Source: Paenibacillus alvei (lineage in GTDB: Bacteria > Bacillota > Bacilli > Paenibacillales > NBRC-103111). Taken from it: a stretch of 64,000 nucleotides of DNA. The translations under genes and the position numbers were made by a program. The first letter of the stretch is position 1; each line of letters begins with the position of its first letter. The notes beneath the pieces were generated by a model. It was not told where the DNA came from and did no database searches. It worked only from the letters and a program-made list of their open reading frames with translations. Shown piece after piece: positions 1 through 64,000 of the stretch. The stretch lies in assembly GCA_945881905.1 (NCBI GenBank), contig CAMCVV010000004.1, positions 1-64,000 of the forward strand, written 5' to 3'.

Positions 1-19
1 TGTGTCATCAGGAGGGAAA

Positions 20-760
20 ATGAATTCGTATAAACTTATTGCTATAGACTTAGATGGGACATTTCTAAATGACAACAAAGAAATTTCTCGAGAGAATCGT
101 GAAGCCATCCAAATGGCAATGCATGCTGGGAAATCTGTAGTGATTTCAACAGGAAGAGGCATGCAAAATGTATTGCCGTATGTGCAAGAGCTAGGTATAT
201 CTATACCGATCGTAGCAGTCAATGGCAGTGAAGTATGGGCGTCCCCTCAGGAATTACTCAAAAGACAGAAGATGTCTGTCGAATCGCTTACGTATCTGCA
301 TCAACTTGCGATTCAATATGATACATGGTGGTGGGCATACAGTGTTGAAGGTGTATTTCAACGAGATACTTGGGTACATGACCTGCAAAGTGTACAATGG
401 TTAAAATTCGGGTTTCAAACCGAAAATCTTCTTGCGTTAGCAGAAATTAAAAGTCATTTACAAACAGTAGATGCTTTTGAAATTACCAATTCTCATTTTG
501 ATAATATTGAAGTAAATCCTAGAGGCGTTACAAAAGCAAGTGGAGTTGAAACTATATGCCGCATGCTCGGCATTCACATGTCTGAAGTTATTGCAATCGG
601 AGATAGTGAGAACGATTTATCGATGATTCATGCAGCTGGTCTCGGCGTTGCTATGGGAAATGCTCAAGTCGTTGTCAAAGCAGCTGCTGATGTAACGACA
701 GTAACGAACAACGAACATGGCGTAGCGAAAATAATCCATGAGTATTTATTGATCAGATGA
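20..760 (+). CDS. HAD-superfamily Cof-type sugar-phosphate phosphatase
   Basis: Cytosolic phosphatase of the HAD IIB (Cof/YidA) group, probably acting on a phosphorylated sugar or cofactor; the substrate cannot be read from sequence. The nucleophile motif IDLDGTF lies at residues 8-14, and the C-terminal Mg-binding motif GDSEND is near residue 195. At 246 aa it is slightly short for the family (about 260-290). The open frame runs upstream to a GTG at 2, but ATG 20 follows AGGAGGG closely and starts right before the conserved core, so it is preferred. The window edge hides the upstream context. Confidence 0.85.
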   Translation: MNSYKLIAIDLDGTFLNDNKEISRENREAIQMAMHAGKSVVISTGRGMQNVLPYVQELGISIPIVAVNGSEVWASPQELLKRQKMSVESLTYLHQLAIQYDTWWWAYSVEGVFQRDTWVHDLQSVQWLKFGFQTENLLALAEIKSHLQTVDAFEITNSHFDNIEVNPRGVTKASGVETICRMLGIHMSEVIAIGDSENDLSMIHAAGLGVAMGNAQVVVKAAADVTTVTNNEHGVAKIIHEYLLIR

Positions 761-799
761 TACTGTGTATAGCAAGTCATGAAGCAGGTGATGATGTAG

Positions 800-1288
800 A
801 TGATTGATATCGTTGGTTGGATCACAGTGATGGCTTTATTCGTCGTGGGGATGATCGGTATTGTGTATCCGATATTGCCAAGTGTGTTAGCTGTATTCGG
901 AGCGTTTTTTGTATATGGATGGTTTTTTAGCTTTGCTCCCTTTGGGTTTTGGTTCTGGAGCATACAATCCTTGCTCGTTATTGTGATTGTATTAGCAGAT
1001 TATGCGGTAAGTGCATACGGAATCAAAAAATTCGGAGGTTCACGAGCATCCATTATTGGTAATGTCGTAGGCATTCTTGTAGGACCATTTATCATCCCAT
1101 TTCTCGGCTTGCTGATCGGGCCGTTTCTCGGAGCAGTCATCGCGGAGGTAATCCAAGGAACACCGTATAAACAAGCTTTGCGAATAGGAATAGGTTCTGT
1201 CATCGGTTTCTTCTCTAGCGCTCTTGTGAAAATCGTGTTACAATCTGTGATGATCATCTTGTTTTATATTTGGATAGTATTGTTGTAA
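800..1288 (+). CDS. DUF456 family membrane protein
   Basis: Small integral membrane protein of 162 aa with about four to five hydrophobic segments covering nearly its whole length. The Gly-rich stretch around residues 90-115 (VGPFIIPFLGLLIGPFLGA) is typical of DUF456. Members are widespread in Firmicutes and Actinobacteria, and their function is unknown. ATG 800 follows AGGTGATG. It sits 40 bp downstream of the HAD gene and 35 bp upstream of the ThuA-like gene, so the three may be co-transcribed; that is inferred from spacing only. Confidence 0.8.
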   Translation: MIDIVGWITVMALFVVGMIGIVYPILPSVLAVFGAFFVYGWFFSFAPFGFWFWSIQSLLVIVIVLADYAVSAYGIKKFGGSRASIIGNVVGILVGPFIIPFLGLLIGPFLGAVIAEVIQGTPYKQALRIGIGSVIGFFSSALVKIVLQSVMIILFYIWIVLL

Positions 1289-1323
1289 GATCAATCGACG
1301 AATAGATATGGAGGTAGTAACCT

Positions 1324-2046
1324 ATGATTCGTGTAACCATTTGGAATGAAAATCAACATGAGAAAACAAATAAAATTGTGCAATCGGTATACCCTGATGG
1401 GATCCATAATGCGATTGCCAAAGGAATTGCCAGTCCAGAATTCCAAATCCGAACAGCTACGTTAGATGAAGCAGAACATGGGCTTACAGCAGATGTACTT
1501 GATCAAACGGATGTATTGATTTGGTGGGGGCATAAGGCACATGACCGTGTTGAAGACGCCATTGTACAGAGAGTTCAGGATCGTGTATGGAAAGGAATGG
1601 GACTGATTGTTCTGCATTCCGGTCACTTCTCCAAAATCTTCAAAGCACTTATGGGAACCTCATGTGATCTCAAGTGGAGAGAAGCAGATGACAAAGAACG
1701 AATTTGGGTCGTGAATCCAGCTCATCCAATCGCTGAAGGAATTGGCGAATATTTCGAGATTGAGAAGGAAGAGATGTATGGCGAACATTTCGATATTCCT
1801 GCACCAGACGAATTGATTTTGGTCAGTTGGTTTGAAGGCGGAGAAGTGTTCCGAAGTGGATGCACATATTATCGAGGAATGGGTAAAGTGTTTTACTTTA
1901 GACCAGGACACGAAACATATCCAACGTATTATGATCAAAACGTATTAAAAGTGATTTCCAATGGAATCAAATGGGCGGCAATGCCTCATGGAGCAAAACC
2001 TACATATGGTAATTATCAACCATTAGAAGTGATTAAAGCGAAATAA
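1324..2046 (+). CDS. ThuA-domain protein
   Basis: ThuA-like protein of 240 aa with a glutamine amidotransferase-like fold. Visible landmarks are the N-terminal IRVTIWNEN strand, the WWGHKAHD motif near residue 70, the VLHSGH motif near residue 100, and the C-terminal [12 protein letters not shown] motif near residue 200, all typical of bacterial ThuA homologues. The family is linked to trehalose or other sugar metabolism, often by genome context; the catalytic role is not settled. The start ATG follows GGAGGTAG. No sugar ABC transporter or dehydrogenase lies next to it, so the substrate is unknown. Confidence 0.85.
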
Positions 2047-2063
2047 AGAAAGAAGGAACTGCT

Positions 2064-3689
2064 TTGACCAAAGATTCATTGATCAAAGGCACGATTATAT
2101 TAACATTGGCCGCGCTGATTGCGCGGTTTTTAGGTATATTTCACCGTATTCCACTTGTTCATTTGCTAGGTGATTCAGGAATGGGAAGTTATACCATAGC
2201 GTTCAATCTGTATCAGACGCTATTGGTCATTGCCACAGCAGGTATTCCCGCTGCGTTAAGCAAATTGATTTCAGAGAAAATCACGTTAGGTTTACATGCG
2301 CAAGCAGAGCAAATATATCGCGCAGCGATCATGTTTAGTATGTTCGCTGGAATCCTTATGTCAACTGCGCTATATGTAGGTGCACCTTTTTATGCATCTA
2401 ATATTTCTGGTGACCCTCAAGCAATCTTAGCGACAAGAGCGATTGCTCCGGCTTTATTATTATTTCCTTTGATCGCGATCATGAGAGGATATTTTCAAGG
2501 CAGGCAGCACATGTTACCTAATGGCATCTCACAAGTTGTAGAGCAATGCCTACGTACGATTGTCGGAATAGGTCTTGCTTATGTACTTTTACAGATAAGT
2601 AAAGAATGGGCAGTTGCTGGGGCTTCTCTAGGCGCAGTTGCAGGTAGTGTTGCAGCATTGGCTGTGATGATCTATTATATGAGGGGTATCAAACGAAAAG
2701 ATAAGTTACTCATACACCAAGATGCGCAGCAAACGGCGTCTTCACCTGTAACGCTGAAGACAAGTCAAATTTATCGAAATTTAATTCAAGCTTCAATACC
2801 TATTGTGATATTTTCGGTGACTGTGACGTTCATATATAATCTGGATTCATCCACGATTATCCCTTTACTCAAAGACCAATATGGAAAAGCGCTGTCTTTG
2901 GAGTTAATTGGGATTTTGGGAGGGAGAGCGCAGTCTTTAGCCGGTATTCCCTTGATTCTTGCGATTGCCATTAGCCAATCGATCGTACCTATTATTTCCG
3001 CTGCATATTCCAAAAAAGACGTATTACAAGTAAGTCATCATACGACGCGCGCTTTACAATTATGTATTCTATCAGGACTACCTGTCGTACTCATGATTTC
3101 ACTTGCGGCCAAACCGTTAGATGTATTTCTGTTTGGTTATGAGGATTCTGCATTTGGTATTGCAAATGGCTCTTACATGATTGCACTCTTAACGATCTTT
3201 GTGATGTTCCAAATTGTGCAGCAAACCTCAGGTGCGGTGATGATCGGTATGGGGCGTGTGAAGCCGCTTGTGTGGATTGTAGCGATCGGGATTGCAGTGA
3301 AATTCATCGGTAATTTTGTTTTATCACACGGGTTGGGCATTTATGGCATCATCCTATCGACAGGTATCTGTTTTTTTGTGATTTCATGGTTAATCTTACA
3401 CGTACTAAAAAAAGAAATCCCTTTTACAATATTCGGAAAACGTTGGTTTCCGCTGATCTTCTCCACGACCGTGATCGTAGGAGCGGGGTTATTTATCGAA
3501 AAAATATCATACCGTTATATCGATATATTACCAGATCGATTGAATCAAGGATTGATTGCTTTGCTCATATGTGGATTTGTTATCGTGATCTATCCAATCC
3601 TGATCATAACGACTCGAGTGATCACGAAAGAAGATATCTCGGCTTTACCAGCACCCATACAGAAATGGGTAAAAAAATTCAAAAAATGA
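2064..3689 (+). CDS. MurJ/SpoVB-family polysaccharide or lipid II flippase
   Basis: Polytopic membrane protein of 541 aa with about 14 hydrophobic segments, belonging to the MOP superfamily (MurJ, SpoVB, YtgP, Wzx). The N-terminus, with the pattern IKGTIILTLAALIARFLG followed by RIPL, is characteristic of the Firmicute SpoVB/YtgP branch, which moves undecaprenyl-linked cell-wall precursors across the membrane. Whether it serves vegetative lipid II, spore cortex or an exopolysaccharide cannot be told here. The start is TTG 2064 behind AGAAGGAA. It follows the ThuA-like gene by 17 bp. Confidence 0.85.
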   Translation: MTKDSLIKGTIILTLAALIARFLGIFHRIPLVHLLGDSGMGSYTIAFNLYQTLLVIATAGIPAALSKLISEKITLGLHAQAEQIYRAAIMFSMFAGILMSTALYVGAPFYASNISGDPQAILATRAIAPALLLFPLIAIMRGYFQGRQHMLPNGISQVVEQCLRTIVGIGLAYVLLQISKEWAVAGASLGAVAGSVAALAVMIYYMRGIKRKDKLLIHQDAQQTASSPVTLKTSQIYRNLIQASIPIVIFSVTVTFIYNLDSSTIIPLLKDQYGKALSLELIGILGGRAQSLAGIPLILAIAISQSIVPIISAAYSKKDVLQVSHHTTRALQLCILSGLPVVLMISLAAKPLDVFLFGYEDSAFGIANGSYMIALLTIFVMFQIVQQTSGAVMIGMGRVKPLVWIVAIGIAVKFIGNFVLSHGLGIYGIILSTGICFFVISWLILHVLKKEIPFTIFGKRWFPLIFSTTVIVGAGLFIEKISYRYIDILPDRLNQGLIALLICGFVIVIYPILIITTRVITKEDISALPAPIQKWVKKFKK

Positions 3690-3739
3690 TCTAACAGTAA
3701 CCGTTTCTTCATATATTTAACTGCTGAACGTATTGAGCT

Positions 3740-3767
3740 TTGATATCTGATGTAAATCTTGTATAAT
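3740..3767 (+). promoter_or_regulatory. Sigma-A-like promoter for the thioredoxin-like gene
   Basis: TTGATA at 3740-3745 and TATAAT at 3762-3767 are separated by 16 bp, and lie 46 bp before the GTG start of the downstream thioredoxin-like gene. The match is by eye. Confidence 0.55.
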
Positions 3768-3813
3768 ATGATGAATATACGCAATTTACTTATCAAGATT
3801 TGGAGGGGAACCT

Positions 3814-4158
3814 GTGAAAAAAATCAAAGATGAACAAGAATTTACACAAGTCATCGAAGACTCTCAAATAACGATAGCTATATTTAAAACGACTTGGTGT
3901 AAGGACTGTCATTTTATTGAACCTTTCATGCCGGCATTAGAACTTCAGTATGCAAAACGACTAACTTTCATCGAATTAGACCGTGATGAATTTCCGGATC
4001 TATGTGAGAAACTGAATATTTTGGGAATTCCAAGTTTTATCGCATTTCAAAAAGGCAAAGAATTAATTCGATTCGTGAGCAAGCTTCGGAAATCGAAAGA
4101 AGAAATCGAGCAATTTTTCGATCAAACCATTGAGGTATCGCAAGCGCGTTCAACGTAA
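3814..4158 (+). CDS. Thioredoxin-like protein
   Basis: Thioredoxin-fold protein of 114 aa with the redox motif WCKDC near residues 29-33 and a cis-proline region GIPSF near residue 70. It is probably a cytosolic thiol-disulfide oxidoreductase or a thioredoxin-like partner; there is no signal peptide. The active-site dipeptide KD differs from the classical GP of TrxA (a true TrxA is encoded at 16768), so its redox potential and targets probably differ. The start GTG follows GGAGGGG with 5 nt spacing. It has its own promoter and terminator, so it looks monocistronic. Confidence 0.85.
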   Translation: MKKIKDEQEFTQVIEDSQITIAIFKTTWCKDCHFIEPFMPALELQYAKRLTFIELDRDEFPDLCEKLNILGIPSFIAFQKGKELIRFVSKLRKSKEEIEQFFDQTIEVSQARST

Positions 4159-4215
4159 TGCTTAGACGAGAACTTTGCACGATTCTTAAGAATCAGCAAC
4201 CAGACATCATCTTCC

Positions 4216-4246
4216 AAAACCGTTTCGTGAACGGTTTTTTGTTTTT
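4216..4246 (+). terminator. Rho-independent terminator
   Basis: A 9-bp stem (AAAACCGTT/AACGGTTTT) with the loop TCGTG, followed by a T-rich run, sits 58 bp after the thioredoxin-like gene. Confidence 0.85.
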
Positions 4247-4359
4247 CAATGCTTTGTAACAATTACGAATAGATTTAAGTTAAACTAGCGTCTATAATAA
4301 AATTAACGTGTAGTTATATTCATGATGAAGCAGCAACTTCAAAAAAAGTAGGTGAGTCA

Positions 4360-5340
4360 ATGCACATATGGATTAGACGATTAGCGGTCAGTGTAGCTAG
4401 TGTAATGTTTCTCATTATTGTCATGGGCGCGCTTGTCACGAAAACTGACTCAGGTTTAGGCTGTGGGTATGAATGGCCACTGTGTAATGGGAAATTTGTA
4501 CCCGCCTATACAATATCTTCGATGATTGAATATAGCCACAGAGCTGTTGTAGGAATTTTTACAATTTTACTTCTCATAACGACGATACTCGTATTTATGA
4601 AGTCATCACGCAAAGATGCCAAGTGGCTGTGCGTGGGTGCAATATTCTTTACGCTTTTACAAGCTGTACTTGGTGCATTCGCAGTTGTTATTCCGCAATC
4701 CGCACCGATACTTGCTCTTCATTTTGGGCTTTCTTTACTTGCCTTTTCCTTTTGCTTTTTACTGGCTGTTGTGTATAGCAAATGGGGGGGAATTAAACAA
4801 ATAGATGCTTCATCTAGCTTGAATAAGAACCCCAATCATGCTAGACGTCGCAACATGATAACGACAACTCATCGATGGCTGATCGGAGGCATACTCGCTT
4901 ACACCTATGTAGTTGTGTATTTAGGTGCGTTTGTCAGACACACGAACTCATCAGGAGGCTGTAGCGGATGGCCTTTGTGTAACGGTGAGATCGTGCCGGA
5001 TTTATCTGGCGCTACGGGAATTGTGTTTATTCACCGAATCGGAGCACTTGTATTGTCCATTGCGATTATTGTATGGTTTGTTATGATTAGACGTAAGTTT
5101 GACGCGACACATCCGGTATCGCAGGCTTCCTTGTGGGTTGTAGTATGGTTAGGTTTACAAGTCATTAGTGGAGCGGTTGTTACACATTCGATAGGAAGCG
5201 AAACCTACTATCTGCTCGCGGCTATGGTACATGCAGTGCTTGTTACTCTATTATTCGCATTTTTAAGTTATATCGGTTTTTTAACATTTCGCAAAAACAT
5301 TAAGTCAGACGAGATACGTGTTTCCATAGACGGCGGTTAA
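4360..5340 (+). CDS. ctaA: Heme A synthase
   Basis: Converts heme O to heme A for the aa3-type terminal oxidase; integral membrane enzyme with eight predicted helices. The 326-aa protein shows the internal duplication typical of CtaA: two extracytoplasmic loops end in WPLCNGKFVP and WPLCNGEIVP, each with a cysteine pair of the kind described for Bacillus CtaA. Candidate heme-ligand histidines lie in SHRAVVG, LHFGLS, THRWLI and IHRIGA. Start ATG 4360 follows GTAGGTGA. The ctaB and cta oxidase genes are not in the window. Confidence 0.93.
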   Translation: MHIWIRRLAVSVASVMFLIIVMGALVTKTDSGLGCGYEWPLCNGKFVPAYTISSMIEYSHRAVVGIFTILLLITTILVFMKSSRKDAKWLCVGAIFFTLLQAVLGAFAVVIPQSAPILALHFGLSLLAFSFCFLLAVVYSKWGGIKQIDASSSLNKNPNHARRRNMITTTHRWLIGGILAYTYVVVYLGAFVRHTNSSGGCSGWPLCNGEIVPDLSGATGIVFIHRIGALVLSIAIIVWFVMIRRKFDATHPVSQASLWVVVWLGLQVISGAVVTHSIGSETYYLLAAMVHAVLVTLLFAFLSYIGFLTFRKNIKSDEIRVSIDGG

Positions 5341-5435
5341 GGCGTATGTGTGACCTGAGTGCTGCTGGATGGATGTGTGTGTAAAGTGGGAGTTGATAGG
5401 ATGAAATGTAAATCCCAACATTTGGAGGTGATCCT

Positions 5436-6179
5436 ATGCTGCACATGTTCTTAGGTCAATCAAAAACATCGCATGAACCCTGGTATAGGCTAGCGATCGA
5501 AGAAATAACGGGTTCAATTGCACGATTAGAGAGTTACCCTATATCTAATGTCATAGACCAAGAAAAATATGATCGATTGATCACATGGTGTAAAGGTTTT
5601 ACGCAAACTCTGTGTGAACTAGAGCAAAGTATGTTGTGTTGTGTTCACTTTGCTAACCAAGTGAATTGCGGAGTTTCTTCTCAAGAAGAGATTTCGAGTA
5701 ACATGGATTATCAACGTTTTGTATATTTTTACAAAAATGCGTTGATTCGTGTTTTTTCATTACTTGATAAGGCTGGATATTTCCTGAATGAATTGTTTCA
5801 ATTACAAACACAATTGATTAAACCTCGATTTTCTTATTTTACGATGCTTCGACAGTTAGAACAATTCCGACAACACGAGAAATTATACCACACACTAGAA
5901 CAACTCAAACATGAATTTCAAGAGACATTGTTTCGACTTCGAGATCAGCGGAATTCAGAAATCCATTACACCAATATTGAATTGATCACACCCTTAATGG
6001 AACAAGATGTTCGTTTGTGTCATCGATTTGTGCCAGAATTAGTTAGTGATCATCTGAAAGATTTACATCAAGGATTTCAAATGGTATGCTTCACGATGAT
6101 CGCTATATTTCAATATACCTCATCCCGAGATCCAAAACGGGAACGAGATGTGAAGCGGGAAGGTGATATTTCGAAATGA
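5436..6179 (+). CDS. Cthe_2314-like HEPN-domain protein
   Basis: Helical cytosolic protein of 247 aa resembling the Cthe_2314 HEPN family of Clostridia and Paenibacillaceae. Near residue 175 it carries RDQRNSEIH, which fits the HEPN R-x(4-6)-H motif (RNSEIH) found in metal-independent RNases. Whether it is an active RNase is unknown. The C-terminus ends in a charged repeat (RDPKRERDVKREGD). Its stop overlaps the start of the downstream SDR gene by 4 bp (ATGA), which implies translational coupling. No MNT nucleotidyltransferase or antitoxin is adjacent, so a toxin role is not supported. Confidence 0.7.
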   Translation: MLHMFLGQSKTSHEPWYRLAIEEITGSIARLESYPISNVIDQEKYDRLITWCKGFTQTLCELEQSMLCCVHFANQVNCGVSSQEEISSNMDYQRFVYFYKNALIRVFSLLDKAGYFLNELFQLQTQLIKPRFSYFTMLRQLEQFRQHEKLYHTLEQLKHEFQETLFRLRDQRNSEIHYTNIELITPLMEQDVRLCHRFVPELVSDHLKDLHQGFQMVCFTMIAIFQYTSSRDPKRERDVKREGDISK

Positions 6180-6967
6180 TTCCACATGGAAAAACGGTAT
6201 TGATCACTGGAAGTGCAAAAGGTTTAGGCAAAATGACGGCAATGATGCTTGCTGAACAAGGTTATCATATCATTATTAACTATGTACATAGCAAAGCAGA
6301 AGCGCTAGAGTTAGTGAAAAATATCAAGCAGTTGGGCGTGAATTGTATAGCAGTTCAAGGGGATATTTCTCAAACGAATGATGTTCAACGGATGGTCATT
6401 GAAATTGCGGATTCGATAGGAACAGTAGATATTTTAATTAATAATGCAGGGCCTTTCCTCAGAGAAAGGAAGGTTTTTGCTGATTATACAAGAAGTGAAG
6501 TCGAATATTTGATGCGCGGCAATTTACTGGGCGTCATGGAGTTAGATGCCTATATACTTCCGATGATGAGAGAGAAGAGATGGGGTAGAATTATTCACTT
6601 CGGCTTTGGCAAAGCAAGTGAAGCTAGAGGATGGACCCATCGCGCTGTGTATGCTGCAGCAAAAGTAGGATTAGTTTCCTTCACAAAAACATTGGCTGAA
6701 GAAGAAGCTCAATACGGCATAACCGTGAATATGATATGTCCTGGAGACATAAAAGGTCTCAACAAAGAAAAATATATCCGCGATGTCGAGCATCTCACAG
6801 ATCCAGAAACACCGATGGGAAGACCGGGAAGCGGGGAAGATATTGCCAGAGTGATTGCATTCTTATGCCAGCCAGATTCGAGTTACATCACAGGGAATAT
6901 TATTGATATCACAGGAGGTCTAGACCCTATTCAATCGCAAACCACAATTAATATAAGTAAGCAGTAG
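6176..6967 (+). CDS. Short-chain dehydrogenase/reductase (FabG-like)
   Basis: NAD(P)-dependent oxidoreductase of the classical SDR family, 263 aa. It has the cofactor motif TGSAKGLG near residue 11, the structural motif NNAG near residue 87, and the active-site YAAAK near residue 160. A C-terminal TGNIIDITGG motif is typical of FabG-type 3-oxoacyl reductases. Its substrate is unknown. Translation is probably coupled to the HEPN gene through the ATGA overlap. Confidence 0.88.
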   Translation: MIPHGKTVLITGSAKGLGKMTAMMLAEQGYHIIINYVHSKAEALELVKNIKQLGVNCIAVQGDISQTNDVQRMVIEIADSIGTVDILINNAGPFLRERKVFADYTRSEVEYLMRGNLLGVMELDAYILPMMREKRWGRIIHFGFGKASEARGWTHRAVYAAAKVGLVSFTKTLAEEEAQYGITVNMICPGDIKGLNKEKYIRDVEHLTDPETPMGRPGSGEDIARVIAFLCQPDSSYITGNIIDITGGLDPIQSQTTINISKQ

Positions 6968-6984
6968 CGTGTAATGTTTAAGAC

Positions 6985-7018
6985 AAAAAGAGCTCACTGT
7001 AACCAGTAAGCTCTTCGT
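6985..7018 (-). terminator. Terminator between the SDR gene and the NifU-like gene
   Basis: Imperfect hairpin AAGAGCT-ACTG / CAGT-AGCTCTT with loop TAAC. On the minus strand it is followed by TTTTT, which fits termination of the NifU-like transcript; it may work for both convergent genes. Confidence 0.7.
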
Positions 7019-7030
7019 GTAAGACACAGA

Positions 7031-7276
7031 TTAATATACTTGCACGACTTCAGTAATTCCTTCTACTTCTTCAACCAAAGCACGCTCTATACCAGCTTTT
7101 AATGTGATCGTTGAACTTGGACAACTGCCACATGCTCCCATGAGTTTCACCTTCACAATGCCTCCGTCAACATCTACAAGTTCAACATCTCCACCATCGC
7201 GTTGCAAAAAAGGGCGGAGCTTATCTAAAACTTCAAGTACTTCATCATAAGTCGATTCTTTGATTTGATCTGACAA
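7031..7276 (-). CDS. yutI: NifU-like Fe-S cluster scaffold (YutI type)
   Basis: Short NifU C-terminal-domain protein (81 aa) that carries or transfers Fe-S clusters. The signature [14 protein letters not shown] contains the CxxC cluster site, preceded by [11 protein letters not shown]. The frame extends far upstream, but AAAGGAG sits directly in front of ATG 7285; TTG 7276 lies 9 nt behind it, so TTG is the likely start. It neighbours YuzB and a HesB/IscA protein, as in the B. subtilis yut region, which supports a role in Fe-S assembly. Confidence 0.88.
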
Positions 7277-7373
7277 TTGAATCATCTCCTTTATGATCAT
7301 ATTATATAACAAGAAACCATGAAATGAAAATAGGATGTAATAAATGTTTATTCGTGAAGTGAAGGGTGGTAAT

Positions 7374-7631
7374 ATGATGAGACCGATTGTAGAATTTTGT
7401 GCAAGCAATGCACGCCATGGCACCGAAGTTCTGATGAAGAAATTAGAAGTAAATGTTGAATACGATGTACTCGAATATGGTTGCCTTGGCAATTGTGGGC
7501 AATGTTATATGGAACCCTATGCTTTTGTTAATGGTGATGTCGTCTCAGCAGATCACATCGAATTACTGGAAACCAAAATATATCAAAAACTCAAGGATCA
7601 TGAAGATATGTTAAAGTTGTTGAGTGAATAA
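7374..7631 (+). CDS. yuzB: YuzB family protein (DUF1450)
   Basis: Small cytosolic protein of 85 aa starting [12 protein letters not shown], with the motif [11 protein letters not shown] near the middle. Its cysteines (C in EFCASN, then CxxxCxxC) suggest a metal or Fe-S site, and the fold is thought to be thioredoxin/ferredoxin-like. Function is unknown. ATG 7374 follows GGTGG; an upstream ATG at 7344 would add ten non-conserved residues. It is divergent from the NifU-like gene and upstream of the HesB gene, matching the yutI-yuzB neighbourhood in B. subtilis. Confidence 0.82.
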
Positions 7632-7815
7632 TGCGAATGAGTCGATTCACGTACATCTCTCGCGTCTCTGATCTATTCATGCATACCCTTATGAAGACAT
7701 CTCACATAGATGCTATTGAGGATTCACTATATAAAGAGTATACTACAGATATAATTCTATATTTCCAAAAAGTAAGGACAGGGATTATGAAATATTATTG
7801 CTTAGGGGGATGAAT

Positions 7816-8187
7816 ATGGTTACCATAACTGATTTGGCGAATGCGAAAATTAAAGAACTTCTAACAAACGAAGAAACACCTCATATGTTTTTGCGAATCG
7901 GTGTAAAGCCAGGGGGTTGTAGTGGTTTTTCATATGGGATGGGTTTCGATGATTCACATCAAAACGATGATACCATCATAGACATGAATGGACTTGAAGT
8001 CGTCGTAAGTACAGAAAGTTTGCGATTCCTCTCCGGAGTTGTCATTGACTTCAAAGAATCAGGCATGAGTGGAGGCTTCACAATCGACAACCCGAATGCA
8101 GTTGCTTCTTGTGGATGTGGGTCATCATTTAAAATAAAAGATGAAGTCGGTCAAGTCGAAAAATGTGACGATAAAGTAGAAGTGTAA
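7816..8187 (+). CDS. HesB/IscA-type iron-sulfur carrier
   Basis: A-type Fe-S carrier of 123 aa. The three conserved cysteines are visible: one in KPGGCSGFSYG near residue 36, and the CGCG pair in ASCGCGSSF near residue 100. These proteins accept clusters from scaffolds and pass them to apo-targets such as the Fe-S enzymes encoded nearby (SdhB). ATG 7816 is chosen because the AGGGGG motif sits 6 nt upstream; ATG 7810 would be too close. A strong terminator follows. It corresponds best to B. subtilis YutM/SufA-like proteins. Confidence 0.88.
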   Translation: MVTITDLANAKIKELLTNEETPHMFLRIGVKPGGCSGFSYGMGFDDSHQNDDTIIDMNGLEVVVSTESLRFLSGVVIDFKESGMSGGFTIDNPNAVASCGCGSSFKIKDEVGQVEKCDDKVEV

Positions 8188-8210
8188 TCAAAAATATAGC
8201 AGACAAACGA

Positions 8211-8263
8211 AATTCTGTTGTGAGAGAAGAACGATTACTGTTCTCTTCAACAGGATTTTTTTG
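8211..8263 (+). terminator. Rho-independent terminator after the HesB gene
   Basis: Long hairpin (arms around 8212-8229 and 8240-8256, containing CTGTTG/CAACAG and AGAGAA/TTCTCT) followed by a seven-T run. Confidence 0.85.
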
Positions 8264-8326
8264 TTTAAAAAAGTATATAAAATATTTTTTTTATTTTTCT
8301 ATATGAGGTGAAGCATGTGAATAAGA

Positions 8327-8416
8327 TTATACACAGAACGCAAGCTTTAAGTAGAAGCTTTTTTTGCATGTATCCACAAGCTATCCACATGTTATACACA
8401 TGGTCTTGTGGATAAC
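8327..8416. promoter_or_regulatory. Array of five DnaA boxes upstream of sda
   Basis: Five sites match the DnaA box TTATNCACA with at most one mismatch: 8327-8335 TTATACACA, 8370-8378 GTATCCACA, 8381-8389 CTATCCACA, 8392-8400 TTATACACA, and 8408-8416 TGTGGATAA (reverse, perfect). The middle three start exactly 11 bp apart, so they lie on one face of the helix. The array ends just upstream of a TTGTTC/TATAAT-like promoter (8424-8455) and 70 bp before sda. In B. subtilis, DnaA controls sda through such sites. Confidence 0.8.
8342..8365 (+). terminator. Weak hairpin followed by a T run inside the DnaA-box region
   Basis: AAGCTT at 8342-8347 and 8355-8360 can pair and is followed by TTTTT. It may be a backup terminator for transcripts from upstream that insulates the sda promoter. 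Confidence 0.35.
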
Positions 8417-8485
8417 AGAACGCTTGTTCTAAATTGGAATACATGTTAATATAATAAATATTTCACATATTTAGGGGGTATTCGG

Positions 8486-8638
8486 ATGACATTGATCAAA
8501 GACAATGAGTTAATTGAATCCTATTTAATGGCTTTAGACTTACAGTTAGAAGCTGATTTTTTGGATTTATTAAGAACTGAAATTCAACGACGCAAAATCC
8601 GACTTCATACGGAAGGTTTATTGAATTCTTCCTACTAA
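8486..8638 (+). CDS. sda: Sporulation histidine kinase inhibitor Sda
   Basis: A 50-aa protein that binds the dimerisation domain of the sporulation kinases (KinA type) and blocks the phosphorelay when replication is disturbed or has just begun. The sequence has the family core LIKDNELIESYLMAL followed by DFLDLLRTEIQRR, closely parallel to Bacillus Sda (a SDELLIESY pattern then DFIxLLxxEIKRR). ATG 8486 follows TTAGGGGG with about 7 nt spacing. The upstream DnaA-box array supports the identification. Its last 21 bp overlap a convergent minus-strand open frame. Confidence 0.92.
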   Translation: MTLIKDNELIESYLMALDLQLEADFLDLLRTEIQRRKIRLHTEGLLNSSY

Positions 8639-8896
8639 TCTTCGATTTTTCATAGTGTCATGTAGAATCATCGCTTCACCAACTTCTTTACATATCGAGC
8701 AATTGGTCATGTGTGTACATATTCGTTGGTCAAACGCAATAAGTGTATTTCTATCAAACATTCGTCTGATTTCTCGATAAGGTGAGTAAGGTCCGAGATA
8801 CCCATCAGTTATTCCGAAGTCTAGCACATCAATGTGACATATTAGGCATATATACTCCAATTCCATCATTCCCTTACTAACAAGACGAAACAACAA
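8618..8896 (-). CDS. Small cysteine-rich protein of unknown function
   Basis: Unrecognised 92-aa protein. It contains CLIC near residue 17 and a later cluster CTHMTNCSIC near residue 61, a spacing that could bind zinc or an Fe-S cluster. The start is uncertain: TTG 8896 has AGGAGAG 10 nt upstream, but that motif lies inside a hairpin; ATG 8869 or 8866 (MMELEY) lies behind AAGGG. The 3' end overlaps the tail of sda by 21 bp in the opposite direction. The codon pattern looks coding, but no homologue is recognised. Confidence 0.45.
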   Translation of the reverse strand: MLFRLVSKGMMELEYICLICHIDVLDFGITDGYLGPYSPYREIRRMFDRNTLIAFDQRICTHMTNCSICKEVGEAMILHDTMKNRRLVGRIQ

Positions 8897-8941
8897 AGGG
8901 CATCTCTCCTAACCATCAGTTAGTTAGAGAATACCCTTTTT
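8895..8941. terminator. Imperfect hairpin with T runs, probably terminating yumC
   Basis: Outer arms AAAGGG (8895-8900) and CCCTTT (8934-8939) enclose CTCC-TAAC / GTTA-G-GAGA pairing. On the plus strand it is followed by TTTTT; on the minus strand by TTTGTTGTTT. It lies just after the end of yumC and overlaps the possible ribosome-binding site of the cysteine-rich ORF. Confidence 0.6.
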
Positions 8942-8976
8942 AAATGTTTAATATGATGTTTTTAATTCATCTATGA

Positions 8977-9978
8977 TTAGAATTTCATATTGCTACTATG
9001 ACCAGGTGAGAGCTTCGCTAATGGATCGATATATACTTTTGCATTATTAATTGCAGTAGGTGCTTCGCCAAATCCCACGGCAATTAATTTAAGTTTACCT
9101 GGGTAAGTGGTAATGTCACCTGCAGCGAAAACTCCTGGGATACTTGTCTCCATTTTTGAATCCACAACAATAGATCCGTTCTCAATATTGATACCCCATT
9201 GTGCAATTGGACCCAATGAAGAGCTGAATCCAAAATTAATTATGAGTGCATCGATTTCACTGATCGAAGATGTTCCTTGTTTACAATCGCGCAAAGTCAC
9301 TTTTTCGATTTGATCGCTACCATGTAATTCAGTAATTTCGGTTGGGGTTATCACTTCAATTCTTGACTTCATCAAATTATTTACACTGTGTTCATGAGCA
9401 CGGAATTTATCTCTACGGTGAATAAGTGTGACTTTTTCAGCAATCGGTTCGAGCATTAACGCCCAGTCTACTGCAGAATCCCCACCACCACTTATCATTA
9501 CTCGCTTGCCTGCAAATTTATTCAAATCATTTATAAAATAATGAAGATTTGATTTCTCGTATTTAGCAGCTTCAACTAATTCTAATTTACGTGGTTCAAA
9601 TGCACCTACGCCGCCTGTGATGACAACAGCTCGACAATAATGAACAGCTCTGTTTGTGACGATTTCAAATAAACGCTCTTCTTTTTTGATGACTTGCAGC
9701 ACTTTTTCTTCTAATCTAGAATCAATGGGGAAGTGTTTCATTTGCTCCAAAAGATTGTTAACGAGTTCTTGCGCTGTTACTTTGGGAAATCCTGCAACGT
9801 CATAAATATATTTTTCAGGATATAACGCAGCTAATTGCCCACCTAGTTGAGGCATACTTTCGATAATTTTCACGGATGCTTGACGCATTCCGCAATAGAA
9901 CGCCGCAAACATTCCCGTTGGTCCTCCACCAATGACAACGATGTCTACAATGTCTCCTTTAATGACTTGGTTATTCAA
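8977..9978 (-). CDS. yumC: Ferredoxin--NADP+ reductase, thioredoxin-reductase-like
   Basis: FAD enzyme of the YumC/TrxB-like FNR class, 333 aa, moving electrons between NADPH and ferredoxin or flavodoxin. The FAD motif [16 protein letters not shown] is near residue 16, the NADPH motif [11 protein letters not shown] near residue 155, and the FAD-closing [20 protein letters not shown] near residue 285. The CxxC of true thioredoxin reductases is absent. The frame extends to 9996, but that codon overlaps the Shine-Dalgarno GGAGGAGAG; TTG 9978, 7 nt behind it, is the likely start. Confidence 0.9.
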
Positions 9979-10296
9979 GACAAATCTCTCCTCCAAATAA
10001 AATGCTCTCTTTTAATCTATATTATAATCTGAGTGAACGATGAAAGAAACAGTAATTTGCAAAAACAGCACAGAATCAAGGAATCACAAATTAAAACTTG
10101 AAATTTAGCACGCTTAATTATATTATTTAATATGGAAATGTTTTTAAGCAGTTCGTGGATTCAAATAAACACATCTTTAATCAGAACATTAACTTTTGGA
10201 TATAAACGAAGACTCAATTGTTTATTTGAACTACATTGTGTAATTTTTCACAAACATAAAACCTGAAATTAGGATAGGGAAGCGAGAGAGAGAGAA
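9979..10296. other. Divergent intergenic region between yumC and NDH-2
   Basis: AT-rich stretch between two divergent redox genes. A TATAAT-like box on the minus strand (10021-10026) could serve yumC, but its -35 is poor. No RNA gene, hairpin of note or small coding frame was seen. Confidence 0.5.
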
Positions 10297-11487
10297 ATGA
10301 GTCGAATACCAAGGATTGTGATTTTGGGAGCAGGTTATGGTGGAATCGTTTCTGCAATTCGTTTGCAAAAAGAACTCAATTACAATGAAGCAGATGTAAC
10401 ATTAGTCAACAAACATGATTATCATTATATAACTACTCATTTACACATGCCCGCAGCAGGTACGGATAATCCTGAGAACGCGAGAGTCAATATTTTGACT
10501 TTAATTGATGAATTCAAAATTGATTTCATTAAATCAACTGTCACGCAAATTCGACCACATGAAAAAAAAGTCATTCTCGAAGATGGCACCTTATCGTATG
10601 ATTATTTAGTCATCGGACTCGGTGGTGAACCGGAGACTTTTGGAATACCTGGTTTGAAGGAACACTCCAAAAGTATACGTAGCATTAATACTGTACGCTA
10701 TCTGAAAGGTCATATTGAATATCAATTCGCAAAGTATAAAATCGAACCTGATCGCAAAGATTATCTTACCTTTGTGATTGGTGGTGCAGGGTTTACAGGT
10801 ATTGAATTTATTGGCGAGTTAGCTGATCGCATACCTCAATTATGTAAATATTATGACATCGATCCTTCATTGGTGAAAATCTATAATGTCGAAGCTTCAC
10901 CTAGCATATTACCTGGATTTGATCCAGAGCTTGTCGAATATGCAAGTAAAGTACTAGTAAGTAAAGGAGTCGTCTTTAAGTTAGGTATTGCTATCAAAGA
11001 GTGTACTGCTGAAGGTGTGTTTCTTTCAAATGACGAATTCATTCAAACACCTACGATTGTTTGGACTGGTGGTGTACGCGGCAATCAAATGATGGAGGCG
11101 TCTGGATTTGAAACCATCAGAGGTAGAATTAAAGTAGATCAGCACTTACGGTCCCCTCAGTTCGAAAATGTATTCGTAGTAGGAGATTGTTCAGTTGTGA
11201 TGAGCAGTGAAGGCAGACCATTTCCCCCTACAGCGCAAATTGCTACGCAACAAGGAGAGATATGTGCAAATAATTTAATTGCGAGAATACGTAATACTTC
11301 GATGAAAGAATTCACTTTTGATAACAAAGGAATTGTAGCTTCACTAGGCAAAAGACAAGCTGTAGGTATTGTAGGGAAAAGTAAATTAAAAGGATATTGG
11401 GCTTCGGTTTTGAAAAAAATCGTTGATATGAGATACTTATATATCATTGGTGGTATTTCGCTTGTCATTCGCAAAGGCCGCCTGTAG
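10297..11487 (+). CDS. Type II NADH dehydrogenase (NDH-2)
   Basis: Membrane-associated, non-proton-pumping NADH:menaquinone oxidoreductase of 396 aa. It has the FAD motif ILGAGYGG at residues 9-16, the NADH motif VIGGAGFTGIE near residue 165, and the C-terminal FAD contact VFVVGDCS near residue 295. The end (VLKKIVDMRYLYIIGG) carries the amphipathic segment expected for membrane binding. It resembles B. subtilis YutJ/YumB, and its neighbours (yumC, yuiB) match that region. Start ATG 10297 follows GCGAGAGAGAG. Confidence 0.9.
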   Translation: MSRIPRIVILGAGYGGIVSAIRLQKELNYNEADVTLVNKHDYHYITTHLHMPAAGTDNPENARVNILTLIDEFKIDFIKSTVTQIRPHEKKVILEDGTLSYDYLVIGLGGEPETFGIPGLKEHSKSIRSINTVRYLKGHIEYQFAKYKIEPDRKDYLTFVIGGAGFTGIEFIGELADRIPQLCKYYDIDPSLVKIYNVEASPSILPGFDPELVEYASKVLVSKGVVFKLGIAIKECTAEGVFLSNDEFIQTPTIVWTGGVRGNQMMEASGFETIRGRIKVDQHLRSPQFENVFVVGDCSVVMSSEGRPFPPTAQIATQQGEICANNLIARIRNTSMKEFTFDNKGIVASLGKRQAVGIVGKSKLKGYWASVLKKIVDMRYLYIIGGISLVIRKGRL

Positions 11488-11510
11488 AACTCAATTCTAG
11501 GAGATTATTC

Positions 11511-11783
11511 ATGAGACATTGCAGTGTTCAAGTAAGGGGATTGTTAACTAGAGAAGAATTAGATCGATACAACCAATTGTTTGATGTGGGGCATTATCTC
11601 GAAGAACAAAAAAAATACGACCTCGTAAGCATCGTACAAAAAGAAATTGATCAATTGATACTGCCAGCCATCGAAAGACTAAAAGATAAAGGTCGTCAGC
11701 GTGATCGCGATACAGAAGTGTATATCCAGCGTAAAGCACAGATCGAAGAAGAATTAAAAGCGTTAGACGAAGAAGAATCATGA
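11511..11783 (+). CDS. Small charged helical protein, function unknown
   Basis: A 90-aa protein that is not recognised. Residues 40-90 are highly charged and predicted helical or coiled-coil (KEIDQLILPAIERLKDKG, then an EE/K-rich end). ATG 11511 follows TAGGAG with good spacing, 23 bp behind the NDH-2 gene, and a strong terminator follows at once, so it is probably the second gene of an NDH-2 operon. No cysteines beyond one near the N-terminus and no membrane segment are seen. Confidence 0.65.
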   Translation: MRHCSVQVRGLLTREELDRYNQLFDVGHYLEEQKKYDLVSIVQKEIDQLILPAIERLKDKGRQRDRDTEVYIQRKAQIEEELKALDEEES

Positions 11784-11797
11784 GCAAACCATATAGC

Positions 11798-11829
11798 AAA
11801 GCACAATGATACGTTATTGTGCTTTTTTA
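11798..11829 (+). terminator. Rho-independent terminator
   Basis: Stem AAAGCACAAT/ATTGTGCTTT with an 8-nt loop, followed by a T run. It closes the NDH-2 operon and faces the convergent hemQ gene. Confidence 0.85.
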
Positions 11830-11892
11830 TTTGATTTTTTATTTGATTTTATATTTTCTTTGTATTTTGCAGGTTATTGCGTTCATCATAGA

Positions 11893-12639
11893 TTACGAAT
11901 TCAACATGTGTGTAAGTTTCTGTGAATCGAGTAAATTGCCAATATAAAAATCGCCGAATTCAGCGAATCTGGCACTGGCTTCATCAAAACGCATTTCATA
12001 GATCAGTTTTTTGATATGCAAAGGATCATCAGCAAATAAAGTTACGCCCCATTCCCAATCATCAAATCCCACAGAACCTGTAATGATTTGTTTGACTTTT
12101 CCAGCGTATGTGCGACCAATCATACCATGCGAACGCATGAACGTCTTGCGTTCCTCAGTCGTTAACATATACCAATTATCAGCTCCATCTCTGCGCTTAC
12201 TCATCGGATAAAAGCACATGTGCTTTGTTTTGGGCATAATAGGCTTCAACCGAATCATCATGTCAGGGTCTTGCATTGGATCTATGCCTGGTTTTGCTAA
12301 GTAGCTGCTCAATTCAACGACGGATACATACGAGTAAGTAGGAAACGAGTAGGAAGCAAAAGCTGATTTGTTGAATTTGGTTTCTAATTCGTTAAGCTCT
12401 TCAAGGGATTGCCGAAAATGAATAAAAACAAAATCAGCTTTATGGCCAAGTATACTGTATACCGCGGTACTGCCTTGGTTTGATGCTTGTGTTTGCTCCC
12501 AATCTGCTAGGAAATGATCTAATTGTTTTAAGGCTTGTTGCTGTTCTTCATGAGACGCTGCATTCCATGCGTACCAATTCATCGAGCGAAAGTGATGCAA
12601 AGCATACCAGCCTTCGATTGTTTGTACTGCTTCATTCAT
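11893..12639 (-). CDS. hemQ: Coproheme decarboxylase HemQ
   Basis: Last enzyme of the coproporphyrin-dependent heme pathway of monoderm bacteria; it decarboxylates coproheme to heme b using peroxide. Chlorite-dismutase-like fold, 248 aa. Visible landmarks are [11 protein letters not shown] near the N-terminus, the catalytic-tyrosine region [14 protein letters not shown] near residue 147, and the proximal-histidine region MRSHGMIGR near residue 170. ATG 12639 is preferred over 12657 because AAGGAG lies 9 nt upstream of it. It provides heme for the ctaA and sdhC products. Confidence 0.92.
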
Positions 12640-12803
12640 AAGTTTGTGCTCCTTCATTGTTTAATCGTCTGCATCTCATATATTATCTCAGACCACATGC
12701 AAAGAGCAAATCACTTGAACATTGTTCGCGATCTGTTCACTTTACGTCTCCATCAGATTGCTCTACAATGAGGAGGAGATCATTCAAGGGGAGGGAATCA
12801 GCT

Positions 12804-13100
12804 TTGATTGCACAACTCATGCAATTAATTGTAGGTACATTGTTAATGCTTGTATTATTTTTTGGACTAGGATTCATATTGAACATGCTGCTCAAAACGA
12901 CATGGTTGCCTGTCTATCTATACATCGTCTTGATCATCATTTTGGTGATATACTGGGGAATTAACACAGATACGCTACTATCGAACATAGCTACTTATCA
13001 ATTTGCTGATTATTTGCCTGCAACAAGTGGTTTGATTGGAGCTGTCATTAGCGGATTGGCGATTCAAGCTCTGCGTAAACGTGGATTTAAAATGTTTTAA
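12804..13100 (+). CDS. yuiB: YuiB-like membrane protein
   Basis: Small integral membrane protein of about 98 aa with three hydrophobic segments. The pattern LVLFFGLGFILNMLLKTTW near residue 20 is characteristic of YuiB, a protein of unknown function found near yumB/yumC in Bacillus. TTG 12804 follows AGGGGAGGG with 8 nt spacing, which decides the start over an upstream ATG at 12768 that has no Shine-Dalgarno sequence. It is divergent from hemQ. Immediately after its stop begins a decayed hydrolase gene. Confidence 0.75.
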   Translation: MIAQLMQLIVGTLLMLVLFFGLGFILNMLLKTTWLPVYLYIVLIIILVIYWGINTDTLLSNIATYQFADYLPATSGLIGAVISGLAIQALRKRGFKMF

Positions 13101-13538
13101 ATACGCCACATATGACATCAGAGGGCATGGCGAAAGTAAAACTTCACAAGAATCTCTTACTTATCCGCTACTTGCTGAAGACCTGCGACAGTTATTGCAT
13201 CAACTTGAAATTCCTAAAGCGTATTTATGCGGTTATTCCACAGGTGGTGCGATCGTGCTTGAAGCAATGATCAGCCATCCAGATCGATATTTAGGTGGCA
13301 TTGTCGTGAGTGGTATGTCAGAAATGAGCGATAGGTATAACCGAACACGTGCGTGGATAGCCACACATTTGAGTGAATCACAGAGTTTGCGTAAGTTCCT
13401 TGCATGTGTGGTATCTGCAGGAAACGCAGATATGAGATTGACGTTGTATCAGAATACTATGCGTATTCCTTGAAGTATAATTGCACGAAGCAACCATCTG
13501 CGATGAATGAATTGATCCGATTGTGGATTTTGCGATAG
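13101..13538 (+). pseudogene. Remnant of an alpha/beta hydrolase
   Basis: Starting right after the yuiB stop, the frame reads into the middle of an alpha/beta hydrolase (YATYDIRGHGES) and contains the nucleophile elbow GYSTGG. The N-terminal strands and oxyanion-hole region are missing. Near 13455 the frame breaks; the next frame continues with YSLKYNCTKQ and then NELIRLWI before a stop at 13538, lacking the acid and histidine loops. The order of homologous pieces shows at least one frameshift and two deletions. It cannot encode an active enzyme. Confidence 0.8.
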
Positions 13539-13805
13539 ATAACCTTATCCATCTCAGGATGTGCTAGACGCAGAAATCGCGAAGCAGTTACCTCTAGGGG
13601 ATCATTCGCCTCGAGAATCATAAGTAAACGTGCTATGTGAAAGGTAATCAAGCTCCTGACAGGCGATGTGGAACTGTCAAATTTTGTGTCCAAAAAAATG
13701 TGGAGATCATCTTGTCGATCTCTATGTGAACTATATTAAATTATGGTAGACTACTAGTATGTACACAAATTGAATGACGAACTTCACAGATTGGAGTGTA
13801 ACAGA

Positions 13806-15311
13806 ATGAAAATAGCCAACATGCTTCATTTTACGGAACATCACCAATATGCGGTGAAGCGCGATTTCTCTTTAAGTGCCCTTGATTATAAAATACTCAC
13901 GATGTTGTATCAACCAATGATTGGTGCCTATGCAGTGAGTCTATATTATACATTGTATTATCATCTATCTTCAGATAAGACAGGGAAGTCATCGACTGAA
14001 CAGCAAAGGAAATTATTTCTCTCCTTGGATTTGGATCTTAGCGAAAAAGGTCGAAAATATTTTATAGAACAAACCTCAAAACTTGAAGCAGTAGGGTTAC
14101 TTCAAACATCTCGTCAATTACTTGTCGAAGAAGAAGAATATGCCTATGAATATGAATTATACGCTCCATTGAACGCTACTGAATTTTTCCGAAATCAACA
14201 TTTAATCCTATTGTTGCGAGACAAAGTAGGCAAATTCATGCTTTTATCAATAAAAGAAGAACTTTTTGAGCCAACGGGAGAACTTCACTCCAATCAACAT
14301 CAGGAGAATTTATCGATTCCTTTTTATGATTTTTTTCGACTAAACACTCAAGTGATTGATCATGAAATCGAAGAAGCTTTTTTGGATTCCGCAGCTACAA
14401 CACAAGGCAAGTTGAACTTTGATGTTCAATCTCAAAGTTTTTTATACTCAGATATTATTACTCGTTTTCCGCGCCAATCCATTAATCGTAATTTCGTAGA
14501 AGAACTTAAATTCAAACCTGCACAAATGGTAGCGATTAATCTCATCGCAAAAAAATACAGTTTAACCTTGCAAGAAACGTGTCGACTATTGGATGAAGAT
14601 GGGATTTTCACTGATGATGGTGATGTCTTCATAGATCGTTTGCAATACAATGCGAATCTACTCTATCGACAAGATAAAAAACGCGAAGAAAACAGAGAGC
14701 GAATCGCAGCTCGTATGTCACATGCAACGGAGCATCTTTCTCAAGAAATGAATGCTGACCCGCCAAATCAAGAAAAATCAGTAGAAATGGCGTTTTACTT
14801 ACAAACACCTCAATTACTATTTCAGGAATGCACAGATCACCAGTACAATTACATGTTACGTAACGAGTCATATTTGTTTGTACTGAAGAAATTTTTCCCT
14901 AAAGGTGCAATTCCAGATGGTGTCTTATCGATTTTCGAAAAATTAGATTTTAATTATAAGCTGTCTGAAGAAGTAATGAACGTCTTGATCCATTTTATAT
15001 ACATAGACCGACGATCTTGGTCAAAAGCTTCGATAGAAGCAGTAGCTTCAGACATGCTTGGTAAACAAATTACGACTTATGAGCTTGCAGTCCACTATGT
15101 AAGAGAAAAAATAGCGTATAAAGCAAAAGTTGCTTCAAAAGTAGATATCGAGTTTGTGCAAAAAAATCAAAGTAACCGTAGCAAGCCAAACAAACAAAAG
15201 CCACAAATACCCGTTATTCAAAACCAACCACAAACAAACAAACTGACGGATGAAGAGTTAGATGCGATGAGAAGAAGAGCAAAGAAACTTGACGAAAAAT
15301 TCAATCGATGA
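13806..15311 (+). CDS. dnaB: Replication initiation / membrane attachment protein DnaB
   Basis: Bacillus-type DnaB (501 aa), which with DnaD and DnaI loads the replicative helicase at oriC and at stalled forks. The N-terminal winged-helix region shows DFSLSALDYKILTMLYQPMIGAYAVSLY; the C-terminal DDBH2-like region lies around residues 360-430 (FSIFEKLDF, then NYKLSEEVMNVLIHFIY). The tail is rich in K, Q and N (residues 440-480) and probably unstructured. ATG 13806 has TTGGAGTG upstream; the longer frame to 13770 lacks a Shine-Dalgarno sequence. It forms an operon with dnaI, 22 bp away. Confidence 0.92.
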   Translation: MKIANMLHFTEHHQYAVKRDFSLSALDYKILTMLYQPMIGAYAVSLYYTLYYHLSSDKTGKSSTEQQRKLFLSLDLDLSEKGRKYFIEQTSKLEAVGLLQTSRQLLVEEEEYAYEYELYAPLNATEFFRNQHLILLLRDKVGKFMLLSIKEELFEPTGELHSNQHQENLSIPFYDFFRLNTQVIDHEIEEAFLDSAATTQGKLNFDVQSQSFLYSDIITRFPRQSINRNFVEELKFKPAQMVAINLIAKKYSLTLQETCRLLDEDGIFTDDGDVFIDRLQYNANLLYRQDKKREENRERIAARMSHATEHLSQEMNADPPNQEKSVEMAFYLQTPQLLFQECTDHQYNYMLRNESYLFVLKKFFPKGAIPDGVLSIFEKLDFNYKLSEEVMNVLIHFIYIDRRSWSKASIEAVASDMLGKQITTYELAVHYVREKIAYKAKVASKVDIEFVQKNQSNRSKPNKQKPQIPVIQNQPQTNKLTDEELDAMRRRAKKLDEKFNR

Positions 15312-15333
15312 TTGCTATGAAGGAGCGAGAAGT

Positions 15334-16287
15334 ATGGATTCCCTGTCGAATATCTTAAAAACATGGACACAATCAACGCGGAGTAAACAAGCCGAAATCA
15401 ATATTCAGCAAGTGTTCACAGACCCTCTCGTCCAAAAGTTTCGAGAGAAGCATCCAGATGTCAACGAAGAAACGATACATATCAATCGTAACAAGATTTA
15501 CCAATTTGTAGTTGAACACCGCAACTGCTCGAATTGTCCTGGGTTAGAGCTATGTCCCAATGATCTGCCAGGCCACTACACCGTGCTCCAAGTCGACAAA
15601 CTTGAAGAACGACCTTATATTCACGAGAAAAAAATTTCATGCAAAAAGTTCATTTCAAAGTCGAATCAAGATCAGATCAGCAAACGGATCCACACCTTTT
15701 ATATTGATCCGCATGTGTTTAATCAAAGTTACTCATTTGAAGATATCTTAAATAAAGATATGTTTAGAGCCACAGCAGTAAATGAAATCACACAGTATAT
15801 AGAGAAAACCATCGAGGAAGGCTTACAACAAAAAGGGATGTATCTGGTAGGTTCATTTGGCACAGGGAAAACATTTTTAATGTGTTATATGTTGTATCAA
15901 TTAGCTAAAGTAGGTTTAACCGGAGCGATTGTCTACATGCCTGATTTTGCAGAAGACCTCAAGAGCATGTTCCAAGATCCGCAATTGATGAAAGAAACCA
16001 TAGACTTACTTAAAGATACGGACATGCTCGTATTTGACGATATTGGTGCAGAGAACCTAAATCCATGGATGCGCGACCATGTGATGGGTGCAATTTTGAA
16101 TGCTAGAATGAATCGCAAACCGACTTTTTTTACATCCAATTATGAACTCGACAGTCTGGAGAAACACTTCAGTTTCACCAATAAAGATGGCGATGAGAAG
16201 TTCAAAGGACAGCGGATTATGGATCGCATTCGCCCCTTTGTGGATGTGGTTGTGGTAAAAGGCAGTAATCAACGGGGAACGGTATAA
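15334..16287 (+). CDS. dnaI: Primosomal helicase loader DnaI
   Basis: AAA+ ATPase (317 aa) that loads the DnaC-type hexameric helicase onto DNA. The N-terminal zinc-binding region holds CSNCPGLELC and a later ISCKKF near residues 70-110. Walker A GSFGTGKT lies at about residues 173-180 and Walker B VFDDIGAEN near 232-240, followed by sensor 1 (TFFTSNYEL) near 267. ATG 15334 follows AAGGAG; the frame upstream overlaps the end of dnaB and is not used. Gene order dnaB-dnaI matches Bacillus. Confidence 0.95.
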   Translation: MDSLSNILKTWTQSTRSKQAEINIQQVFTDPLVQKFREKHPDVNEETIHINRNKIYQFVVEHRNCSNCPGLELCPNDLPGHYTVLQVDKLEERPYIHEKKISCKKFISKSNQDQISKRIHTFYIDPHVFNQSYSFEDILNKDMFRATAVNEITQYIEKTIEEGLQQKGMYLVGSFGTGKTFLMCYMLYQLAKVGLTGAIVYMPDFAEDLKSMFQDPQLMKETIDLLKDTDMLVFDDIGAENLNPWMRDHVMGAILNARMNRKPTFFTSNYELDSLEKHFSFTNKDGDEKFKGQRIMDRIRPFVDVVVVKGSNQRGTV

Positions 16288-16309
16288 AAAACGATCACGC
16301 AACAAAAAA

Positions 16310-16357
16310 TAAAACCACTCCCACTGAATACAACTTCATTTCAGTAAGGAAGGTTTT
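16310..16357. terminator. Imperfect terminator between dnaI and the YqzM-like gene
   Basis: AAAACC (16311-16316) and GGTTTT (16352-16357) with ACTGAA/TTCAGT inside form an imperfect hairpin between two convergent genes. Confidence 0.6.
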
Positions 16358-16371
16358 ATATATCGCAAAAG

Positions 16372-16518
16372 TTAACCTTGGACTAGCTTGATAATTGTAG
16401 CGACGACTCCCATGAGTAACAAAACGCCAAAGAAACCACCGAACGCAACGCCAGTATCAATAAAATCATTACGGGGTTCTTCATTTACATGATGCTCGGG
16501 GTGTTGTGTTTCTTTCAT
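16372..16518 (-). CDS. YqzM-like small membrane protein
   Basis: A 48-aa peptide not evident from long-ORF searches. A charged N-terminus (MKETQHPEHHVNEEPRNDF) is followed by one hydrophobic helix (GVAFGGFFGVLLLMGVVATII). This layout, with NDxIDxGVxF before the helix, resembles the Bacillus YqzM family, whose function is unknown. A strong Shine-Dalgarno sequence, AAGGAGGAACTGGT, precedes its ATG. It is convergent with dnaI. Confidence 0.7.
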   Translation of the reverse strand: MKETQHPEHHVNEEPRNDFIDTGVAFGGFFGVLLLMGVVATIIKLVQG

Positions 16519-16659
16519 ACCAGTTCCTCCTTACCCAAATCTGATGCAAACCCGTAACTTCAGTATAAACAAAACCATAGAAGATTGTAAAGCGCAAGAA
16601 ATTGAACGTCCTGTGACGAATGGGATATCGATTGAAAATAGGATCAAGTGCCCGCGAGG

Positions 16660-16687
16660 TTGTAAAACGTGTTTATTGTGGTATACT
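16660..16687 (+). promoter_or_regulatory. Sigma-A-like promoter of trxA
   Basis: TTGTAA at 16660-16665 and TATACT at 16682-16687 with 16 bp spacing, about 80 bp upstream of the trxA start. Confidence 0.5.
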
Positions 16688-16767
16688 TTGTAGTATGAGG
16701 CTTAAGGTAACATATGCATAGTGATGAGGTTACATCGATAAGCATATGATCACAAGGAGGAGTAAGA

Positions 16768-17082
16768 ATGTCAATCGTTAATGTATCAGACGCATCCTTT
16801 AAGAATGAAGTTGAAGGTCAAGGAACAGTTCTTGTCGATTTTTGGGCACCATGGTGTGGTCCATGTAAAATGATAGCTCCTGTTCTTGAGGAATTAAATA
16901 AAGAAATAACTTCACTTAAGATTGCTAAATTAAATGTAGATGATAATCCAGAATCCGCTTCACGGTTTGGTGTCATGAGTATTCCGACATTGATTTTATT
17001 CAAAGACGGTCAGCCTGTTGATAAAATGGTAGGCTTTCAATCCAAAGATGCATTGAAAAATGTAGTCAATCGTCATCAATAA
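16768..17082 (+). CDS. trxA: Thioredoxin
   Basis: Canonical cytosolic thioredoxin of 104 aa, the standard length. The active site WAPWCGPCK is near residues 26-34, the buried Asp is in LVDFWA, and the cis-proline is in MSIPTLILF near residue 75. It reduces protein disulfides using thioredoxin reductase. The start follows CAAGGAGGAG. It is followed by a terminator, and then uvrC, an order also found in B. subtilis. Confidence 0.96.
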
Positions 17083-17108
17083 GGGTTCTGCTATCATTCA
17101 TAAGAATT

Positions 17109-17152
17109 CCTTTTCTGCTGTGCTTCATACGCTAAGCTGAAAAGGTTTTTTT
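17109..17152 (+). terminator. Terminator between trxA and uvrC
   Basis: CCTTTTC (17109-17115) pairs with GAAAAGG (17139-17145), followed by seven T; the loop is long, with extra GCT/AGC pairing inside. Confidence 0.7.
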
Positions 17153-17186
17153 ATGCACATATACTGTTTCTATGGGGGTTAATGAT

Positions 17187-19064
17187 ATGAGTGATCATGT
17201 TCAAGAGGAATCATCTTGGAACGATCTCGAGAGGTTAAAGCATAAGCTCACGTTGCTTCCAGACAAATCAGGATGTTATTTAATGAAAAATAGTGAGGGT
17301 ATCATCATTTATGTAGGTAAAGCAAAAATATTGAAGAATCGTGTACGCTCCTATTTCAGTGGGAGCCATAACGCAAAGACACAATTGCTGGTGAGTGAAA
17401 TCAGGGATTTCGAGTACATCGTTACTTCGAGTAACATGGAAGCATTAATTCTAGAATGTAATTTAATTAAACAATATTCACCTCGGTATAATGTTCTATT
17501 GAAAGATGATAAGACATTTCCATATATCAAAATCACCCATGAACAGCATCCAAGACTAGAAATCACACGAAGGTTATTGAAAGATAAAGCGAAATATTTC
17601 GGTCCCTACCCAGATGCACATGCAGCACAACAAACAAAGAAGCTCTTAGATCGGATATATCCATTAAGAAAATGCAAAACGCTACCACATACCGTGTGCT
17701 TATACTATCATTTGGACCAATGCCTGGCACCTTGTATTCAGGACGTATCGAAAGATACAAATGATCGATTGATCCATGAGATTTCGCGGTTTTTGCATGG
17801 AGGACATCAAGAAATTAAAAAAGAATTAAAAGCAAAAATGGAAGCTGCATCAGAAGAGTTGAATTATGAACGTGCGAGAGAACTCCGAGATCAAATCCGT
17901 GATTTGGAAACCATCATGGAGAAGCAAAATATTTCAACATCAGATGCTGTTGATCGCGATGTATTCGGTTATATTGTGGATAAAGGTTGGATGAGTGTAC
18001 ATATTAATCATATGCGTCAAGGGAAATTAATCGAAAGACACGTATCCGTATTCCCTTATTATGGGCATCCCTATGATGACTTTATGACGTTCGTCACGCA
18101 AATGTACAGTGATCATCCCGCCATTCCCAGTGAGATCTTATTACCCGAAATCAAAGATGTTGATTATGAAGGTACCGCAGAAGAAGCAGAACTTGAAGAA
18201 ACTGAAATAAAAACAAGTATTGAGTCTTGGTTACATGTGAAAGTTGGATTTCCCAAACGAAGTATCAAAAAGCAAATGGTGCTTATGGCTCAAGAGAACG
18301 CATCTATGGCATTAGCTGAGAAATTCCGACTCTTAGAAAAAGATGAAGCGAAATCCAAGGTTGCCGTCATCAATTTAGCGCGTTGGCTAGGAACGGGGAA
18401 AGCTGATCGGATTGAAGCATTTGATAATTCCAACATTCAAGGCGTTCACCCTGTATCTGCGATGATCGTATTTGTTCATGGAAAACCAGAAAAAAAATCA
18501 TACCGTAAATATAAAATAAAAACAGTACAAGGCGCGAATGATTACGAAACAATGCGTGAAGTCATCCGGCGAAGATATGAGAGAGCATTGCAAGAAAATC
18601 TGCTATTACCAGATTTAATCATGGTAGATGGGGGGAAAGGCCAGATCTCTGCTGCCACAGATGTGTTAGAAAATGAGCTAGGCTTATATATTCCTGTGTG
18701 TGGATTAGTGAAAGATGCAAAGCATCAGACCGCGAAGCTGATGATTGGGGAACCGCTAGAAACCATTGATTTACCTCGAGATAGTCAAGAATTTTATTTA
18801 TTACAGAGAATTCAAGAAGAAGTGCACCGCTTTGCGATATCTTTTCATCGGGAGATTCGCTCGAAGTCGATGGTTACATCTACATTAGACGCGATACCTG
18901 GAATCGGAGAGAAACGACGAAAGCTTCTTCTCAAGCATTTTGGTTCGCTCAAAAAAATAAAAGAAGCAAAATTTGAAGACTTTCGCCCTTTGGGTATTGG
19001 GGATCAGCTAGCACGAAATATTGTTCATTTCCTACAAGATGAGACAAAGAATTCTGTAGATTAA
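17187..19064 (+). CDS. uvrC: Excinuclease ABC subunit C
   Basis: Nucleotide excision repair endonuclease that cuts on both sides of UvrAB-marked lesions. 625 aa, full length. Domains in order: GIY-YIG nuclease (GCYLMKN and IIYVGKA near residues 28-47), a cysteine-containing segment ([10 protein letters not shown] near 175), the UVR UvrB-binding motif near 205-240, the RNase H-like nuclease with AFDNSNIQG and IMVDGGKGQ near 410-485, and tandem helix-hairpin-helix motifs at the end ([18 protein letters not shown]). ATG 17187 lies 7-9 nt behind GGGGG and is preferred over ATG 17172. Confidence 0.96.
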
Positions 19065-19141
19065 AACATTTTTATCATATATAATAAAAATCAATTGAAT
19101 AGCTAACTTCGAAAGCTATTCCTTCGAAATCAAATTGCATT

Positions 19142-19168
19142 AGCATTGGGTTTCCCATGCTTTTTTTG
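19142..19168 (+). terminator. Terminator after uvrC
   Basis: Stem AGCATTGGG/CCCATGCT (one bulge) with a TTT loop, followed by seven T. Confidence 0.8.
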
Positions 19169-19205
19169 TATATAACCGATGTGAATGGATCAAGTAGGAG
19201 AAATG

Positions 19206-20558
19206 ATGAAAAAGTTTGTTAAATGGGAAAGATTCACACCACCACAAATTCTGGTGCTAGGGTTTATCATGATTATTATGCTAGGGGCATTCCTGTTGAT
19301 GCTTCCGATGTCATCCAACCCTGGTATGACGATAACTTTTGTAGATGCTTTGTTTACAGCGACTTCCGCTGCGTGTGTAACGGGTTTAGCTGTCGTGGAT
19401 ACGAGCTTGCAATTCAGCTTAATGGGACAAGTCATCATACTGATTTTGATTCAAATTGGTGGAATAGGCTTCATGTCCATGGCGGCTGTATTTTTCTTTC
19501 TGGTGAAGAAAAAAATCACACTCAAAGAAAGACTATTATTACAAGAATCCATGAGGCAAGGTGCGATGGAAGGCGTTGTCCGCTTAATCCGACGCGTTAT
19601 ATTTTTTTCCCTCACTGTTGAATTGATTGGCGCGATTTTGCTTGCGATTCGATGGTCATTTGACTTCGGCTTGCGCAAAGCGATATTCCTGGGTATTTTC
19701 CATTCGATCTCATTGTTTAATAATGCAGGTTTTGATATATTTGGTCAAATATCAGGACCGTTTAGTTCTTTTATGCGGTACACAAGCGATATATACGTCA
19801 ATGCCATTGCGATTGTTCTCATTATTTTAGGCGGACTTGGATTTATTGTCATTTCAGAGCTCATGGACTATCCCAAAATTCGCAAGTTAACGTTGCATGC
19901 AAAAGTTGTCATTACGGCATCATTATTTCTTATTATTGTCGGTTCACTCGTTATTTTTATTTTTGAATTTACCAATCCTCGAACGCTTCAAGCAGAGAGT
20001 ATGAGCGGTAGGTTTATCGCTTCTATCTTCCAATCGGTTTCATCGAGGACTGTAGGCATGTACACGCTTGATTTTAGTGCGATGAGACAAGCTACTCAAT
20101 TCTTCATCATCATTTTAATGTTCATCGGTGCTTCACCTGGGTCAACAGGAGGAGGGATTAAGACTACAAGTTTTACCATACTTATCGCTGCGATGATCGC
20201 GATGATACGTGGTAAAGAAGAGATCATAATTTTCCGGCATCGGTTAGCGAAAGATCTGATTACGAAAGCCATCACGCTTACCTTACTGTCCTTATTCGTT
20301 ATTGTATTTGTTTCCATGGTCTTATCTACAACCGAAGACAAACAATTTCTCGTGATATTGTTTGAAGTGACCTCTGCTTTTGCTACATGTGGATTCAGCC
20401 TTGGATTAACTCCGCAATTATCCATGATCGGGAAAATTGTGATATGCCTGACGATGTTTGCAGGGAGATTAGGACCAATTACACTTGCATATGCACTACA
20501 ACCTAAACAAGAAAAAGAATTATTCAGGTACCCTGAAGGGAAAATTACAATCGGTTAG
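19206..20558 (+). CDS. ktrB: Potassium uptake transporter, channel subunit KtrB
   Basis: TrkH/KtrB-type K+ transporter subunit, 450 aa, with four M1-P-M2 repeats. The selectivity-filter glycines are visible in AACVTGLAVVD, FNNAGFDIFG, ASPGSTGGGIK and ATCGFSLGLTP. KtrB works as a dimer gated by the cytosolic KtrA ring. ATG 19206 lies 5-6 nt behind TAGGAG; an ATG three bases upstream is also possible. The adjacent ktrA gene, 56 bp downstream, supports a KtrAB system. In Firmicutes, c-di-AMP regulates such systems. Confidence 0.93.
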   Translation: MKKFVKWERFTPPQILVLGFIMIIMLGAFLLMLPMSSNPGMTITFVDALFTATSAACVTGLAVVDTSLQFSLMGQVIILILIQIGGIGFMSMAAVFFFLVKKKITLKERLLLQESMRQGAMEGVVRLIRRVIFFSLTVELIGAILLAIRWSFDFGLRKAIFLGIFHSISLFNNAGFDIFGQISGPFSSFMRYTSDIYVNAIAIVLIILGGLGFIVISELMDYPKIRKLTLHAKVVITASLFLIIVGSLVIFIFEFTNPRTLQAESMSGRFIASIFQSVSSRTVGMYTLDFSAMRQATQFFIIILMFIGASPGSTGGGIKTTSFTILIAAMIAMIRGKEEIIIFRHRLAKDLITKAITLTLLSLFVIVFVSMVLSTTEDKQFLVILFEVTSAFATCGFSLGLTPQLSMIGKIVICLTMFAGRLGPITLAYALQPKQEKELFRYPEGKITIG

Positions 20559-20614
20559 AGATTAGACCAATTAAACACAGGTAATGACAATGGGATAGGG
20601 GAATATACGGAACA

Positions 20615-21271
20615 ATGAGAAACCAATACGCAGTCATCGGTTTAGGTAGATTTGGAGCAAGTGTCTCCCAAGAATTAATACATCTAGGGCATGAAGTACT
20701 CGGCATTGATAAATCCTTAGATGCTGTAGAGAGAATGAAAGATGTGTTAACACATACAGAAGTAGTTGATTGCACAGATGAATCCATGTTAAAAATGCTT
20801 GGAATTCGAAATTTTGATTGTGTCATCATAGCGATCGGAGGCGATATCCAAGCGTCTACCTTAGCAGCTATATCGATGAAAGAACTAGGTGTTAAACGCA
20901 TTATAGCTAAAGCACTTACGGAACTTCATGGCAGGGTGTTACACAAAGTCGGAGTTGATCGAGTAATCTTTCCAGAGAAAGATATGGGTATTCGGTTAGC
21001 TCACCAACTTGTTGCTCCTAATTTACTTGATTATATCGAGCTTTCAGATGAGTATAAAGTGTCAGAGCTGATTGTTCCACGAAAGCTTTCAGGTTATTCC
21101 ATTCAAGAACTCGATCCGCGATCTGAATATGGTTGTTGTGTTGTAGCAATGGATAAGAATCGAAGCATCATCATTTCACCGAAAATGACGGACGTAATGA
21201 ACGAGAATGATAAATTGATCATGATTGGTAAGAAGCAAGATATCGAACATTTTGAACTCGATGTTTTTTGA
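20615..21271 (+). CDS. ktrA: Potassium uptake regulatory subunit KtrA
   Basis: Cytosolic RCK protein of 218 aa that forms an octameric ring under KtrB. The N-terminal Rossmann domain starts YAVIGLGRFGASVSQEL and binds ATP/ADP or NAD; the C-terminal RCK_C (TrkA-C) domain from about residue 140 contains LIVPRKLSGYSI and binds c-di-AMP in relatives. It follows ktrB in an apparent operon. The Shine-Dalgarno sequence AGGGGA lies about 11 nt from the ATG. Confidence 0.92.
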   Translation: MRNQYAVIGLGRFGASVSQELIHLGHEVLGIDKSLDAVERMKDVLTHTEVVDCTDESMLKMLGIRNFDCVIIAIGGDIQASTLAAISMKELGVKRIIAKALTELHGRVLHKVGVDRVIFPEKDMGIRLAHQLVAPNLLDYIELSDEYKVSELIVPRKLSGYSIQELDPRSEYGCCVVAMDKNRSIIISPKMTDVMNENDKLIMIGKKQDIEHFELDVF

Positions 21272-21282
21272 TATCTCAAGTG

Positions 21283-22173
21283 TTATTTGTGGAAATAATC
21301 CTTGGCTTTCTGTACGAATAGGGAAAGTAAGGGGAGACTTGACGTAGCTTCAGGATAGACAAGTGATGTGGTTCTCTTCGTTTGTTCGAGTTCCCAAATA
21401 TTTCGAAAGGTAAAATCATTATTCATGACCAAGTCGGGTCTTAAGTACGATTTTGGTAATAAAGTGGCGATTTGGCACGTAGATACGAGACGGATAATCG
21501 CTTCGAACGAATCGATTTCCATATGAACTTCAGGGAAAATCGAATAACGTTGGAAAAGCTCATCCATTAAAACCCGATACCAAGTGCCTTTAGAGAAGAG
21601 GATCATAGGTAAATCATGTAAGTCTGTGATGGATAACGGTTCGTAGTTATGAAAGGGATGACTTGTAGGCAAGACAAGCACTAGATGATCGTCAAATAAG
21701 GGTTCACAGATTAAACCCGCTGCATGTGTCGTTGATGCAATCAAGCCAATATCCACTTTCTTTTCTTTAACTAAAGTTACAATTTCGTGTGTTTTCCCAG
21801 TTAATGCTTTAATTTCAGTGAGTGGATGTTCTTTGACGAACAGGGTGATCAGATCTGGAAGTGTAGCTTGTAGCGTCGTGAGGCTAGCTCCAATAGTGAT
21901 TGTTGTATATTTTTCTTCAGCTTGATAGCCTTTGATCGCAAGATGAAGTTTGCGGTCTAATTGACGAAGTTCTACAACATGCGCGTAGCAAATGTGCCCT
22001 ACTTTGGTAAGTTCTAATCGTTTCCCGATACGTTTAAAAAGCTCAACACCTAATTCTTCTTCGAGTTTCATGATTTTCCGTGATAAAGCGGGTTGGGAAA
22101 TATTGAGCAACTTCGATGCACGGTTTAAACTGGATTGCTCAACGACACTTGCAAAAACCTCCATATGATCCAC
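21283..22173 (-). CDS. LysR-family transcriptional regulator (divergent from sdhCAB)
   Basis: DNA-binding regulator of 296 aa. The winged helix-turn-helix lies at residues 4-60 (SLNRASKLLNISQPALSRKI, then LEEELGVELF); the rest is a periplasmic-binding-like effector domain. GTG 22173 follows AAGGAGA with 10 nt spacing. It ends only 11 bp from ktrA (convergent) and is divergent from sdhC, with a perfect 14-bp palindrome in the shared region. It may respond to a central carbon metabolite and control sdh, but this is inferred from position. Confidence 0.87.
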   Translation of the reverse strand: MDHMEVFASVVEQSSLNRASKLLNISQPALSRKIMKLEEELGVELFKRIGKRLELTKVGHICYAHVVELRQLDRKLHLAIKGYQAEEKYTTITIGASLTTLQATLPDLITLFVKEHPLTEIKALTGKTHEIVTLVKEKKVDIGLIASTTHAAGLICEPLFDDHLVLVLPTSHPFHNYEPLSITDLHDLPMILFSKGTWYRVLMDELFQRYSIFPEVHMEIDSFEAIIRLVSTCQIATLLPKSYLRPDLVMNNDFTFRNIWELEQTKRTTSLVYPEATSSLPLLSLFVQKAKDYFHK

Positions 22174-22198
22174 ACGTATGATTCTCCTTCGTTATGTT

Positions 22199-22212
22199 TT
22201 TGCATATGCAAA
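22199..22212. promoter_or_regulatory. 14-bp perfect palindrome between LysR gene and sdhC
   Basis: TTTGCATATGCAAA reads the same on both strands and lies 26 bp upstream of the LysR start. It fits the T-N(11-12)-A dyad common to LysR operators and is a candidate autoregulatory site. Confidence 0.5.
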
Positions 22213-22401
22213 TATGTTATAAAGGTATATAAAGAATACGCACTTCCATTATAAGCAAAAAAAAGTTAAAATAAAAGTAATGATATGTAAATATATATTT
22301 TTTTAAGGTATGGAGAGAGGTAAAGGGGATACTTACTTCCTTAAGTTAAAGAAGGATCATGGCTTACGTCAACTGTATATCTATAAAACGAGGGGAAGGA
22401 A

Positions 22402-23067
22402 ATGAATGTTATGAAAGGCAATTCATATTATTTTCGTAAATTACACTCATTGCTTGGTGTTATTCCAGTAGGATTCTTTCTTGTTGAACATTTATTGACG
22501 AATTATAAAGCATTAGACGGGCCTGCTGCTTTCATTGAGCAAGTGTATTGGTTGAACTCACTGCCATTGGTGTTGCTTTTAGAAATTGTGGGGATATGGT
22601 TACCGATTTCTTACCATGCTATTTATGGTCTATATGTCGCTTATCAATCGAGAAATAATGCAGTGAGTTATAGTTATTTCCGCAATCAAATGTTTGTGTG
22701 GCAACGAATAACAGGTGTGGTCACCTTTATATTTATATGTTGGCATTTTTTCGATACACGTTTTCAAGTAGCTATAGGTAATATTGAACATGGAGATTTG
22801 GGAATGACGATGAATGGTATTGCTACAAATCCATTGATGTTTAGCCTTTATTTGATTGGTATTGTATCCTCTGTGTTTCATTTCAGTAATGGCATGTGGT
22901 CTTTCCTCGTAAGTTGGGGAATTACGATTGGTCCACGTGCACAAAAAATATCTTCATTTGTGTGGATGGGTGTATTTGTGATTATGTCAGTCATGTTTAT
23001 TATGTCACTTTCCGCATTTACAGGCACGGAATTTGAAGTACCACCGATTGTGGAGCATGCTGGTTGA
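22402..23067 (+). CDS. sdhC: Succinate dehydrogenase cytochrome b558 subunit
   Basis: Membrane anchor of menaquinone-reducing succinate dehydrogenase, 221 aa, with five helices and candidate heme-ligand histidines in LHSLLGVIPVG, VEHLLTN, YHAIYG, WHFFD and FHFSNG. The length and the LHSLLGVIPVGFF opening match the Bacillus single-subunit SdhC that carries two b hemes. Start ATG 22402 lies close to GGGGAAGG; ATG 22411 is an alternative. First gene of sdhCAB. Confidence 0.93.
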   Translation: MNVMKGNSYYFRKLHSLLGVIPVGFFLVEHLLTNYKALDGPAAFIEQVYWLNSLPLVLLLEIVGIWLPISYHAIYGLYVAYQSRNNAVSYSYFRNQMFVWQRITGVVTFIFICWHFFDTRFQVAIGNIEHGDLGMTMNGIATNPLMFSLYLIGIVSSVFHFSNGMWSFLVSWGITIGPRAQKISSFVWMGVFVIMSVMFIMSLSAFTGTEFEVPPIVEHAG

Positions 23068-23086
23068 GAAAGGAGGATGAAGAAGA

Positions 23087-24844
23087 ATGGCTAATTCAAA
23101 AATAATTGTTGTAGGCGGTGGATTGGCGGGCTTAATGGCAACCATCAAAGCTGCAGAAGCAGGAGTACATGTTCAGCTGTTTTCTATAGTCCCCGTAAAA
23201 AGATCACACTCCGTGTGCGCACAAGGGGGTATCAATGGTGCTGTAAATACGAAGGGTGAAGGTGACTCCACATGGCAACATTTTGATGATACGATATATG
23301 GCGGGGATTTTCTAGCTAATCAACCACCTGTAAAAGCGATGTGTGAAGCTGCGCCTGGAATCATTCATTTAATGGATCGTATGGGGGTTATGTTTAATCG
23401 CACACCGGAAGGACTATTGGATTTCCGGCGTTTCGGAGGTACGCAGTATCATCGAACTGCATATGCAGGTGCTACAACGGGTCAACAACTATTATATGCA
23501 CTTGATGAGCAAGTTCGCCGCTGGGAAACAGCAGGACTTGTAAGCAAGTTTGAACATTGGGAATTTTTGAGTGCTGTGATTGATGATGATCAAGTTTGTC
23601 GAGGGATTACTGCACAAGATTTACGCAACATGGAAATCATAACCTTCCCTGCGGATGCTGTCATTTTGGCAACGGGTGGGCCTGGTATTATTTTTGGGAA
23701 ATCGACTAATTCGGTGATTAACACAGGTACAGCAGCAAGTGCTGTATACCAGCAAGGCGTATATTATGCGAATGGTGAATTCATACAAATCCATCCAACG
23801 GCTATACCCGGGGATGATAAGCTTCGATTGATGTCTGAATCAGCTCGAGGTGAAGGCGGACGGATATGGACGTATAAGGATGGGAAACCTTGGTATTTCT
23901 TAGAAGAAAAATATCCAGCTTATGGAAATCTAGTCCCTCGAGATATCGCAACTCGTGAGATTTTCTCGATATGCGTAGATCAAAAGTTAGGGATTAACGG
24001 TGAAAATATGGTTTACTTGGATTTGTCACACAAAGATCCTAAAGAATTAGATATTAAACTTGGTGGTATTATAGAAATTTACGAGAAATTCATGGGCGAT
24101 GACCCTCGTAAAATACCAATGAAAATCTTCCCTGCGGTTCACTATTCCATGGGAGGGATGTGGGTCGATTATAATATGATGACGAATATTCCTGGATTAT
24201 TTGCTGCCGGGGAATGTGAATATCAGCATCATGGAGCTAACCGTCTAGGAGCAAACTCACTGGTGTCTTCTATTTTTGATGGGATGGTTTCAGGTCCTAA
24301 AGCAGTTGAATACATTCGTGGACTTAAGAAATCTGCTGAAGATATGTCTTCTCAAGTATTCGAAAAAGAGAAGAAGCGAAATGTCCAACGTTATGAACAA
24401 TTAATCAAAATGGATGGCAATGAAAATGCATATATGATTCATAAAGAATTAGGGGAATGGATGACGAATAACATGACCGTTGTTCGCCATAATGACAGAC
24501 TTCAGTCTACGATTGATAAAATTGTTGAACTGAAAGAAAGATTTCATCGCATTAACATGTCAGATTCTTCACAGTGGAGTAACCAAGCAGCTGCGTTTAC
24601 TCGTCAATTATGGAATATGTTAGAGTTATCTCAAGCAATGACACAAGGAGCACTAGAACGTGATGAAACCCGAGGTGCACATTACAAACCTGAATTTCCT
24701 GAACGTAACGATGAGCTATTCCTCAAAACGACTAAAGTAAAATGGACGCCTGAGGGTCCTCTAATTGAATTTGAAGAAGTGGATACGTCACTTATCGTGC
24801 CGCGCAAACGCGACTATTCTTCTGACAAGAAAGGAGCTAATTGA
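23087..24844 (+). CDS. sdhA: Succinate dehydrogenase flavoprotein subunit
   Basis: Catalytic subunit oxidising succinate to fumarate; 585 aa. FAD-binding VVGGGLAGLMA is at residues 7-17; the flavin-linking histidine lies in KRSHSVCAQGG near residue 44; substrate-binding and catalytic segments include GGTQYHRTAYAG and the HPT motif (QIHPTAIPG). The C-terminal RDETRGAHYKPEFPERND is typical. It sits between sdhC and sdhB with short spacing (19 bp and 1 bp). Confidence 0.96.
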   Translation: MANSKIIVVGGGLAGLMATIKAAEAGVHVQLFSIVPVKRSHSVCAQGGINGAVNTKGEGDSTWQHFDDTIYGGDFLANQPPVKAMCEAAPGIIHLMDRMGVMFNRTPEGLLDFRRFGGTQYHRTAYAGATTGQQLLYALDEQVRRWETAGLVSKFEHWEFLSAVIDDDQVCRGITAQDLRNMEIITFPADAVILATGGPGIIFGKSTNSVINTGTAASAVYQQGVYYANGEFIQIHPTAIPGDDKLRLMSESARGEGGRIWTYKDGKPWYFLEEKYPAYGNLVPRDIATREIFSICVDQKLGINGENMVYLDLSHKDPKELDIKLGGIIEIYEKFMGDDPRKIPMKIFPAVHYSMGGMWVDYNMMTNIPGLFAAGECEYQHHGANRLGANSLVSSIFDGMVSGPKAVEYIRGLKKSAEDMSSQVFEKEKKRNVQRYEQLIKMDGNENAYMIHKELGEWMTNNMTVVRHNDRLQSTIDKIVELKERFHRINMSDSSQWSNQAAAFTRQLWNMLELSQAMTQGALERDETRGAHYKPEFPERNDELFLKTTKVKWTPEGPLIEFEEVDTSLIVPRKRDYSSDKKGAN

Positions 24845-24845
24845 T

Positions 24846-25610
24846 ATGGCTGAAAAGAGTTCGGCGCAGAAAACAATTAAGTTTATTGTCACACGACAAG
24901 ACAATCCTAATTCTAAGCCATATAAAGAAGAATTCGAAATTCCTTATCGTCCTAACATGAATGTCATCAGTTCACTTATGGAAGTACAACGAAACCCCAA
25001 ACAAGCGAATGGAGAAGCTACATCACCTGTATGTTGGGATGCTAACTGTTTAGAAGAAGTATGTGGATCGTGTTCGATGGTCATCAATGGGAAACCTCGT
25101 CAAGCTTGCACAGCGCTTATCGACAAATTAGAGCAACCGATCAAGATTTCACCTATGTCTACTTTTCCGGTTGTACGTGATTTAGTGATTGATCGCGGAC
25201 GTATGTTCAATGCGCTGAAGAAAGTGAAAGCATGGATACCTATTGATGGTACGTATGATTTAGGGCCCGGCCCACGTATGGCAGAAGCAAAGCGTCAGTG
25301 GGCATATGAATTGTCCAAGTGCATGACGTGTGGTGTTTGTTTAGAATCTTGCCCGAATGTAAATAGTAAAAGTGACTTTATTGGACCAGCAGCCATTTCT
25401 CAAGTAAGGCTTTTTAATGCTCATCCCACTGGGGAAATGAATAAAGAAGAGCGTCTAGATTCATTGATGTCTGATGGTGGTATAGAAGGCTGTGGAAACT
25501 CACAGAACTGTGTGAGATCTTGCCCCAAAGGAATACCATTAACGACTTCGATCGCTGCAATGAATGCCGAAACAACAGGACGATTATTCAAAAAATGGCT
25601 TGGCGTGTAA
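24846..25610 (+). CDS. sdhB: Succinate dehydrogenase iron-sulfur subunit
   Basis: Electron-transfer subunit of 254 aa that links the flavin to the quinone site. Cluster ligands are visible: 2Fe-2S in CWDANC, CGSC and a later C near residues 58-90; 4Fe-4S in CMTCGVCLESCP near 160; and the third-cluster region with CGNSQNCVRSCPKG near 220. ATG 24846 follows AAGGAG and lies one base after the sdhA stop; the open frame inside sdhA is a shadow. Confidence 0.96.
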   Translation: MAEKSSAQKTIKFIVTRQDNPNSKPYKEEFEIPYRPNMNVISSLMEVQRNPKQANGEATSPVCWDANCLEEVCGSCSMVINGKPRQACTALIDKLEQPIKISPMSTFPVVRDLVIDRGRMFNALKKVKAWIPIDGTYDLGPGPRMAEAKRQWAYELSKCMTCGVCLESCPNVNSKSDFIGPAAISQVRLFNAHPTGEMNKEERLDSLMSDGGIEGCGNSQNCVRSCPKGIPLTTSIAAMNAETTGRLFKKWLGV

Positions 25611-25636
25611 TTCGTAGCTTTACACATTTCATAACG

Positions 25637-25682
25637 AAGGTTGTATTTCAAAATGGAAACATTTTGAAATACAACCTTTTTT
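25637..25682 (+). terminator. Strong terminator of the sdhCAB operon
   Basis: Perfect 18-bp stem (arms 25637-25654 and 25661-25678) with loop GGAAAC and six T. It probably also serves the convergent CDF gene. Confidence 0.93.
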
Positions 25683-25724
25683 GAAAAGATAAAGAATCAT
25701 CTCTATTTGTTCGCACTTCTCAAG

Positions 25725-26669
25725 TTAAACATCTTCATTTTTATTTTTCATAAATTCTTTACCATATTCACCATGGGGATGAATGATTGCATTTTCCATT
25801 TGTATCGTTGAATGCTCGATGTTGAACTTATGTTTGAGCACATCGTTGATGGCTAAGATAATACAGAAGGGTTGAATATCATCATGGATAAACACATGAG
25901 CAGTAAGCGAATAATGATTTGAAGAAATCGTCCACAAATGCATTTCATGGACATCTTCTACACCTTCAACACCAGCAATTGCTAATCGAATTTCATCTAA
26001 ATCATATTCTTCGGGTACAGATTCCATCAAGATCAAATAAGACTCCCGAATAATTTTGAAGCCACCTGTACAAATAATACCTCCAATCACCATACTGATA
26101 AGCGGATCAAAAAGTAAAGAACCCGTTACATATACAAGGATTGCAGCAATTATCACACCGATTGAACTCAGCAAATCACCAAAAAAGTGCCAAAGCGCAC
26201 TTTTTAAACTGAGATTGTTTTCTTTTTCCATCGTTTTTTTGAGCACAAGGGTAGTAATCAGATTAACGACAAGTCCAATAGATGAGATGAGGAGCATCAA
26301 TTGATAATCAACCATTTCGGGATAAATGACTCGGCGAACACCTTCAATAAAGATTCCTATTGCGATCACTATGAGCGCAAGTCCGTTAAGAAAAGAAGCG
26401 ATAATTTCAAAGCGTAAGTATCCAAAAGTAAAGCGAGCATTAGGGGGTCTAGTCGCTAAATACAAAGCAAGCATGCTTAGTCCTAATGCGACGACATCAG
26501 AGATCATGTGTGCAGAATCAGATAGAAGAGCAAGCGAATTCGATAGTATTCCACCTATAATTTCTACTACAGTGAAAAATATCGTAAAACCCATAATCAT
26601 CCAAAGGGTTTTTTTGGTTTTTAATTGTACTTTAACATGATGAAGATGATGGAAATCGTAATCTGCCAC
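25725..26669 (-). CDS. Cation diffusion facilitator (CzcD-type) metal exporter
   Basis: Zn/Co/Cd (or Mn/Fe) proton antiporter of 314 aa with six helices. Metal-site residues are visible in SLALLSDSAHMISD (helix II, HxxxD) and in ALWHFFGDLLSS (helix V, HxxxD). A His-rich start (DFHHLHHVK) and a C-terminal cytosolic domain (residues 210-300) with HEMHLW complete the family pattern. GTG 26669 follows GTGAGG. A promoter with an overlapping inverted repeat suggests repression by a metal sensor. Confidence 0.9.
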   Translation of the reverse strand: MADYDFHHLHHVKVQLKTKKTLWMIMGFTIFFTVVEIIGGILSNSLALLSDSAHMISDVVALGLSMLALYLATRPPNARFTFGYLRFEIIASFLNGLALIVIAIGIFIEGVRRVIYPEMVDYQLMLLISSIGLVVNLITTLVLKKTMEKENNLSLKSALWHFFGDLLSSIGVIIAAILVYVTGSLLFDPLISMVIGGIICTGGFKIIRESYLILMESVPEEYDLDEIRLAIAGVEGVEDVHEMHLWTISSNHYSLTAHVFIHDDIQPFCIILAINDVLKHKFNIEHSTIQMENAIIHPHGEYGKEFMKNKNEDV

Positions 26670-26705
26670 AAGTCACGTCCTCACTTCAAAAACCAATAAA
26701 ATGTT

Positions 26706-26726
26706 CACTTCAACTACTTGGAAGTG
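26706..26726. promoter_or_regulatory. Inverted repeat over the CDF gene start site
   Basis: CACTTC (26706-26711) and GAAGTG (26721-26726) with a 9-bp spacer lie just downstream of the CDF -10 box, where a repressor would block initiation. Confidence 0.5.
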
Positions 26727-26733
26727 TTTACTT

Positions 26734-26762
26734 ATTATACGTCAGTCACAGCGACTCTGCAA
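26734..26762 (-). promoter_or_regulatory. Sigma-A-like promoter of the CDF gene
   Basis: On the minus strand TTGCAG (26762-26757), a 17-bp spacer and TATAAT (26739-26734). Confidence 0.55.
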
Positions 26763-26883
26763 ATGAGAAAAAATCATAGGGTTCACAAATTTGTTACACA
26801 AATGAAATATTCCTGTCATAGTCTCATAATGTATCTATAGTAATATAATAAACAAGACCCCCTTTTTTAATATATAAATACTC

Positions 26884-26914
26884 GGATCTAGCCAAACAGC
26901 TAGATCCATTTTTT
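26884..26914 (+). terminator. Orphan terminator-like hairpin
   Basis: Perfect 9-bp stem GGATCTAGC/GCTAGATCC with loop CAAACA followed by ATTTTTT. No gene ends upstream on this strand within the 483-bp gap, so it may end a short untranslated RNA. A TATAAT at 26844-26849 lies 35 bp upstream. Nothing else was seen in the gap except an extended -10 (TGATATAAT, 27016-27024) that may serve nfeD. Confidence 0.55.
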
Positions 26915-27152
26915 CTATGACATGATGTATGGAGATTAGGTACTTTAATATGATGTATTTAGATACAATAGTAAACTAACATAGATCTGAATTAAGAATT
27001 AAATCATGTATTGTATGATATAATAAAAGAAGCATCCATGTGATATCGTAGTTCGAGGAAAACTCACATTTTTCACTTATGATTACGAATACGACAACTT
27101 TTCCGATCTATTACGTATAATAATGTAAGAAGTAATAGGGGGGCTCATTTCA

Positions 27153-27581
27153 ATGTATGTTATATGGTTGCTTATCGCATTGGTATTAATCATTTTTGAA
27201 ATAGTTACCTTAACGTTCTTTTTGTTCTGGTTAGCTTTAGCTGCTTTCTCAGCTAGCTTAATCGCCTTATTTAGTCCGGATTCATTCGTGCTTCAGACTA
27301 TCGTTTTTACATTTGTTGCAATCATACTTACTTTTTTTGCTAAGCCACTACTTAACAAAAGAATGAAACGTTCAAAAGGCTTCCAAGATTCATTTCAAAC
27401 GATTGTTGGCAAGGACGGAGAAGTTATCGAAGCAATTCCTAAACATGGCTACGGTATTGTAAAGATCGGTTCACAGACGTGGAGTGCTGAAGCAGATGTA
27501 TCCTTGAATCAAGGTGATATGATTGTTGTTGTCGCGCGAGAGAACACATTTTTGAAGGTCGCTCAGAAGGAGGAGAAATAA
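27153..27581 (+). CDS. NfeD-family membrane protein
   Basis: Partner protein of membrane-microdomain SPFH proteins. 142 aa: two or three N-terminal hydrophobic segments (residues 1-65), a short basic linker (LLNKRMKRSKG), and a C-terminal OB-fold-like domain with GKDGEVIEAIPKHGYGIVKIGSQTWSA, the NfeD signature. The start follows AATAGGGGGG. It lies 3 bp upstream of the SPFH gene, the usual pairing. This is the short, protease-less NfeD1b type. Confidence 0.88.
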   Translation: MYVIWLLIALVLIIFEIVTLTFFLFWLALAAFSASLIALFSPDSFVLQTIVFTFVAIILTFFAKPLLNKRMKRSKGFQDSFQTIVGKDGEVIEAIPKHGYGIVKIGSQTWSAEADVSLNQGDMIVVVARENTFLKVAQKEEK

Positions 27582-27584
27582 ATT

Positions 27585-28520
27585 ATGGAATATATTATTG
27601 TGTTTGTGATATTAATTTTTGCGATCGTTATTTTGTGGAAAACCATCAAAATTGTGCCACAGCAAGAAATAGGTGTCGTTGAAAGGTTAGGGAAATTCCA
27701 CAAACTATTAACGCCAGGACTCAACATCGTAATTCCGATTATAGACGAAGTGAGAAAAACACATGATTTACGGATCCAGCAAGCCAATGTACCTCCGCAA
27801 ACAGTAATTACTAAAGATAATGTACAAGTGCAGATTGACACCATTATCTTCTATCAAGTCGTTGGACCGGAACAAGCTACATATGGGATTTCGGATTATG
27901 TCACAGGTGTAAGAAATATTAGTACGGCAACCATGCGTCAAATTATTGGTAAATTGGAATTAGATGAAACACTATCTGGACGTGAGAAGATTTCATCTGA
28001 AATCAGGATTGCTCTAGATGAAGCAACAGAAAAATGGGGAGTTCGTATCGAACGTGTAGAAGTCATCGATATTAAACCCCCTATAGATATCCAAGAATCC
28101 ATGGATAAACAAATGAAAGCAGAAAGAACCAAAAGAGCAATCATTTTAGAAGCAGAAGCAGCGAAGCAAGATATGATTTTACGAGCCGAAGGTGACAAGC
28201 AAAGTAAAATACTTAGAGCTGAAGGCGACAAAGAAGCAAGGATTCGAGAAGCAGAAGGAATGAAATTGTCACAAGAATTAGAAGCCGAAGGACAAGCGAA
28301 AGCAATTGAACTAGTAGCTGGTGCTGAGAGAAGTCGAATTGAACAGTTGAATGCTTCACAAATCAATGAAAATATTCTTGCTTACAAATCATTTGAAGCG
28401 CTTGAAGCAATGGCAAATGGGCAAGCAACGAAAATATTCATACCCACGAATGCTGTTGAAGTGCTCGGGAGTTTGGGTGCGATAGCGGAAGTTTTTAAAT
28501 CCAAAGATGGATTGGCATAA
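27585..28520 (+). CDS. SPFH/band 7 protein (paraslipin type)
   Basis: Membrane scaffold of 311 aa. One N-terminal hydrophobic anchor (residues 3-20) is followed by the SPFH domain (PQQEIGVVERLGKFHKLLTPG near residue 26) and a long Ala/Glu-rich coiled coil (residues 170-250) with repeats of the form LRAEGDKQSKI and REAEG. These proteins form large oligomers in lipid microdomains and may affect protease or fluidity control. It is coupled with nfeD. Confidence 0.9.
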   Translation: MEYIIVFVILIFAIVILWKTIKIVPQQEIGVVERLGKFHKLLTPGLNIVIPIIDEVRKTHDLRIQQANVPPQTVITKDNVQVQIDTIIFYQVVGPEQATYGISDYVTGVRNISTATMRQIIGKLELDETLSGREKISSEIRIALDEATEKWGVRIERVEVIDIKPPIDIQESMDKQMKAERTKRAIILEAEAAKQDMILRAEGDKQSKILRAEGDKEARIREAEGMKLSQELEAEGQAKAIELVAGAERSRIEQLNASQINENILAYKSFEALEAMANGQATKIFIPTNAVEVLGSLGAIAEVFKSKDGLA

Positions 28521-28593
28521 TACATCGGCAACATACATCCCTATAGTTAGGGTTTCTGATCTGAATCGCAGATGGCTTCCTCATTAGGAATCA

Positions 28594-29469
28594 TTATGGA
28601 AGAGTTGTTCGTTGACTCTTGTTGCGATACTTCAAAGGTGGACACCCGTATTGTTTCTTGAATAGATGATAAAAGTGACTTGTATTATGGAAACCACTTT
28701 CCATCGCAATCGTGAGTATATCATCATCGCTATGGATCAGTAATTTTCTTGCATAATCTAGCTTCAGTGCATTGATTTTTTCAGTTGGTGTTTGGTGGTA
28801 ATATGTTCGTGTCATCCGACAAATGTATGCAGGCGACTTAGAGGTAAGTGCATATAGTTGAGATAACCCACCTAAGAAGTTATCCTTTGCTTTCATGGAT
28901 TGGTAGAGGATGACTAACCAGTCGGGAGCTTCAGAAGAGTCTTCCTCTTGTTGAAGTTCAGCAAAATGACGAATGAATACATCGGCCAATAGCATACGAA
29001 CACGAGCAACCAAAGACAAGGGGCTTGCATCAAGTTTCATAAAAGTACGCTCAAGTAAGCGCGAAATACGATATGTCTCATCTGTAGTTAAGTGGACAAT
29101 CGAGGGCATCTTCTGTTCCAAAAGTTGTTGTGGTAACACATCAATGAGGAATGTGAAGATGCTTTTCATTGTTTCTATCGTAAAAGCCAAATTATGCATT
29201 TTGCACAACTCGTTTTCTTGATTCTCATATCGATGTTGATCGAGAGGTCGAATCAATACAAGAGATCCTTTGACTAATCGCTCATGCACACCATTAATAT
29301 CATGATCGACTGCACCATCAGCAATTAATACGATTTCATAGAAATCGTGATCATGCAACACAGAAGTTGGTTTCATATATGTGTACGTAGCAAAATGCAA
29401 ACCAAGATCAGCTTGAATAATGTCTTTTGCTTGTAAACGCTCAACCAACGGATTCACCTTCCTTATCAT
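28594..29469 (-). CDS. AraC-family regulator with cupin sensor domain
   Basis: Transcription regulator of about 291 aa. The N-terminal cupin is visible (HDHDFYEIVLIADGAVDHDI), and the C-terminal double helix-turn-helix includes TPTEKINALKLDYARKLL and IAMESGFHNTSHFYHLFKKQYGCPPLKYR. The frame opens at 29571, but the leader there is unlike the family; ATG 29469 or TTG 29448, behind AAGGAAGG, are better starts. It is divergent from a PhyH-type dioxygenase, a pairing that suggests it controls that gene. Confidence 0.85.
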   Translation of the reverse strand: MIRKVNPLVERLQAKDIIQADLGLHFATYTYMKPTSVLHDHDFYEIVLIADGAVDHDINGVHERLVKGSLVLIRPLDQHRYENQENELCKMHNLAFTIETMKSIFTFLIDVLPQQLLEQKMPSIVHLTTDETYRISRLLERTFMKLDASPLSLVARVRMLLADVFIRHFAELQQEEDSSEAPDWLVILYQSMKAKDNFLGGLSQLYALTSKSPAYICRMTRTYYHQTPTEKINALKLDYARKLLIHSDDDILTIAMESGFHNTSHFYHLFKKQYGCPPLKYRNKSQRTTLP

Positions 29470-29632
29470 TACATCTACATCACAGTCATTCAATCTTACG
29501 TGTAGAGATCCTACATATATCAATATAGCACAATAAATAGCAAGGGAAGACAAGAAATTATTGATCTTCATCAGTATAATAAGTTTTGAGCCAGTATCAT
29601 CTTATTAAATTCATACAAGGGAGTGAAATCAA

Positions 29633-30370
29633 TTGAATACAGCTTTACTTACTGATCATGAAGTGGACTATTACCGAAAGAATGGGTATCTTATTCACAA
29701 GAAGCAAGTGTTTTCATCAGAGAAACTAGCCAAATTAACTGAAATTTTTGAAGAGCATTTAGCTGAAAAAGGAAAAAAACTTTCAGATGAGTTAGACACA
29801 CCTCATTTTAGAGATCCTCGTTTACTGGATTTTCTATTGGATGATCAAGTGTTAGATCTTGTCGAACCGTTAATTGGCCCCCATATTGCTTTATGGTCAA
29901 GTCATTTTATATGTAAAGATCCCTATGTGGGCAGAGCAACTCCTTGGCACGAAGATTCCGCTTATTGGCAAGGGAGACTCAGTCAGTTTGACCGCATTGT
30001 CACCGTATGGTTAGCGATTGACCCAAGTCGAAAGTCAAATGGATGTATGAGAGTTATTTCTGGTACACATGTTAATGGATTCTCCGACTATGAAAGTGTT
30101 GACGCAACCACAAATACGTTCGATCTTCAAATCACCAATGTCGATGAGTCTAAAGCGACGTATTTTGAATTAAACCAAGGGGAATGTTCACTGCATGACG
30201 CTAGAATTATTCACGGTGCAGAAGCCAATAAAAGTTCAGAGCGTCGATGTGGATACACCATGAGGTACTTCGCGAGTTCGACGAAGGTCATCACAGAAAA
30301 AAACCAGAATTTCAAAATCTGGTTGGCTCGAGGCAAAGACTTAGCAGGTAATCAATATCAGAATGCATAG
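29633..30370 (+). CDS. Phytanoyl-CoA dioxygenase (PhyH) family oxygenase
   Basis: Fe(II)/2-oxoglutarate-dependent oxygenase of 245 aa. The iron ligands appear as WHEDSAYW (HxD, near residue 104) and the distal histidine in DARIIHGAE near residue 195; a 2-oxoglutarate-binding Arg is probably in the following RRCGYTMRY. Substrate unknown. TTG 29633 follows AAGGGAGTG with about 9 nt spacing. It is probably regulated by the divergent AraC protein. A decayed PhyH relative lies at 63673. Confidence 0.85.
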   Translation: MNTALLTDHEVDYYRKNGYLIHKKQVFSSEKLAKLTEIFEEHLAEKGKKLSDELDTPHFRDPRLLDFLLDDQVLDLVEPLIGPHIALWSSHFICKDPYVGRATPWHEDSAYWQGRLSQFDRIVTVWLAIDPSRKSNGCMRVISGTHVNGFSDYESVDATTNTFDLQITNVDESKATYFELNQGECSLHDARIIHGAEANKSSERRCGYTMRYFASSTKVITEKNQNFKIWLARGKDLAGNQYQNA

Positions 30371-30390
30371 ACCAATCTAGTGAAGTGAAT

Positions 30391-31197
30391 TTACAACTCC
30401 ACTCGTTGTTTTTGTTTATTTTCATAAAATACCCAATGTGAAAATCCAATCCGCTTCAGTTTCTGTTTCACGAGTTCCCAATCATCACCGACTCGAGCAG
30501 GAACATGAGCGTCTGAACCAAAGCTTATGTCCACGTTATAAAATAAAGCTCGCTCTAAGATATCGTCGGAAGGGTACCACCCACCGACTAATTTCGTGCT
30601 ACCTGATGTATTCACTTCGATCGAGACGTTGCACTCACCAATGATGTGCAGCGTTTCGTCAACGATAGGGGTAGGAATCGTGGAAAAATCGGGATAGAAC
30701 CCTTTCATGGCATCGATATGACCCAAGATCTGGAACATACCGGCACGCGCTGATTGTTGAATTAAGCGGTAATACTGTTCTTTCTGGCGAACTTGTTCAA
30801 GGTGTTCAAGGTTTTTCCAACGTGAACGATTAAATATACTGACCCCTTCAGAAATATGAACTGAACCAATAATATAATCAAATGGATAGGATTCATACAC
30901 ACGGTGATACATCGTAGCGAATTCAGGAAAAAAATCCGACTCAACACCGAGTAAAACTTTTATTTCCCCTGCATACTCACGCTTCAAAGCTAGAACTTCT
31001 GCGACATAATGAGAGAACTCTCCCTTCGCCATTGCAATCATTGGTTGGGGCTGTTCTTCTTCGCTTCCAAAATAAGGGGAATGATCAGAAATACCGATCA
31101 CATCAAAATCCGCAGATATGGCAGCTTCTATGTAATCCCGAATGACCCCACTTGCATGGCCACAACGCTCATGATGGGTATGTAAGTCGAATTTCAT
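30391..31197 (-). CDS. PHP-family histidinol-phosphatase-like phosphoesterase
   Basis: Metal-dependent phosphatase of 268 aa with a PHP domain. Metal-ligand motifs are visible: FDLHTHHERCGHA at the N-terminus, ISDHSPYF near residue 40, GVESDFFPEF near 85, GSVHI near 110, HIDAMKG near 165, VEVNTSG near 195, and FGSDAHVP near 230. This fits HisK/HisJ (histidinol phosphatase), though no his genes adjoin. ATG 31197 lies 9 nt behind AGGAGG; the upstream ATG at 31206 directly abuts it. Confidence 0.85.
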   Translation of the reverse strand: MKFDLHTHHERCGHASGVIRDYIEAAISADFDVIGISDHSPYFGSEEEQPQPMIAMAKGEFSHYVAEVLALKREYAGEIKVLLGVESDFFPEFATMYHRVYESYPFDYIIGSVHISEGVSIFNRSRWKNLEHLEQVRQKEQYYRLIQQSARAGMFQILGHIDAMKGFYPDFSTIPTPIVDETLHIIGECNVSIEVNTSGSTKLVGGWYPSDDILERALFYNVDISFGSDAHVPARVGDDWELVKQKLKRIGFSHWVFYENKQKQRVEL

Positions 31198-31226
31198 GCA
31201 AAGCATCCTCCTATCTATCTGTGATA

Positions 31227-32129
31227 CTACTCTGAACCAAGAAACTGTGTTTCTGGCATACCTTTCAAATCTTGCAAGAATTGCTGCATCGCCGAACTCA
31301 TGTATCGTCCTGATTTGTATACAATACCTACCGGATGTGTGATGTCGAGTTCATCCACTTTCACCATTTTCATTGTTCCACGAGCAAGGTCAGATGATAC
31401 AGATAATTTAGAAATGATCGAAGCTCCTAAATCTAGTTCAACCATTCGTTTCACTTCTTCACTGCTTGAAAGTTCCATCACGATATTGGGCTTGATCTCC
31501 AAACGTTCAAAGACTTGATCGACGAATCTTCGCCCTGCTGTATCTGGAGAAAGCATAATAAAAGGGATATTTCTCAGTTCTTTAATCGAAATGTGAGAAA
31601 AACGGCTTAATGGATGCATCGTAGACACGATTAATTCAAACGTATCATAATAGAGAATCGACGTTTCTAACGATTGATTTTTTTCGAATAAATACGCAAT
31701 CCCAATATCGATATACCCGGTTTCAACTTGACTCATAATTTGCGAAGATGTCATCGAATGGATGGTTGTTTTAATAAGCGGGAATTGATCTTGAAAATAA
31801 GATAATACGCGCGGTAATATCTGCATGGCAATCGATGTTGTAGTGCCGATATGAATATGACCTTGAGGCGTTGAATGAAGGTCCAATAGGTTTTGCTTGA
31901 GGTCATCGACAATACCTAGTATTTTTTCTGCATGTTGAAGAAATAATAGGCCACTATCTGTAAGGGAAACAGGTTGGCTTCGATCGATTAAGATACACTT
32001 AAATTCCTCTTCTAAGCTTTTGATTTGTGCGGATACTGCTGGTTGAGTGAGATTAAGTAAATCCCCAGCTTTGCGGAAACTCATGGTCTTAGATAACATT
32101 TGTAATGTCTGCAATTGATTAATATTCAA
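31227..32129 (-). CDS. LysR-family transcriptional regulator
   Basis: Regulator of 300 aa. The helix-turn-helix is MSFRKAGDLLNLTQPAVSAQIKSLE near residues 14-38; the remainder is the effector-binding domain (SMTSSQIMSQVETGYIDIGIAY near 120). TTG 32129, 6 nt behind GGAGGTG, is the likely start; an upstream ATG at 32177 would add 16 atypical residues. It is divergent from a broken EamA transporter gene, which may have been its target. Confidence 0.87.
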   Translation of the reverse strand: MNINQLQTLQMLSKTMSFRKAGDLLNLTQPAVSAQIKSLEEEFKCILIDRSQPVSLTDSGLLFLQHAEKILGIVDDLKQNLLDLHSTPQGHIHIGTTTSIAMQILPRVLSYFQDQFPLIKTTIHSMTSSQIMSQVETGYIDIGIAYLFEKNQSLETSILYYDTFELIVSTMHPLSRFSHISIKELRNIPFIMLSPDTAGRRFVDQVFERLEIKPNIVMELSSSEEVKRMVELDLGASIISKLSVSSDLARGTMKMVKVDELDITHPVGIVYKSGRYMSSAMQQFLQDLKGMPETQFLGSE

Positions 32130-32453
32130 TCCAACACCTCCAAATTCGAACATGGGGAAACAAATATTTTTTATCATTATTCAATAAACCATAAAAACAT
32201 TTTCTAATCCACATTATATCTGAGAGTACATAGAAAGAGCAACTTTTTTCGGGTGAAGATAATTTTGGGTCATCGATGAACAATAGGCGTGTGGGCACAC
32301 GGATCGGATGGTGTTGTTGACGATAGGAATTTTAGTATGATAACAACATGTTTGAATTGTACATCATTCATCACGATTCATTTGCTTACAGATCTGCACA
32401 ACAATACAAGTGTATGAATCATTGAAACATAGAGATGTCAAAGGAGACGTATT
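32130..32453. other. Divergent intergenic region (LysR / broken EamA)
   Basis: About 320 bp with AT-rich sequence near the LysR start. No convincing operator, small gene or hairpin was identified; promoters for both genes must lie here. Confidence 0.4.
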
Positions 32454-33016
32454 ATGTTCATCGTTGCGATTTCACTCGTGATTGGATCGGGGATTTTCCA
32501 TGCGATTTGGAGTATGTTGACCAAAAAAAGCATGAATAAACAGTTCTATCTTTTTCTGATATCGATTCCATCCACCGCGGTGTTTCTGCCATCCATGATA
32601 AGCGAGCTGATTCGTAAAGGAATTATTCTAGAGGGGCTGTTCCTCCTTTTGCTCTCTTTAATCATTGAAGGGTTGTATGCATTTTTGTTATCGCGCTCTT
32701 TATCGATTGGTGACTTATCTCGAGTGTATCCGATGATGAGAGGGACTAGCATTTTTTTGATACCTGTATGTGGAGTGATCTTCCTCAATGAAAACTTGAC
32801 CCTATGGGGGTGGATCGCCATCGTATTGACGATAGGTGTCGGACTGTGCACTACGGGTTATTTTGTCGTCGACAAAATAAATCTTCACTCATATACATAG
32901 CGCCATTGCGAGAAATTGGAACAGTATGTGCTACGATACTTGGGATATATATATTGGATGAGAAACGAGAAGTACATCGAATCGTTTCATCGATCGTCAT
33001 TTTTTGTGGCATTTAA
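32454..33016 (+). pseudogene. Disrupted EamA/DMT-family transporter
   Basis: The first 148 codons encode a normal first half of an EamA transporter with about five helices (SLSIGDLSRVYPMMRGTSI, then VIFLNENLTLWGWIAI) and stop at 32900. In another frame the last part of the second half follows directly (IAPLREIGTVCATILGIYILDEK), then a stop at 33014 with LVGIWG after it. About 100 residues are missing at the junction, so a deletion with frameshift, plus a nonsense codon, has inactivated the gene. The upstream ATG and Shine-Dalgarno sequence remain. Confidence 0.85.
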
Positions 33017-33116
33017 CTCGTTGGCATATGGGGCATTCCAATTGAATGAGAACCGAAATAAATCGTTGGCTATTGAAGATTCGGATGATTGAGCATATCT
33101 AAGTGATGAATGAAGT

Positions 33117-33917
33117 CTATAATGGATATCCGATTGCGATAGCAAATTCACGTAAATTTCTACAAATCAAATCAGGATGTATGGAAGTTTCGTTGATTTG
33201 GTCCTGAACATTTTCTTTTGTCGCTAGTCCAGTTAACACGAGAGCTGTTTTACAACCTACACCTGCCCCACCTTGTATATCGGTTGCTAGGTTATCTCCA
33301 ATCATCCACACATCTTGACGTGGTACACCTAAGTGTCGAATAGCGCAAGTGATCATGATCGGGGAGGGTTTGCCAATCATCACAGGTTCTACTTGTGTTG
33401 CATATTGAATGGAGGCAGCGATAGTCCCTGCACCTGGATGTAAGGTATCCTCTGAAGGGAATAATCGATCGGGATTCGTATTTATAAATACTGCACCGCC
33501 ACGAATGTAGTTTACCGCTTTACGTATTTGGTTGTAGTGTAATTGTCGATCTAAGCCTTGAACTACATAATCAGGAATTTGTAATTCGTCGTGTTCTTCT
33601 ATCACAATGAATCCTTGTTCTTTGAGCGCGTCTTTCAAGCCGTCCTCCCCTATGCAATACACCACTTGACCTTTGTGGAGATGTTTCATATACTCCGCAC
33701 TGGCTTGTGCAGATGTGTAGATGTATTCAGGTGTTATACGTATACCCATGCGAATGAGATGGTCGGCAATATCAGTGTTTGTGCGCGTTGAATTATTTGT
33801 CATAAGCAAGTAGGGGAAATCATTTGCTTGCAACATATGAATGAAATCTGAAGCATAGGCAATAAGCGTATTTCCTCGATAGAGTGTTCCATCTAAATCA
33901 ATAATATATCCCTGCAA
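33117..33917 (-). CDS. HAD-IIA (NagD-like) phosphatase
   Basis: HAD phosphatase with a C2A cap, 266 aa, of the NagD/PNPase (p-nitrophenylphosphatase) type. The nucleophile motif IIDLDGTLYRGN begins near residue 5, motif II TNNST near 40, motif III GKPSP near 180, and GDNLATDIQGG near 207. Substrates of such enzymes include sugar phosphates and nucleoside monophosphates. The open frame reaches 34049, but TTG 33917 with TTGGAGTGA 7 nt upstream is the likely start. Confidence 0.87.
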   Translation of the reverse strand: MQGYIIDLDGTLYRGNTLIAYASDFIHMLQANDFPYLLMTNNSTRTNTDIADHLIRMGIRITPEYIYTSAQASAEYMKHLHKGQVVYCIGEDGLKDALKEQGFIVIEEHDELQIPDYVVQGLDRQLHYNQIRKAVNYIRGGAVFINTNPDRLFPSEDTLHPGAGTIAASIQYATQVEPVMIGKPSPIMITCAIRHLGVPRQDVWMIGDNLATDIQGGAGVGCKTALVLTGLATKENVQDQINETSIHPDLICRNLREFAIAIGYPL

Positions 33918-34020
33918 GACAATCACTCCAATGTAAGTTTGATGAGTATTTCTGATTGTTACTACCCTTGAGTAAACGTATAATGAAATCAATACAACTG
34001 TGAATTGAAGAGGTGCTTCT

Positions 34021-34797
34021 GTGGAACTCAAAGGTGCAATTGTTCTCATTACAGGTGCTTCGAGCGGTATAGGTGCAATGATGGCACAACACCTTGCCCA
34101 ACGAGGAGCTATACCTATTTTAACAGCGCGATCGCCAGATAAGCTAGAAAAAGTTTCTTCTCTTATCCATTCGGAACATCAATGTTATGTGATGGACGTT
34201 ACGAACAACGAGCAAGTTCAACAAGTCATCCAACACGTTCAAGACAAGTATGGATTCATTGACATTCTGATTAATAATGCAGGGTATGGTGTCTTTCAAA
34301 CTTTTGTCGAAGCACCGTTAGATGAATTTGCAGCGATGATGGATGTGAATTATTTAGGTGTAGTGCGTTGTACACAAGCGGTGCTTCCTTCCATGCTTGC
34401 AGCGAAGCGGGGACATATCATTAATATCGCATCGTTAGCAGGGAAAATAGGTTCAGCGAAATCATCCGCGTACACTGCAACGAAGCACGCAGTGATTGGT
34501 ATGACGAATAGCTTACGATTAGAACTCATGGGAACGGGGATACATCTTACGACGATTAATCCAGGACCGATCCGAACCCCTTTTTTCGAACGAGCAGACC
34601 CAAGCGGGAATTATGTCAAGCAAATTGATTTTTTGATGTTGAAGCCTGAGAAAGTTGTTCGAGCGATCATTCATGCGATTGAGCATCAATCAGCTGAAAA
34701 GAATTTGCCAAGGGCAGCTCTATTCGGAGTCCTATTGTTCCAATTATTCCCACGTGTTTTTGAGCGATTGGCACACACATATTTAAACAAAAAGTAA
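34021..34797 (+). CDS. Short-chain dehydrogenase/reductase
   Basis: Classical SDR of 258 aa: cofactor motif TGASSGIGA at residues 11-19, NNAGYG near 90, and active-site YTATKHA near 157. Of the broad-substrate type (often annotated YqjQ/DltE-like), with a hydrophobic C-terminus (ALFGVLLFQLFPRVFERLA) that may touch the membrane. GTG 34021 follows AGAGGTG. It is divergent from the NagD-like gene. The physiological substrate is unknown. Confidence 0.87.
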   Translation: MELKGAIVLITGASSGIGAMMAQHLAQRGAIPILTARSPDKLEKVSSLIHSEHQCYVMDVTNNEQVQQVIQHVQDKYGFIDILINNAGYGVFQTFVEAPLDEFAAMMDVNYLGVVRCTQAVLPSMLAAKRGHIINIASLAGKIGSAKSSAYTATKHAVIGMTNSLRLELMGTGIHLTTINPGPIRTPFFERADPSGNYVKQIDFLMLKPEKVVRAIIHAIEHQSAEKNLPRAALFGVLLFQLFPRVFERLAHTYLNKK

Positions 34798-34868
34798 TTT
34801 GAGTGATTTGAGTATTTGAGTGAGATGACTTATGATTACAACAATAGAAAGCGAAATGAGGGTTATAT

Positions 34869-36287
34869 TTGACTGAAAATTTTACGCAACTTCAGATCGT
34901 ACAAGCTTACGTTCATCAACTTCTGAAACAAGGTATTGAACGTCCAACAGAAGTTCAATCAGAAGCGATTCCCGTTATGATGTCGGGTAAGGATGTAATT
35001 ATTCAATCCCACACAGGCTCAGGCAAGACATTAGCGTATGTATTACCAGCACTTCAACGCATAGACCCTATGTCCAAGCACATCCAAGTGATGATTGTGG
35101 TGCCGACCCGCGAACTTGGGATGCAAATCATGACAGAAATTAAGAAATTAGTGGATGATGAAGGCATTCGTGCACAAGCATTGATTGGTGGCGCAGCAGT
35201 CAGCCGTCAAATTGAAAAACTCAAGTCCCATCCGCATCTGGTGGTAGGTACACCTGGTCGACTCATCGAACTCATCAAAACGAGAAAAGTCAGTTTGAAT
35301 GAAGTGAAAATGTTGATTGTTGACGAAGTTGATCAAGTATTTGACTTGAGCTCTGTGAGTGAAGTCGAACATATATTTAGATTCATGCAGAAGTCGAGTC
35401 AATGGGTATTTGTTTCGGCGACCATTCCACCTTCACTGAGTAGAGTCATTGACAGGTGGATGAAGCAACCAATATCGATAAATACAACACTTCATTCGGC
35501 TTCTAAAGTCGTACAAACCGTGGAACACTTCTATGTCCTATGTGATGAGCGTGACAAAGTCGATACGCTACGCAAACTCGTGCGCATGTTGAATCCACAA
35601 TTAGCGATTGTTTTCATCAATGAGACTGAAGACATCGTAGAAGTTCTAGCTAAGACGCAACATGTGGGATTGTCGATGCAAGCACTATACGCGCAAGCGA
35701 GTAAACAAGATAGAGCAAAAACGATGAATGACTTTCGTATGCAGAAATTCCAACTGTTATTAGCGACGGATATGGCTTCACGAGGACTAGATATTGAAGG
35801 GGTCACTCATATCATTCATCTCGATCCTGCTACGCAACCAGATAACTATTTGCACAGAGTCGGTCGTACAGGAAGAATGGGGAGAAAAGGGATTTCGATT
35901 TCAATCATTACCGCTAAAGAAAGATTCATCCTCGAGAAATTCGAGAAATCGCTGGGTATTCAGATTTCCCCAAAATCGATGTATAAAGGGGAATTCATTC
36001 AACCGACAATGAGTCATCCTGCAGCAGTTGAGCGTAGTCGTCCAATTGAAAGGAATAAGCCGAAGTTATCGAAAAATCAACAACCCGTTCAGTCACTGCA
36101 GGGTTTAATCGTAGATTCAAAAGACAAACGCAAAGAACAATCTCACACATCCCCACAGGTAAAGCGACTACCCACCAAACCAACCAAAAGTAAAACACAA
36201 ATCGCGCTTGAACAGAAAAATAAAGGTGCACCCAAATGGTTAAAAGATAAACAAAAACAAACAGAGCACAAGCCTACGGAGAGTTAG
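34869..36287 (+). CDS. DEAD-box RNA helicase
   Basis: ATP-dependent RNA helicase, 472 aa. Helicase motifs in order: Q motif near residue 22 (PTEVQSEAIPVM), SHTGSGKT (I), PTRELG (Ia), GTPGR (Ib), DEVD (II), SAT (III), then ATDMASRGLDIEGV and HRVGRTGRMG (V, VI). Motif II is DEVD rather than DEAD. The last 90 residues form a basic tail (K, R, Q, P) that probably binds RNA, as in CshA-like cold-shock helicases. Start TTG 34869. Confidence 0.93.
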   Translation: MTENFTQLQIVQAYVHQLLKQGIERPTEVQSEAIPVMMSGKDVIIQSHTGSGKTLAYVLPALQRIDPMSKHIQVMIVVPTRELGMQIMTEIKKLVDDEGIRAQALIGGAAVSRQIEKLKSHPHLVVGTPGRLIELIKTRKVSLNEVKMLIVDEVDQVFDLSSVSEVEHIFRFMQKSSQWVFVSATIPPSLSRVIDRWMKQPISINTTLHSASKVVQTVEHFYVLCDERDKVDTLRKLVRMLNPQLAIVFINETEDIVEVLAKTQHVGLSMQALYAQASKQDRAKTMNDFRMQKFQLLLATDMASRGLDIEGVTHIIHLDPATQPDNYLHRVGRTGRMGRKGISISIITAKERFILEKFEKSLGIQISPKSMYKGEFIQPTMSHPAAVERSRPIERNKPKLSKNQQPVQSLQGLIVDSKDKRKEQSHTSPQVKRLPTKPTKSKTQIALEQKNKGAPKWLKDKQKQTEHKPTES

Positions 36288-36346
36288 CTTTTTGACTCAA
36301 AGAAATAGCTCATCAACTCTATGCAATAGTTAGCTGAGTTCACTAG

Positions 36347-37129
36347 CTATTGCGCAATGATGTGCTCAATTGCTTCAGCTACGTTCGCTACGATATGTCG
36401 AGCGAATGTCTTCACATCGGGATGTGAATGACGCATCGCATAACTATGTGGTGTTACTTCGAACATGGATATATCATTGAAAGAATCCCCGATACAAGCA
36501 ACTTCATCTACGGTAATATTCAGAATATCAAGCATATATAATAAAGCAGACCCTTTCGAAATGCCTTTGGGCATAATATCTAAGCAGTCAATATCAGAGA
36601 TGAATTGAGTTAATTGATCCCCATAATGCAATTCGAGGTTACGTTTGATCGTAAGTAGCTCTTGGATATCCCCAAAGTAGGACAGTTTGCAAACAGGTAA
36701 TTCATGTTCTATGGCTTCTTCTGCATGGTGTAGAATTCGAAAAGGTTCAAACATTCGAGCTTGTATGGCATCTGATGCGTTCGTTAATTGACTTATATAA
36801 TTGGCTTCTCCTGAACAAATTAACCGAACAATAGTAGGAGATGATGTCATCGTATACGCTTGTCTGGCTAGTGATGGTTCGAAATAAGTAGACTGTAACA
36901 GCTGTCCATCAGATGAATGAATAAATGCACCATTTTGCGAAATACATATACAATTCTGATCGATCTGTGTGATGATTTTATTCATTTCACTCCGCATTCT
37001 ACCAGAAGCAAGCGCGAAAGCTATACCCTGTGTTCTCGAGAGATGAAGTGCTTCGAATTCTCGAGTCGATACTTCTTTGTTTGCATCAAGTAAAGTCCCG
37101 TCTAGATCGCTGACGATTAATTTGATCAA
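36347..37129 (-). CDS. HAD-superfamily Cof-type phosphatase
   Basis: HAD IIB phosphatase of 260 aa with VSDLDGTLLDAN near residues 5-16, LASGRM near 40, KGSALLYMLD near 190, and GDSFNDISMF near 212. Substrate unknown; related proteins dephosphorylate sugar phosphates or flavin intermediates. The frame opens at 37144 inside the Shine-Dalgarno GGAGGAC; TTG 37129 is the likely start. A perfect 9-bp hairpin (37198-37206/37220-37228) lies upstream in its leader. Confidence 0.87.
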   Translation of the reverse strand: MIKLIVSDLDGTLLDANKEVSTREFEALHLSRTQGIAFALASGRMRSEMNKIITQIDQNCICISQNGAFIHSSDGQLLQSTYFEPSLARQAYTMTSSPTIVRLICSGEANYISQLTNASDAIQARMFEPFRILHHAEEAIEHELPVCKLSYFGDIQELLTIKRNLELHYGDQLTQFISDIDCLDIMPKGISKGSALLYMLDILNITVDEVACIGDSFNDISMFEVTPHSYAMRHSHPDVKTFARHIVANVAEAIEHIIAQ

Positions 37130-37260
37130 TATGTTGTCCTCCAACGTTAGGGTATTCGTTTCATTATAGTATACATCAGTTAAGAGAGAAACCTATTCCT
37201 CTGTTCGACATGTATATATGAACAGAGGATAGTATAGATAATTTCATCGAGGATAAAACA

Positions 37261-37305
37261 AAAAAACGTGTTATTGCATGAGCAATGGGATATCACCACG
37301 TTTTT
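37261..37305 (-). terminator. Terminator of the membrane-anchored FAD oxidoreductase gene
   Basis: AAAAACGTG/CACGTTTTT outer stem (37262-37270 and 37297-37305) enclosing ATTGC/GCAAT; on the minus strand it is followed by a T-rich tract. Confidence 0.75.
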
Positions 37306-37375
37306 GGAGTCGCAACGACATAAATATTTTGAATATACCTTTGGTTAGGAACTCATTTTCCGAAGCGCTGCTGAG

Positions 37376-39127
37376 TTATTTATTTTTTTTCAATATATAC
37401 TGCGGATATACGATTTTCCCTTGATCGAGTTTTTGGAGTTCTTCTTCCGTCCAACCGATGAGTTTGTTTGTACTTGGGACGTTCATTAGTTTAATTGAAT
37501 ACTTAGTTTCGATATACCGATGCAAGCTGAGCATATCTGTTTGAGTTAGTTGTTTGATCTGTTTCTTCTTATTGATCTGCCCCAGAATGATCCCGATCGT
37601 TTCTGCAGCAATACTTGTGTTTGGTTGAATGCGGGTACTTCCATATGCTATAGCAGAAGAACCGACATTTTTCCCAGTCACCAAAACATTATCATAATTT
37701 TTCAAGAGAAAACTTCGCAGTGGCATACCGTATTTATCTGGACGCCCCATTTCAATTCCCCACTTATTCGAAGAGATGCCTTGTAAATCAAGTGGATAAC
37801 CCCCAATACTCACATTATCCCAGAACATTTTACCTGCCAAAAGATCGGATGGTTTCAACACATGTTCCATTTCATAATGATTATATTCACGAATATACGG
37901 ATAAGCTGGAATTCCATTCATTTCTGCTTGTTCCCATCCTGGCAGAGAACGTCGGAAATGCTCAAGAATGAGAGGAATTTCCTTACTACCTTTGGATATG
38001 GCTTCTTCTATAGATGTTAGATCGGAGGGATCGACTTTATAGATCAGAAGTGCATTGATCAGTACTTCACCATCTCGCTGATGAACTGCATTTAACCCTC
38101 TAAGAAATACATCTTCACGACTAGCTTGATACATCTTACTCATGCCACTAAAATTAATTGCATAATTCTTATCGATGAAAGCTGGTCCGAAACGTTTGTT
38201 GCGTTCGTTTCGATCCATTTGTTCGATTGATTTTTGGAATTGTGCCCAGTCTACATTTTTGAATTTCATCATGAGTCCTGCACTCATATATTCGATTGCT
38301 GTCTGTCCGTATACGGTTTCCAAACCAGGGAGCCGAGTTACATTGAGTTTGCTTAATAACGCAGCATGGTCTGTGTTATCGACCCAATACTTAGCAGAAA
38401 TTCGCTTCACTTCTTTCGATTTTGTGAGATATATCATGGAGTCGATTTGTGTTTCATTCGTTTCAGTAAGAGTTGGAGAAATATCTCTTATCGTGATATG
38501 AGACTCAACTGGAATTCCTTGTGTAAGTTGATTCACATAGCTCTCGAATTCATTTTTTTTGCGAATAGTAGCGTTTTTGAATCCATCAAATAACTTCTTG
38601 ACTCTACCTTGAAGTAAGGATTTACCGGAACCATCTTTGACTTCATCTAAAAAGAACATTTCTGCTTGTAACAGCTGACCTCCGAATCCTTCTCGAGGGT
38701 CTAATATTTTAACGCGAAGCCCTTCATCAACAGCTGCTCTAGCTAAATACAAACCTTCTATTTCACTTCCAATGATGACGACATCGAACACTTCATGATC
38801 CGTGTGCAAAGAATGGTCTTCTGCTTGTCCAACTGAAGGAGTAGGAAGAGACGAAACAGCTGGAGTTACTTTTTGGGGGGGCATGTCAATTGAATTTGGC
38901 GTTGCAATAGGAGTCACTCTTGGAGTAAGAGTTGGAATGAGAAGTGGGGTAGAAGTTGAAGCTGATAATTGCGTATTCACTGGTAGCGGTGTTACTTCGG
39001 TTGTATGCTGTGATGTGGAATTATAAATAAATATAGGTGGCTTTAACCATAGAATCGCGACAATGAATAAGGTCACAACAAACATAAGCAAGTAGAAAAA
39101 CATTAATCTAGATGATTGCGACCTCAT
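37376..39127 (-). CDS. Membrane-anchored FAD-dependent oxidoreductase
   Basis: A 583-aa protein. Residues 9-29 form one transmembrane anchor without a twin-arginine motif. Residues 35-105 are a Pro/Thr/Ser-rich linker with TP repeats. From about residue 113 follows an FAD-binding Rossmann motif (DVVIIGSEIEGLYLARAA), then a FAD_oxidored-type body (related to proteins annotated as xanthan lyase-like), with a late FAD contact in VLVTGKNVGSSAIAYG near 500. The substrate is unknown. ATG 39127 follows AAGGAG. It is divergent from the large secreted subtilase. Topology suggests the catalytic domain lies outside the cell. Confidence 0.8.
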   Translation of the reverse strand: MRSQSSRLMFFYLLMFVVTLFIVAILWLKPPIFIYNSTSQHTTEVTPLPVNTQLSASTSTPLLIPTLTPRVTPIATPNSIDMPPQKVTPAVSSLPTPSVGQAEDHSLHTDHEVFDVVIIGSEIEGLYLARAAVDEGLRVKILDPREGFGGQLLQAEMFFLDEVKDGSGKSLLQGRVKKLFDGFKNATIRKKNEFESYVNQLTQGIPVESHITIRDISPTLTETNETQIDSMIYLTKSKEVKRISAKYWVDNTDHAALLSKLNVTRLPGLETVYGQTAIEYMSAGLMMKFKNVDWAQFQKSIEQMDRNERNKRFGPAFIDKNYAINFSGMSKMYQASREDVFLRGLNAVHQRDGEVLINALLIYKVDPSDLTSIEEAISKGSKEIPLILEHFRRSLPGWEQAEMNGIPAYPYIREYNHYEMEHVLKPSDLLAGKMFWDNVSIGGYPLDLQGISSNKWGIEMGRPDKYGMPLRSFLLKNYDNVLVTGKNVGSSAIAYGSTRIQPNTSIAAETIGIILGQINKKKQIKQLTQTDMLSLHRYIETKYSIKLMNVPSTNKLIGWTEEELQKLDQGKIVYPQYILKKNK

Positions 39128-39283
39128 AATGAAACTCCTTATAATTCAACTTTAGTCATATTTTACCATTAATTATATTGAAAATACAACTATGTAAAAT
39201 TAAATTATAAAAGCATAAATATTATAAAAGTATTTATTCAATGGCATATGTTATGATTTTTAAAAAACGAATGGAGTATGATT

Positions 39284-42172
39284 ATGAAAAAGCATACAGC
39301 GATTTTGACTTTGTCGATTGGTGTTACGCTCATTTATGTTTTTTTATTTCATCCCGATCACACTTTCGCTCAAGATAATGGAACTTTATTCGATCAACAA
39401 CCAACGATCTCGCAACAAGAAATTGAATTCGAGGAGCAGATTCATCATGAGAAATCAAATCAAATCATTGTCAGATACAAAGAGGAGTATCATTCATCTT
39501 ATCTGCCGCAAACGATTTTACCGGGTTATCTTCTTGATACACAGAGCATAACGAACAACATCGAAATATTGACATTAAAGGATTCGAATCATGTAGAAGC
39601 AGCTATACATTCCTTTCTTGAAGACGATCGTGTACTTTCAGTAGAAAAAAACGTCAAGAGAGACATCTTTAATCTGAATATTGATGATCCTTATATCTCG
39701 TCTCAATGGAGTTTAACAGATATTCAAGCTCTTCATGCTTGGAACCAAATCTATCGCTTACACAAATCGATTGTCGTCGCAGTGTTAGACACTGGGATTA
39801 ATAGTGATCATCCTGATTTACAAAGTCGAATCTCTCCTCATGGATATAATTTCACTTCGAATGATAACAACACGACGGACGTTTTGGGACATGGAACACT
39901 CGTTTCTGGAATCATTGCAGCTCAGACAAACAATGGTATAGGGATTGCTGGTGTTGCAGGTAACTACGATGTTCAGATATTACCATTGAAAGTGTGTGGA
40001 CCATCAGGTTGCTACTCAAGTGAGATTATTTCCGCCATTCAATATGCAATCGATCAACAAGTGGATGTGATTAATATTAGTTTAGGCGGTGCATATTCTT
40101 CCGAAACTGAAAATTACATCATTCAAAAAGCCATACAATCAGGCATCGTTGTAATCGCTGCAGCTGGTAATCAAGGGGACTCCTCGTATTTCTATCCTGC
40201 TTCTTACGACAACGTAATTTCGGTTGGTTCAATATCGTCAAATCATGTTCGATCAAGTTTTTCAAACTTTAACAATAAAATTACTGTTGTAGCACCTGGC
40301 GAAGCTATTCTGACAACCACAAATAATGGAAATTATTCCGCCAGATATGGTACTTCATTTTCATCACCAATTGTTGCAGGAATCGCTGCAGTCATGAAAG
40401 GGATTGATCCTGAAATGGATGCATCAGATTTCAAACAACTGCTCAGTGTAACTTCTAAAGACTTAGGAACGGTAGGAAGAGACATTTACTATGGGTTTGG
40501 CAGTGTGGATATGAATCAAGCAGTGACTAAGGCATTAAGCACTACCAGGCAAAAACAAGGCAATTTACCTGGAAATATTAATCATTCAGGCTATTACGCG
40601 ACAAGCGGGGATTGGATATATTTTGCGAATGAAAATGATCAATATAGACTATATAAAATTCATAAAGAGGGGACTTCCATACAGAAACTTAGTAATGACT
40701 CTGTACAATATCTTAACGTATTCGATGATGTGGTCTATTACTCTAATGTTACGGATGGCTATAAGTTATATAAGATTGGCGCTGATGGTTCAGCTCGGCA
40801 AAAGTTAAATGATGATGCGAGCTTCTTCATTACAGTGGTAGACGGCTATGTATATTACAGCAATCAAAATGAAAATGATCATATGTATAAAATTTCGATA
40901 AATGGAACCCAAAAAACAAAGTTGAATGATGATCGTAGTAATTCACTACATGTATGGCAGGGCTGGGTCTATTATCAGAATCTCTCAGACGAATCTTCAT
41001 TATACCGAATAAGCATTGACGGGACATGGCGTTCGAAAATTATGGATGATCGTATGTGGTTTATCCAAGTTTCGGCAAATGAAATATTTTATCAAAATGA
41101 AAGTGATGGCGACAAAATATATAAAGTGAACACAAATGGTAGTTCTCGTACTAAGCTGAACAATGATAATTCGTGGTATCTCCATGCAGTTGGAGATTGG
41201 ATATTTTACAGCAATCGAGATGACGGTAATAAAATATATAAAATTCGCACGGACGGTACTTCCCGTAGCAAGATCAATGAGGATGCAAGTCGAAATCTGT
41301 ATGTGGTGGGTGATTGGATTTACTATGTCAATCGTGACGATAATAATCGAACATATCAAATACGTTTTGATGGATCAGGCAGACAGAAAAGCAGTCTCAA
41401 TGCGCTCCATATTTCATCCCTAGTATCCTATAATACACATGCGCACGATACATCACTTCGTTGGCGTGAAACAACTGGAGCGACATCCTACGCTGTGTAT
41501 CAAAATGGTGAACTGATCTCTACGGTATCCTCTTCGTCCAATAGCCATCAAATCTTGAATCTAATTCCTGGTGTTACCTATGAATTTTCTGTAATTCCGT
41601 TGATAGATACTCTGGAAGGAACAGGAATAAACATCCAAGTAACAACTGCGACTAAAGACGATGCAGCTATATTTTTCACCTTATCAGGAGCAGTTACACT
41701 TGCAGATGTGGATATCACGGACTATCGTACTTTCGCTGAATTGACTATTCAACTGAGCGATCCGATGACTTGGTCTAACGGAAGGCCTGTCGTGAATTCA
41801 CAAGGAATCATCCTCCTTGCGAATATAGCTGCAGATGGTCATTTTGAAATCAGTGGGATACCCGCGGGTACGTATGGATTGATCATAAATGCGAAAGGGT
41901 ATGGATTGAAATACATTCCTTCCTTTACATTGACTACCCATACGACAATGAGTCCAATTGAGTTAACGCCAGGGGATGTTGATCAGGATGGAAGGATCGA
42001 CGCTAAGGACCTGATCGAACTCATGGAACGGTATCGTCAACACTCAGCAGGTTTTGAACACATGGATTTTGATCGAAACGGTACGATTGATGCACAAGAT
42101 ATGCTGCAAATCATGAAGAGATATAATCTTCAGATAAGCGAATTGATTCCCTGGCAGAACACGAATCTCTGA
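39284..42172 (+). CDS. Secreted S8 subtilase with beta-propeller, Fn3 and dockerin modules
   Basis: Secreted multidomain protease of 962 aa. Signal peptide residues 1-30; propeptide about 45-125; subtilase domain with Asp169 (VVAVLDTGIN), His203 (GHGTLVSG) and Ser358 (GTSFSSPIVAG). Residues about 430-720 contain roughly seven repeats of some 40 residues with YYxN...LYKI..DG...KLN, matching DUF5050 beta-propeller blades. An Fn3-like domain (about 725-800), a carboxypeptidase-regulatory-like sandwich and a type I dockerin follow; the dockerin has two loops, DVDQDGRIDAKD and DFDRNGTIDAQD. ATG 39284 lies 6-7 nt behind TGGAGT. Confidence 0.9.
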   Translation: MKKHTAILTLSIGVTLIYVFLFHPDHTFAQDNGTLFDQQPTISQQEIEFEEQIHHEKSNQIIVRYKEEYHSSYLPQTILPGYLLDTQSITNNIEILTLKDSNHVEAAIHSFLEDDRVLSVEKNVKRDIFNLNIDDPYISSQWSLTDIQALHAWNQIYRLHKSIVVAVLDTGINSDHPDLQSRISPHGYNFTSNDNNTTDVLGHGTLVSGIIAAQTNNGIGIAGVAGNYDVQILPLKVCGPSGCYSSEIISAIQYAIDQQVDVINISLGGAYSSETENYIIQKAIQSGIVVIAAAGNQGDSSYFYPASYDNVISVGSISSNHVRSSFSNFNNKITVVAPGEAILTTTNNGNYSARYGTSFSSPIVAGIAAVMKGIDPEMDASDFKQLLSVTSKDLGTVGRDIYYGFGSVDMNQAVTKALSTTRQKQGNLPGNINHSGYYATSGDWIYFANENDQYRLYKIHKEGTSIQKLSNDSVQYLNVFDDVVYYSNVTDGYKLYKIGADGSARQKLNDDASFFITVVDGYVYYSNQNENDHMYKISINGTQKTKLNDDRSNSLHVWQGWVYYQNLSDESSLYRISIDGTWRSKIMDDRMWFIQVSANEIFYQNESDGDKIYKVNTNGSSRTKLNNDNSWYLHAVGDWIFYSNRDDGNKIYKIRTDGTSRSKINEDASRNLYVVGDWIYYVNRDDNNRTYQIRFDGSGRQKSSLNALHISSLVSYNTHAHDTSLRWRETTGATSYAVYQNGELISTVSSSSNSHQILNLIPGVTYEFSVIPLIDTLEGTGINIQVTTATKDDAAIFFTLSGAVTLADVDITDYRTFAELTIQLSDPMTWSNGRPVVNSQGIILLANIAADGHFEISGIPAGTYGLIINAKGYGLKYIPSFTLTTHTTMSPIELTPGDVDQDGRIDAKDLIELMERYRQHSAGFEHMDFDRNGTIDAQDMLQIMKRYNLQISELIPWQNTNL

Positions 42173-42228
42173 CATGTGAGTAAGATAGCTTTGAAATAAG
42201 ATATCGCGAATAGCATATAGCATACAAG

Positions 42229-42265
42229 AACAAGCGAGAGAATATGTTTCTCTCGCTTGTTTTTA
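42229..42265 (+). terminator. Terminator of the subtilase gene
   Basis: Stem AACAAGCGAGAGAA / TTCTCTCGCTTGTT followed by TTTT, 57 bp after the stop codon. Confidence 0.88.
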
Positions 42266-42522
42266 TGTATTCGTAGGGTAAGCTGTAAGAGCTTAATGTT
42301 AAGCTAGCAAGAATCATGGCCAATTCCGCACTTGAACAATGATCATAGATCGATGAATGATCAATTTGCGGATATAAGATTGTAGCAATTCTGGTCACCA
42401 ATACAGAAACGCATATATAGGCTAGTTGTTGTGCCTATGTTAAAATACCATGTATAATCATAATTTTATATGTATGAATATATATATTTTGAATTAAATC
42501 CAATCATAAGTATCATGTAGCT

Positions 42523-42788
42523 GTAGGTGATTTGTGGGTTATCGCAGGGTGAAGTAATAAAGATACGATTGACATCGAACTTGTTCGTGCAATCCAAGGC
42601 AATGCTTACGTACATGGTGCATATGAGATGAATCCTGCATATTACTTGCCTACAGATACCGGGACGTACATGCCGAGGTTAGCATTCTACCAGCAATCCA
42701 TCAAATCGATATCGACTTAGAAACAATACCAGAAATGCTCGGAAATCCAGATATTCAAGTGATTCGATCATACAAAGAGGATGGATAG
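42523..42788 (+). pseudogene. Possible decayed gene of unknown family
   Basis: The gap between the subtilase and the CDGSH gene shows coding-like pieces in different frames: VGDLWVIAG, a TGA stop, then DIELVRAIQGNAYVHGAYEM and a further frame with IDIDLETIPEMLGN, ending with a stop at 42788. The pieces have amino-acid composition like a real protein but no family is recognised. No start codon with a Shine-Dalgarno sequence is present. The rest of the gap (42270-42520) shows nothing. Confidence 0.3.
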
Positions 42789-42804
42789 GTGAACCCATCG
42801 TAAA

Positions 42805-42851
42805 TAAAATAAAGCTGGTTTTAAGAACGACAACGTCCTTAAAACCAGCTT
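42805..42851 (-). terminator. Terminator of the CDGSH gene
   Basis: Perfect 14-bp stem AAGCTGGTTTTAAG/CTTAAAACCAGCTT; on the minus strand TTTATTTTATTT follows. Confidence 0.88.
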
Positions 42852-42856
42852 GTTGA

Positions 42857-43051
42857 TTATGCTCTTACTTGACTATCGAATACACCTTTATGTGCTCCGT
42901 TACAAAACGGTTTGTTAGCAGACAATCCACATCTACATAAGTAGGTTGTTTCTTTGGTTGGGACAGTGTTGCCTTCTCCGTCGACAACATGAATCGTACC
43001 ATGAACAATCAGGGGTCCATGATCAGCAATTGTGATCTTCACGTCAGACAT
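42857..43051 (-). CDS. CDGSH-type iron-sulfur protein
   Basis: Small 64-aa protein that binds one 2Fe-2S cluster through three Cys and one His. The signature CRCGLSANKPFCNGAH near residues 39-54 is complete. Bacterial CDGSH proteins are thought to act in redox sensing or electron transfer; a specific role is not known. ATG 43051 follows GGAGG (in GAGGCGAG context). It is monocistronic with its own terminator. The upstream region to 43324 is extremely AT-rich (43075-43200). Confidence 0.9.
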   Translation of the reverse strand: MSDVKITIADHGPLIVHGTIHVVDGEGNTVPTKETTYLCRCGLSANKPFCNGAHKGVFDSQVRA

Positions 43052-43324
43052 TTTCTCGCCTCCATATATGTGTCGTTATTTATAAAATGTCATATAGGCA
43101 TAAACAACTATCTGTTTATAAACTATTATATTTTTATAAATTATATTATAATTATATAACTATAAATATTATTTATCTATAATTAATTTGTTAAATCATC
43201 CACATAAATGTGCTATTGTCGGATGCAAGGAATTCACCATCATCGATACGATAATTGTAACTGAAAACCATAAGTTAACCTATAATCATTTACCAAAAAT
43301 GAAATAAGTTTAGAGAGGTCAGAG

Positions 43325-44152
43325 ATGAACAAACATCATAGAGCCGATGAAGATTTATACGACCCACAATACGAAGATATGGATAGCGATCAACCTGAGT
43401 TTCAAGATGATGAACCTACGCCACCTACTCGGGATCGAAAATGGCTTACTGTGATGGTGTCGTTTGGTTTGGCATTGGTTTTGTTGGCAAATGGTTTAGC
43501 TTTTTTCCCGCAATGGTTTAATTTAGATGTTGTCAAATTCTTGGCAAAATCCAATGAATTATCGCAACGCGCAGACATTCAGCAATATAAGCAAGCCATC
43601 GTCATCGTCCGTGCTGGCAATAACAAGGGAACAGGATTTCACGTAGTGAATCCAAATGACTTAGATGAATACGGATATATCTTGACCAACGCTCATGTTA
43701 TTGAAGGGTTTACTGCTGTAGAGGTGTATGGATTAGATGGAGATTCCTACCCTGCAGAAGTGGTAGTGAAAGACGAAATACATGACGTTGCTGTTCTTCA
43801 CATTAAAGATGCTACCGTGGTTCCGCTTGAACGGTTGTCGCTGGTTACGCAACTTGAAATCATCGAAGGGCAACCGATCAAAGTGATCGGTAATCCACTT
43901 GTCTTCAATGGGATTGCGAATGAAGGTTTCGTAGGTCGGAATATTCAACTTGTAGGTTCAGACCAGCAAGTGATGTCAGTGCAAGCACCGATTTACCGTG
44001 GGAATAGCGGAAGTCCGGTTATCGCCGAAGATGGAAAAGTGGTCGGGATGATTTTTGCTACAAGTCAAATTGTCGAAAACGGTACGTCCATCAAAGTTGG
44101 ACTTGCGATTCCGAGCTCAATCATTGAAACACTGATGAGTCAGTTACCATGA
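43325..44152 (+). CDS. Membrane-anchored trypsin-like serine protease (HtrA-like, no PDZ)
   Basis: A 275-aa protease. Residues 1-38 are acidic and cytosolic, residues about 40-62 form a single anchor, and the rest is a trypsin-like domain outside the membrane. The triad is His124 (TNAHVIEG), Asp154 (HDVAVLHI) and Ser228 (RGNSGSP). The PDZ domain of classic HtrA/DegP is absent, so substrate recognition and regulation should differ. ATG 43325 follows AGAGAGGTCAGAG. It is a stand-alone gene. Confidence 0.87.
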   Translation: MNKHHRADEDLYDPQYEDMDSDQPEFQDDEPTPPTRDRKWLTVMVSFGLALVLLANGLAFFPQWFNLDVVKFLAKSNELSQRADIQQYKQAIVIVRAGNNKGTGFHVVNPNDLDEYGYILTNAHVIEGFTAVEVYGLDGDSYPAEVVVKDEIHDVAVLHIKDATVVPLERLSLVTQLEIIEGQPIKVIGNPLVFNGIANEGFVGRNIQLVGSDQQVMSVQAPIYRGNSGSPVIAEDGKVVGMIFATSQIVENGTSIKVGLAIPSSIIETLMSQLP

Positions 44153-44240
44153 ACAGCCAATTCAAAAACATGGATGAATCGGACATAACCTTCTGTTACG
44201 ATCTTCTGTAATTCTTTGCTATGTACTTCATGTGAAACAT

Positions 44241-44267
44241 AAAAAAGCCCTTCATGCTGAAGGACTT
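44241..44267 (-). terminator. Terminator of the aminotransferase gene
   Basis: Minus-strand stem GTCCTTC/GAAGGGC (one mismatch) followed by TTTTTT. Confidence 0.8.
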
Positions 44268-44300
44268 AACTTAAACCTACTATATTCCTTTGAGAGGTTA

Positions 44301-45608
44301 CTAAACAGGTTGTAAATCCATTGCCCCACGATAAATCAATGCGAACAATTCCTCTAAATCGGATTCTTCGATACAAGAAAAGGCCACGCGTAAATCATGT
44401 TTACCTAAAGCGATCGTGCCTACACCATACTGTTGTAGTAAATGTGTGCGCAACTCTTCTGCATTCACATCTCGTAATTTGAGGCACATGAAATAACCGG
44501 AATTAAACGGATAGTAGTCCCATGCATTGTTGTATTTTCCGCTGTCTAATATGGCTTTCGTGCGATTCGCTCGACTTTTCATGATGTGGTATTTTTCTTG
44601 CTTCTGTTTGTCGAATTCAGGTGATTGCAATGCATGAAGGATGAACGTTTGTGAGGGGTGAGGTCCACTTGAGATGGTAGCCCGGATAATGCCCATGGTT
44701 TTTTGTTCTAATGCTGCAAGTAAAGCATCACTAACTCCCGCATACGTAATGAAACCTACGCGAAAGCCCCACACATATTCTTCTTTGGTCGCACCATCAA
44801 CTTTGATGGCCAAGACACGAGGGTGAAGCTTAGCGAGATGTCCGAACAATGATTCTTGTATGGAATCTTCGAAAAATAATCCGAAATAGGCGTCGTCTGT
44901 AATCACAACGACGTTGATACCTGCTTCAGCAGCTTCATGGATAACTGCAATGATGCGGTTACTTTCTTCTACACCCGGCGTGTATCCAGTAGGATTGTTA
45001 GGAAAGTTCAGCATTACAATGGCTTTTCCTTTGTGTTGTTGAGCAAGCAAAGCAACACGTAATCCAGCTACATTGAATTGATTCTGATCATTATATAAAG
45101 GGTAGTTCACAATGCGAGCACCGCGACGAACTTCATAAGTAAGTTCATAATTTTCCCAGTTTTTATCAGGGATAATGACAACATCGTCAGCATCTACGAA
45201 TAAATCCGCTGTGATACTAAGACCATGGGTTAGTGCGTTGGTTACGATTGGATTGCTACATAATATCCCTTGCAAACTCGGATTTTCTTGAAGCATTTTT
45301 GCGCGCCAAGCCGTTCGTAGTTCAGGCTTGCCCGCAGGTGGAGCATATTCATACAAATCTTTGGGTGCATAAGCAGATAGTGTATCTTGAATTACTTTCA
45401 AATGCATCGGTTGATTGTTTTCTAATGCAATGCCGATCGTTGCATTGAATGTTTTGGCCATCAATTTCGCTTCTGCCGATTGATTGAGAATGCCTTCTTT
45501 GGGGAAATACAGTGCTTTACCCAGTGTTGATAACATGTCATACACATGAGCATTTTCTTTTTGTAAGGTCTCATTCAGCTTACTGGCTGAGGGGTTCATG
45601 TCATTCAT
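44301..45608 (-). CDS. PLP-dependent aminotransferase class I/II
   Basis: Fold type I aminotransferase of 435 aa. Visible motifs: NFPNNPTGYTPG (near residue 215), ITDDAYFGLFF (near 250), and the region KVDGATKEEYVWGFRVG (near 280) that holds the PLP lysine. The substrate is unknown. It lacks the short N-terminal arm of typical AspC and is longer than most (about 390 aa). ATG 45608 follows GGAAGGATGA. It is divergent from the malic enzyme gene. Confidence 0.85.
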   Translation of the reverse strand: MNDMNPSASKLNETLQKENAHVYDMLSTLGKALYFPKEGILNQSAEAKLMAKTFNATIGIALENNQPMHLKVIQDTLSAYAPKDLYEYAPPAGKPELRTAWRAKMLQENPSLQGILCSNPIVTNALTHGLSITADLFVDADDVVIIPDKNWENYELTYEVRRGARIVNYPLYNDQNQFNVAGLRVALLAQQHKGKAIVMLNFPNNPTGYTPGVEESNRIIAVIHEAAEAGINVVVITDDAYFGLFFEDSIQESLFGHLAKLHPRVLAIKVDGATKEEYVWGFRVGFITYAGVSDALLAALEQKTMGIIRATISSGPHPSQTFILHALQSPEFDKQKQEKYHIMKSRANRTKAILDSGKYNNAWDYYPFNSGYFMCLKLRDVNAEELRTHLLQQYGVGTIALGKHDLRVAFSCIEESDLEELFALIYRGAMDLQPV

Positions 45609-45787
45609 TCATCCTTCCACATATCGAATACAGATCATGATCATAACGCATATTAGTATAGCATTTTCTAAGAGACTCGTCATCCTTAACCGCAGTGTTC
45701 AGGTGATCTTATTTTTGCAAACATAAAAATTATGGTATGATAAAAATGTGATTTTAAGCTATATATACCAAATAAGGAGTGAGATGG

Positions 45788-47215
45788 ATGGGGCAAGTTG
45801 CTAATGCGATGACGAGCATTATCGTCAGGCTCGATATGCAAAAAAATGCCGTAACTTTTGGGCAAATTGCAATGGCGATTGGTGAAGTTGGTGGAGATAT
45901 TGTAGCTGTAGACGTGACGCGGTCTAGTCAGACATCAACAACACGAGACATTACCGTAAATGTCATGGATCAGCAACAAATCGATCATATTATAACTTCA
46001 TTAAATGATCTTACCGGTGTGAAAGTCATCAATGTTTCGGATCAAACGTTTTTGATGCACCTTGGTGGGAAAATTGAAATTACGCCTAAAATGCCTATAA
46101 AAAATCGAGATGATCTCTCACGTGTATATACGCCTGGAGTAGCTAGAGTGTGTATGGCGATTCATGACGATCCAGCCAAAGCTTACTCACTTACCATCAA
46201 GAGAAACACCGTTGCGGTCATCTCTGATGGATCCGCTGTACTCGGGCTAGGCAATATCGGACCTCTTGCAGCAATGCCTGTGATGGAAGGTAAAGCGATG
46301 TTGTTCAAGCAAATGGCAGGTGTGGATGCGTTTCCGATATGTTTGGATACGCAAGATACTGAAGAAATTATAAGTGCGATTCGAGCACTTGCTCCTGCAT
46401 TTGGTGGTATCAATCTCGAGGATATTTCATCACCTCGATGTTTTGAAATCGAAGAACGTTTAATTGAAAGTCTAGATATCCCTGTATTCCATGATGATCA
46501 GCACGGTACTGCGGTCGTCTTGCTTGCAGGTTTACTGAATGCAGCTAAAGTCGTCGAGAAGCAACTGATCGATTGTAAAGTCGTGATTACAGGGATCGGA
46601 GCTGCAGGAATTGCCTGTACGAAGATGTTACTGTCTGCAGGTGTCACTAACGTAGTAGGTGTAGATCGAGATGGAGCGATAGTGCGAGGTATAGATTACG
46701 CGAATCCAGCGTGGCAGTGGTATGCCGAACACACGAATCCACAGCTGTTACAAGGATTATTATCAGATGTGATCATAGATGCCGACATATTCATCGGTCT
46801 ATCGGCGCCAGGGATTCTGAAAGTAGAAGATGTTAAACAAATGGCCAAAGATCCCATCGTGTTTGCTATGGCTAATCCAACCCCAGAGATTACTCCTGAA
46901 GAAGCAGAGCCCTATGTACGTGTGATGGCTACAGGTCGATCAGACTATCCGAACCAAATCAATAACGTGCTCTGCTTTCCTGGGATTTTTCGCGGGGCGC
47001 TCGACTGTAGAGCTTCACGAATTACTGAACAGATGAAACTCGCTGCAGCTCATGCGATTGCGTCAGTTGTCAGCGAAGATGAACTGAACGAGTATTACAT
47101 TATCCCAAGTGTGTTTAATCAAACCGTAGTCGAAAAAGTGAAAGAAGCGGTCATTGCTGCAGCATACGAGTCCGGTGTAGCGAGGCGCAGAAAACCACAT
47201 GAGAGTCGATCGTAG
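45788..47215 (+). CDS. NAD(P)-dependent malic enzyme with N-terminal ACT domain
   Basis: Oxidative decarboxylation of malate to pyruvate. 475 aa: an ACT regulatory domain (about residues 8-85), then the malic domain with SRVYTPGVARVC and FPICLDTQD, and the NAD-binding domain with ITGIGAAGIACTKML near 270 and FAMANPTPEI near 360. The ACT domain suggests amino-acid or other allosteric control and separates it from B. subtilis MaeA/YtsJ short forms. ATG 45788 lies 8 nt behind AAGGAG; an ATG-free longer frame starts at 45779. Confidence 0.9.
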   Translation: MGQVANAMTSIIVRLDMQKNAVTFGQIAMAIGEVGGDIVAVDVTRSSQTSTTRDITVNVMDQQQIDHIITSLNDLTGVKVINVSDQTFLMHLGGKIEITPKMPIKNRDDLSRVYTPGVARVCMAIHDDPAKAYSLTIKRNTVAVISDGSAVLGLGNIGPLAAMPVMEGKAMLFKQMAGVDAFPICLDTQDTEEIISAIRALAPAFGGINLEDISSPRCFEIEERLIESLDIPVFHDDQHGTAVVLLAGLLNAAKVVEKQLIDCKVVITGIGAAGIACTKMLLSAGVTNVVGVDRDGAIVRGIDYANPAWQWYAEHTNPQLLQGLLSDVIIDADIFIGLSAPGILKVEDVKQMAKDPIVFAMANPTPEITPEEAEPYVRVMATGRSDYPNQINNVLCFPGIFRGALDCRASRITEQMKLAAAHAIASVVSEDELNEYYIIPSVFNQTVVEKVKEAVIAAAYESGVARRRKPHESRS

Positions 47216-47339
47216 TTTGAACGCGATCTCATTTCCGTGTTTAGGGGATAGAAGATAATTGCCAACATACAGAGCTCCACGAGTGCTGCGTCTTAAGAAG
47301 TTGTCTCATGAAGCGATGATGTATAAGGAATGAAAGTCT

Positions 47340-47432
47340 ATGCTATCCTCACAAATCACAGGCCAAATCATCCATGTCGATGGAGGCACGGGTGTCATCA
47401 ATTGGCACGATCAAAGAAGACAACCCTCTTAA
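47340..47432 (+). pseudogene. C-terminal remnant of a short-chain dehydrogenase
   Basis: A 30-codon frame reads SSQITGQIIHVDGG followed by TGVI, the typical C-terminal motif of FabG/FabI-like SDR enzymes. The upstream 120 bp contains stops in all frames and no SDR body, so only the tail remains. The rest of the 350-bp gap holds the hairpin at 47436-47475 and nothing else seen. Confidence 0.65.
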
Positions 47433-47435
47433 TAT

Positions 47436-47475
47436 AAGGCATATCGCTTCAGGTTATGCTGAAGCGATATGCCTT
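47436..47475. repeat. 17-bp perfect inverted repeat without a T tract
   Basis: AAGGCATATCGCTTCAG and its exact complement are separated by GTTATG. It follows the SDR remnant by 4 bp but is not followed by a run of T on either strand. It could be the remaining terminator of the lost SDR gene or a binding site. Confidence 0.75.
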
Positions 47476-47564
47476 CAGTGCTTGGGCGATATCTATTTGA
47501 CTGAAACACGATACAAGTGCAGTTGGGAAACTGCGGGTAACCGAAGGCCATCTCGTCATGCGGT

Positions 47565-48476
47565 TCACTCGTTTACTGGCACATCTGGTTTTTTTGAAAT
47601 CGATGTCAAATACACGCCACCGATGATCAGAGCTGCACCGACGCCATGATAGCTATGAATCAGTTGTTGCGTAAACATAATAGCGAATACCGCGCTGAAT
47701 AATGGAATCAAATTCAGATAACTAGCGCTTCGCGATGGACCGATCTGCGTTACAGCAATGTTCCAACATGTAAATGAAACCACAGATGCAAATACGCCTA
47801 AATACATCACACCGACCACGACCGACCATGTCACATGTTGAGGTCTATCGCCATATAACCATTCTAAAGCGGACAGAGGCAATAAGATCAAGACCCCAAT
47901 TAGAACTGTAAGAAAGAAGAGACCATTTCTAGGCAAGTATGACGGTGTTTTCTTCACGGTTATGGAATATAGTCCCCAAGCGATGACAGCAAGCAACATC
48001 CACAGATCGCCTTGGTTAAAAGAGAAACTAATCAGTATATGCCACGAACCGCGTGCAATCATCCACAATACGCCAAACAACGATACCAATATTCCTGATA
48101 CACGCCAAGCAGTTAACTTCTCACGGAGAATCAAAGATGAAAGTAACACAATGACGATCGGTGTTGCAGCATTCATTAATGAGGCATTGATCGATGAAGT
48201 ATACTGCACAGCAATATATACAAGTGTGTTAAATGCAGCAACACCTGTTATCGCTAGAAGGAGTAAGGTTCTCCAATGACGGATATAGAGGTGCCGTTGC
48301 TTCCAGGAACTACTCCCATATAACGGCAAGAGTACGACAAAAGCAGTCAACCAACGCAAAAAAGCTAACGTAAATGGAGGGATATGCTTGACCAATTCGT
48401 GACCAACGACAAAGTTCCCTCCCCAGAAGCAAGTAGCAGCGATCAGTAAGAGGTAAGGTGATTTCTGCAAAACCAT
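47565..48476 (-). CDS. EamA/DMT-family transporter
   Basis: Intact inner-membrane exporter of 303 aa with ten hydrophobic helices in two EamA repeats. The N-terminal LLIAATCFWGGNFVVGHEL and the first-repeat end (NASLMNAATPIVIVLLSSLILREKLT) are typical, and the second repeat repeats the pattern near residue 230-265 (SASYLNLIPLFSAVFA). Such proteins export amino acids or related metabolites; substrate unknown. ATG 48476 follows TAGGAG. It lies 74 bp upstream, in reading direction, of nothing else on its strand before the SDR remnant. Confidence 0.87.
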   Translation of the reverse strand: MVLQKSPYLLLIAATCFWGGNFVVGHELVKHIPPFTLAFLRWLTAFVVLLPLYGSSSWKQRHLYIRHWRTLLLLAITGVAAFNTLVYIAVQYTSSINASLMNAATPIVIVLLSSLILREKLTAWRVSGILVSLFGVLWMIARGSWHILISFSFNQGDLWMLLAVIAWGLYSITVKKTPSYLPRNGLFFLTVLIGVLILLPLSALEWLYGDRPQHVTWSVVVGVMYLGVFASVVSFTCWNIAVTQIGPSRSASYLNLIPLFSAVFAIMFTQQLIHSYHGVGAALIIGGVYLTSISKKPDVPVNE

Positions 48477-48550
48477 GCGCTCCTATCGAAGTGAAATGGG
48501 TCATGAAGAAAGAAGAAGGTTTCTATGGTCGCTTCGGTGCTATTGACGTT

Positions 48551-49807
48551 TTAAGATTCTTTTGACCATTCCGCAATGGTATCATCTGATGGTAAGAGCA
48601 CACCGACGACGCCAAAAAGCGGAACAAAACCCATGAACTTCATAATCGTAATTGTACCAAATGTGTCACAGAGTACTCCAGAAATTAATGCGCCGATGCC
48701 ACCAACACCAAAAGCAAACCCGACAATCATGCCGGATACCGTACCTACTCTTCCTGGGAAAAGCAAGTGAGCATACACCACGGATACGGAAAAACTTGAG
48801 AACGTAATGAAACCGATGATCGACAACAAGACATATGTCCATGCAAACGAAGCATATGGCAATAGGATTGAAAATGGTATGGTCAGTAGCAACGAATACA
48901 AGATGACGTGTTTGCGGCCGAATCGATCAGCCAGTGGCCCACCTAGAAATGTTCCTAAAGCACCAGCAAGTAAAAACAAGAATATAAAATCTTGCGCTCG
49001 ACTCAATGAAATGTCATACGAATCGAGTAAAAAAAACGCAAAATAGTTCGAAATCACGACATCATACCATGTTCTGATAAATACAGTGAACATGAGAACC
49101 ATTATCGCGATCAAGATCTGATTCTTACGATGAAGTGGAAACGGTTGATGAATCGTTTGCTTCCGCTGATGGGCATGTGTTGTCAACAAAATTTTGTACC
49201 AGTGGGCGATATAAAATTGAATCGCAATGCCACACGAAGCGATCACAGTGAAGAATAATGCTCCGATCTGCCCGAATGGAATAAAAATGATTTTGGTCAT
49301 GAGTGGACCCAGAGAAGCCCCTGCATTTCCTCCAACTTGGTATATCGATTGTCCAAGCCCTTTGCGTCTGCCGGCAGCATGGAAAGCGACGCGAGATCCT
49401 TCGGGGTGAAATATCGCAGATCCCAATCCAATGAAACATACAGATAACAAAACAAGTCCATAGCTAGAAGCAAATGCAAGCAGTAGCATACCGATCAATG
49501 TAAATGCCATAGCAAAAGGCAACAAGTAAGGAATCGGCTTACGATCCGTAACTATCCCAACGATAGGTTGCATCAGCGAAGCAGTTAAATTGAAGGTGAA
49601 AGCAATCAAACCGATTTGCGTATACGTTAAGTATAAATTATTTTTTAAGATGGGGAAGATTGCGGGTATTACGGATTGCATGACATCATTAAGCAGATGA
49701 ACAATGCTCACCGCAAGGAGTATACGAAACACAGTTGGGTTGATATCGGATTCAGAATATGCGACTTGAACCGTCTGAGGCTCCTTCGATAATTGTGATT
49801 CGGTCAT
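48551..49807 (-). CDS. MFS transporter, fosmidomycin-resistance (Fsr) type
   Basis: Major facilitator with 12 helices, 418 aa. The start of the first helix (SIVHLLNDVMQSVIPAIFP) and GSAIFHPEGSRVA near residue 125 are signatures of the Fsr family, which exports fosmidomycin or similar compounds. The natural substrate is unknown. ATG 49807 is preferred (GAGAGGCG upstream); the frame extends to TTG 49834, immediately after the psd stop. It appears to share an operon with psd. Confidence 0.87.
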   Translation of the reverse strand: MTESQLSKEPQTVQVAYSESDINPTVFRILLAVSIVHLLNDVMQSVIPAIFPILKNNLYLTYTQIGLIAFTFNLTASLMQPIVGIVTDRKPIPYLLPFAMAFTLIGMLLLAFASSYGLVLLSVCFIGLGSAIFHPEGSRVAFHAAGRRKGLGQSIYQVGGNAGASLGPLMTKIIFIPFGQIGALFFTVIASCGIAIQFYIAHWYKILLTTHAHQRKQTIHQPFPLHRKNQILIAIMVLMFTVFIRTWYDVVISNYFAFFLLDSYDISLSRAQDFIFLFLLAGALGTFLGGPLADRFGRKHVILYSLLLTIPFSILLPYASFAWTYVLLSIIGFITFSSFSVSVVYAHLLFPGRVGTVSGMIVGFAFGVGGIGALISGVLCDTFGTITIMKFMGFVPLFGVVGVLLPSDDTIAEWSKES

Positions 49808-49834
49808 GATATGGAGCGCCTCTCGAGATACCAA

Positions 49835-50626
49835 TTAAGATATTGTATGGATTACACCCAAAGATTGTCCCATGTGTATTTTCGTATTTACTTGCACAGA
49901 AGCTTTGGGCGAAAACGTATCATTTTCCAATAAGAGAACAACAGTAGAGCCGAATTCGAAATAAGCCAATTCATCACCGCGAACGATGTGAGTGGAGAGT
50001 GATGAAGCATATTGTATGCTACTCACGTTCATTGCACCAACTTTGACGACAGCAACTTCACTTGTCTCATGAGCGATATATGTAATTAGACGTTCATTCC
50101 GACTGAGCACTTTACGCATATGGGTTAATCCAAGATCGTTGACGGGATACACTTTACCTGGGACATGTTCTTTTTCCATAATCTGACCAGTGACAGGTGC
50201 GTGTATGCGATGGTAGTCTTTGGGACTTAAATAAATAACGAGGTAATAGCCATGCAAATAATTGATCACACGTGGAGACGAGTTTAATAGTTCGTGAATC
50301 GTGTATGTCTGGCCTTTAATGCCGATGAGTAACCCGTCTTGAATGTGCCCCATACTTGTAATCAATCCATCAACTGGACTGATCACTTGGGTGTAGTCTT
50401 CGTCAAGTGGGCGCAGCCCAGACTTCAATCTTCGTGTAAAAAAGTCATTTAGCGATGCATATTCGGATAGTTGTTTCTCTGCATCATCGATGGATATGCC
50501 ATATGTCTTAGCAAAAGAAGGAATAAGTCTTCTGCTCCATGAAGATTTGGCACAAAATCCTGCTAACATGGAGATCCACTTGCGAGAAGATAGCTCAGTA
50601 AGTAATCGGTAACCTGCAGTGAACAT
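49835..50626 (-). CDS. psd: Phosphatidylserine decarboxylase
   Basis: Membrane-bound pyruvoyl enzyme making phosphatidylethanolamine. 263 aa, the same length as the Bacillus form. Visible motifs: SPVDG near residue 88, YLSPKDYHRIHAPV near 135, PVNDLGL near 160, and the self-cleavage motif FGST near residue 226, where the serine becomes the pyruvoyl group. ATG 50626 follows GGAGAG with 6 nt spacing; the longer frame to 50698 is not needed. No pssA gene is in the window. Confidence 0.94.
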   Translation of the reverse strand: MFTAGYRLLTELSSRKWISMLAGFCAKSSWSRRLIPSFAKTYGISIDDAEKQLSEYASLNDFFTRRLKSGLRPLDEDYTQVISPVDGLITSMGHIQDGLLIGIKGQTYTIHELLNSSPRVINYLHGYYLVIYLSPKDYHRIHAPVTGQIMEKEHVPGKVYPVNDLGLTHMRKVLSRNERLITYIAHETSEVAVVKVGAMNVSSIQYASSLSTHIVRGDELAYFEFGSTVVLLLENDTFSPKASVQVNTKIHMGQSLGVIHTIS

Positions 50627-50833
50627 GTGATCTCTCCAATCATCAGTTGTCTTATTGGTCATAAGTTGTATAGCGTAGATGAGTTCATATTGCCACAAAA
50701 TGCTCGAAGAAGCAATCGAGAATCGAAATTAGAACTAAAATTAAATGAAAATAAAGGTAAAGTTTACTGTAAAAAAACTAACGTGTATAATAAGCACATT
50801 CGAACACATTACATATGAAAAGAAGGTGAATGC

Positions 50834-51796
50834 ATGCCGCTCGTGGATATGCCATTGTCTGAGCTAAGAACGTATTGCCCTGAATTAACAGCAGAAGTTG
50901 ATTTCGATTCATTTTGGCAACAATATCGAGAAGAATCTGCTCAGAAACCACTCCATGCAACACTAACATTAATCGATTATCCGATCAAAAGTATTGAGGT
51001 ATATCGTCTTCAATACGAAGGAATAGATGGTACACCGATTCGCGGGTGGTATATCGTACCTAAGTCCCCATTAGCTAAGAAGCCAATGCCTGTAGTTATT
51101 CATTACCATGGTTATTCGGGTAATGCAGGCAAGCCACATGATTATTTGACATGGGCGTCTATGGGGATCGCTACGATTACAGTAGATACACGTGGACAAG
51201 CAGGACACACGCCTGACCATGCTCGCTATGCGTCTGGAGCGGTTATCGGTTGGATGACACTGGGCATAGAAGATCCTCATCAGTATTACTATAAATACGC
51301 GTATATGGACTGTGTTAGAGCGATAGATTTTGCTGTTTCGCGAGAAGAACTCGATTCCTTGCGAATTGCTCTTACCGGAAACAGTCAAGGAGGAGGGCTT
51401 GTATTAGCTGTAGCGGGAATCGATGCGAGACCTAAGCTCGCAATGCCGATATTTCCTTATTTAACCCATTTCAAGAGAGCAGTAGAATTACATACTCAAG
51501 GCCCCTATGTTGAAATAAAAAATTGGTTTCGCATGTACGACCCTGAACATCTTCGTGAAGACGAAATTTATCGAACATTAAGTTACTTTGATGGGATGAA
51601 CCATGCTGCAAGAATTCGAGCCAAAACACTGATGGCGATTACACTTCAAGATGTGATATGTCCTCCTTCTACGTGTTTTGCAGCATATCATCATCTGTCT
51701 TGCGATAAAGAGCTTCGCGTATACCCCGATTATGGTCATGAAGCCTTACCTTTTCACACGGAAGAAATGATGAGATTTGTACATATGCATTTGTAA
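50834..51796 (+). CDS. Acetylxylan esterase / cephalosporin-C deacetylase family (AXE1)
   Basis: Cytosolic alpha/beta hydrolase of 320 aa that removes acetyl groups from xylo-oligosaccharides or related esters. The opening DMPLSELRTYCPE and the early SFWQQYREES are AXE1 signatures; the nucleophile is in TGNSQGGGL near residue 182, the acid region around MAITLQDVICPPST near 270, and the histidine in YGHEALP near 303. ATG 50834 follows AAGGTGAATGC. No signal peptide is visible, so its substrate must enter the cell. Confidence 0.88.
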   Translation: MPLVDMPLSELRTYCPELTAEVDFDSFWQQYREESAQKPLHATLTLIDYPIKSIEVYRLQYEGIDGTPIRGWYIVPKSPLAKKPMPVVIHYHGYSGNAGKPHDYLTWASMGIATITVDTRGQAGHTPDHARYASGAVIGWMTLGIEDPHQYYYKYAYMDCVRAIDFAVSREELDSLRIALTGNSQGGGLVLAVAGIDARPKLAMPIFPYLTHFKRAVELHTQGPYVEIKNWFRMYDPEHLREDEIYRTLSYFDGMNHAARIRAKTLMAITLQDVICPPSTCFAAYHHLSCDKELRVYPDYGHEALPFHTEEMMRFVHMHL

Positions 51797-51831
51797 TTAT
51801 ATATTGAAAGAAAAGAATAGGGTGAACGAGA

Positions 51832-53319
51832 TTGAACCATGCAGATGTAATCGTGATCGGTGCTGGATTCGGTGGTTTGAGTGCTGCAGCACTTCTAGCT
51901 CAGCGCGGGAGAAAAGTGCAAGTATTCGAATCTGCTCTTGAACTAGGTGGTTGTGCTAGCAAATTCGATCGACACGGATATCGCTTTGCGGCGGGAGCTA
52001 CGATCGGAATGGGTTTTGAAAAAGGTGGATTGTTCAGTGATTTGTATGCTGAATTACGAATCCCATTACCGCACATACAAGATTTACCGATCATTATGGA
52101 CGTGCATTTACCTGATCGCACTTTACGCTATTGGAAAGAGAAGAAGGCTTGGTACCAAGAGCTTGCTCATCATTTTCCGCATGATCACGAGCGCATGTGC
52201 GCTTTTTATGAAGAAGTGTTTGCTGTTGCTGCAGCTATGCAGTCATTCATTGCAGCCAAACCGATATTTCCTCCGCAAACATTATCAGATTACAGGCAAC
52301 TATTGAAGCTTGCACGTCCACAATTGATCCGACTTTTCCCTTATGTGTTTGACACGATTCATACACGACTCAAGCGGTATGGTCTTGCTGATCATCGCGA
52401 ATTTGTCTGCTTCTTGAATGGCCAACTCATGGATAGTGTCCAAACGACTGTAGACCAAAGCCCTGCATTGCTTGGATATATTGCTTTGAATGTATTTCAT
52501 CAAGGAGCCTACTACGTATATGGCGGGCTTGCTACGATCGCAGAGCAATTGGCTGATGTTCTCAAGGGTTATGGTGGTGAGATCATGATGCGGACGCCGA
52601 TTGTGCATATCCGAGAAATTACTTCAGGTTGGGAAGTCACTACTGCAAAGAAACAGACGTATACAGCCAATCAACTCATAGTAGCGAATTCTCTGCATAA
52701 TCTTTCATCCTTGATGGGCCCAACACACAGCGAAGCAATCCCCAAAAAACTCCGCAACGAAAAAAACAAGCCAGCGTGGGGAGCTTTTACGATGTATTTC
52801 GGAGTAAAAGACGAATTCTTACCAGAAGAAAGCCCCACGCCTTTATTTCACCAATTTATCCAACACATGGATGAATCCCCGACGGAAGCGAATCAGTTTC
52901 TATTCTCTATTTCAGCAAGCGATGATCGACTGAGATCGGCAGCAGGACATCGTGCAATCACGATTTCTTCTCACACACAAGCGCACATGTGGTGGGAACG
53001 AGATCGATATGAAACGATGAAGCAAGAGTATGCTTCGAGAATTGTGACAGCTATTCAACAACGATTCCCGCTATTTCAACAAGCAATTGAAGTGGAGTTA
53101 TCAGGTACTCCTGTAACATTTCATCGCTATACCCAACGCCACCTAGGTAAAGTAGGCGGATATATCCCAGAAGGACCAGCAAGTCTATTTACTGCGTATT
53201 CACCGAGATTAAGTAAACAAGGGTTATGGGCCTGTGGCGATACGGTATTTCCAGGTGCAGGTACGTTAGGTACAGCGATGTCTGGATGGATTGTGGCAAA
53301 TGAAATGTGTAGAACATAA
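51832..53319 (+). CDS. CrtI/phytoene desaturase-like FAD oxidoreductase
   Basis: FAD/NAD(P)-binding oxidoreductase of 495 aa. The N-terminal VIVIGAGFGGLSAAALLAQ, then ELGGCASKFDRHGYRF, and the C-terminal GDTVFPGAGTLGTAMSGW fit the CrtI-type carotenoid desaturase/isomerase clan. No other carotenoid gene (crtM, crtN, crtB) is in the window, so a pigment role is only a possibility. TTG 51832 follows AGGGTGA. It lies 35 bp behind the acetyl esterase gene, perhaps in the same operon. Confidence 0.82.
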   Translation: MNHADVIVIGAGFGGLSAAALLAQRGRKVQVFESALELGGCASKFDRHGYRFAAGATIGMGFEKGGLFSDLYAELRIPLPHIQDLPIIMDVHLPDRTLRYWKEKKAWYQELAHHFPHDHERMCAFYEEVFAVAAAMQSFIAAKPIFPPQTLSDYRQLLKLARPQLIRLFPYVFDTIHTRLKRYGLADHREFVCFLNGQLMDSVQTTVDQSPALLGYIALNVFHQGAYYVYGGLATIAEQLADVLKGYGGEIMMRTPIVHIREITSGWEVTTAKKQTYTANQLIVANSLHNLSSLMGPTHSEAIPKKLRNEKNKPAWGAFTMYFGVKDEFLPEESPTPLFHQFIQHMDESPTEANQFLFSISASDDRLRSAAGHRAITISSHTQAHMWWERDRYETMKQEYASRIVTAIQQRFPLFQQAIEVELSGTPVTFHRYTQRHLGKVGGYIPEGPASLFTAYSPRLSKQGLWACGDTVFPGAGTLGTAMSGWIVANEMCRT

Positions 53320-53334
53320 AATCCTGAAGCTTCG

Positions 53335-54435
53335 CTACGTCAGGCCTTGATGTTGGTCTAGCAAATATTTCGCATAAGCCATAGGGGTTTCATACGTTGC
53401 TTTCCATTCTCGTAACAAGCCCGCTCTGCGAAAGCTATAGCGTTGGTCCTTGCCATTGCATTCAATGAACATCGGGGAACCGTCTGCACAGATCCCGATA
53501 TCTAGTCCTAAATCAGCTAAATGAGGAAGTTCAAGACTCAAGTGAGCTACAACCTTAAGTGCACATTCATGAACATCTTCCATGACTTGTTTTTTGACGA
53601 GCCGCTGATTGAACTTGAATATCTCATCCATGGTAAACACACGACCTCCTTGACCGATATTAGTCAGAAAGTGGTTCTTCGTTGCAACTTTGGCAACGAC
53701 TCCTGTAATACCCCATTGACCTGTACCTCCACGTTGCACTGAAACACGCAAATCGAACGGTTGTCCTTCGCATGTAGCGAGAGGGATGCGTTGCTGAACA
53801 ATATAAGGGCTTTTTTGAATTCTTCGGCAAAGCACTTGAGGCAATTGGTTGCGGAAGTAGATTTTTTTCCATACGCGATTGCTTAATTTGAGTGTTTTGG
53901 GATAAGTTAGACAGCAACTTTTACTACTTAATCGATCTAATTTCATGATACCGCGACCAATACTGCTTTTATTAGGCTTAATGATAATCGACGGAAATTT
54001 GTTTCTCATCATGAAGATACGGTTCACGGTAGCTCGATATGTGACAGGCAAATACCGATGGAGCGACTTTTCTTTCATGAGAATATTATGAATATACCAT
54101 TTGTTGTAACGATTCCATTGATTGAAGATGTGAATTCCCTGCTGACGCCATCTTTCAAGTTCTAGAAAAGCGTGGTGATCAAGATGAATGGCTCGATTGT
54201 GAACAACACGGGGCATAGGTAACCAGGTTTGAATGAAGTGATCTTGTGGTTTGACATATGCCAACACTTGGCATAGTTGCCGATCCACATCTGTTAAACG
54301 AAAATAACAAATGTGAATTCCCCATGGTTTCATGGCTTCTTCATAAAATTCGATGTGTTCTCTTTTGGTATCATGTTTCTTCAGACCTTCGTATAGTTTG
54401 GAATTGACGAGTATACCGACATAAGGAGTCGTCAC
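53335..54435 (-). CDS. YheC/YheD-family spore coat-associated protein
   Basis: ATP-grasp-fold protein of 366 aa associated with the endospore coat in Bacilli. The N-terminal GILVNSKLYEG and the phrase HNRAIHLDHHAF, then FNQWNRYNKWYIHNILM near residue 105, IIIKPNKSSIGRGIMKL near 150, and the C-terminal LGLDIGICADGSPMFIECN match the family; NKSSIGRG is the ATP-binding loop. A peptide-ligase-like role is possible but not shown. GTG 54435 follows AAGGAGAGGTG. Confidence 0.88.
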   Translation of the reverse strand: MTTPYVGILVNSKLYEGLKKHDTKREHIEFYEEAMKPWGIHICYFRLTDVDRQLCQVLAYVKPQDHFIQTWLPMPRVVHNRAIHLDHHAFLELERWRQQGIHIFNQWNRYNKWYIHNILMKEKSLHRYLPVTYRATVNRIFMMRNKFPSIIIKPNKSSIGRGIMKLDRLSSKSCCLTYPKTLKLSNRVWKKIYFRNQLPQVLCRRIQKSPYIVQQRIPLATCEGQPFDLRVSVQRGGTGQWGITGVVAKVATKNHFLTNIGQGGRVFTMDEIFKFNQRLVKKQVMEDVHECALKVVAHLSLELPHLADLGLDIGICADGSPMFIECNGKDQRYSFRRAGLLREWKATYETPMAYAKYLLDQHQGLT

Positions 54436-54638
54436 CTACACCTCTCCTTTCTAGGGTTGATCGCATATGAATACACCTCACAGTCGAAGCATATGTAAGT
54501 TGTGTTCGTTATGCTTGGACAATGTGAATCTTACACGGACAGCTGATGGATTTCCATTATTTGGAATCAGCTTTGAACCTAAATTGGGTAATTGCATATG
54601 CTAATGATGACCATTCCATCGATGATGAGGAGGATGAG

Positions 54639-55274
54639 ATGAATAGAAGTAAAATAAAGAGAAGACATACAGGAAGTGTGAATTCAAAAAAAGTAAAAGC
54701 ATCTATAAACGAATTGAGTTGGCTTGACAAGCATGAAGACAAAATGATATACCCTGTGGTTGCACCTATATGGAGTCACAATGCGACCATATCACATTCT
54801 CCATTGAAACGTGTTTGGAAGAATGATGCTGCCCACCAACATCGTAGATCAATTTCAATGAAACAGTCTCCAGTGAAATTACATGTGATACATGAGGAAC
54901 CCGATGACACAACAACAATGGAAACTGAATCGTTGCCCCGTGGTTGGGTTGAATTGCAAGACACCATCCAAGAGCAAGTTGATGCACCATCCAAGGATCC
55001 CACTTTAATGCATAACCTAAGCGAGATGCTACCTCAATATGGGTCCATAGACTTTCACATTCAACCTCATGAAGCGACTGTTGAAGTCATGCTTACTTTT
55101 GCGCATAGCTATGCCAATGAACAATACGCGCTTATCGTAACGAGTCATCATCGAGACTATTATGTTGCCATAAAATACAAATGGCGAAATGCTGCGCTTA
55201 TTGATGTCGTCCGTATCAAATCATCTGAACAAACTGCGGGATCATTAGATTGGATTGCTTTTGGCGACAAATGA
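54639..55274 (+). CDS. Protein of unknown function next to spore-coat and sugar genes
   Basis: Unrecognised 211-aa protein. The first 30 residues are basic (NRSKIKRRH, then NSKKVK); the middle is acidic and Ser/Thr-rich; the last 60 residues (IDFHIQPHEATVEVMLTFAHSYANEQ onwards) look like a compact beta-rich domain ending in DWIAFGDK. No signal peptide or membrane segment. ATG 54639 lies 5 nt behind AGGAGG; the frame is open to 54546 without a Shine-Dalgarno sequence. A terminator follows at 55304. It is divergent from the YheC/YheD gene, so a sporulation role is possible. Confidence 0.6.
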   Translation: MNRSKIKRRHTGSVNSKKVKASINELSWLDKHEDKMIYPVVAPIWSHNATISHSPLKRVWKNDAAHQHRRSISMKQSPVKLHVIHEEPDDTTTMETESLPRGWVELQDTIQEQVDAPSKDPTLMHNLSEMLPQYGSIDFHIQPHEATVEVMLTFAHSYANEQYALIVTSHHRDYYVAIKYKWRNAALIDVVRIKSSEQTAGSLDWIAFGDK

Positions 55275-55303
55275 AAAATGGAATATGAAGGAATTAGCAT
55301 TTT

Positions 55304-55334
55304 CGCGTTGTGTGAAACAACGCGGAGTTTTTTT
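55304..55334 (+). terminator. Rho-independent terminator
   Basis: Perfect 8-bp stem CGCGTTGT/ACAACGCG with loop GTGAA, then GAG and seven T. Confidence 0.88.
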
Positions 55335-55537
55335 GGTTAGAGAACTATTTTCGAGTGGAAAGAAAGAATTGTCCATGCTTAATGTAATGTCGAAGAATAT
55401 GAATACATCGTTCCAATAAAAATCAAGTAAGGGGGAGGCCGATCGAATAATGACGGAATGAATGGAGTAGGTTTACTTGAATTTCGTAATGGATAAGTCA
55501 CAACTAAATACGATGGTAAAAATCGAGGTGAAATGTC

Positions 55538-56866
55538 ATGCAAGTAGGTGTTGTAGGTGTAGGATATGTTGGATTAGTAGTCGGGACATGCTTATCGGAT
55601 TGGGGACATCGTGTTCGATGTGCAGATCAAAATCAAATGAAAATAATCGCTCTGCAAAACGGGCTTGTTCCCATGTATGAACCAGGCATTGATGAGCTTG
55701 TACAGGCTAATCTCCAAAACGGTCGGTTAACGTTCACAGATGATGTTGGCTTCGCAATTTCAGCTTCTACATGTGTGTTTATTTCTGTAGGAACACCTCC
55801 TTTAGAAGATGGTTCAGCAGACTTAAGCTATGTGATTGCTGTTGCTAAAGAAATTGGATTACAAATGAATGACTACACAGTAGTTGTTATTAAGTCAACT
55901 GTACCCATCGGAACTTCAGAGCAAGTGCGCAAAACGATTCAAGCACAATTAGATCGACGTTCGAAAACAGCAGTAACGTTCGATATAGTGTCCAACCCAG
56001 AATTTCTTCGTGAAGGTGCAGCCATTCATGATTTCATGCATCCAGATCGGATTGTGGTGGGAACTAATCAACAGAGAGCGATAGCTGTTATGCAGCAACT
56101 CTACGAACCATTATTGAAACAAGGTTATCCGATGATTCTTATGGATGCGGCTTCAGCAGAATTAACGAAATATGCAGCTAACGCGATGCTGGCTTCTCGG
56201 ATTAGTTTAATGAATGAGATGGCATCACTTTGTGAAGTTACAGGCGCAGATATCGAACTTATTCGTCAAGGTATTGCAACAGACCAGCGAATAGGTAAGT
56301 CGTTTCTTTCAGCGGGGATTGGTTATGGCGGTTCGTGTTTTCCTAAGGATGTCAAGGCGTTAATGAAAAGTGCAGCGGATCGACACATTGCAACGCCACT
56401 ATTAACTGCTATTGAAATCGTGAATCAATCTCAAAAGAAAGTGATGGGATATAAAGTATTAAGCTATTTTGGAGGTAATCTCAAAAATGTGAAGCTTGCC
56501 GTGTGGGGACTTGCATTCAAGCCCTATACAGATGATATTAGAGAATCTCCTGCGATGGAAACCGTGCGATTTCTGCTAGAGCAAGGGGCATGGATTCAAG
56601 TTCATGACCCAGAAGCGATAGAAAATGCAATTGCTGTGTTTGGTTTTCAAAGAATTACGTATGCACAGTCTGCGATAGAAGCGTTACAACATGCACAAGC
56701 GTTGATACTATTAACGCAATGGAAAGAATACACGGAAATCCCATTGCATTTGATCAAAGAAAACCTAAAGAATCCTGTAGTTTTTGATGGTCGTCAAGCA
56801 TGGAATCCTCAACACATGTGTGATGCTGGTATGATTTATCGAGGAATCGGGAGGAAGATGTCATGA
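55538..56866 (+). CDS. UDP-glucose 6-dehydrogenase
   Basis: Oxidises UDP-glucose to UDP-glucuronate with NAD+, 442 aa (Ugd/TuaD family). The N-terminal Rossmann motif GVVGVGYVGLVVG is at residues 4-16; ISVGTPP is near 83; the substrate region SNPEFLREGAAIHDF near 155; and the catalytic cysteine lies in GIGYGGSCFPKD near residue 265. ATG 55538 follows GAGGTGA. It is the first gene of a three-gene nucleotide-sugar operon, overlapping the next gene by 4 bp. Confidence 0.93.
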   Translation: MQVGVVGVGYVGLVVGTCLSDWGHRVRCADQNQMKIIALQNGLVPMYEPGIDELVQANLQNGRLTFTDDVGFAISASTCVFISVGTPPLEDGSADLSYVIAVAKEIGLQMNDYTVVVIKSTVPIGTSEQVRKTIQAQLDRRSKTAVTFDIVSNPEFLREGAAIHDFMHPDRIVVGTNQQRAIAVMQQLYEPLLKQGYPMILMDAASAELTKYAANAMLASRISLMNEMASLCEVTGADIELIRQGIATDQRIGKSFLSAGIGYGGSCFPKDVKALMKSAADRHIATPLLTAIEIVNQSQKKVMGYKVLSYFGGNLKNVKLAVWGLAFKPYTDDIRESPAMETVRFLLEQGAWIQVHDPEAIENAIAVFGFQRITYAQSAIEALQHAQALILLTQWKEYTEIPLHLIKENLKNPVVFDGRQAWNPQHMCDAGMIYRGIGRKMS

Positions 56867-57831
56867 AAACTATTCCAAAGATTCTTATTACGGGCGGAGC
56901 TGGATTCGTAGGATCATCTTTATGCAGGTATGTGTTGAACCAAAACTGCAAAGTACTATGTCTGGATAATTTATATACTGGAAACAAAAACAATATTGCG
57001 CAACTCCTTAAGCATGAGCATTTCCAAATGATATATCATGATGTGATTCACCCCATCGAATTAGAAGTAGATGCAATCTACCATTTAGCTTGTCCTGCAT
57101 CACCTCGTCATTATCAAAAAGATCCCATCTATACCTTAAAAACGAATATCTGGGGAACCTACAATATGTTAGAACTGGCTAAAGCCAACAAAGCACCGCT
57201 ATTGTTTGCTTCTACAAGCGAAGTGTATGGCAATCCGACGATGCATCCACAACACGAATCGTATACAGGTAATGTTAATCCGATTGGACCTAGAGCTTGC
57301 TATGATGAAGGTAAGCGTGCAGCTGAAACGTTATGTTTTGATTTTGAACGTATGTATCAGATTGATGTGCATGTTATTCGTATTTTTAACACGTATGGTC
57401 CGAGAATGCATGAGAATGACGGCAGAGTTGTCAGTAATTTTGTGACACAAGCTTTGCAAGGACGGCCACTTACGATCTATGGAGATGGCTCACAAACCAG
57501 ATCATTATGCTTTGTCGATGATCTAGTTGATGGGTTTGTCCAGATGATGAATCACCCTGATCATCTGAAAGGCCCAATGAATCTCGGCAATCCACATGAG
57601 TGTACGATTGCTGAATTAGCACAAAGGATTATTGAACTCACCCAAAGCCCTTCTTCCATCACGTATCAACCACTTCCGATTGACGATCCGATTCGGCGCC
57701 GACCTGATATTTCTTCAGCTCGACGTTTACTAAGCTGGGAACCGAAGATTTCACTTGATGAAGGGTTGCAACGAACGATTTCGTATTTTCGACAAGTGCG
57801 TAAGGATGGTGAATATCATGAAAGTTCGTAA
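56863..57831 (+). CDS. UDP-glucuronate decarboxylase (UDP-xylose synthase)
   Basis: Extended SDR of 322 aa. The NAD motif GGAGFVGSSL is near residue 10, LACPASPRHYQKDP near 75, the TSEVYG motif near 118, and the active-site tyrosine in RACYDEGKRAAE near 145. The YDEGKR form and ASPxHYQ element are diagnostic of UXS, which converts UDP-glucuronate to UDP-xylose, rather than of the 4-epimerases. It overlaps ugd by 4 bp and galU by 14 bp, so all three are tightly coupled. Confidence 0.88.
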   Translation: MKTIPKILITGGAGFVGSSLCRYVLNQNCKVLCLDNLYTGNKNNIAQLLKHEHFQMIYHDVIHPIELEVDAIYHLACPASPRHYQKDPIYTLKTNIWGTYNMLELAKANKAPLLFASTSEVYGNPTMHPQHESYTGNVNPIGPRACYDEGKRAAETLCFDFERMYQIDVHVIRIFNTYGPRMHENDGRVVSNFVTQALQGRPLTIYGDGSQTRSLCFVDDLVDGFVQMMNHPDHLKGPMNLGNPHECTIAELAQRIIELTQSPSSITYQPLPIDDPIRRRPDISSARRLLSWEPKISLDEGLQRTISYFRQVRKDGEYHESS

Positions 57832-58687
57832 AGCGATTATACCTGCAGCAGGTATGGGTACGAGGTTTTTACCTGCAACCAAAGCGATACCCAAAGAAAT
57901 GATGCCGATCATTGATAAACCTACGATTCAATATATTGTTGAAGAAGCAGTAGCTTCAGGTATTGAAGAAATCATGATCGTGACAAGTAAAGGAAAACGT
58001 TCCATCGAAGATCACTTCGACAGCGCTTATGAACTCGAGCACTTACTGCACAAAAAACAAAAGATGGCTTTACTTCTTAAAGCACAAGAACCATCACGGA
58101 TGTTGGATCTTCATTTCGTTCGACAGAAAGAACCATTAGGTCTGGGTCATGCCATCTGGTGTGCGCATGCATTTGTTAAAGATGAACCATTCGCGGTTTT
58201 ACTGGGGGATACATTTATCACTTCAGATACCCCATGTCTCAAGCAAATGATTGATGCGCACAATCGTTATCAGACCTCGATCATTGGAGTCCAACACATC
58301 CATCCAGATGCTACAGAGAGTTACGGAATGATTGAAGCACATGCTATAGCAGAAAAAATATACAGTATTTGCAAATTGATCGAGAAACCCAAACCTGAAG
58401 ATGCACCATCCGATCTAGCGATGATCGGCCGATATATTTTAACACCACGAATCTTTGAGATACTTGAACATCAAAAGCCTGGAGTAGGACAAGAAATTCA
58501 GTTAACAGATGCCCTTGTACAACTTCATCAGGTGGAAGCACTGTATGCTTGCGAAATTGAAGGCATATGGCATGATGTAGGTGATCAGTTAGGTTATATC
58601 AAAACGATCCTCGCGGTGTCACTACTTCGAGAGGATTTGAAAGAAAAAGTACTCGATGTGATTCTTCAGCTATTGGCTACAAGATAA
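57818..58687 (+). CDS. galU: UTP--glucose-1-phosphate uridylyltransferase
   Basis: Makes UDP-glucose, the substrate of the upstream dehydrogenase. 289 aa. The nucleotide-binding motif AAGMGTRFLPATKAIPKEM is near residues 10-28, DKPTIQYIVEEA near 33, EPLGLGHAIWCA near 105, LLGDTF near 128, and the C-terminal GIWHDVGDQLGYIK near 255. ATG 57818 lies inside the end of the UXS gene, behind AAGGATGGTG. The operon therefore encodes all steps from glucose-1-phosphate to UDP-xylose. Confidence 0.93.
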   Translation: MKVRKAIIPAAGMGTRFLPATKAIPKEMMPIIDKPTIQYIVEEAVASGIEEIMIVTSKGKRSIEDHFDSAYELEHLLHKKQKMALLLKAQEPSRMLDLHFVRQKEPLGLGHAIWCAHAFVKDEPFAVLLGDTFITSDTPCLKQMIDAHNRYQTSIIGVQHIHPDATESYGMIEAHAIAEKIYSICKLIEKPKPEDAPSDLAMIGRYILTPRIFEILEHQKPGVGQEIQLTDALVQLHQVEALYACEIEGIWHDVGDQLGYIKTILAVSLLREDLKEKVLDVILQLLATR

Positions 58688-58819
58688 ATCGCAGCTAACG
58701 AAAGACCACGACAATGGATAGAGCCATGCATATTCTAATTAAGTGATCCATGAACGTATGCACATGGTTGTTTTCAAGTGAATTACGAACAGCAAATGGA
58801 GTGGAATGGAGGAATCGGT

Positions 58820-60166
58820 ATGAAATTTTGTACGATATCTACACTCAGTCATATGCATCGAACCAAAGTCATGGCGTTGTCCTTAAAGAGGCATTATCCA
58901 GAAGCAACGCTGATTCTATGTTTAGTCGAGCAAACAAATGAATTGGATCGAGCTACTCGTGCTTGTTTTGATGATGTTGTATTAGCGAAAGACTTTGGAA
59001 TACCGAACTTTCAATCGATCATGTTTGGATATGAGGTTCGTGAAGCGACATGTTCGTTAAAAGGTGATTTGCTCGAATATATGTTCAACAGATATCCAGA
59101 AGAAATCGATTTTATTTATGTGGACTCAGATATTAAATTTTTTAGTCGTATGGATGAAATTGAAGGTATTTTGAACAATTATTCACTTGTAGTAACTCCT
59201 CATGTTCTGAGAAATCCCCATAGCGATTTTGTTGATTTCTGGGGCATTTATAACACAGGATTTATTGCGCTTAGACGTTCCAAAGAAGGATACCAGTTCC
59301 TCGAATGGTGGAAAGATAAACTGCGTTACCAGTGTTATATTGATCGAGAAAAAGGGATATTTCTTGATCAATCGTGGTTAAATGTCGTGCCAAGCTTCAT
59401 CAACACGTATGTGATGTATCATCCCGGGTATAACATTTCATTTTGGAATTTACACGAAGCCGAGAGGCGCTTCACTTCATTTGACCAAAGACACATGTTC
59501 TCAAGTGGAGCTCGCGTAATATTTTTCCATTTTTCATGCTTAACTAACGAATTTATGGGATTTGCAAACAATCCTGAATACGATCCTTCAGGTGTTGTGC
59601 GACATTACGTGTATGAATATTTGAATGATTTAGAATCAACCGGTTTAATGCATATGGTCAATTCTTCTTGGAGCTATGCGTACTACTATGATGGAAGTAA
59701 AATTGATCCTGACGTCAAAAGCAAATATCGACAAGCTGTAGAATTACACGCGTCGGGTTTTGACCCTTATCTCGGATACGAAAAACGGATTAGGAAAACG
59801 AATAAAAGCATTCACCCCATCGTTCATCCGCGTAAAACTAAACCATCGACTGTAGGTCATGCCATCAAGAATCCACGTCATTCCGTAAAACGAAAAGTGG
59901 TTAGCAAAAGAAAACTACGGGTAATTAAAAAAATAAAGAGCAGAAACAAAAGAAATCCTCTTCAATTCCGAAAGATTCTTACCCCAAAAATAAACAGGAA
60001 GCGTATCAGAAGAGCGATCAACAAAATGTGGCGAATCCAAACAAAAAGAAAGAAAAACAAGGTGCTGTATTGGGCTGTGCCGCACAAAAAGCCGCAAAGT
60101 AAACGTACCAAATCTTCTATGATTGTTTACCGAAATCGGATAAAAGCAAGAATAAAAGCTTCTTAG
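58820..60166 (+). CDS. Glycosyltransferase-like protein with a highly basic tail
   Basis: A 448-aa protein. Residues 1-300 look like a GT-A nucleotide-sugar transferase: FCTISTLSHMHRTKVMALSLK at the start, the metal motif YVDSDIKFF (DSD near residue 103), WGIYNTGFIALRRS near 150, and DQSWLNVVPSF near 185. The last ~126 residues contain about 48 Lys/Arg and essentially no acidic residues. ATG 58820 lies 8 nt behind GGAGGAAT. It follows galU by 132 bp. The domain may use UDP-xylose or another sugar made by the operon; the tail could bind polyanionic polymer, nucleic acid or spore-coat material. Confidence 0.75.
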   Translation: MKFCTISTLSHMHRTKVMALSLKRHYPEATLILCLVEQTNELDRATRACFDDVVLAKDFGIPNFQSIMFGYEVREATCSLKGDLLEYMFNRYPEEIDFIYVDSDIKFFSRMDEIEGILNNYSLVVTPHVLRNPHSDFVDFWGIYNTGFIALRRSKEGYQFLEWWKDKLRYQCYIDREKGIFLDQSWLNVVPSFINTYVMYHPGYNISFWNLHEAERRFTSFDQRHMFSSGARVIFFHFSCLTNEFMGFANNPEYDPSGVVRHYVYEYLNDLESTGLMHMVNSSWSYAYYYDGSKIDPDVKSKYRQAVELHASGFDPYLGYEKRIRKTNKSIHPIVHPRKTKPSTVGHAIKNPRHSVKRKVVSKRKLRVIKKIKSRNKRNPLQFRKILTPKINRKRIRRAINKMWRIQTKRKKNKVLYWAVPHKKPQSKRTKSSMIVYRNRIKARIKAS

Positions 60167-60188
60167 TACGATCAAAGCAAAGTTATAG

Positions 60189-60218
60189 CGGCGGAGATGC
60201 ATGATTCCGCCGTTTGTT
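60189..60218 (+). terminator. Terminator of the glycosyltransferase gene
   Basis: Perfect stem CGGCGGA/TCCGCCG followed by TTTGTTG. Confidence 0.75.
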
Positions 60219-60427
60219 GATGTGTGCGTTGCTTTGAATAAACAATCAAAAATATACATACGTGAAATCAGTCTGTGCGATGCGACAGGTCTAACTTATT
60301 TTGCATAAAAAGTAATTTAGAGGTTATTATATAATAACGTAAAGATGGTTTCTAACATCGATAGCGAACACAGAGGAGTTGATAAGTCATCAGTAGACCA
60401 TGGCACAAAAACATTTGGGTAGGGACT

Positions 60428-61300
60428 ATGTTAGTTCTCGCTCTAATCATCTCAACAACCATCGTATATGCATTAGCAAATGGTACGAAAGCCCCTGATG
60501 TATATGTTGTCCAAGGAATGCTCCAATCACTCGGGGAATACGCAGGGAATATGAACGGGAAATATGGCATTGAAACAGTGTCTGCGATCAAAACTTTCCA
60601 ACATAAATCAGGGTTAACCGTGACGGGAACAGTAGATAATCAAACACTGGAGTCCATGTTAGGGGCATATGGTACTCTAAAGCTTACGCATCTCGTGCAA
60701 CCCATGAGTACTCCGCAAGTCATCGCGAAACCGTCACCTACACCAACAGTTTGGTCAACGGGCATACCCTCGAGTCTGCCAACATCAACACCAGTCGCTA
60801 CACCACGAACGACACCAGTCGCTACACCACGAACGACACCAATTGCCACACCACGAACGATACCAGAAGCAGTGCCGAACCATCTATCTGAATCATCTTT
60901 AGGTGCGGACGTAAGTCTGTCCCTTGACGAAAAACAAATGATCGACCTCATTAATCTTGAACGAATCAATGAAGGTCTAGCTCCATTGTCTGCAGATGGA
61001 CCCCTCACGAAAGTAGCTCGATTGAAGAGTGAAGATTTGATTGCGCAAAGCTATTTTGATCATCAATCACCGCGATATGGGTCACCCTTTGAGATGATGA
61101 AACGATACGGGATTATGTACCAAACAGCTGGTGAAAACTTAGCATGTCATCAAACAACGAAGCAAGCGCATACCGCATTAATGAATTCACCGGGTCATCG
61201 CGCAAATATTTTACATGAATCCTATACGCATATGGGTATTGGGGTGATAGAGGGAGGCCCTTGTGGTAAGATGTATACACAATTATTTATAGGAAACTAA
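60428..61300 (+). CDS. Secreted CAP-domain protein with peptidoglycan-binding domain
   Basis: Exported protein of 290 aa: hydrophobic signal segment (residues 1-16), a peptidoglycan-binding type 1 domain (about 25-80, VVQGMLQSLGEYAG and ETVSAIKTFQHKSGL), a Thr/Pro-rich linker (about 100-145) built from a 24-bp tandem repeat, and a CAP/SCP domain (about 165-290, LINLERINEGLAPLSAD, YFDHQSP, GENLACHQ and HRANILHESYTHMGIG). This layout resembles spore- or wall-associated YkwD-type proteins. ATG 60428 has only GGTAGGG 3 nt away, and the frame stays open upstream with a basic segment; the true start is uncertain. Confidence 0.85.
   Translation: MLVLALIISTTIVYALANGTKAPDVYVVQGMLQSLGEYAGNMNGKYGIETVSAIKTFQHKSGLTVTGTVDNQTLESMLGAYGTLKLTHLVQPMSTPQVIAKPSPTPTVWSTGIPSSLPTSTPVATPRTTPVATPRTTPIATPRTIPEAVPNHLSESSLGADVSLSLDEKQMIDLINLERINEGLAPLSADGPLTKVARLKSEDLIAQSYFDHQSPRYGSPFEMMKRYGIMYQTAGENLACHQTTKQAHTALMNSPGHRANILHESYTHMGIGVIEGGPCGKMYTQLFIGN
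60788..60859 (+). repeat. 24-bp tandem repeat in the CAP-protein linker
   Basis: Three consecutive 24-bp units at 60788-60811, 60812-60835 and 60836-60859. Units 1 and 2 are identical; unit 3 differs at three positions. Each encodes TPVATPRT or a close variant, so copy-number changes keep the frame. Confidence 0.9.
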
Positions 61301-61350
61301 TGTTGAGTTCATGATCAGTTCCTTCTCGGCTAAGTTGCAAAAGGCATCAA

Positions 61351-61412
61351 AGCTCTCCCTTCCATGACCATGTCGAACATATTGGAAAGTGAAGGGAGAT
61401 TGCTTTATGCCC
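61351..61412. terminator. Convergent terminator between CAP gene and gerE
   Basis: AAAGC-TCTCCCTTC and GAAGGGAGA-GCTTT can pair (61351-61364 with 61393-61408) around a 28-nt loop between two convergent genes. No long T run. Confidence 0.55.
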
Positions 61413-61430
61413 TCGTCTCGAGCAGGGGGC

Positions 61431-61652
61431 TTATATCGTTAATTCTCCGAGCTTGATAAGCTCGACTACAGCTTGTGAACGGCCTTTAACATTTAGTTTT
61501 TGCATTACGTTGGAAATGTGATTTCTGACTGTTTTTTCGCTGATAAAAAGTAGCTGCGCAATATCTTTTGTGGTTTTGTCTTGGACCAATAACTCGAACA
61601 CTTCTCGTTCTCGATTGGTAAGTATGAATTTATTTTTGTGATCATAGATCAT
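61431..61652 (-). CDS. gerE: Spore germination/coat regulator GerE
   Basis: Late mother-cell transcription factor of 73 aa (Bacillus GerE is 74 aa). It consists only of a LuxR/GerE helix-turn-helix: LTNREREVFELLVQDKTTK near residue 11 and FISEKTVRNHISNVMQKL near 36, almost identical to B. subtilis GerE. It activates coat genes and represses some sigma-K genes. The Shine-Dalgarno sequence is AGGAGGGGTGA, further from the ATG than usual (11-14 nt), and no alternative start exists in frame. A sigma-K-like promoter lies upstream. Confidence 0.95.
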   Translation of the reverse strand: MIYDHKNKFILTNREREVFELLVQDKTTKDIAQLLFISEKTVRNHISNVMQKLNVKGRSQAVVELIKLGELTI

Positions 61653-61718
61653 GGATGTGCTTCACCCCTCCTTGTTGCTATGAGTTGGGAATACAAGGTT
61701 TAGGGACACAGTCAATTT

Positions 61719-61746
61719 TATTTTATGTATAAAAAAAGAATATCGT
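61719..61746 (-). promoter_or_regulatory. Sigma-K-type promoter of gerE
   Basis: On the minus strand CATAAAATA (61727-61719) fits the sigma-K -10 consensus CATANNNTA exactly, with an AC (61746-61745) 17 bp upstream matching the short -35. B. subtilis gerE is transcribed by sigma-K. Confidence 0.65.
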
Positions 61747-61872
61747 GCGAGCGAAAAGCGGAAATAGGTTCAACGAAGTATCGGGTGTAGTTGAACAGAT
61801 GCAAGGAAGTCTGTTATAACTTATGGTAGGCGCAAAAGATAGCGCAATAGGTCGATGCAAGGAGAAGAGAAC

Positions 61873-62622
61873 ATGAATAAATGGTACAACCAAAGTTTCG
61901 GCAATGATTATTTTAGCGTCTATAAACATCGAGATCACGTAGCAGCAAATCATGAAGTGAAAGCAATGATGCAATGGTTAGATCTTCCCTCAGGTTCAGC
62001 TGTGCTTGATTTATGCTGTGGTATGGGGCGACATGCTGTTGTTTTAAGTCAATTGGGGTTTCGTGTTATCGGAGTTGATTTATCAGAGGTTCTCTTAGAG
62101 GAAGCTCGGCGTCTCGTGGGCACTTCTCTTACTACATTTATACATGGTGATATGCGCGAGGTACCGCTCAACCAAGAATTCGAAGCTGTAGTCAATTTAT
62201 TTACGTCTTTTGGATATTTTGATGATGATGCAGATAATCAACAAGTATTGACTGAAATCTATCGATTGCTGAAGCCAGGCGGATTCTTCATTATCGATTA
62301 TTTAAATCCTGCCTATGTGATCGCTCACTTGGTTCCCACATCAACGCGTCAAGTCGATCACCTCCATATACGTGAAATCAGACGCATTGATGGATCATTT
62401 GTGCGCAAACAAATTATAGTGGATCAACCGGGGCAAGCTCTACGTACATATGACGAACAAGTCAAACTTTATGATCGAGAAACTTTCGAGCACATGCTTG
62501 CATGTGCGAAACTGATAGTGGATCACGTTCATGGCGATTACCAAGGGAATACGTACGATTCTGTTGATTCGCAACGGATGATTTTCGTAGGTCATAAACC
62601 ACGCAGCAAGGATGCTGTGTAA
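61873..62622 (+). CDS. Class I SAM-dependent methyltransferase
   Basis: Cytosolic methyltransferase of 249 aa. The SAM-binding motif I VLDLCCGMGRHAVVLSQLG is near residues 43-61, the acidic end of strand 2 in VIGVDLSEVLL near 65, motif post-I GDMREVPL near 93, and VVNLFTSFGYFDDDADNQQVL near 110. The target is unknown. ATG 61873 follows AAGGAGAAGAG. The MBL hydrolase starts one base after its stop codon, so they form an operon. Confidence 0.9.
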   Translation: MNKWYNQSFGNDYFSVYKHRDHVAANHEVKAMMQWLDLPSGSAVLDLCCGMGRHAVVLSQLGFRVIGVDLSEVLLEEARRLVGTSLTTFIHGDMREVPLNQEFEAVVNLFTSFGYFDDDADNQQVLTEIYRLLKPGGFFIIDYLNPAYVIAHLVPTSTRQVDHLHIREIRRIDGSFVRKQIIVDQPGQALRTYDEQVKLYDRETFEHMLACAKLIVDHVHGDYQGNTYDSVDSQRMIFVGHKPRSKDAV

Positions 62623-62623
62623 G

Positions 62624-63592
62624 ATGGTCCCTGTGGAATTTCTCTCCGAACATCTCATTCGATTAAAAATACCATTACCTTTTGCGTTGCGTTACGTAAA
62701 CTGTTATCTCATACGTGGAAGTAGAGGATATACAGTCATTGATCCCGGCTTACGTACGAAGGAAGCTGAAGTCTTGTGGCTCGCTGTCCTAAGCGAGCTA
62801 CGCGCAATGAGTCAGCACGTGGAGCAAATCGTACTGACTCACCACCATCCCGATCATTACGGGATGGCAGGGTGGCTGCAAGAGCGCACGAATGCCCCGG
62901 TTCTCTTATCCGAGACCGGGATAAGGCAAGCAGCGCTCTTGTGGCGCGACGAGCAACCGCTCTCTGCGCGGTTGCTCGAGCTGTTTGCTCGTCACGGCTT
63001 AGCGCGTGACCAGCAAACTGAGATGACGAAGCATATGCAAAGCTTCGTCGAGATGGTCAGCCCACACCCTGAGGTCACGGTGTTGGCTGAAGGTGCGGTG
63101 CGCTTCGGCGATGGCTTATACGAAGCCATACAGACGCCTGGCCATGCGGCTGGGCATATGTGCTTCTATAACGCCGAAGAAAAGCACATCTTGTGCGGCG
63201 ACCATGTCCTGCCGCACATATCGCCCAACGTAAGCTTCCTTCCGGGAGTGGAAGCTAATCCGCTCGGCGCATACCTCATTAGCTTGCAAAGCATCAGCAA
63301 GCTAATGCTCAACATGGCTTATCCGGGTCACCGTGAGCCATGGCCTGATTTTGCAGAGCGAGCTTTGGAGATTATTGCTCATCATCAACAAAGACTTCTG
63401 CAGATGATTCATTGTTTGCATCACCCGTTAACTGCCTATGAGGTGTGCCTTATGATATTTGGTCAGCAACTGAACACACATCAATTACGGTTTGCATTAG
63501 CGGAAACCATTGCTCACTTGGTCTACTTAGAGAACAATCACCTCATCATGTCTGTGGATGTAGAGGAAAGCGTGATTCGGTTTTCGCGATAA
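62624..63592 (+). CDS. MBL-fold metallo-hydrolase with structured, GC-rich centre
   Basis: Metallo-beta-lactamase-fold hydrolase, 322 aa. Metal motifs are intact: THHHPDHYG (HxHxDH, near residue 75), TPGHAAGHMCFY near 172, CGDHVLPH near 190, and YPGHREPW near 235; a C-terminal extension (about 245-322) is winged-helix-like. Family functions include thioester or lactone hydrolysis; substrate unknown. ATG 62624 starts one base after the methyltransferase. Codon and base use change sharply inside the gene: the middle third is GC-rich and full of inverted repeats, the ends match the genome. Confidence 0.87.
   Translation: MVPVEFLSEHLIRLKIPLPFALRYVNCYLIRGSRGYTVIDPGLRTKEAEVLWLAVLSELRAMSQHVEQIVLTHHHPDHYGMAGWLQERTNAPVLLSETGIRQAALLWRDEQPLSARLLELFARHGLARDQQTEMTKHMQSFVEMVSPHPEVTVLAEGAVRFGDGLYEAIQTPGHAAGHMCFYNAEEKHILCGDHVLPHISPNVSFLPGVEANPLGAYLISLQSISKLMLNMAYPGHREPWPDFAERALEIIAHHQQRLLQMIHCLHHPLTAYEVCLMIFGQQLNTHQLRFALAETIAHLVYLENNHLIMSVDVEESVIRFSR
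62776..63342 (+). repeat. Array of about 15 consecutive inverted repeats inside the MBL gene
   Basis: Stems read directly: 62776-62801 GTGGCTCGCT/AGCGAGCTAC; 62808-62841 TGAGTCAG/CTGACTCA; 62845-62867 CCATCCCG/CGGGATGG; 62879-62941 CAAGAGCGC/GCGCTCTTG; 62950-62978 CGAGCAACCGC/GCGGTTGCTCG; 62983-63018 GTTTGCTCGTCACG/CGTGACCAGCAAAC; 63025-63049 GACGAAGC/GCTTCGTC; 63057-63090 TCAGCC-ACACC/GGTGT-GGCTGA; 63111-63129 ATGGCTT/AAGCCAT; 63158-63189 ATGTGCTT/AAGCACAT; 63192-63218 TGTGCGGC/GCCGCACA; 63233-63256 AGCTTCC/GGAAGCT; 63277-63307 CATTAGCTTGC/GCAAGCTAATG; 63313-63342 CATGGCT/AGCCATG. They follow one another with little gap. Confidence 0.88.
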
Positions 63593-63672
63593 GTGGCAGT
63601 GAGGTAACATAATTCGGCGCCAACGCTCGGAACGATTCCGTGTTGAAGAGTGAATCAGCAAGTTATGAAAGA

Positions 63673-63890
63673 TCAAAATATCACCTTTTCATCGATATTT
63701 TTGACAGCACCGTGAGGCAATAATCCGAGTTTATGTGAACCAGGAATCACATATAGACATCCATTATCTTCATCAGTACGTTCCATAGCGTCCATGCAGC
63801 TGTTAGTGTATTGGGTTCATTTCTGATATAATAGAAGTCTTGATGCGCAGCTTGACCATGTGTTCCTTGGTGAGTGGGTTTGATCGTTCA
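63673..63890 (-). pseudogene. Remnant of a PhyH-family dioxygenase
   Basis: Minus-strand pieces in two frames read HGQAAHQDFYYIRNEPNTL followed, after a one-base shift near 63798, by DAMERTDEDNGCLYVIPGSHK and a stop at 63673. These match the iron-binding HxD region and the NGCLxxxPGSH motif of phytanoyl-CoA dioxygenases. Both the N-terminal part (stop near 63890) and everything after the PGSH region are lost. The flanking bases 63593-63672 and 63891-64000 show nothing else. Confidence 0.75.
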
Positions 63891-64000
63891 CTTATGATTT
63901 GAGCCACTATCCTAACCTTCTTTATTGAAATTATCCTAACGATAACGAACACACGTATAAATCAACATAGTCACAATGAACTTTTCCATATCCCTAATTG

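Follow-up and report, generated by a model that had tools for sequence, protein, structure and literature searches.

The sda Gene of a Paenibacillus alvei Assembly Lies behind a DnaA-Box Array and a Candidate LexA Operator Spaced as in Bacillaceae

Introduction

The sda promoter and the Sda checkpoint of Bacillus subtilis are reportedly the subject of Burkholder 2001 and of Smith and Grossman 2015. The available text of PMC4447404 describes DnaA as a direct activator of B. subtilis sda and gives the binding of ATP-DnaA to the sda promoter as about 50-fold greater than that of ADP-DnaA at 55 nM. According to the accessible parts of two further papers, sda is also repressed by LexA, so that DNA damage raises Sda (PMC11925247; PMC5445613), and passages of another state that Sda blocks KinA and KinB and hence the activation of Spo0A (PMC5295017). 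A 2012 survey, in the portion available, places sda in most Bacillales (PMC3533761). The placement of a single promoter under both DnaA and the SOS repressor LexA is likewise described in part of PMC8203912 for E. coli uvrB and recN, but these genes are unrelated to sda and differ in promoter layout, and their output is DNA repair rather than a developmental brake.

Here we analyze the sda locus in a stretch of 64,000 nucleotides (positions 1 to 64,000 of contig CAMCVV010000004.1, assembly GCA_945881905.1), which we refer to as the window. In the titles and abstracts of the openly licensed literature we found no description of a conserved geometry of the sda array or of array-less sda paralogues, a result that counts as weak evidence.

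Results

An sda gene in a small genome

8486 to 8638, plus strand: sda, a 50-codon open reading frame for the 50-residue sporulation kinase inhibitor Sda (PF08970, 45.5 bits)

This open reading frame is Sda. Its Pfam score stands against a cut-off of 22.6 bits and the match spans positions 1 to 41 of 45. The sole PDB entries that it matches are solved structures of Sda (3d36, 1pv0, and 3fyr; E about 4e-5). Both results agree with the first-pass annotation, which had recognized a 50-codon sda gene here from the letters. An NCBIfam search with the same open reading frame gave no match. Leu21 and Phe25, hydrophobic residues of the helix hairpin which we take to be kinase-contact residues, are invariant in all eight aligned rows (alignment columns L19 and F23, the fragment beginning at residue 3). 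The gene is flanked by an IscA/HesB-type gene (PF01521) and by a pyridine-nucleotide oxidoreductase gene on the opposite strand.

The assembly comprises 2.40 Mb in 87 contigs and is 99.6% complete, and it is the single representative of its genus among the genomes compared. A PF08970 search of the assembly found one Sda copy, the one at 8486 to 8638, and a search of the genome contigs with the window's own Sda as query found no relative. Domain searches revealed DnaA, LexA, Spo0A (Spo0A_C), and SpoIVA, and the presence of the last two rules out a loss of sporulation from this small genome. In a search with the Pfam Spo0B domain (PF14682) no match was found in the genome, and thus the downstream relay may differ; a divergent membrane Spo0B is reported for Paenibacillus in the available part of PMC12826061. 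As a side observation, spo0A, spoIVA, and sda are carried here in 2.4 Mb, and relatives of the same family mostly have genomes of 4 to 10 Mb.

Six DnaA boxes upstream of sda

Upstream of sda are six DnaA boxes in 100 bp, four of them exact TTATNCACA. For each box we give the filling of the corresponding slot (at most one mismatch unless stated) in 92 arrayed copies of sda from relatives, which were chosen by box score, so that slot filling is partly selected and array-less copies and shuffled sequences serve as controls, and in 80 named Bacillaceae loci. The 92 copies are related sequences, 83 of them with a distinct last 110 bp, and the Bacillaceae records include B. mojavensis, B. spizizenii, B. 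tequilensis, Geobacillus, and Metabacillus.

8316 to 8324, minus strand: DnaA box B1, TTATTCACA, exact; slot exact in 83/92 arrayed copies and 80/80 Bacillaceae loci
8327 to 8335, plus strand: DnaA box B2, TTATACACA, exact; slot filled in 79/92 and 73/80
8370 to 8378, plus strand: DnaA box B3, GTATCCACA, one mismatch, 43 bp from B2; slot filled in 58/92 and 71/80
8381 to 8389, plus strand: DnaA box B4, CTATCCACA, one mismatch, 11 bp from B3; slot filled in 57/92 and 32/80, the weakest slot
8392 to 8400, plus strand: DnaA box B5, TTATACACA, exact, 11 bp from B4; slot filled in 60/92 and 79/80
8407 to 8415, minus strand: DnaA box B6, TTATCCACA, exact, inverted and promoter-proximal, 15 bp from B5; slot filled in 86/92 and 79/80

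B2 diverges from B1 with a step of 11 bp, and the boxes at 8370, 8381, and 8392 step by exactly 11 bp, bearing out the 11-bp periodicity of three boxes that the first-pass annotation had pointed out. All five of the boxes it listed are real; B1, just outside its interval, had been overlooked. Its proposal that the boxes lie on one helix face fits B2 to B5, given their 11-bp steps and their gap of 43 bp; B6, inverted and set 15 bp from B5, does not conform to it. DnaA may bind to the array cooperatively.

Could the boxes be a chance cluster or an artefact of composition? The number of boxes with up to one mismatch in the whole window is indeed at the chance level, 90 being seen and 93 expected. 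The sda cluster, however, holds four exact boxes and six with at most one mismatch per 110 bp, whereas the maximum for 110 bp in 100 dinucleotide shuffles of the whole window was two exact boxes (2/100 shuffles) and four with at most one mismatch (1/100), and shuffling the intergenic stretch 1000 times gave at most one and three, respectively. The shuffles rule out a chance cluster, and conservation of position across the order, described below, also refutes it; we hold this explanation to be vanishingly improbable.

The genome as a whole contains 177 exact DnaA boxes. Same-orientation pairs of exact boxes no more than 30 bp apart occur at three further places, and the converging exact pair at 8392 and 8407 is the only such pair in the genome.

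A near-invariant geometry

Measured from B6, the other slots lie at -15, -26, -37, -80, and -91. Where the B3, B4, and B5 slots were filled, the box was at exactly -37, -26, and -15 in 56/58, 55/57, and 57/60 cases, respectively, in the set of 92 arrayed copies, and at zero offset in 71/71, 32/32, and 79/79 cases in the 80 Bacillaceae loci, every one of which has a DnaA-box array preceding sda. For B1 and B2 the offset was either 0 or +1 bp, with few exceptions. The window has all six slots filled at zero offset. Just 9 of the 92 arrayed copies and 19 of the 80 Bacillaceae loci have six slots filled at one mismatch or fewer, and individual boxes, above all B4, are therefore often weak.

A candidate LexA operator over the -35 element

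Adjoining the last box in aligned upstream sequences of relatives is the block CGGAACGCTTGTTCT, for which the window has AGAACGCTTGTTCT with a 12-bp core at 8418 to 8429. This palindrome, the LexA half of the promoter, had been omitted from the first-pass annotation.

8418 to 8429, no strand assigned: candidate LexA/SOS operator, GAACGCTTGTTC, overlapping the -35 element, its start 11 bp downstream of the B6 start
8424 to 8429, plus strand: predicted -35 hexamer TTGTTC, present near B6 in 89/92 arrayed copies
8444 to 8452, plus strand: predicted extended -10 element, TGTTAATAT, after a 17-bp spacer from the -35 element
8473 to 8479, plus strand: Shine-Dalgarno-like AGGGGGT, from direct reading of the sequence

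The pattern GAACN4GTTC was present in 83 of the 92 arrayed copies; 3 of the 55 paralogues without an array had it, as did 2 of 1840 shuffled upstream sequences. It was also found in 79 of the 80 Bacillaceae sda loci. Its start lay 11 or 12 bp from that of B6 in 81/92 arrayed copies and 79/80 Bacillaceae loci. The extended -10 element TGnTAnnAT, in contrast, was present at the -10 distance in 86 of the 89 arrayed copies with TTGTTC and in none of 79 Bacillaceae loci.

Is the palindrome a LexA site? The site at 8418 to 8429 departs from CGAACRNRYGTTYG, which we take to be the full B. subtilis LexA consensus: its inner GCTT misfits at the third inner base and the outer A...T differ, whereas the 4+4 core agrees. 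The genome contains 35 GAACN4GTTC sites, fewer than the 57 for a reversed-pattern control, and so the pattern by itself is not special. Twenty of the 35, picked by eye as the most LexA-like, were inspected and found to lie mostly within open reading frames; among these 20, two are upstream of lexA (PF01726), beside a divergent gene for a LysM protein that is YneA-like by position, and one is between a Y-family polymerase gene (pol IV, PF00817) and an SRAP gene (PF02586). An alternative is that the palindrome is no LexA site and is conserved merely because it holds the -35 hexamer. Consistent with this, TTGTTC is kept where the GAAC half is lost (e.g., L008 and L127) and is more frequent than the palindrome among the arrayed copies (89/92 versus 83/92). 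The GAAC half lies outside the -35 element, however, and yet is retained in those 83 arrayed copies, in 79/80 Bacillaceae loci, and in all four array-less copies of one family (f8, see below), and the same 4+4 palindrome recurs at lexA in this genome. We consider conservation for the -35 element alone very unlikely and treat the palindrome as a candidate LexA operator.

One arrayed copy per genome

Of 117 relatives, 108 had an Sda (PF08970) match and 115 had Spo0A_C; of the nine lacking an Sda match, eight still have Spo0A_C. We read the sda copies of 106 of the 108 genomes, copies per genome being counted among the matches listed and a 19-residue fragment (L095) being excluded. Their upstream sequences form two classes, with 93 arrayed and 54 array-less copies (L063 was grouped as array-less in the counts based on 92 and 55 copies and is arrayed when 330 bp are considered). 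Among the copies read, exactly one arrayed copy per genome was present in 93 of the 106 genomes. In the other 13, none of the copies read was arrayed; for 10 this is firm, all listed copies having been read, and for three (G048, G055, and G058) further copies fall outside the count. DnaA control of sda is thus not universal. Conservation of the boxes in relatives that keep sda had been set beforehand as the test of the first-pass reading, and it was borne out by these 93 genomes, which have the same spacings, and by the Bacillaceae loci. The array-less copies (e.g., L041, L043, L061, L073, and L075), which many relatives have as additional genes of the Sda family, are sometimes in tandem (L073 and L075).

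The array class is tied to synteny. In 6-kb loci, ndh was near 50 of 63 arrayed copies as compared to 5 of 53 array-less copies, and yumC was near 47 of 63 as compared to 5 of 53. Of the five array-less copies near ndh or yumC, four belong to family f8 and the fifth has an arrayed copy next to it within its own locus (L135).

These results bear on the possibility that the boxes act chiefly to titrate DnaA or hold it in reserve, buffering the initiation of replication, and that their position before sda is secondary. Clusters of DnaA boxes near oriC are said to regulate initiation in B. subtilis (Okumura et al. 2012, as cited in PMC4447404), and the genome has further dense box clusters, as this explanation would have it. 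Titration needs no phase, however, whereas the LexA operator and the -35 element keep a fixed spacing from the array (11 or 12 bp from the start of B6); moreover, the array goes with sda in both lineages although the neighboring genes differ, and the array-less paralogues indicate that it belongs to a single promoter. We judge titration to be quite unlikely.

Loss of one input

In all four genomes of family f8 (G077, G084, G088, and G091; loci L140, L145, L149, and L132), sda is in its usual neighborhood and has the LexA core but no array. Conversely, the exact LexA core is absent from ten arrayed copies, including all five that were read in genus g12. Thus, the two inputs are evidently kept and lost separately. 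Families with one input and the array-less paralogues are natural experiments on which signal the checkpoint needs and on whether the geometry of the boxes, beyond their number, makes DnaA an activator.

Other DnaA-box sites in the genome

That the sda cluster is oriC is ruled out by the position of the gene for the DnaA C-terminal domain, on another contig (C80). The domain reads GRDHTTV, which we take to be a DnaA signature. The spacer after dnaA (L153) has just two DnaA boxes, one of them exact and the other near, and a CTACTACTATTACTA run, presumably a DnaA-trio, and it has the look of a sparse dnaA-dnaN origin half.

A phased array longer than that of sda is present on contig C13 (L034:2129-2280; about 36628-36780), with at least nine DnaA-box-like 9-mers, four of them exact, which all share a strand and an 11-bp register. 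ArsR/ArsI-like genes flank it on one side and a carbonic anhydrase gene on the other. None of the 58 relatives searched had a close match to the carbonic anhydrase gene; any match at all was found in 7 of 59 genomes, this one included, and the others were weak.

Discussion

We estimate a probability of roughly 0.88 that the window's sda is orthologous to the checkpoint gene sda of B. subtilis, both in what it does and in how its promoter is laid out. Like its B. subtilis counterpart it encodes a protein of the Sda family, and it shares with the 80 Bacillaceae loci, which include the B. subtilis group, both the box spacings of 11/43/11/11/15 and the position of the LexA operator. It differs from the Bacillaceae loci in that its B3 to B5 are nearer to the consensus and in having the extended -10 element. 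It further differs from B. subtilis in its neighborhood (iscA/yumC/ndh as against yqeG, the gene named in the available text of PMC4447404) and in that its relatives have additional, array-less sda paralogues. The same parts are in the same places as in B. subtilis, and the same mechanism is thus the best explanation. We infer on this basis that in this organism, too, DnaA and LexA bind, activate, and repress, and that Sda inhibits the kinases.

In such a mechanism DnaA, probably in its ATP-bound form, would assemble on B1 (inverted), B2 at +11, B3 at +43, B4 at +11, B5 at +11, and B6 (inverted) at +15 and would activate the σA promoter that immediately follows. When bound to GAACGCTTGTTC, LexA would cover the -35 element and repress until RecA triggers its cleavage. 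Sda would then be raised by either replication-active DnaA or the SOS response and would block the sporulation histidine kinases, leaving Spo0A unphosphorylated. The first-pass annotation had stated that DnaA drives sda in B. subtilis, in agreement with PMC4447404 as far as its available text goes, and its interpretation of the locus is supported. Given that activation by DnaA and repression by LexA are published for B. subtilis sda, the window's gene is an ordinary, deeply conserved member of the checkpoint, with its parts in place in a lineage that has received little study. The replication and DNA-damage checkpoint on sporulation thereby reaches beyond Bacillus into another order, even in the base-pair spacing of the promoter. 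What is new is the near-invariant geometry, the restriction of the array to a single copy per genome where array-less paralogues are also present, and the separate loss of the two inputs.

A bolder and tentative proposal, to which we give somewhat less than even odds, is that the LexA operator and the six boxes together make up a single rigid nucleoprotein switch of ancient origin, whose geometry has been retained throughout Bacillales and the window's order, and, jointly, that the array-less Sda paralogues are kinase brakes that no longer answer to replication or SOS control and respond to other signals instead. If so, these bacteria would run several sporulation brakes with different inputs.

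Follow-up and report, generated by a model that had tools for sequence, protein, structure and literature searches.

The closest precedent for the hairpin patch described here lies in the mitochondrial genes of hairworms (Nematomorpha), which contain coding palindromes with repeats up to 284 bp and for which conversion between arms has been proposed (PMC6649704). The two systems share perfect inverted repeats, arms that both code for conserved protein, the absence of indels, and gain and loss between species (PMC6649704). The hairworm palindromes, however, are organellar and span tens to hundreds of bp, whereas the present hairpins lie in bacterial chromosomes as chains of GC-rich 7-15 bp stems whose positions are kept over genera.

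Template switching at quasipalindromes is known from E. coli (PMC7202029), from coding genes of yeast (PMC8604942) and from RNA genes (PMC8794818). As in the present patch, an imperfect repeat becomes perfect through multi-base copying of the opposite arm, with amino-acid replacements (PMC7202029, PMC8604942), and the short distance between the arms of such products is matched by a stem excess that is confined to loops of up to about 20 nt. These mutations are known as single events at single sites, whereas the patches reported here extend through many genes, are long-lived and are synonymously conserved. In RNA hairpins, template switching was proposed as a mutational route to compensatory double changes, which occur here as well; those hairpins belong to RNA genes with selected structures, whereas the present ones lie in protein genes with no sign of sense-strand RNA structure (PMC8794818). 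Further, mutation at the ntrB hotspot of Pseudomonas fluorescens is believed to be biased by a single-strand hairpin that depends on synonymous letters of the gene, a similar arrangement, but with one site and one mutation instead of at least 10 hairpins per gene on an evolutionary time scale (PMC9234803).

A 2026 survey of 118,019 genomes located perfect inverted repeats mainly in intergenic regions, and the word Paenibacillus is absent from its text (PMC13155455). No publications on such patches in Paenibacillaceae were found in the open-access literature. The chains differ from both quasipalindrome correction and the hairworm palindromes in scale and form: many bacterial genes are affected, each with at least 10 short hairpins, and the state persists across genera.

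The hairpin patch and its host gene

The window (the whole 64,000-nucleotide stretch of Paenibacillus alvei DNA that was analysed) contains an MBL-fold metallo-hydrolase gene with a chain of consecutive stem-loops (Table 1). A preliminary description had counted about 15 inverted repeats in this patch; all of the stems that it named are in place, together with about ten more. Its view that the hairpins overlie a protein that still works is likewise borne out, as the reading frame is intact, both Pfam domains are present and the ligand motifs are invariant among homologues. The metal ligands of the protein are encoded by the hairpin arms themselves. The patch has a GC content of 57%, compared to 40% for the window, and the GC3 of the host gene rises from 0.34 before the patch to 0.67 inside it, falling to 0.44 after it. 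The patch DNA has no second copy in its own genome, and no Rfam match was found for it at E <= 1.

Table 1. Host gene, hairpin patch and individual hairpins (window positions), with further patches in the same genome (locus:positions).
Feature	Position	Strand	Description
MBL-fold metallo-hydrolase gene, host of the hairpin chain	62624..63592	+	ORF; Pfam Lactamase_B 1e-27, B_lactamase-like_C 1.8e-14
Hairpin patch	62776..63342		about 14 stem-loops in series; GC 57%, GC3 0.67
Hairpin 1	62776..62801		10-bp arms, one mismatch, loop 6; identical 7-bp core at this position in L002
Hairpin 2	62808..62841		12-bp arms, one mismatch, loop 10; stems at 62809-62837 in L002-L007
Hairpin 3	62845..62867		perfect CCATCCCG stem (62845-62852/62860-62867), loop 7; over metal-binding HHHPDH codons
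Hairpin 4	62879..62941		perfect 9-bp outer stem CAAGAGCGC/GCGCTCTTG; inner hairpin at about 62896-62925
Hairpin 5	62950..62978		perfect 11 bp CGAGCAACCGC (62950-62960/62968-62978), loop 7
Hairpin 6	62983..63018		14-bp arms, one mismatch, loop 8; perfect 15-bp stem after rewriting in L033
Hairpin 7	63025..63049		perfect GACGAAGC stem, loop 9
Hairpin 8	63111..63129		perfect 7 bp, loop 5
Hairpin 9	63158..63189		perfect 8 bp, loop 16; competing fold 63156-63221
Hairpin 10	63192..63218		perfect TGTGCGGC stem (63192-63199/63211-63218), loop 11; over CGDH codons
Hairpin 11	63233..63256		perfect 7 bp, loop 10; competing fold 63249-63288
Hairpin 12	63277..63307		perfect 11 bp CATTAGCTTGC (63277-63287/63297-63307), loop 9; paired with different letters in L002-L004
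Hairpin 13	63313..63342		perfect 7 bp CATGGCT, loop 16
Hairpin patches with local GC rise elsewhere in the same genome	L249:5110-6465, L246:17214-18167, L248:1575-2999, L239:13016-15223, L235:13337-14929, L254:62-586		in hemL-, hemC-, bioA-, metG-like and other genes

Perfect stems with loops of 3-20 nt were counted in the 567 bases of the patch and compared to the expectation for a first-order Markov sequence. As had been claimed, they exceed chance: there are 13 stems of at least 7 bp (0.75 expected), 8 of at least 8 bp (0.19 expected) and 2 of 11 bp (0.003 expected). Codon-preserving shuffles of the whole gene (n=500), the check that the preliminary description had proposed, fall short of the observed number, with a mean of 0.64 and a maximum of 4 stems of at least 8 bp, compared to the 8 observed. 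Moreover, the MFE of the patch is -280.8 kcal/mol on the + strand, compared to -214.3 +- 7.9 kcal/mol in codon-preserving shuffles (z -8.4), and the - strand reaches a z of -7.9. The stem excess is present only at loops of 3-20 nt, with a 6-9 fold peak at 5-10 nt; pairing at longer range is near background.

Conservation among homologous genes

Homologues from other Paenibacillaceae genera, with 55-66% amino-acid identity, have hairpins at the same codon positions with changed letters. For example, the stem at 63277-63307 reads CATTAGCTTGC in the window gene, GCAGCCTGC in L002 and L003, and CCAGCCTGG in L004. The hairpins at 63025-63049, 62845-62867 and 63192-63218 recur in most of the homologues compared, and the stem of hairpin 3 is identical in six of seven close homologues. 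This conservation in many species rules out a single-gene accident.

The folding energies of 80 named MBL homologues were surveyed against codon shuffles. In the species nearest to the window gene, they lie about 4-13 SD below the shuffles, and most of the remaining homologues are near zero SD. The structured nearest species include Paenibacillus aestuarii, sedimenti, eucommiae, aceris, alba, ferrarius, qinlingensis, albiflavus, chitinolyticus, lutrae and radicibacter, among others. In the protein tree, 19 of 20 structured MBL genes form one clade (support 1.0); the exception, P. cremeus L045, is moderately structured and lies outside this main clade. In the alignment, the length of the patch region differs little between structured and unstructured homologues (mostly 576-585 nt, up to 606). 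A repeated or mobile element is ruled out, the patch being single-copy and having no indel relative to its homologues.

Changes in the stem arms

Changes in both arms together were observed 202 times, compared to 97 if the arms were independent. Among the double changes that keep Watson-Crick pairing, 78 of 133 are of the transversion type, for which G-U intermediates offer no route. Further, multi-base tracts that equal the reverse complement of the opposite arm, and that bring amino-acid replacements, are found in L033, L034, L044, L045, L051 and L067; these tracts are examples, without an event-by-event statistical test. In L033, the 5' arm of hairpin 6 has changed from TTtgcCCgGCAcGGC to TTCTTCCAGCATGGC, which pairs with the 3' arm GCCATGCTGGAAGAA over 15 bp and replaces Ala-Arg by Phe-Gln. 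Loop inversions were looked for as a mark of template switching and none were found; only switching between strands is expected to leave them, and they would disrupt the protein.

In structured genes, third-position divergence is 0.189 in stems, compared to 0.313 outside them, where stems were defined from one species group and divergence was taken in the other group. The same columns in unstructured species diverge by 0.547 (stem) and 0.553 (outside). As plain homogenisation does not slow substitution, the slower divergence of stems indicates biased correction or selection. A correction biased towards G-C would also account for the GC3 in the patches of the window's own, AT-rich genome, which is 0.65 in stems and 0.47 in loops and spacers. 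In two related genomes, G020 and G014, GC3 is high across the entire patch and not in stems only, and a regional GC effect is also present there.

Strand symmetry

Once the energies of codon shuffles are subtracted, the coding strand folds no better than its complement (net +4.4 +- 1.8 and +1.1 +- 1.8 kcal per 600 nt); for the 23S rRNA of Paenibacillaceae, the raw difference between the strands is -36 +- 2. Single internal stem mismatches of the G.T and A.C types number 23 and 24 in the MBL genes, 51 and 35 in the other patches, and 33 and 10 in the 23S loci; the non-MBL patches were chosen by their Watson-Crick stems, which biases them towards symmetry, and the MBL genes were chosen by homology but are related and hence non-independent. 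Across aligned structured genes (60-70% identity), there are 1139 G.T and 1092 A.C stem mismatches. The expected signature of a sense-strand RNA, with G-U in excess of A-C and better folding of the coding strand, is therefore not seen. Two minor observations point the other way: a stricter pairwise count places internal G.T above A.C (27/16 and 22/7), with more A.C at the stem ends, and RNAalifold scores the coding strand better than its complement.

Overall, four tests (energies, mismatch types, double changes and loop architecture) favour DNA over RNA, which suggests that the pairing is a property of the DNA more than of the mRNA, and that a process that copies or preserves hairpins shapes codons and even amino acids.

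Some of the 23S rRNA genes in G003, G006, G019, G021 and G024 match their model piecewise (e.g. 566-2044 and 2045-2912), which suggests split, interrupted or partial copies.

Similar patches in other genes and genomes

Perfect stems per ORF were compared to codon shuffles in an ORF scan. ORFs of ordinary GC have no stem excess, and the GC-richer ORFs of the structured clade and of the relatives G020 and G014 have an approximately 3-4 fold excess. The overall ratio to codon shuffles is 1.02 in the loci of 61 other species of the family and also 1.02 in 150 kb of E. coli K-12. G020 and G014 contain about 10 structured ORFs per 400 kb; from a reading of the proteins, with no family search, these include, among others, the RNase R tail, an M42 peptidase, QueE, an ABC transporter, the CCA-adding enzyme, Tex, a thiolase and RlmH.

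About one third of the window's own genome was read, and any count of patches for the entire genome is thus extrapolated. In this third, patches occur in hemL-, hemC-, bioA- and metG-like genes as well as in a small number of others, most of them with a local GC rise to 54-64%. An impression from about 440 kb that the MBL patch is nearly unique in its genome was overturned by hemC, hemL and others in the next 400 kb. In hemC, hairpins recur at the same codons (e.g. 462-487, 582-603 and about 637-670) across several genera. For the M42 peptidase, G020 and G013 have a structured gene while the window's own genome, G023 and G014 have an unstructured one, and genes therefore gain or lose the structured state. 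The patches are confined to ORFs but leave the first ~100 bp free; most weaken towards the stop codon, and in long genes they occupy a local stretch.

The hairpin phenomenon reaches beyond the MBL clade. In particular, the relatives G006, G018 and G008, used as controls, contain single structured ORFs and are thus partly unclean; single structured GC-rich ORFs lie at L207:11301-12614, L220:14341-15288 and L203:14096-15580 in G006, G018 and G023, while the MBL gene itself is unstructured in G006 and G018 and structured in G023. The observation is thus larger than first claimed: the chain is conserved over many species, its stems are synonymously conserved and other genes carry patches. The alignment of homologues and the search for similar patches, both proposed in the preliminary description, yielded conserved pairing and patches in other genes.

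Across 40 genomes, neither the loss of SbcCD, RNase HII or ExoVII nor the gain of a reverse transcriptase is associated with the trait, and both were rejected as causes; nearly all of the genomes have SbcD, RNase HII and ExoVII, and the distribution of reverse transcriptase does not track the trait.

The window's own genome (2.4 Mb, 99.6% complete) is reduced, the relatives compared having about 4-10 Mb. Its QueE homologue, L162 (G000:C2:89075-89818), has a match that spans an in-frame TGA and TAG, and may be a pseudogene or two joined frames.

Origin of the hairpin chains

The reading preferred here, with a probability of about 0.47, is that the patch belongs to a set of Paenibacillaceae coding hairpin chains that are made and kept at the DNA level by homogenisation of the arms, which is probably GC-biased. 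Short quasipalindromes within a gene would fold into hairpins on single-stranded DNA and, where the arms differ, polymerase template switching or in-hairpin repair, the enzymatic routes that we infer, would copy one arm onto the other and perfect the stem. If mismatches were resolved towards G-C, then stems would stay GC-rich and change more slowly; and if better stems folded more readily, the process could locally reinforce itself. Selection for translation initiation would keep the 5' ends free, and coding constraint would block loss by deletion, an argument taken from hairworm mitochondria (PMC6649704).

Arm homogenisation at the DNA level is supported by the strand symmetry, the paired arm changes, the templated tracts, the limit on loop length, the gain and loss by gene and lineage, and the GC3 of stems. 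Against it stand the slower synonymous divergence in stems, which is unexpected from unbiased homogenisation alone, and the positions kept over genera, as well as the strict G.T excess, the RNAalifold result, the missing loop inversions, the patch-wide GC3 in G020 and G014, and the lack of a causal gene gain or loss. A wider statement is put forward more tentatively: a clade-typical DNA-level process, either GC-biased intra-strand arm conversion or selection for DNA hairpins by a putative protein, may install and keep chains of at least 10 hairpins in ordinary genes over genera, and so determine synonymous codons and some of the amino acids.

It is less likely that the chains reflect selection for in-frame local mRNA structure, where transcript hairpins under purifying selection would act by slowing elongation, by making the message more stable or more compact, or by binding a protein. 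Such selection would explain why stems are synonymously conserved, why positions are conserved with changes that keep pairing, why patches are restricted to ORFs with the first 100 bp spared, and why the strict mismatch count and RNAalifold lean towards the coding strand. However, that strand lacks the energy advantage that is large in 23S rRNA, G.T and A.C are nearly balanced overall, many double changes are of the transversion type, multi-base rewriting replaces amino acids, and the genes affected are unrelated housekeeping genes that vary with lineage. The preliminary description had offered three causes and chosen none; with little or no sense-strand asymmetry, selected mRNA structure loses ground, template switching gains from the arm-copying tracts that fit it, and a DNA-level cause is favoured. 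Rather unlikely is selection for DNA hairpins or cruciforms, in which a protein or process uses the chain and Watson-Crick pairing is kept on both strands alike. The combination of strand symmetry with stem conservation and the narrow window of loop lengths agree with it, but the stems have no obvious common sequence and lie in functionally unrelated genes, orthologues in close relatives lack them, and there is no candidate protein.

The patches are GC-rich, and in G020 and G014 their GC3 is high throughout, as would be expected if the stems simply resulted from high GC or from regional GC-biased gene conversion, with nothing acting on hairpins. As the full cause this is contradicted and very improbable, though it may contribute: shuffles with exactly the same GC and codon use contain 3-4 fold fewer stems, ORFs of matching GC richness in other species have a small excess at most, and positions and pairing are conserved. 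GC alone was ruled out on the first two of these grounds. Inserted palindromic elements (Rickettsia palindromic elements, byp, REP-like) would place hairpins into coding sequences at many genomic sites, as found here; they are contradicted by the near gap-free alignment of structured with unstructured homologues, and with arms that encode conserved protein including metal ligands, and patch DNA that is single-copy and without an Rfam match, such an origin has almost no likelihood.

If arm copying at the DNA level fills genes with lasting hairpins, then conserved pairing and double changes in coding DNA do not on their own prove that an RNA is functional, codons and amino acids can be dictated by local mutation for long periods, and GC differences between genes within a genome gain a new cause. 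If the stems are selected instead, many Paenibacillus genes carry an additional function at the DNA or mRNA level. The species are named and many are cultured, making the question directly testable under either reading.

Other features of the window

Isolated perfect inverted repeats of 14-19 bp with short loops lie at window positions 25637-25678, 42229-42261, 42812-42851 and 47436-47475, and are possibly terminators. At 60428-61300, the translation reads as an extracellular SCP/CAP-like protein, whose two parts are joined by a short tandem VATPRTTP repeat.
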